A stretch of DNA of 10,213 nt from Candidatus Aenigmatarchaeota archaeon (GTDB lineage Archaea; Aenigmatarchaeota; Aenigmatarchaeia; QMZP01). Below the pieces are notes generated by a model. The model was not told where the DNA came from. It saw only the letters and a program-made list of their open reading frames with translations, and made no database searches. The DNA lies in the NCBI GenBank assembly GCA_003663225.1, contig QMZP01000015.1, positions 1 to 10,213 on the forward strand, in the 5' to 3' direction. This document shows, piece by piece, positions 1 to 10,213 of the stretch. Each line of letters begins with the position of its first letter. Position 1 is the first letter of the stretch. The position numbers and the translations under genes were made by a program.

Positions 1-2
1 GA

Positions 3-65
3 GTAATGGTCCGGTGTCATGTGCGCGTTGTCGGGCGAGTTCAGCGTTATGTTCGGGTAGCCGTG
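3..65 (-). other. start of an LNSP-type Ig-like domain, cut by the window edge (residues 3383-3403)
   Basis: GYPNITLNSPDNAHMTPDHY is the opening of the same kind of Ig-like domain found at 9351-9644 and 7887-8156. Only about 20 residues are present; the gene continues past position 1. Confidence 0.6.
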
Positions 66-3000
66 CACGCGGAGCGTGGCGGTTGCCGTCGCGTTGAACC
101 CTTCGTAGGTCATGTTAACCTTCACCGGATAGTTGCCGTATGATGACGGCGCGGTTATATTGTAGTCATAGCCTCCTGAGCCGTCGGTCTCCACCCTAAC
201 CTCCTCCGGAAGCATCCTTATCTCCGGCCTCTTGCCTATCCGGGTGGCCTTCGACACCATCTCGTTCTTGCCGCCGTCTCCTGCGAATATGAACTCCCTC
301 ACATGCCTGGTCTCGCCGGTGTCATACTGGACAGAATCGGAGTACACATACTGCATCGCGTTCTCGGAATACGCATAGCCCCTGTAGAACTCCTCGCCCT
401 TTATTATGACGCTGCCGCCGTACATGCCGGTGTAGTCACCGGACTTCCACAGCTGGCCGAACCAGTTGTCGCCCAGGTCTGACTCGTACAGGTAGCCTGA
501 TTCGTCCTCCTGGTCGACGAGTTCCCCGTCGCCATCCACCCACAGCGAGTTCCTGTTCCCGGAGACGAACCACATGTATGTGAGCACGTCTTCTGTGGTT
601 TGCTGGGCGTATGTTATGAATATGTCCTCGAATACCACGCCGTCGGAGAAGAACTTCATGTTGGTCCCGTAGCTGTCATAAGCGGCGACGTTGGACTGGT
701 TGTAGCGGACCTCCACGAACAGCGGGCCTTCTGACAGCAACTGTCCGTCGAATGTGCTTGTCCAATATCCTGCCGAATCGGTGTTCTTGAAGTTGCTGTT
801 CAGGCCTATGTCCTCACCGTCCTTCCTTATGTCAATGAACCTGGCATAGTGGTCATCGGTCTTGTACTGGAAGCCGTCGTTCATGTTTATAGTGTAATCG
901 TTCCCTGCCGCTGACACCGAGTCAACCCTGGAATCATAGGACGGGGAAGTGACCCATGTGTTGTTGCCGTAGTAGACATAGTATAGCTGGGAGTCCGAGG
1001 CTGACACGTTGGCGTATATCCATATGGTCGTGTTGCTCGTGTTGATTGTGCCGTATTCCATCTGGTACGGTATCTCGTTTCCATCCGTGTCGGTCACCCT
1101 TATGTCGCTCCCATTGTGGTTCATCTTGCCCTGCTCTATCAGCGTCTGCGTGTCGAACGAGAAGTACACAGGCTGCTCGACCACGTCGCTCCCTGACACC
1201 TCTGTGAGCTTGAGAGGCATCCTGTACCTCCAGTCCCTGTCGAACCAAGAGGAGTTGCCTATGACATACCTGGAGTTGTACTGCTGGCTGCCGTCAAGGT
1301 ATATGTTGATGGACTGCAGGCCGACGCCGTTGCCGGTCGCTGTCACCGCGCTTCCCGAGACATTGGCCCTCTCGCCCGGCGAGTAGTCGTACCTGTCTAA
1401 GCTGGCCGTCAGGTTGACGTAGAGCACCCTGAGCGTCACGTTGTTGCCTGTTACGAAGGCCCCCCTCGAATCGGTCGCATTGAACACCACATAACGCTTC
1501 CCGGAGAATCCCTGGTCAGGCACCATGGTTGCCACCCCGGTATCGCTGTCTATGCTGATGCTTATGTTATCCACCGGGGTAGCCTGGTAGAGCACTATGT
1601 CATTGTTGGGGTCGGTGAAGTACTGCGACAGGTCGAGCGTCTTGTTCGTGTCGCGCGCCCACGTCTGGTTGGGTATTGGGCCAGAGAACACGGGGTCTGA
1701 AGCGCTTATGTTCACGCTCACCGCGGTGGAGAGCTCTATCATGGCGTTGCCGGTGAGGTTGTATATCACGCCGCCCGACTCGCCGTTGTGGCTGGCGTTT
1801 ATGGTGTAGTTGCTCATGAAGGACCTTGTCCCTATGCCGCTCTGACTGTACCACGTGACTTCCTGGGTGGGTATGTGGCCTATTGGCGCGCCGTTGGCAT
1901 AGAGCTGCTTTATCTCGGTGATGTTCAGCGTCCTGTTGTATATCGCCACCTCGTCCAGGAGACCGTCAAAGTCGCCGTGCCCTATGTACACTGGCGTGTC
2001 GGGCGTGGCCAGCGTTCCAGTGCCCGTGGAGCTGCCCTGCCTGACACCGTCTATGTATATGTTCCCGCCTGTCGAGCTGCTGTACGCCCATGCGACATGG
2101 TGCCACTTTCCGAGGTCTCTCACCTTGTAGGCGGGCGACACCGCACCCCAGCTTCCGCCGCGCGTGGCGTATACCTGTATCTTGCCTGTGTCTGCCACGT
2201 TGCTGCCGTAGTTGTCACCGAAGAACCTCACGTTGAAGTTGGAGCTGTCCTGGCCGGCCTGCCTGTACAGCAGGCTTGATGCCCTCTCATGGGTATATGA
2301 CCTCGGGTATACCCAGAAGGACACCGTGATAGCACTGTCCAGAGCCATGCTTGAACCGCTGCCGCAGTCGAGCATGTCCCCTGATTGGTTGAACTCGAAG
2401 CTCCCGTTAAGCTTGCCCCAGCTGACAGGGGCGCTGCTATTCTCCACCGTGCAGTTGTTGCCCTGGACTGAGAAGTCAAAGACGTGGGTATCGTTCTCGC
2501 CAAAGGACGAATCGTTGTTGAGGTGCCAGTGCGCCACCAGCCCGTCCCTGCTTATGGATTCGTAATTGGAGGTGAATGCCGTGAATTCCACCATTGACAG
2601 CCTGTCTTTGGCTGTCACATTGGCTTCAGTAACTATGGCCGTCGCGTTGGTTACATTGACGTCAAGGTACCACTTCCTGTTGATTATGCTGCCGTTGCCG
2701 CTGAAGCTCTCGTCATCGAACGTTGCGTTCAGGAACACGTTGTTGCTGTTATCCGAGCCGCTCTCCGTGTCCATCCTTACATCGACACCGGCAGTGTCCT
2801 CTATGCTTATGTCCTTGAACTTGTTATTGTCTGAGTCGTAGGTGCTGTATGACCTGACGAAGACGCCGTAGTTCTGGCTCTTGCTGATGTTGGCCTGCTC
2901 TATTGTGTTGTATCTCGACCTCTCCACGAAGAGGCATGCCGCATCCGTTGACGTGCAGTTCCTGGACCTGAAACGCTCCAGCCTGTTGTACGTTGCGCGG

Positions 3001-6000
3001 TACAGGTGGTTGTACGGGTTGGAGCTGGCGTTTATTCCGCTCAGCTCGTTATAGTCAGAGTCGTGGATGTACAGGCCCCTGTACACGTTGTACTGGGTGT
3101 CCAGGTCATCCACTATGTTGGAATCGGACTCATGGATATCGAGGCCGTTGTTGCTGTACCAGCACGTCACGTTGCTCAGCTCGTTGGCGTCAGACTGATG
3201 GAGGTATATGCCTGTGTTTATGTTGCCTTCTGCCAGCACGTTCCTTACAACATTGTCGTCCGAGCCGTACATGTACAGGCCCCTGTTCTCGTTGCTCTTG
3301 AGCGTGGCATTCTCTATCGTGCACCTGTCTGACGTGTAAAGATACATGCCGTACTGCCCGTTGCCGCTTGCTGTTATGTCTGAGAGTGTCACGTTGAGGC
3401 TGTTGTACAGGTATATGGCGTTGAACAGGCCGCTGCCTGTAACGTTGTCCACCACGCTATCGTTCGACCATGCGAGCAGCAGGCCGATGTGGTTGGAATG
3501 GGTGAGGTTGAGGTCCCTGTATGTGACATTGCTACAGTTTATGCAATAGGCGACGCCGGCATCAGGCGCGCTGGACAAGCCGAATCTGTGGTCGCTTATG
3601 CTGTGATTGTAGTATATCCTCCTGTCATGGTCCACGACATTGCTGGCATGTATGCTGTTGTCGTAATGGGGTTTCGTGGTGCCGTAAACGTAGAAGTTGT
3701 ATTTGTTGCCCGTCATGTTGCTGTTCTTCATTTCGTTCGTGCGCGATGAGCTGAAATGTATGCCGTACGCGCTGTTGCCGTATGCAGTGACGTTCTCTAC
3801 CGTGCTGTTGTCCGTGTAGTAGACGTACAGGCCGTACTTGTTGTGGTTCGTGGTGGTGTTGGAGACCGTTATGTTATCGCACAGGTCAAGCTTCACCCCG
3901 TAGTCGCTGGTGCCCACATCGTTGTGGCTCGCGTTGACGTTGAGCAGGACGGTGTTGTCCGTCCTTGAGATGTATATGCCGCCCGCCCCGCTGTATGAGC
4001 TCCTGTCGTTGTGAGCAACCGTCATGTTCTCCATCCTCGTGTAGTTGGAGAATATCACGTACAGGCCGTGCCTGCCGCTCTGCTTGACCGTGGCATTGGT
4101 CATCCTGACATAGTCGGAATAGTCCACGTAGATGCCGTATCTCGTGCTGCTTATTGATGTCACATTCTCCATTTTTGTCCTATGCGAATGGAAGTTCCTT
4201 ATCCCGTAGGTGTTGTCCTCCACGTCGGTATTGTATATCAGCGTGTCATTGCTGTGTTGCAGCATTATGCCATAGCCCGAGCTCTCTGATGCCTCGCTGA
4301 CAAAGGTGTCGTTTATTATCGTGCCGTTGACTCTGTCTGCCCATATGCCGTATTTGTAGTTTCCTGAGACGTTCGCGCCCTCTATCCGGGTGCTGTTGGC
4401 GCGTATGTGTATGCCCTCATAGGCGTCAGTGACCTTGGAATGCATAAGGGCGAACCTACTGGAGTTCACAAGGAACGGGTAATGGTATCCCGGGCTCACC
4501 GAGTATATGACGCTCTGGTCAGTACCGGTATCCTTGTCTTTGTCATGGTCGTAGACGAAGAACGATCCGCTGCTGTTGAGGTTTATGCTGTACTGCTGGT
4601 CCTCTGTCAGGTTCATCCTCAGCGTGACGTTCCTGAACGTCAGGTTGGCACCTATGCTCAGGTTGCCTACGAGTATTATGGACTGGTCGCTCACATTGCA
4701 GTCAGCCGCCACATGCCACGTCCTGTTGACCACGTTGTTGTAGCTGTAGGGCACGCACGTCCACAGCACGCTTATGGTGACATTGTTCGAGTCAGTGGAG
4801 TTGGTGCCGTCAGTGGCAGTGAACACGACATGCCTGTCTCCCATGAAATCCGTATCGGGTATTATGTTGACAATGCCGGTGTCATTGTCTATGGTTATGG
4901 TCATGCTGTCCGCCGGCGTGTAGGTGAAGTTCATCGGGTCCCCGTCCGGGTCAGTGAAGTAGTCATCGAGGTCAAATGTATGGTTGGAGTTCAGCCATAT
5001 GCTTATGTTGGATATGTTCGCTATGAGCTCGGGGGCGGCATTGCCTATCTCCAGGGTCTTGGTATTCTCTGCCGTGAATCCCTTATAGCTGGCGTTTACC
5101 TTTATGGTGTGCGTGCCCCTCCCGGGCGCATACAGGGTCTTGTTGTAGCTGCCGCCGGAATCCGTCCTCACCATGGTTTGTTCCTTCTTGGTATACGGTG
5201 TGAAGTTGAGCGACTCGTTGACCACCAGCATCACCAGGTACCTTGCCCAGTCGCTGGCGCTGCTCCAGCTTGCTCCGTTGTTGTTCGATACAAGGCCCTC
5301 TGTACTGGTGGACTCTGCGCCGACATCGGCCGCCCCGCTGGCGCCCGGGTTGTCATACCCGTCCACGACCCACCAAAGGTTCGAGTATGAGCCTATATCC
5401 CAGTCCACGGAATATGTGTACATCTGCCCGTCGCTAACCGGGTCTATGAGGCCGGTCTCCCCCAGCACCGTGCCTATGTCAGGCTCGTCAGCGGTGCCGT
5501 CATGCACCGCAAGCAGCACATCACCTTCAGCCGTGTTCTCCCTGAGCCAGCCGCCTATCTCCTTGACCTTCACCGCCTTCTTGCCCGCGGGCAGGCTTAT
5601 GGGCCTTGCATAGAACTCAGAAATGGAATCCTGCCCCACCGAGGACACCCACCCGTCCCTTGTGTCGTTTATGCTGTACACAACGCTGAGGGCCGACTGG
5701 TTGCTGGCCGCGGACGCATCCGGGTTCCCGTAGTACATGTATATTGTGTTGTTCGTGTCCGCAGAGATGTCCATTTCAACCCATATCACTGTGTCCTCTG
5801 TGTTGCACCCGCTCTCTATCCAGTAGTCCAGCTGGTTCAAGCCGCTGTCAGCGAAGCGGATATCAGAGCAGTCGGCGTTCATCTTCCCATTCTCTATGAG
5901 GGTAGCTGTGTCCGCGCTTATGTTCACATCCACGCCCGTGTAGTCCTTGCCCGACTGGTCGAATATGTTTATGGGCTCCCTGTATGGCCATGTCCTGTTC

Positions 6001-9000
6001 CACCAGTCTGTGAAGTTGCCGCCTATCCATATCTCATCCATGTACACGTTCACGTAGTTATCCGGCACAGGCACGCTGGTGAAGTTGAACTGCCCGTACA
6101 CCTCGACCAGGTTGTCCATCTCCGTCCTGTTCGGCTGGACCGTCTCGCTTATGTTTATCATCGGAGACATGGTAAGGTTGACCTGCTTGTTCCTGTTGTT
6201 GAGTATCTTTGCCACGCTGTTCCCGGTGAAGTAGTCCACCTTGCTGACGTTGGCGGTGTAGTTCCTCCAGTACGTGTACCCGTTCTGGTCATGGACGTAC
6301 CACGTGGCGTTGAACTTCGCGAATCCGAGGTGGTAAAGCTGTTTCACTTCATCAGAAGACAGCGCCCTGTCCCATATGCCCACCTCGTCTATGGTGCCGT
6401 TAAACCACTGCCCTGAACCATAAGTTCCTATATTGAAATTGCTACCAGTATCCAAAGACTGCCCTGAAATAGAGCTTATGTCACATACACCCAAGTATGA
6501 ACCATCGGCGTAAACTATTATTTCATCATCATTCCTCTCATAAACACCAGCCACATGATGCCATCTCCCGTCGTTGTAACCACTGCCTATGGAGCAGTCG
6601 GGCCTGTTGATACCGTCCCCCCCGCTCGCAGCAACCCAGATGGCCCCATTGCTGTTAAGTCGGATTCTATATCCCCTGCTACTACTGGACGTACCACCCT
6701 TGGTTATTATGGTTCCGGAATCCGTTGATTCGGAAGACTTGAACCAGCTTGCTACAGTGAACGAACCCGTACCAAAGTCAAGGCTGCCGTCAGCCGGGTC
6801 TCCCATTGTTATATAGTCATCCAAACCGTCGAAGCTGCAGCCCCGGTTCATCCAGCCGTCAACCGTGCAGTCAGTATCCCCTGTTGTCGTGCCGTCATTG
6901 CTTCCCGTCTCGTCTGTCACGGTCTGGCCTGTCCCGTTCACGTTGTCCTCGAACCTCCAGTAGCCTGCCATGCCGCCTGTGCCGCTTCCCAGTATCTCGC
7001 CGTATGTGGTGGCAGTGGTCCTGTTGTATGCCAGCTTCTTGGTGGTGTTGTAGAGCAGGACCGTGGCGTTGCCTATGGGCCTGCCGTCATTCGATGCAGT
7101 GACGTTGACGTCAAGGTACCATTGCCTGACCAGCTTGGACGTGGTGTCCACGCTCTCTCCCGTTATGCCGTATGTTGTGTTGAGGAAAACGTTCCTCATG
7201 GAGCCTGACTGCAGATGCACGTTGTGCGTGCCGGAGCCGGAGAAGTTCCCGCCGGTCACGTTGTTCTTCGGCGCGTCTATGAAGTAGATGCCGTAATCAT
7301 TGGATTTCGCTATCTGGCGATTGAACGTGTTGTTGGAAGAGCCGCTCACGTTTATGCCCGCGTTGGTGTTGCTGTTCGCTGTGTTGTCAGCGAACCAGTT
7401 GAAGCACGAGCACCCTTCCAGCCACACGCCGTTCTCGTTCTCGCTGACTATGTTGCTCCTGTAGGTGTTGTTCTTGGAGTGGTACGTCCTTATGCCGGCA
7501 TTCTGGTTGTCCTTCATGGTGTTGTTTATAACCAGCGTATCGTTAGTGCTTGCCTTCAGGTACAGCCCTATGTACTGGCCGCTGAGCGTATTATTATATA
7601 CATAGGAGCGGTTGGCCCCGTTGAGCTCCACCCCATGGCCGCCCTCACCGGTGCCCATGCTTATGTTGCAGCTCCTTATGGTTGTGTTGGTGTGGTTGGA
7701 CACTATGCCGGACACATTGCTTACGCTCCTTATCTTGTAGCCCCTGCAGTTGACCGTTATGTCGTCTGCGGTTATCTTTATGCATGCTGCCTCAAGAGCG
7801 TTGTTTACTATGTCCTGGGTAAGGTTGTAAGTCAGGCCGGCAGTGTCCAGCTCCCTGCATATGCCCACGTCAGTGCCGGCATCCTTCACGAAGCGCCTGG
7901 TGGCCGATGTGTTCGTGTTGTTTGCGTTGTCCACGCAGGTCACGTTCCACTTGTAGGCAGCGTTGTCCAGCCCGTACAGCTTGTAGCTGTACACCGTGCC
8001 GTTGGTCGCGGTGACTGTCGTGTTGATTGTGCCGTTTATGGTGAGGTTGCAGGACATCTCCGCTGCCAGGTTGTCCACCACAGTCCAGTTGAAGTATACG
8101 TACTTCGTGGTCACGTTGTCGTTCCTCGCGGGCGAGTGCAGAGACATGGACGGGTATGTGGAATCTACTATCAGGATAACGCTGTTGTTGCCCCTCACGC
8201 CGGAATAGCTCACGTTGGCCTTCAGCTCGTATTGCCCTCTGGTCTCGTTGACAGTGAGGGTGTAATTGTACCCTCCCGTGCTGTTGGTCATCAGTATGCT
8301 TTCCGTGTTCTCGGTTATGATGGGCCCGCCGAGGTTCCACATGCTCCTGTACATAACGCTCTCCGGCACCAGGTATGTGGAGCCCTCGGACGGCCTGTGC
8401 CATCCGAGCCTGTACTTGTCGCTGCCCGTCCCCTCCTCGAAATGGAATTCGAACCAGTAGAATCCCGGCTCGTTCACCTCGACCGTGCCTGTGTAGCTCG
8501 TCCAGCAGTCGCAGTAGGAGCCGCTGTACTTGGACGCCACCACTGTCCCGGTTGAGAGGTCATCCTTGGTGCCGTTGAGCACGAACTCCGAGTCATCATC
8601 GCTGTCCACTGCGAACGTGTAGGTCCCGGTCTCGTTCATGTATATCCAGCCGGCGAACCTGGCCTGGTAGTTGTCATCCGCCCCGAACGGGTTGCATGCG
8701 TCGTTGGTGCAGGATATGGTCGGCCTGTAGCCGCTGCCCGAGACACTGTCATACTCCACAGGGTCTGTCCAGTAGTCAACAAAGTCCTGGTGGCTGTCCG
8801 GGCTTCCCACGCTGTCCATATAGGTCTCCAGGAACACACCCTTGCCGGACGGGAAGCTAAGAGTGGAGTTGCCCGCGCCGGTGTTGCCGTAATACACATA
8901 CGCTATCTTGGTCTGGCCCGCTGACAGGTTTATCGGGAACCATACTGACGTGTAGGTGGTATTGCAGTGCATTGTTCTGTGCGGCACCTCGCTTGCCCCT

Positions 9001-10211
9001 ATCCTGACCCTTATGTCAGAGCAGTCCTGGTTCATGTATCCCGCGCTTATCGCTGCCGCGCTGTCTATGGTGGCGTTTATCAGTATGTTCTGATGGCTGG
9101 TGGAATTGGTCTCTGTTATGTTGACCCTATGCCTGTACTTGTAGCCGGTATCCCACCAGCCCGTGACGTTTGCGCTCAGCAGCCCGCGGTAGTCCTCATA
9201 AAGATACCTGGTATCGTTCAGATATATTCCCATCAGCTGGTTGGCCAGGGTTCCGTTGCTAGCGTTTATACTTCCCCAGACGCTCACATTCCTTGGCGTC
9301 TCCTCCGGTATCAGCGTGGGGTTGACCGACTCTGTGACCGTTATCCTGAGCATGTCGAACGTCCTGTTGGTGTTGCCCCAGTCAGAGGTGCCCGAGCCCC
9401 AGGCAAGGCAGTTCCAGACTGTTCCCTGCTTGAGTGTGGGTATGTTCCTTTCGAATATACCTTCATCATATGTACCCTCCAAGTCTATGGTGCCGTTGGG
9501 CTCCCATGCGCCGGAGTAGTTCCAGTACAGGGTCACGTTGTCGAGGCCAACTGAGTTCGTCACAGAGCAGTTGAACGTTATGGTCGCGTTCGGTGCCTTA
9601 TGATTGTCCTCAGGTGAGTTCAGGGTTGTCACGGTAGATGCAGTCACTGTGAGGTCCCGCAGGGCGCTCCCTGATACATCCCTGTATGTCACGTTAACCG
9701 TTATCGGATAAGTGCCGGCTGGTTTGTTGACCGTGAACATGTATTCATAGTCGCCGGTGTCATTCGTTGCCATCCTCACCTTCTCCATTCCCACCGAAGA
9801 GCTTAGGTTATTCAGCGCTGCGCTCGCCCTTATGTACAAGTGGGCATCCCAATCGCTGCCCGCGTTTGTTCCTGTACCGTCCACGTAATATGTATCACAC
9901 GCGCTATCACCGCTGTTCGGGTTTTCTATGCCGAATGACGAATCATAGTTCGAAAGATATGGTCCGGGACTGTTGCCATCCAGACCGTCGCCGTCTGCAA
10001 CGCCCCATATGCCGTCGTCACTGGACACAGTGTTTCTTGTGTAGAAGCTGTCTTCTGTTATCCCGGCGCCGTTACTGAACCTGTGACCTGTTATCCTTCC
10101 GCTGTATGTGCTGGTACCATCAAACGCTGTCCAGTCTGCATCGTCACCCGTGCTTACCATGTAAGACATCCTTTCGGCCATGGTTCTCTCAGTATCCCAT
10201 TTGAATACTAT
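3..10211 (-). CDS. giant multidomain surface protein, internal fragment (both ends outside window)
   Basis: A single minus-strand frame is open for 3,403 codons with no stop, start or end; residue 1 below means the codon at 10211-10209. It encodes only extracellular-type beta domains: three DUF2341, two LamG, one PA14-like, two right-handed beta-helices, two cadherin-like domains and several Ig-like domains. No transmembrane segment or enzyme active site was recognised. Sequons N-X-S/T are extremely common and cysteines tend to come in pairs within domains, which fits a secreted, N-glycosylated, disulphide-bonded protein. ATA (Ile) and AGG (Arg) preference points to an archaeon. Expected role, by inference: cell-surface adhesin or stalk, or an S-layer-associated protein. 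The frame is certain; the function is only as good as the domain matches, made by eye. The gene must be longer than 10.2 kb. Confidence 0.95.
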   Translation of the reverse strand, partial: MVFKWDTERTMAERMSYMVSTGDDADWTAFDGTSTYSGRITGHRFSNGAGITEDSFYTRNTVSSDDGIWGVADGDGLDGNSPGPYLSNYDSSFGIENPNSGDSACDTYYVDGTGTNAGSDWDAHLYIRASAALNNLSSSVGMEKVRMATNDTGDYEYMFTVNKPAGTYPITVNVTYRDVSGSALRDLTVTASTVTTLNSPEDNHKAPNATITFNCSVTNSVGLDNVTLYWNYSGAWEPNGTIDLEGTYDEGIFERNIPTLKQGTVWNCLAWGSGTSDWGNTNRTFDMLRITVTESVNPTLIPEETPRNVSVWGSINASNGTLANQLMGIYLNDTRYLYEDYRGLLSANVTGWWDTGYKYRHRVNITETNSTSHQNILINATIDSAAAISAGYMNQDCSDIRVRIGASEVPHRTMHCNTTYTSVWFPINLSAGQTKIAYVYYGNTGAGNSTLSFPSGKGVFLETYMDSVGSPDSHQDFVDYWTDPVEYDSVSGSGYRPTISCTNDACNPFGADDNYQARFAGWIYMNETGTYTFAVDSDDDSEFVLNGTKDDLSTGTVVASKYSGSYCDCWTSYTGTVEVNEPGFYWFEFHFEEGTGSDKYRLGWHRPSEGSTYLVPESVMYRSMWNLGGPIITENTESILMTNSTGGYNYTLTVNETRGQYELKANVSYSGVRGNNSVILIVDSTYPSMSLHSPARNDNVTTKYVYFNWTVVDNLAAEMSCNLTINGTINTTVTATNGTVYSYKLYGLDNAAYKWNVTCVDNANNTNTSATRRFVKDAGTDVGICRELDTAGLTYNLTQDIVNNALEAACIKITADDITVNCRGYKIRSVSNVSGIVSNHTNTTIRSCNISMGTGEGGHGVELNGANRSYVYNNTLSGQYIGLYLKASTNDTLVINNTMKDNQNAGIRTYHSKNNTYRSNIVSENENGVWLEGCSCFNWFADNTANSNTNAGINVSGSSNNTFNRQIAKSNDYGIYFIDAPKNNVTGGNFSGSGTHNVHLQSGSMRNVFLNTTYGITGESVDTTSKLVRQWYLDVNVTASNDGRPIGNATVLLYNTTKKLAYNRTTATTYGEILGSGTGGMAGYWRFEDNVNGTGQTVTDETGSNDGTTTGDTDCTVDGWMNRGCSFDGLDDYITMGDPADGSLDFGTGSFTVASWFKSSESTDSGTIITKGGTSSSSRGYRIRLNSNGAIWVAASGGDGINRPDCSIGSGYNDGRWHHVAGVYERNDDEIIVYADGSYLGVCDISSISGQSLDTGSNFNIGTYGSGQWFNGTIDEVGIWDRALSSDEVKQLYHLGFAKFNATWYVHDQNGYTYWRNYTANVSKVDYFTGNSVAKILNNRNKQVNLTMSPMINISETVQPNRTEMDNLVEVYGQFNFTSVPVPDNYVNVYMDEIWIGGNFTDWWNRTWPYREPINIFDQSGKDYTGVDVNISADTATLIENGKMNADCSDIRFADSGLNQLDYWIESGCNTEDTVIWVEMDISADTNNTIYMYYGNPDASAASNQSALSVVYSINDTRDGWVSSVGQDSISEFYARPISLPAGKKAVKVKEIGGWLRENTAEGDVLLAVHDGTADEPDIGTVLGETGLIDPVSDGQMYTYSVDWDIGSYSNLWWVVDGYDNPGASGAADVGAESTSTEGLVSNNNGASWSSASDWARYLVMLVVNESLNFTPYTKKEQTMVRTDSGGSYNKTLYAPGRGTHTIKVNASYKGFTAENTKTLEIGNAAPELIANISNISIWLNSNHTFDLDDYFTDPDGDPMNFTYTPADSMTITIDNDTGIVNIIPDTDFMGDRHVVFTATDGTNSTDSNNVTISVLWTCVPYSYNNVVNRTWHVAADCNVSDQSIILVGNLSIGANLTFRNVTLRMNLTEDQQYSINLNSSGSFFVYDHDKDKDTGTDQSVIYSVSPGYHYPFLVNSSRFALMHSKVTDAYEGIHIRANSTRIEGANVSGNYKYGIWADRVNGTIINDTFVSEASESSGYGIMLQHSNDTLIYNTDVEDNTYGIRNFHSHRTKMENVTSISSTRYGIYVDYSDYVRMTNATVKQSGRHGLYVIFSNYTRMENMTVAHNDRSSYSGAGGIYISRTDNTVLLNVNASHNDVGTSDYGVKLDLCDNITVSNTTTNHNKYGLYVYYTDNSTVENVTAYGNSAYGIHFSSSRTNEMKNSNMTGNKYNFYVYGTTKPHYDNSIHASNVVDHDRRIYYNHSISDHRFGLSSAPDAGVAYCINCSNVTYRDLNLTHSNHIGLLLAWSNDSVVDNVTGSGLFNAIYLYNSLNVTLSDITASGNGQYGMYLYTSDRCTIENATLKSNENRGLYMYGSDDNVVRNVLAEGNINTGIYLHQSDANELSNVTCWYSNNGLDIHESDSNIVDDLDTQYNVYRGLYIHDSDYNELSGINASSNPYNHLYRATYNRLERFRSRNCTSTDAACLFVERSRYNTIEQANISKSQNYGVFVRSYSTYDSDNNKFKDISIEDTAGVDVRMDTESGSDNSNNVFLNATFDDESFSGNGSIINRKWYLDVNVTNATAIVTEANVTAKDRLSMVEFTAFTSNYESISRDGLVAHWHLNNDSSFGENDTHVFDFSVQGNNCTVENSSAPVSWGKLNGSFEFNQSGDMLDCGSGSSMALDSAITVSFWVYPRSYTHERASSLLYRQAGQDSSNFNVRFFGDNYGSNVADTGKIQVYATRGGSWGAVSPAYKVRDLGKWHHVAWAYSSSTGGNIYIDGVRQGSSTGTGTLATPDTPVYIGHGDFDGLLDEVAIYNRTLNITEIKQLYANGAPIGHIPTQEVTWYSQSGIGTRSFMSNYTINASHNGESGGVIYNLTGNAMIELSTAVSVNISASDPVFSGPIPNQTWARDTNKTLDLSQYFTDPNNDIVLYQATPVDNISISIDSDTGVATMVPDQGFSGKRYVVFNATDSRGAFVTGNNVTLRVLYVNLTASLDRYDYSPGERANVSGSAVTATGNGVGLQSINIYLDGSQQYNSRYVIGNSSWFDRDWRYRMPLKLTEVSGSDVVEQPVYFSFDTQTLIEQGKMNHNGSDIRVTDTDGNEIPYQMEYGTINTSNTTIWIYANVSASDSQLYYVYYGNNTWVTSPSYDSRVDSVSAAGNDYTINMNDGFQYKTDDHYARFIDIRKDGEDIGLNSNFKNTDSAGYWTSTFDGQLLSEGPLFVEVRYNQSNVAAYDSYGTNMKFFSDGVVFEDIFITYAQQTTEDVLTYMWFVSGNRNSLWVDGDGELVDQEDESGYLYESDLGDNWFGQLWKSGDYTGMYGGSVIIKGEEFYRGYAYSENAMQYVYSDSVQYDTGETRHVREFIFAGDGGKNEMVSKATRIGKRPEIRMLPEEVRVETDGSGGYDYNITAPSSYGNYPVKVNMTYEGFNATATATLRVHGYPNITLNSPDNAHMTPDHY
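66..203 (-). other. Ig-like domain, GY/KVN-type, copy 4 (residues 3337-3382)
   Basis: VETDGSGGYDYNITAPSSYG, YPVKVNMTYEGFN and ATATLRV repeat the module seen at 9645-9782, 8166-8330 and 5043-5213. It is the clearest copy and defines the consensus used for the others. Confidence 0.65.
204..962 (-). other. large unassigned domain after DUF2341 copy 3 (residues 3084-3336)
   Basis: About 250 residues I cannot name. Features: SEGPLFVEVRYNQSN, FEDIFITYAQQTTEDVLTYM, WFVSGNRNSLWVDGDGELVD, DNWFGQLWKSGDYTGMYGGS and FIFAGDGGKNEMVSKATRI. The E-G-P-[LV]-x-x-x-[VF] strand and long alternating strands recall beta-supersandwich folds such as those of polysaccharide-acting proteins, but this is a weak impression. 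It fills the variable position after DUF2341 and is the largest domain there. Confidence 0.5.
963..1247 (-). other. DUF2341 domain, copy 3 (residues 2989-3083)
   Basis: WFDRDWRYRMPLKLTEV, GSDIRVTDTDGNEIPYQMEY, TTIWIYANVSASDSQ and YYVYYGN give a complete match to the family. Both cysteines of copies 1 and 2 are absent: the first position reads NGSDIR instead of xCSDIR, and no cysteine follows. Confidence 0.92.
1248..1415 (-). other. bridge domain before DUF2341, copy 3 (residues 2933-2988)
   Basis: NLTASLDRYDYSPGERANVS followed by GVGLQSINIYLDGSQQY. The phrase Y-x-P-G-[ED]-x-[AV]-x-[VI]-[ST]-G is typical of macroglobulin/Ig-like strands in surface proteins. It ends one residue before the W-F of DUF2341 copy 3, as in the other two units. 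Confidence 0.6.
1416..1697 (-). other. cadherin-like / He_PIG-type domain 2 (residues 2839-2932)
   Basis: IPNQTWARDTNKTLDLSQYF then TDPNNDIVLYQATP, ISISIDSDTGVATMVPDQGF, KRYVVFNATDSRG and NNVTLRVLYV align strand for strand with domain 1 at 4764-5042. The D-P-N-N-D loop has lost one acidic residue compared with D-P-D-G-D. It connects the post-helix domain to the third bridge. Confidence 0.82.
1698..1889 (-). other. post-helix domain 2, second half (residues 2775-2838)
   Basis: GHIPTQEVTWYSQSG and SFMSNYTINASHNG are the second half of the post-helix sandwich, in which a G-x-I-P-x-Q turn leads to an N-Y-T-I-N-A strand. In uninterrupted proteins of this type the turn follows straight after the first half; here 220 residues of LamG come between. 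Confidence 0.6.
1890..2549 (-). other. LamG-like (concanavalin A-like) domain 2 (residues 2555-2774)
   Basis: Starts RDGLVAHWHLNND and shows GSFEFNQSGDMLDCG, ITVSFWVYP, GKWHHVAWAY, GNIYIDGVRQG, VYIGHGDFDGLLDEVAIYNR and TEIKQLYANG, the full LamG_3 series. Two cysteines (NNCTV, LDCGS) could pair. Unlike LamG 1 it has the same base and codon use as the rest of the gene. Probable sugar- or protein-binding head, nested in the post-helix domain. Confidence 0.9.
2550..2717 (-). other. post-helix domain 2, first half (residues 2499-2554)
   Basis: INRKWYLDVNVTNATAIVTE and ANVTAKDRLSMVEFTAFTSN follow beta-helix 2 exactly as RQWYLDVNV follows beta-helix 1. The two copies share a 17-base identical stretch at the WYLDVN codons. 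It is cut off by LamG 2 and resumes at 1698-1889. Confidence 0.62.
2656..2672. repeat. 17-base direct repeat, copy A
   Basis: The + strand reads ttgacgtcaaggtacca, identical to 7105-7121. It encodes WYLDVN (last base excluded) of the post-helix domain in both places, with the same codon choices. Confidence 0.8.
2718..4763 (-). repeat. long right-handed beta-helix 2, about 24 coils (residues 1817-2498)
   Basis: About 680 residues of PbH1/NosD-type coils with a period near 22-24 residues. Turn motifs include YEGIHI, YGIWAD, YGIMLQ, YGIYVD, HGLYVI, GGIYIS, YGLYVY, YGIHFS, IGLLLA, YGMYLY, RGLYMY, TGIYLH, NGLDIH, RGLYIH and YGVFVR. Tyrosine recurs beside the turn and is often followed by [ST]-[DN] (YSD, FSN, RTD, YTD, TSD, GSD, QSD, ESD, DSD), so a Tyr ladder and a Ser-Asp corner ladder run along the helix. 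An Asp/Lys loop DHDKDKDTGTD lies near the N-terminal end. Around residue 2160 a RRIYYNHSISD...CINCSNVTYRDLNL segment matches the mid-helix phrase of NosD-like proteins. By my count it carries about three dozen sequons. Probably a rigid glycosylated rod; no catalytic site seen. Confidence 0.88.
4764..5042 (-). other. cadherin-like / He_PIG-type domain 1 (residues 1724-1816)
   Basis: Hallmarks: FDLDDYFTDPDGDPMNFTY, SMTITIDNDTGIVNIIPDTD, then GDRHVVFTATDG and NNVTISVLW. The D-Y-F-x-D-P-D-G-D loop and A-T-D-G strand are those of the putative-Ig/cadherin-like domains that tile adhesins; the Asp cluster usually binds calcium and stiffens the chain. The same domain returns at 1416-1697 with a partly altered loop (QYFTDPNND). 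Confidence 0.82.
5043..5213 (-). other. Ig-like domain, GY/KVN-type, copy 3 (residues 1667-1723)
   Basis: RTDSGGSYNKTLYAPGRG, HTIKVNASYKGF and NTKTLEIGN follow the same order as the other three copies. Here it leads into a cadherin-like domain instead of an L-N-S-P Ig domain, so the plan is conserved but the next module was exchanged. Confidence 0.6.
5214..5723 (-). other. unassigned beta-sandwich-like domain after DUF2341 copy 2 (residues 1497-1666)
   Basis: I do not assign a family. Visible pattern: EFYARPISLPAGKKAVKVKE, then GDVLLAVHDGTADEPDIG, YSVDWDIGSYSNLWWVVDGY and NNNGASWSSASDWARYLVML. Alternating strands, a buried WW and a D-x-G-x-x-D-x-P-D loop look like the jelly-roll modules found beside carbohydrate-active enzymes, so a glycan-binding role is plausible but unproven. 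It occupies the position taken by PA14 in the previous unit. Confidence 0.5.
5724..6005 (-). other. DUF2341 domain, copy 2 (residues 1403-1496)
   Basis: Opening WWNRTWPYREPINIF, central MNADCSDIRFAD, LDYWIESGCN and closing YMYYGN are textbook DUF2341. The cysteines in ADCSD and SGCNT occupy the same two places as in copy 1, supporting a conserved disulphide. The following domain is unrelated to the one after copy 1. Confidence 0.9.
6006..6161 (-). other. bridge domain before DUF2341, copy 2 (residues 1351-1402)
   Basis: Segment with INISETVQPNRTEMDNLVEV, YGQFNFTS and YVNVYMDEIW, ending at the WW of DUF2341 copy 2. It matches the bridge segments at 9159-9350 and 1248-1415 in length, order and strand pattern. 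Likely a small Ig-like spacer. Confidence 0.5.
6162..6323 (-). other. post-helix domain 1, second half (residues 1297-1350)
   Basis: After LamG 1 ends at QLYHLG, the sequence ATWYVHDQNGYTYWRNYTAN and a later strand NKQVNLTMSP resemble the second half of the post-helix domain: the N-Y-T-[IA]-N-[AV]-S strand is the same as SNYTINASHNG after LamG 2. Joined to the first half at 6972-7169 it would make one complete sandwich of about 120 residues. Confidence 0.5.
6324..6971 (-). other. LamG-like (concanavalin A-like) domain 1 (residues 1081-1296)
   Basis: All LamG_3 landmarks are present: GYWRFEDN, GCSFDGLDDYITMG, FTVASWFKS, GRWHHVAGVY, IIVYADGSYLG, and the terminal GTIDEVGIWDRALSSDEVKQ. Such domains bind glycans or proteins, often with calcium. 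Two cysteine pairs are suggested (TDCTV/RGCSF and PDCSI/GVCDI). The part encoded by about 6418-6840 differs from its surroundings: two 60-base lines there are only about 37-38% GC, and GGT glycine and TTG leucine codons are strongly over-used. That suggests this module entered the gene later than the rest. It lies between two halves of the post-helix domain. Confidence 0.88.
6972..7169 (-). other. post-helix domain 1, first half (residues 1015-1080)
   Basis: Contains RQWYLDVNVTASNDGRPIGN then ATVLLYNTTKKLAYNRTTATTYG, the pattern of a carboxypeptidase-regulatory-like (transthyretin-type) sandwich that commonly caps NosD-like helices in archaeal proteins. It stops at the point where a G-x-I-P turn would be expected, and LamG 1 begins. 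The remaining strands appear after LamG at 6162-6323. Confidence 0.6.
7105..7121. repeat. 17-base direct repeat, copy B
   Basis: Same 17 bases as 2656-2672, at the corresponding WYLDVN codons of the first post-helix domain. Flanking bases diverge quickly. Confidence 0.8.
7170..7886 (-). repeat. right-handed beta-helix 1, NosD/PbH1 type (residues 776-1014)
   Basis: The N-terminal cap reads CIKITADDITVNCRGYKI, a classic opening of NosD-like helices. Then come about nine coils of roughly 22-25 residues marked by G-[IV]-x-[LV] turns: SGIVSN, HGVELN, IGLYLK, AGIRTY, NGVWLE, AGINVS, YGIYFI, HNVHLQ. Asn-rich corners (NNT, NNTYRSN) stack as an asparagine ladder. An unusual CSC pair interrupts the coil at GVWLEGCSCFNWF. 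Such helices bind or cut polysaccharides in some families, but here no catalytic residues were recognised, so a structural or ligand-display role is more likely. It is about one third the length of beta-helix 2. Confidence 0.85.
7887..8156 (-). other. Ig-like domain with two cysteines (residues 686-775)
   Basis: Starts YPSMSLHSPARND, has the strand YVYFNWTVVDN, first cysteine in MSCNLTING and second in WNVTCVDNANN. The closing phrase W-x-V-x-C-x-D-x-A-x-N is very common in archaeal and bacterial surface Ig-like modules. It sits immediately before beta-helix 1 and probably acts as its N-terminal adaptor. Confidence 0.7.
8166..8330 (-). other. Ig-like domain, GY/KVN-type, copy 2 (residues 628-682)
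   Basis: Pattern TNSTGGYNYTLTV, GQYELKANVSYSG and a last strand NSVILIV match the other three copies of this spacer. It links the PA14-like domain to the two-cysteine Ig-like domain that follows. Three sequons lie within it. Confidence 0.6.
8346..8843 (-). other. PA14-like carbohydrate-binding domain (residues 457-622)
   Basis: Core motifs fit PA14/GLEYA: ARFAGWIYMNETGTYTFAV leads into the acidic run DSDDDSEFVLNG, then the paired-Cys loop YCDCW, a strand with GFYWFEFHFEEG, RLGWHRP and the closing YLVPESVMY. PA14 domains are beta-barrels that usually bind sugars, in yeast adhesins through calcium held by adjacent Asp residues; several consecutive Asp residues are visible here. The family also occurs in glycosidases and toxins, but nothing enzymatic is seen nearby. 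It fills the position directly after DUF2341 copy 1, which holds unrelated domains after copies 2 and 3. Confidence 0.75.
8883..9158 (-). other. DUF2341 domain, copy 1 (residues 352-443)
   Basis: Opens with the family's typical W-W-[DN]-x-x-[WY]-x-[YH]-R start (WWDTGYKYRHRVNIT), continues with MNQDCSDIRV in the middle and ends with YVYYGN. DUF2341 domains occur in extracellular archaeal and bacterial proteins, commonly alongside LamG; their ligand is not firmly known. Two cysteines (QDCSD and MHCNT) are placed as in copy 2 and probably pair. A PA14-like domain follows. Confidence 0.85.
9159..9350 (-). other. bridge domain before DUF2341, copy 1 (residues 288-351)
   Basis: A roughly 55-65 residue segment with ITVTESVNPTLIPEETPRN, then VSVWGSINAS and MGIYLNDTRYLY, ending directly at the WW that opens DUF2341. 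Equivalent segments precede the other two DUF2341 copies (6006-6161 with ISETVQPNRTEMDNLVEVYG and VNVYMDEIW; 1248-1415 with RYDYSPGERANVSG and INIYLDGSQQY). The shared layout (Pro-rich start, V.G strand, N/G-I-Y-L-D strand) suggests one small Ig-like module that travels with DUF2341. Confidence 0.55.
9351..9644 (-). other. Ig-like domain of LNSPxDN type (residues 190-287)
   Basis: Begins with TTLNSPEDN, then ITFNCSVTNS, NVTLYWNYSG and a second cysteine in TVWNCLAWG. This is the familiar Ig-like module of archaeal surface proteins in which an opening L-N-S-P is followed by two buried cysteines, probably disulphide-bonded. It resembles 7887-8156 (SLHSP ... MSCNLTING ... WNVTCVDN) and the start of another copy at 3-65 (ITLNSPDN). 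Likely a structural spacer. Confidence 0.7.
9645..9782 (-). other. Ig-like domain, GY/KVN-type, copy 1 (residues 144-189)
   Basis: A short beta-sandwich-like module with the pattern TNDTGDYEYMFTV followed by AGTYPITVNVTY and a final strand ending LTV. The same pattern returns at 8166-8330, 5043-5213 and 66-203 (for example YELKANVSY, HTIKVNASY, YPVKVNMTY), always downstream of a DUF2341 or of the domain after it. Such modules are usually spacers in surface proteins. The family assignment to a general Ig-like fold is inference from strand pattern and repetition. Confidence 0.6.
9783..10211 (-). other. unassigned acidic beta-rich segment (residues 1-143)
   Basis: I do not recognise this segment. 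It opens with KWDTERTMAERMSYMVS, contains an Asp/Gly-rich stretch (VADGDGLDGNSPGP) that could bind calcium, and ends near a pattern (SDWDAHLYIRAS) followed by an Ig-like domain. Its place just before the Ig-like module matches the unassigned domains at 5214-5723 and 204-962, so it may be the C-terminal part of another domain that followed a DUF2341 copy outside the window. GGT glycine codons are more frequent here than in most of the gene. Function unknown. Confidence 0.5.
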
Positions 10212-10213
10212 CC

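Follow-up and report, generated by a model that had tools for sequence, protein, structure and literature searches.

Split Ig-like domains that probably carry exchangeable DUF2341-led cargo in a giant modular protein of an aenigmatarchaeon

A contig-long open frame and its repeating units

The stretch of DNA analysed here (the window, 10,213 bp) is the entire contig G000:C15 of a genome bin of 942 kb and 165 contigs that is 63% complete. The organism belongs to the Aenigmatarchaeota, a phylum that we take to be part of the DPANN group. NCBI taxonomy places the phylum in the archaeal kingdom Nanobdellati. The minus strand holds a single open frame of 3403 aa, which spans the contig without an internal stop, is cut at both ends and is the only gene present. 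A Pfam scan of the translation gives three DUF2341 stretches, two LamG domains, several Beta_helix/NosD matches, one PA14 domain and two Big_9 domains. The protein contains 151 N-x-S/T sequons against 62 expected from its composition, an excess that would fit a glycosylated surface protein, and in several relatives whose open frame has a start within the locus a hydrophobic, leader-like segment is visible by eye near the N-terminus. The fragment is probably part of a giant modular protein exposed at the cell surface, and its architecture, together with precedent, points to a role as an adhesin. Searching with the whole protein, in which only the 2430 candidates sharing most words were scored, returned 15 matches besides the window itself, 22-41% identical and never covering more than 16% of the query; in the named genomes that were scanned the whole protein had no match, and no viral contigs were found.

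A sequence-only reading of the window had described a unit in the order bridge, DUF2341, variable domain X and Ig-like domain of the GY/KVN type, seen three times. Pfam and self-comparison confirm this order: bridge and DUF2341 recur together at residues 309-446, 1369-1499 and 2955-3083, and the GY/KVN segment at residues 143-208, 640-738, 1677-1722 and 3336-3401. As also claimed, units 1 and 2 then continue through an adaptor Ig domain and a beta-helix to a domain that LamG interrupts. The range given for the repeats, 3..9350, holds the three units but proved too short, since the fourth GY/KVN copy implies a truncated unit outside it, at 9636-10211. The features of the window are as follows, in the direction of translation.

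3..10211, minus strand: giant ORF fragment, probably of a surface protein (ORF reading; sequon excess)
9786..10211, minus strand: slot X0 of partial unit 0, whose host Ig N-half and DUF2341 are expected beyond the contig end; family listings empty up to E 10
9636..9785, minus strand: unit 0, C-half of the host split Ig (profile match)
9357..9623, minus strand: IG200, the Ig domain after the slot frame, which recurs in contig C98 and in loci L036 and L038
9545..9635, unstranded: 91-nt exact DNA tract, identical to C98:4238-4328
9490..9542, unstranded: 53-nt exact DNA tract, identical to C98:2747-2799
9375..9419, unstranded: 45-nt exact DNA tract, identical to C98:2870-2914
9207..9350, minus strand: unit 1, host Ig N-half (the bridge of the sequence-only reading)
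8883..9161, minus strand: unit 1, divergent DUF2341, with which the insert begins
8304..8882, minus strand: unit 1, slot X1, PA14-like (Pfam PA14, 29.9 bits, cut-off 24)
8160..8303, minus strand: unit 1, host Ig C-half
7896..8099, minus strand: adaptor Ig domain before beta-helix 1
7032..7844, minus strand: beta-helix 1, limits approximate (Pfam)
6990..7136, minus strand: unit 1, post-helix domain N-half
6342..6827, minus strand: LamG 1, inserted in the post-helix domain
6162..6323, minus strand: unit 1, post-helix domain C-half
6030..6161, minus strand: unit 2, host Ig N-half
5724..6008, minus strand: unit 2, DUF2341 (PF10102, 66.9 bits, cut-off 23.4)
5181..5723, minus strand: unit 2, slot X2; unmatched in Pfam, in NCBIfam, in the remaining 155 genomes of the phylum and in the protein search
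5040..5180, minus strand: unit 2, host Ig C-half
4767..5066, minus strand: Big_9 domain after unit 2 (Pfam)
2622..4574, minus strand: beta-helix 2, limits approximate (Pfam)
2550..2687, minus strand: unit 2, post-helix domain N-half
1908..2354, minus strand: LamG 2, inserted in the post-helix domain
1719..1877, minus strand: unit 2, post-helix domain C-half
1425..1727, minus strand: Big_9 domain before unit 3 (Pfam)
1284..1424, minus strand: unit 3, host Ig N-half
963..1253, minus strand: unit 3, DUF2341 (39.7 bits, cut-off 23.4)
201..962, minus strand: unit 3, slot X3; no family match listed
60..200, minus strand: unit 3, host Ig C-half (joined with the N-half: Big_7, 26.6 bits, cut-off 24.1)
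3..59, minus strand: start of another post-frame Ig domain, cut by the contig end (by eye)

The DUF2341 of units 2 and 3 thus exceeds the family cut-off, and the divergent copy in unit 1 reaches 17.4 bits, below the cut-off, when its unit is scanned separately. The same bin has a contig, C98, that is one open frame with two more units, whose slots we call Y1 and Y2.

Several other contigs and loci have a similar appearance. C98 (L061), C47 (L063), C108 (L052) and C70 (L062) are each one end-to-end open frame with LamG, DUF2341 or beta-helix domains, and C92 (L064) is probably another; these short contigs may be fragments of one giant gene, or of a few, that came apart at repeats. A 29-nt exact match links beta-helix 1 of the window (7660-7688) to C70:3743-3771. 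Elsewhere, G028:C7 encodes at about 123800-129200 an open frame of 9724 aa with at least four DUF2341 domains, and at L102:4761-9458 (CP070801.1) two adjoining frames separated by one stop, possibly a single interrupted gene, hold the DUF2341-LamG unit of G020 and the sequence ahead of it.

One Ig domain split around the insert

Judged from sequence, the bridge and the GY/KVN segment are the two halves of one Ig domain. Each is about 47 aa long, the length of half an Ig domain. When the N- and C-halves of nine units were joined, Ig models (Big_7, Invasin_D3, CarboxypepD_reg and Big_1) matched across the join in six, mostly below the Pfam cut-off, and in the other three (w1, a2 and g) a match across the join was absent; with the halves in reversed order, none of seven joins matched an Ig model across the join. 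Two joins exceed the Big_7 cut-off of 24.1, namely unit 3 (26.6 bits, profile positions 5-70 of 70) and a unit of G083 (28.3 bits). In unit 3 neither half alone matches Big_7, and reversing the halves gives 16.0 bits, over positions 5-42.

Of the 156 genomes of the phylum, 77 have a match to a profile built from 15 joined pairs, a count that includes half matches and split copies, and 46 have a match to a profile of the C-half alone. As known split copies also give spurious matches across the join (e.g. G000:C15:9093-9344), a spanning match is weak evidence by itself, and it is the alignments that count. All four uninterrupted homologues aligned (L108-L111) run from an IYLN-type strand straight into a TNSTGxY-type strand, with no insert between them. 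In a local test the joined profile gave weak spanning matches in reversed order as well, the best at 0.006 against 4e-8 forward, leaving aside the unmasked C-half of unit 0 (9.5e-15 reversed, 2.8e-13 forward). Among PDB chains the joined-half profile found nothing significant (best E 0.13). Ten frame units, differing in their slots, could be aligned, and by the sequence profiles the predicted insertion point in the host Ig lies between the 'xIYLN' and 'TNSTGxY' strands.

From the DUF2341 phylogeny described below, the insert is DUF2341 plus X, with DUF2341 going with X and lying outside the frame. The idea of a fixed frame with one variable slot is supported and now extends to six slots with six different domains in this genome. 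The boundary of the frame has to be redrawn, since DUF2341 had been counted as frame and belongs to the insert.

The domain that follows the beta-helices appears to be a second host on the same insertion principle. In the window's genome its LamG inserts measure 206-224 aa. Joined, its halves yield a profile that detects an intact copy, 88 aa long, in L026 from a genome in the same family (E 2.3e-12, positions 2-95 of 104). With the halves reversed, the profile also scores at this copy (8.9e-9), covering positions 2-67 only and running into the next domain.

More elaborate nesting was seen at two other loci. At nt 43-1161 of L063 (G000:C47) a LamG is divided into two parts (profile 2-34 and 33-151) separated by about 660 nt, with a match resembling the fibrillar-collagen C-terminal domain (COLFI) between them, so that inserts may be nested twice. 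In L098 (G083:C17, residues 732-1104) a slot LamG seems, by eye, to carry a discoidin-like insert.

Cargo in this genome and in its relatives

The genome has six slots, X0-X3 in the window and Y1-Y2 in C98, distributed over five complete units and one partial unit. One of the six X domains is PA14-like, one is weakly nidogen-like (Y1; NIDO, 17.9 bits, below the cut-off of 25) and four are without family assignment. The PA14-like nature of X1, proposed from the sequence, is borne out by the Pfam score given above, and X2 and X3, left unassigned by the same reading, indeed find nothing in the Pfam and NCBIfam listings up to E 10. Nor is a family listed up to that value for X0, with program filters that drop most weak matches for all three. 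Searches of the other 155 of the 156 phylum genomes gave no match to X2 or X3, nor did a protein search that needs shared 5-residue words, and X2 finds nothing significant among PDB sequences. Similarity among the six slots is not significant, the lowest E being 0.027 with BLAST and 0.17 with phmmer in a set of 13 sequences. Kinship between X0 and X2 (E 7e-5) was dropped, since the C-half was part of that match and comparing only the slots gives E 0.26. Y2 resembles the second slot of L098 with E 4e-4 in BLAST without composition correction and 0.02 in phmmer. The DUF2341 domains of C98 are too divergent for Pfam and match the frame profile, itself built with them. The X domains may bind ligands on other cells or surfaces.

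What follows DUF2341 was counted for 67 copies in an initial set of relatives (iE < 0.01, among 117 listed), including the three of the window and leaving aside those of C98: LamG follows in 24 and other domains in 42, many of the latter FFDDF-type by eye, and one is incomplete. In giant proteins of L034, L035, L040 and L041, DUF2341 is followed by a recurrent domain with a start like FxYxxPxxxYYVV, reminiscent, we presume, of IgGFc-binding domains.

Eight complete frames with a DUF2341-like insert were found in the related loci examined (three in L039, two in L098 and one each in L038, L026 and L100). Seven carry LamG, and L100 carries another sandwich plus an Ig domain (by eye); this count excludes the GY segments without a detected N-half at L036 2507 and L038 3517 and the cut unit L039_1791, and the weaker C-half matches in other genomes lie mostly outside it. 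One fixed X domain across lineages, the pattern opposed to exchange, is thus largely seen outside the genome and absent inside it. Two further split Igs have inserts in which the frame profile finds no DUF2341, one of 1229 aa with five LamG matches (L099) and one of 363 aa that is glycine-rich by eye (L101).

Phylogenies suggest that the cargo entered the host more than once. In a tree of 55 DUF2341 rows (E < 1e-15, of 72 at E < 1e-5), a single clade is rejected for the 13 copies in split Igs (p-AU 1.5e-48), for nine of these without L039 (p 0.0072, for a group picked after seeing the tree) and for the five copies of the window's genome (p 0.0005). Three of the four DUF2341s of L039 group with copies from L038 and L036 that lie outside any detected split Ig (support 98), and the LamGs of L039 group with a LamG of L036 that is likewise outside a detected split Ig (97/83). 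The LamGs of the L026, L098 and L038 frames fall among LamGs without a preceding DUF2341, in a tree whose main division is weak (42/98), whose bootstrap had not settled and in which the frame LamGs L098_1007 and L038_3943 are labelled 'no DUF2341' by a distance rule. Both trees hold long branches, and the host-Ig tree has no starred branch, so that strict incongruence between host and cargo goes beyond what these trees resolve. By these groupings the same host Ig seems to have received DUF2341+LamG cargo of two or more kinds, with DUF2341 and X apparently moving as one.

We consider it probable that split Ig domains of a modular archaeal protein, itself probably surface-exposed, carry exchangeable DUF2341+X cargo. 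The strongest competing account is ordinary, ancient domain accretion, in which DUF2341 is a promiscuous adaptor in front of many sandwich domains and only the slow shuffling usual in giant surface proteins has taken place. The varied domains that follow the 67 DUF2341s agree with it, as do the prevalence of LamG in the frames of relatives and the divergence of the bridge+DUF2341 copies inside the window, which are merely about 28-40% identical to each other. Six different cargos in the split-Ig frame of a single genome, together with exact DNA tracts in the flanking Ig, speak against it, and we regard accretion as a serious contender that falls short of an even chance.

Exact DNA tracts, exchange and known display systems

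Among the nine of 165 contigs compared, exact matches of at least 45 nt occur only at the Ig domain after the slot, where the window shares the 91-, 53- and 45-nt tracts with C98. The stretch before the 91-nt tract is 57% identical over 159 nt, and the pair holding the other two tracts is 66% identical overall. Third codon positions within the three tracts are identical throughout (30/30, 17/17 and 15/15), compared with 70/143 outside them in the second pair. After codon shuffling (20,000 times each) the longest run reached at most 45 for the 91-nt pair and at most 53 for the other, the latter equal to the observed 53; 99.9% of shuffles stayed at or below 37 and 36, respectively. Upstream of the shared DNA lies X0 in the window and Y2 in C98.

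The 91-nt tract reaches the end of C98, and so it may be an overlap in the assembly graph at which two places in the genome, or two strain haplotypes, run into the same sequence. That it stops exactly at the contig end is what such an overlap predicts; moreover, the C-terminal end of the window seems to lie in the same kind of Ig, and no other contig ends overlap among the nine contigs compared. The 53- and 45-nt tracts, in contrast, are internal to both contigs, and an overlap of haplotypes would itself be evidence of swapped cargo, X0 against Y2. An overlap is a possible source of the longest tract, and one that we hold with some doubt. The proposal of recombination at domain borders is supported for the Ig directly after the slot, where all three tracts lie.

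A stronger form of exchange, in which an active cassette system switches binding specificity by swapping cargos between frames within a lineage, had also been suggested. The exact tract, which starts just after the slot-bearing Ig and joins X0 and Y2 to identical downstream DNA, is what such a system could leave behind. Other observations speak against it: a DNA search of the rest of the 63%-complete bin (40 of 43 candidates scored) gave no second copy of the window's slot domains, the reverse transcriptase family RVT_1 (PF00078) has no match in this bin, and the halves of the frame have diverged. Switching of this kind is unlikely. A diversity-generating retroelement, though such elements are discussed together with DPANN archaea in parts of the literature, was set aside as very improbable, since the one bin searched lacks RVT_1 and whole domains vary here instead of point positions.

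Under the explanation that we favour, exchangeable cargo on split Igs, the backbone would be a stalk of Ig/Big domains and beta-helices in which an Ig domain is interrupted at intervals by cargo consisting of the DUF2341 adaptor and a variable X. The cargo would leave and re-enter its host Ig at one point and hang sideways off the stalk, so that it could be replaced without disturbing the backbone. Over evolutionary time recombination between paralogous frames may have changed the cargos, and for the flanking Ig, at least, the exchange may be recent. A bolder version treats the split Ig as a universal insertion port, a 'cargo port', that takes up ligand-binding modules such as DUF2341+X, LamG arrays or Gly-rich stretches, with recombination in the adjoining, homogenised Ig re-sorting cargos within the population; we offer it tentatively and think it rather doubtful.

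This layout has close counterparts in bacterial RTX adhesins, whose split Ig-like domains are described as projecting ligand-binding domains off axis while holding the two cargo ends on the same side (PMC12077191, PMC10865825). In AhLap, FrhA and MpIBP a discontinuous Ig-like domain likewise holds an inserted domain (PMC12077191, PMC10865825), one giant adhesin can have more than one such unit, and the cargos include carbohydrate-binding modules and, in MpIBP, PA14, which the archaeal unit 1 resembles. The archaeal design may work like this display, a likeness drawn at the level of domain layout. In contrast to the RTX adhesins, the host is an archaeon, the cargo begins with DUF2341, five complete units and a partial one carry differing cargos, and DNA tracts are shared beside the slot; no RTX repeats or secretion signal are seen, and no RTX family is among the Pfam matches of the 3403 aa, in a fragment that lacks both protein termini. 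FrhA is described as split after a single strand, whereas the archaeal halves are about equal.

Among archaea, DUF2341 proteins encoded at type IV pilus loci have been proposed as PilY-like tip adhesins (PMC4858521). These too have DUF2341 within large extracellular proteins, as far as that report describes them; here, a split Ig encloses DUF2341 and one further domain. In nanohaloarchaea, the giant surface proteins of the SPEARE group have Ig-like domains and a proposed role in host-cell binding, and LamG surface proteins are described alongside them (PMC10266531). They share with the window giant size, Ig-like domains and LamG in a DPANN setting, but the window's list of 13 Pfam families has no VirB4-like ATPase family, and the slot architecture is absent from the relevant parts of their published description. 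LamG-like proteins are also reported as abundant in Mia14 and other DPANN archaea and proposed for host interaction (PMC5498576); in the window, by contrast, LamG is itself inserted in a host domain.

No report of split Ig or nested Ig-like domain insertion in archaeal adhesins was found in the open-licence PubMed Central literature, preprints aside. As far as these searches went, the archaeal host, the DUF2341-led cargo, the six ports (one partial) with six cargos, the uninterrupted counterparts and the shared DNA tracts are apparently new. Split Ig display domains are considered hard to identify with homology-dependent programs (PMC10865825). Profiles of joined halves offer a route, from sequence alone, to candidate ligand-binding modules in the giant proteins of uncultured archaea, and predict where exchange between strains should appear. 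A different insert in each copy of the split Ig could let the cell change what it binds, and the cargo port, if true, would give a tiny, host-dependent archaeon a changeable binding repertoire.
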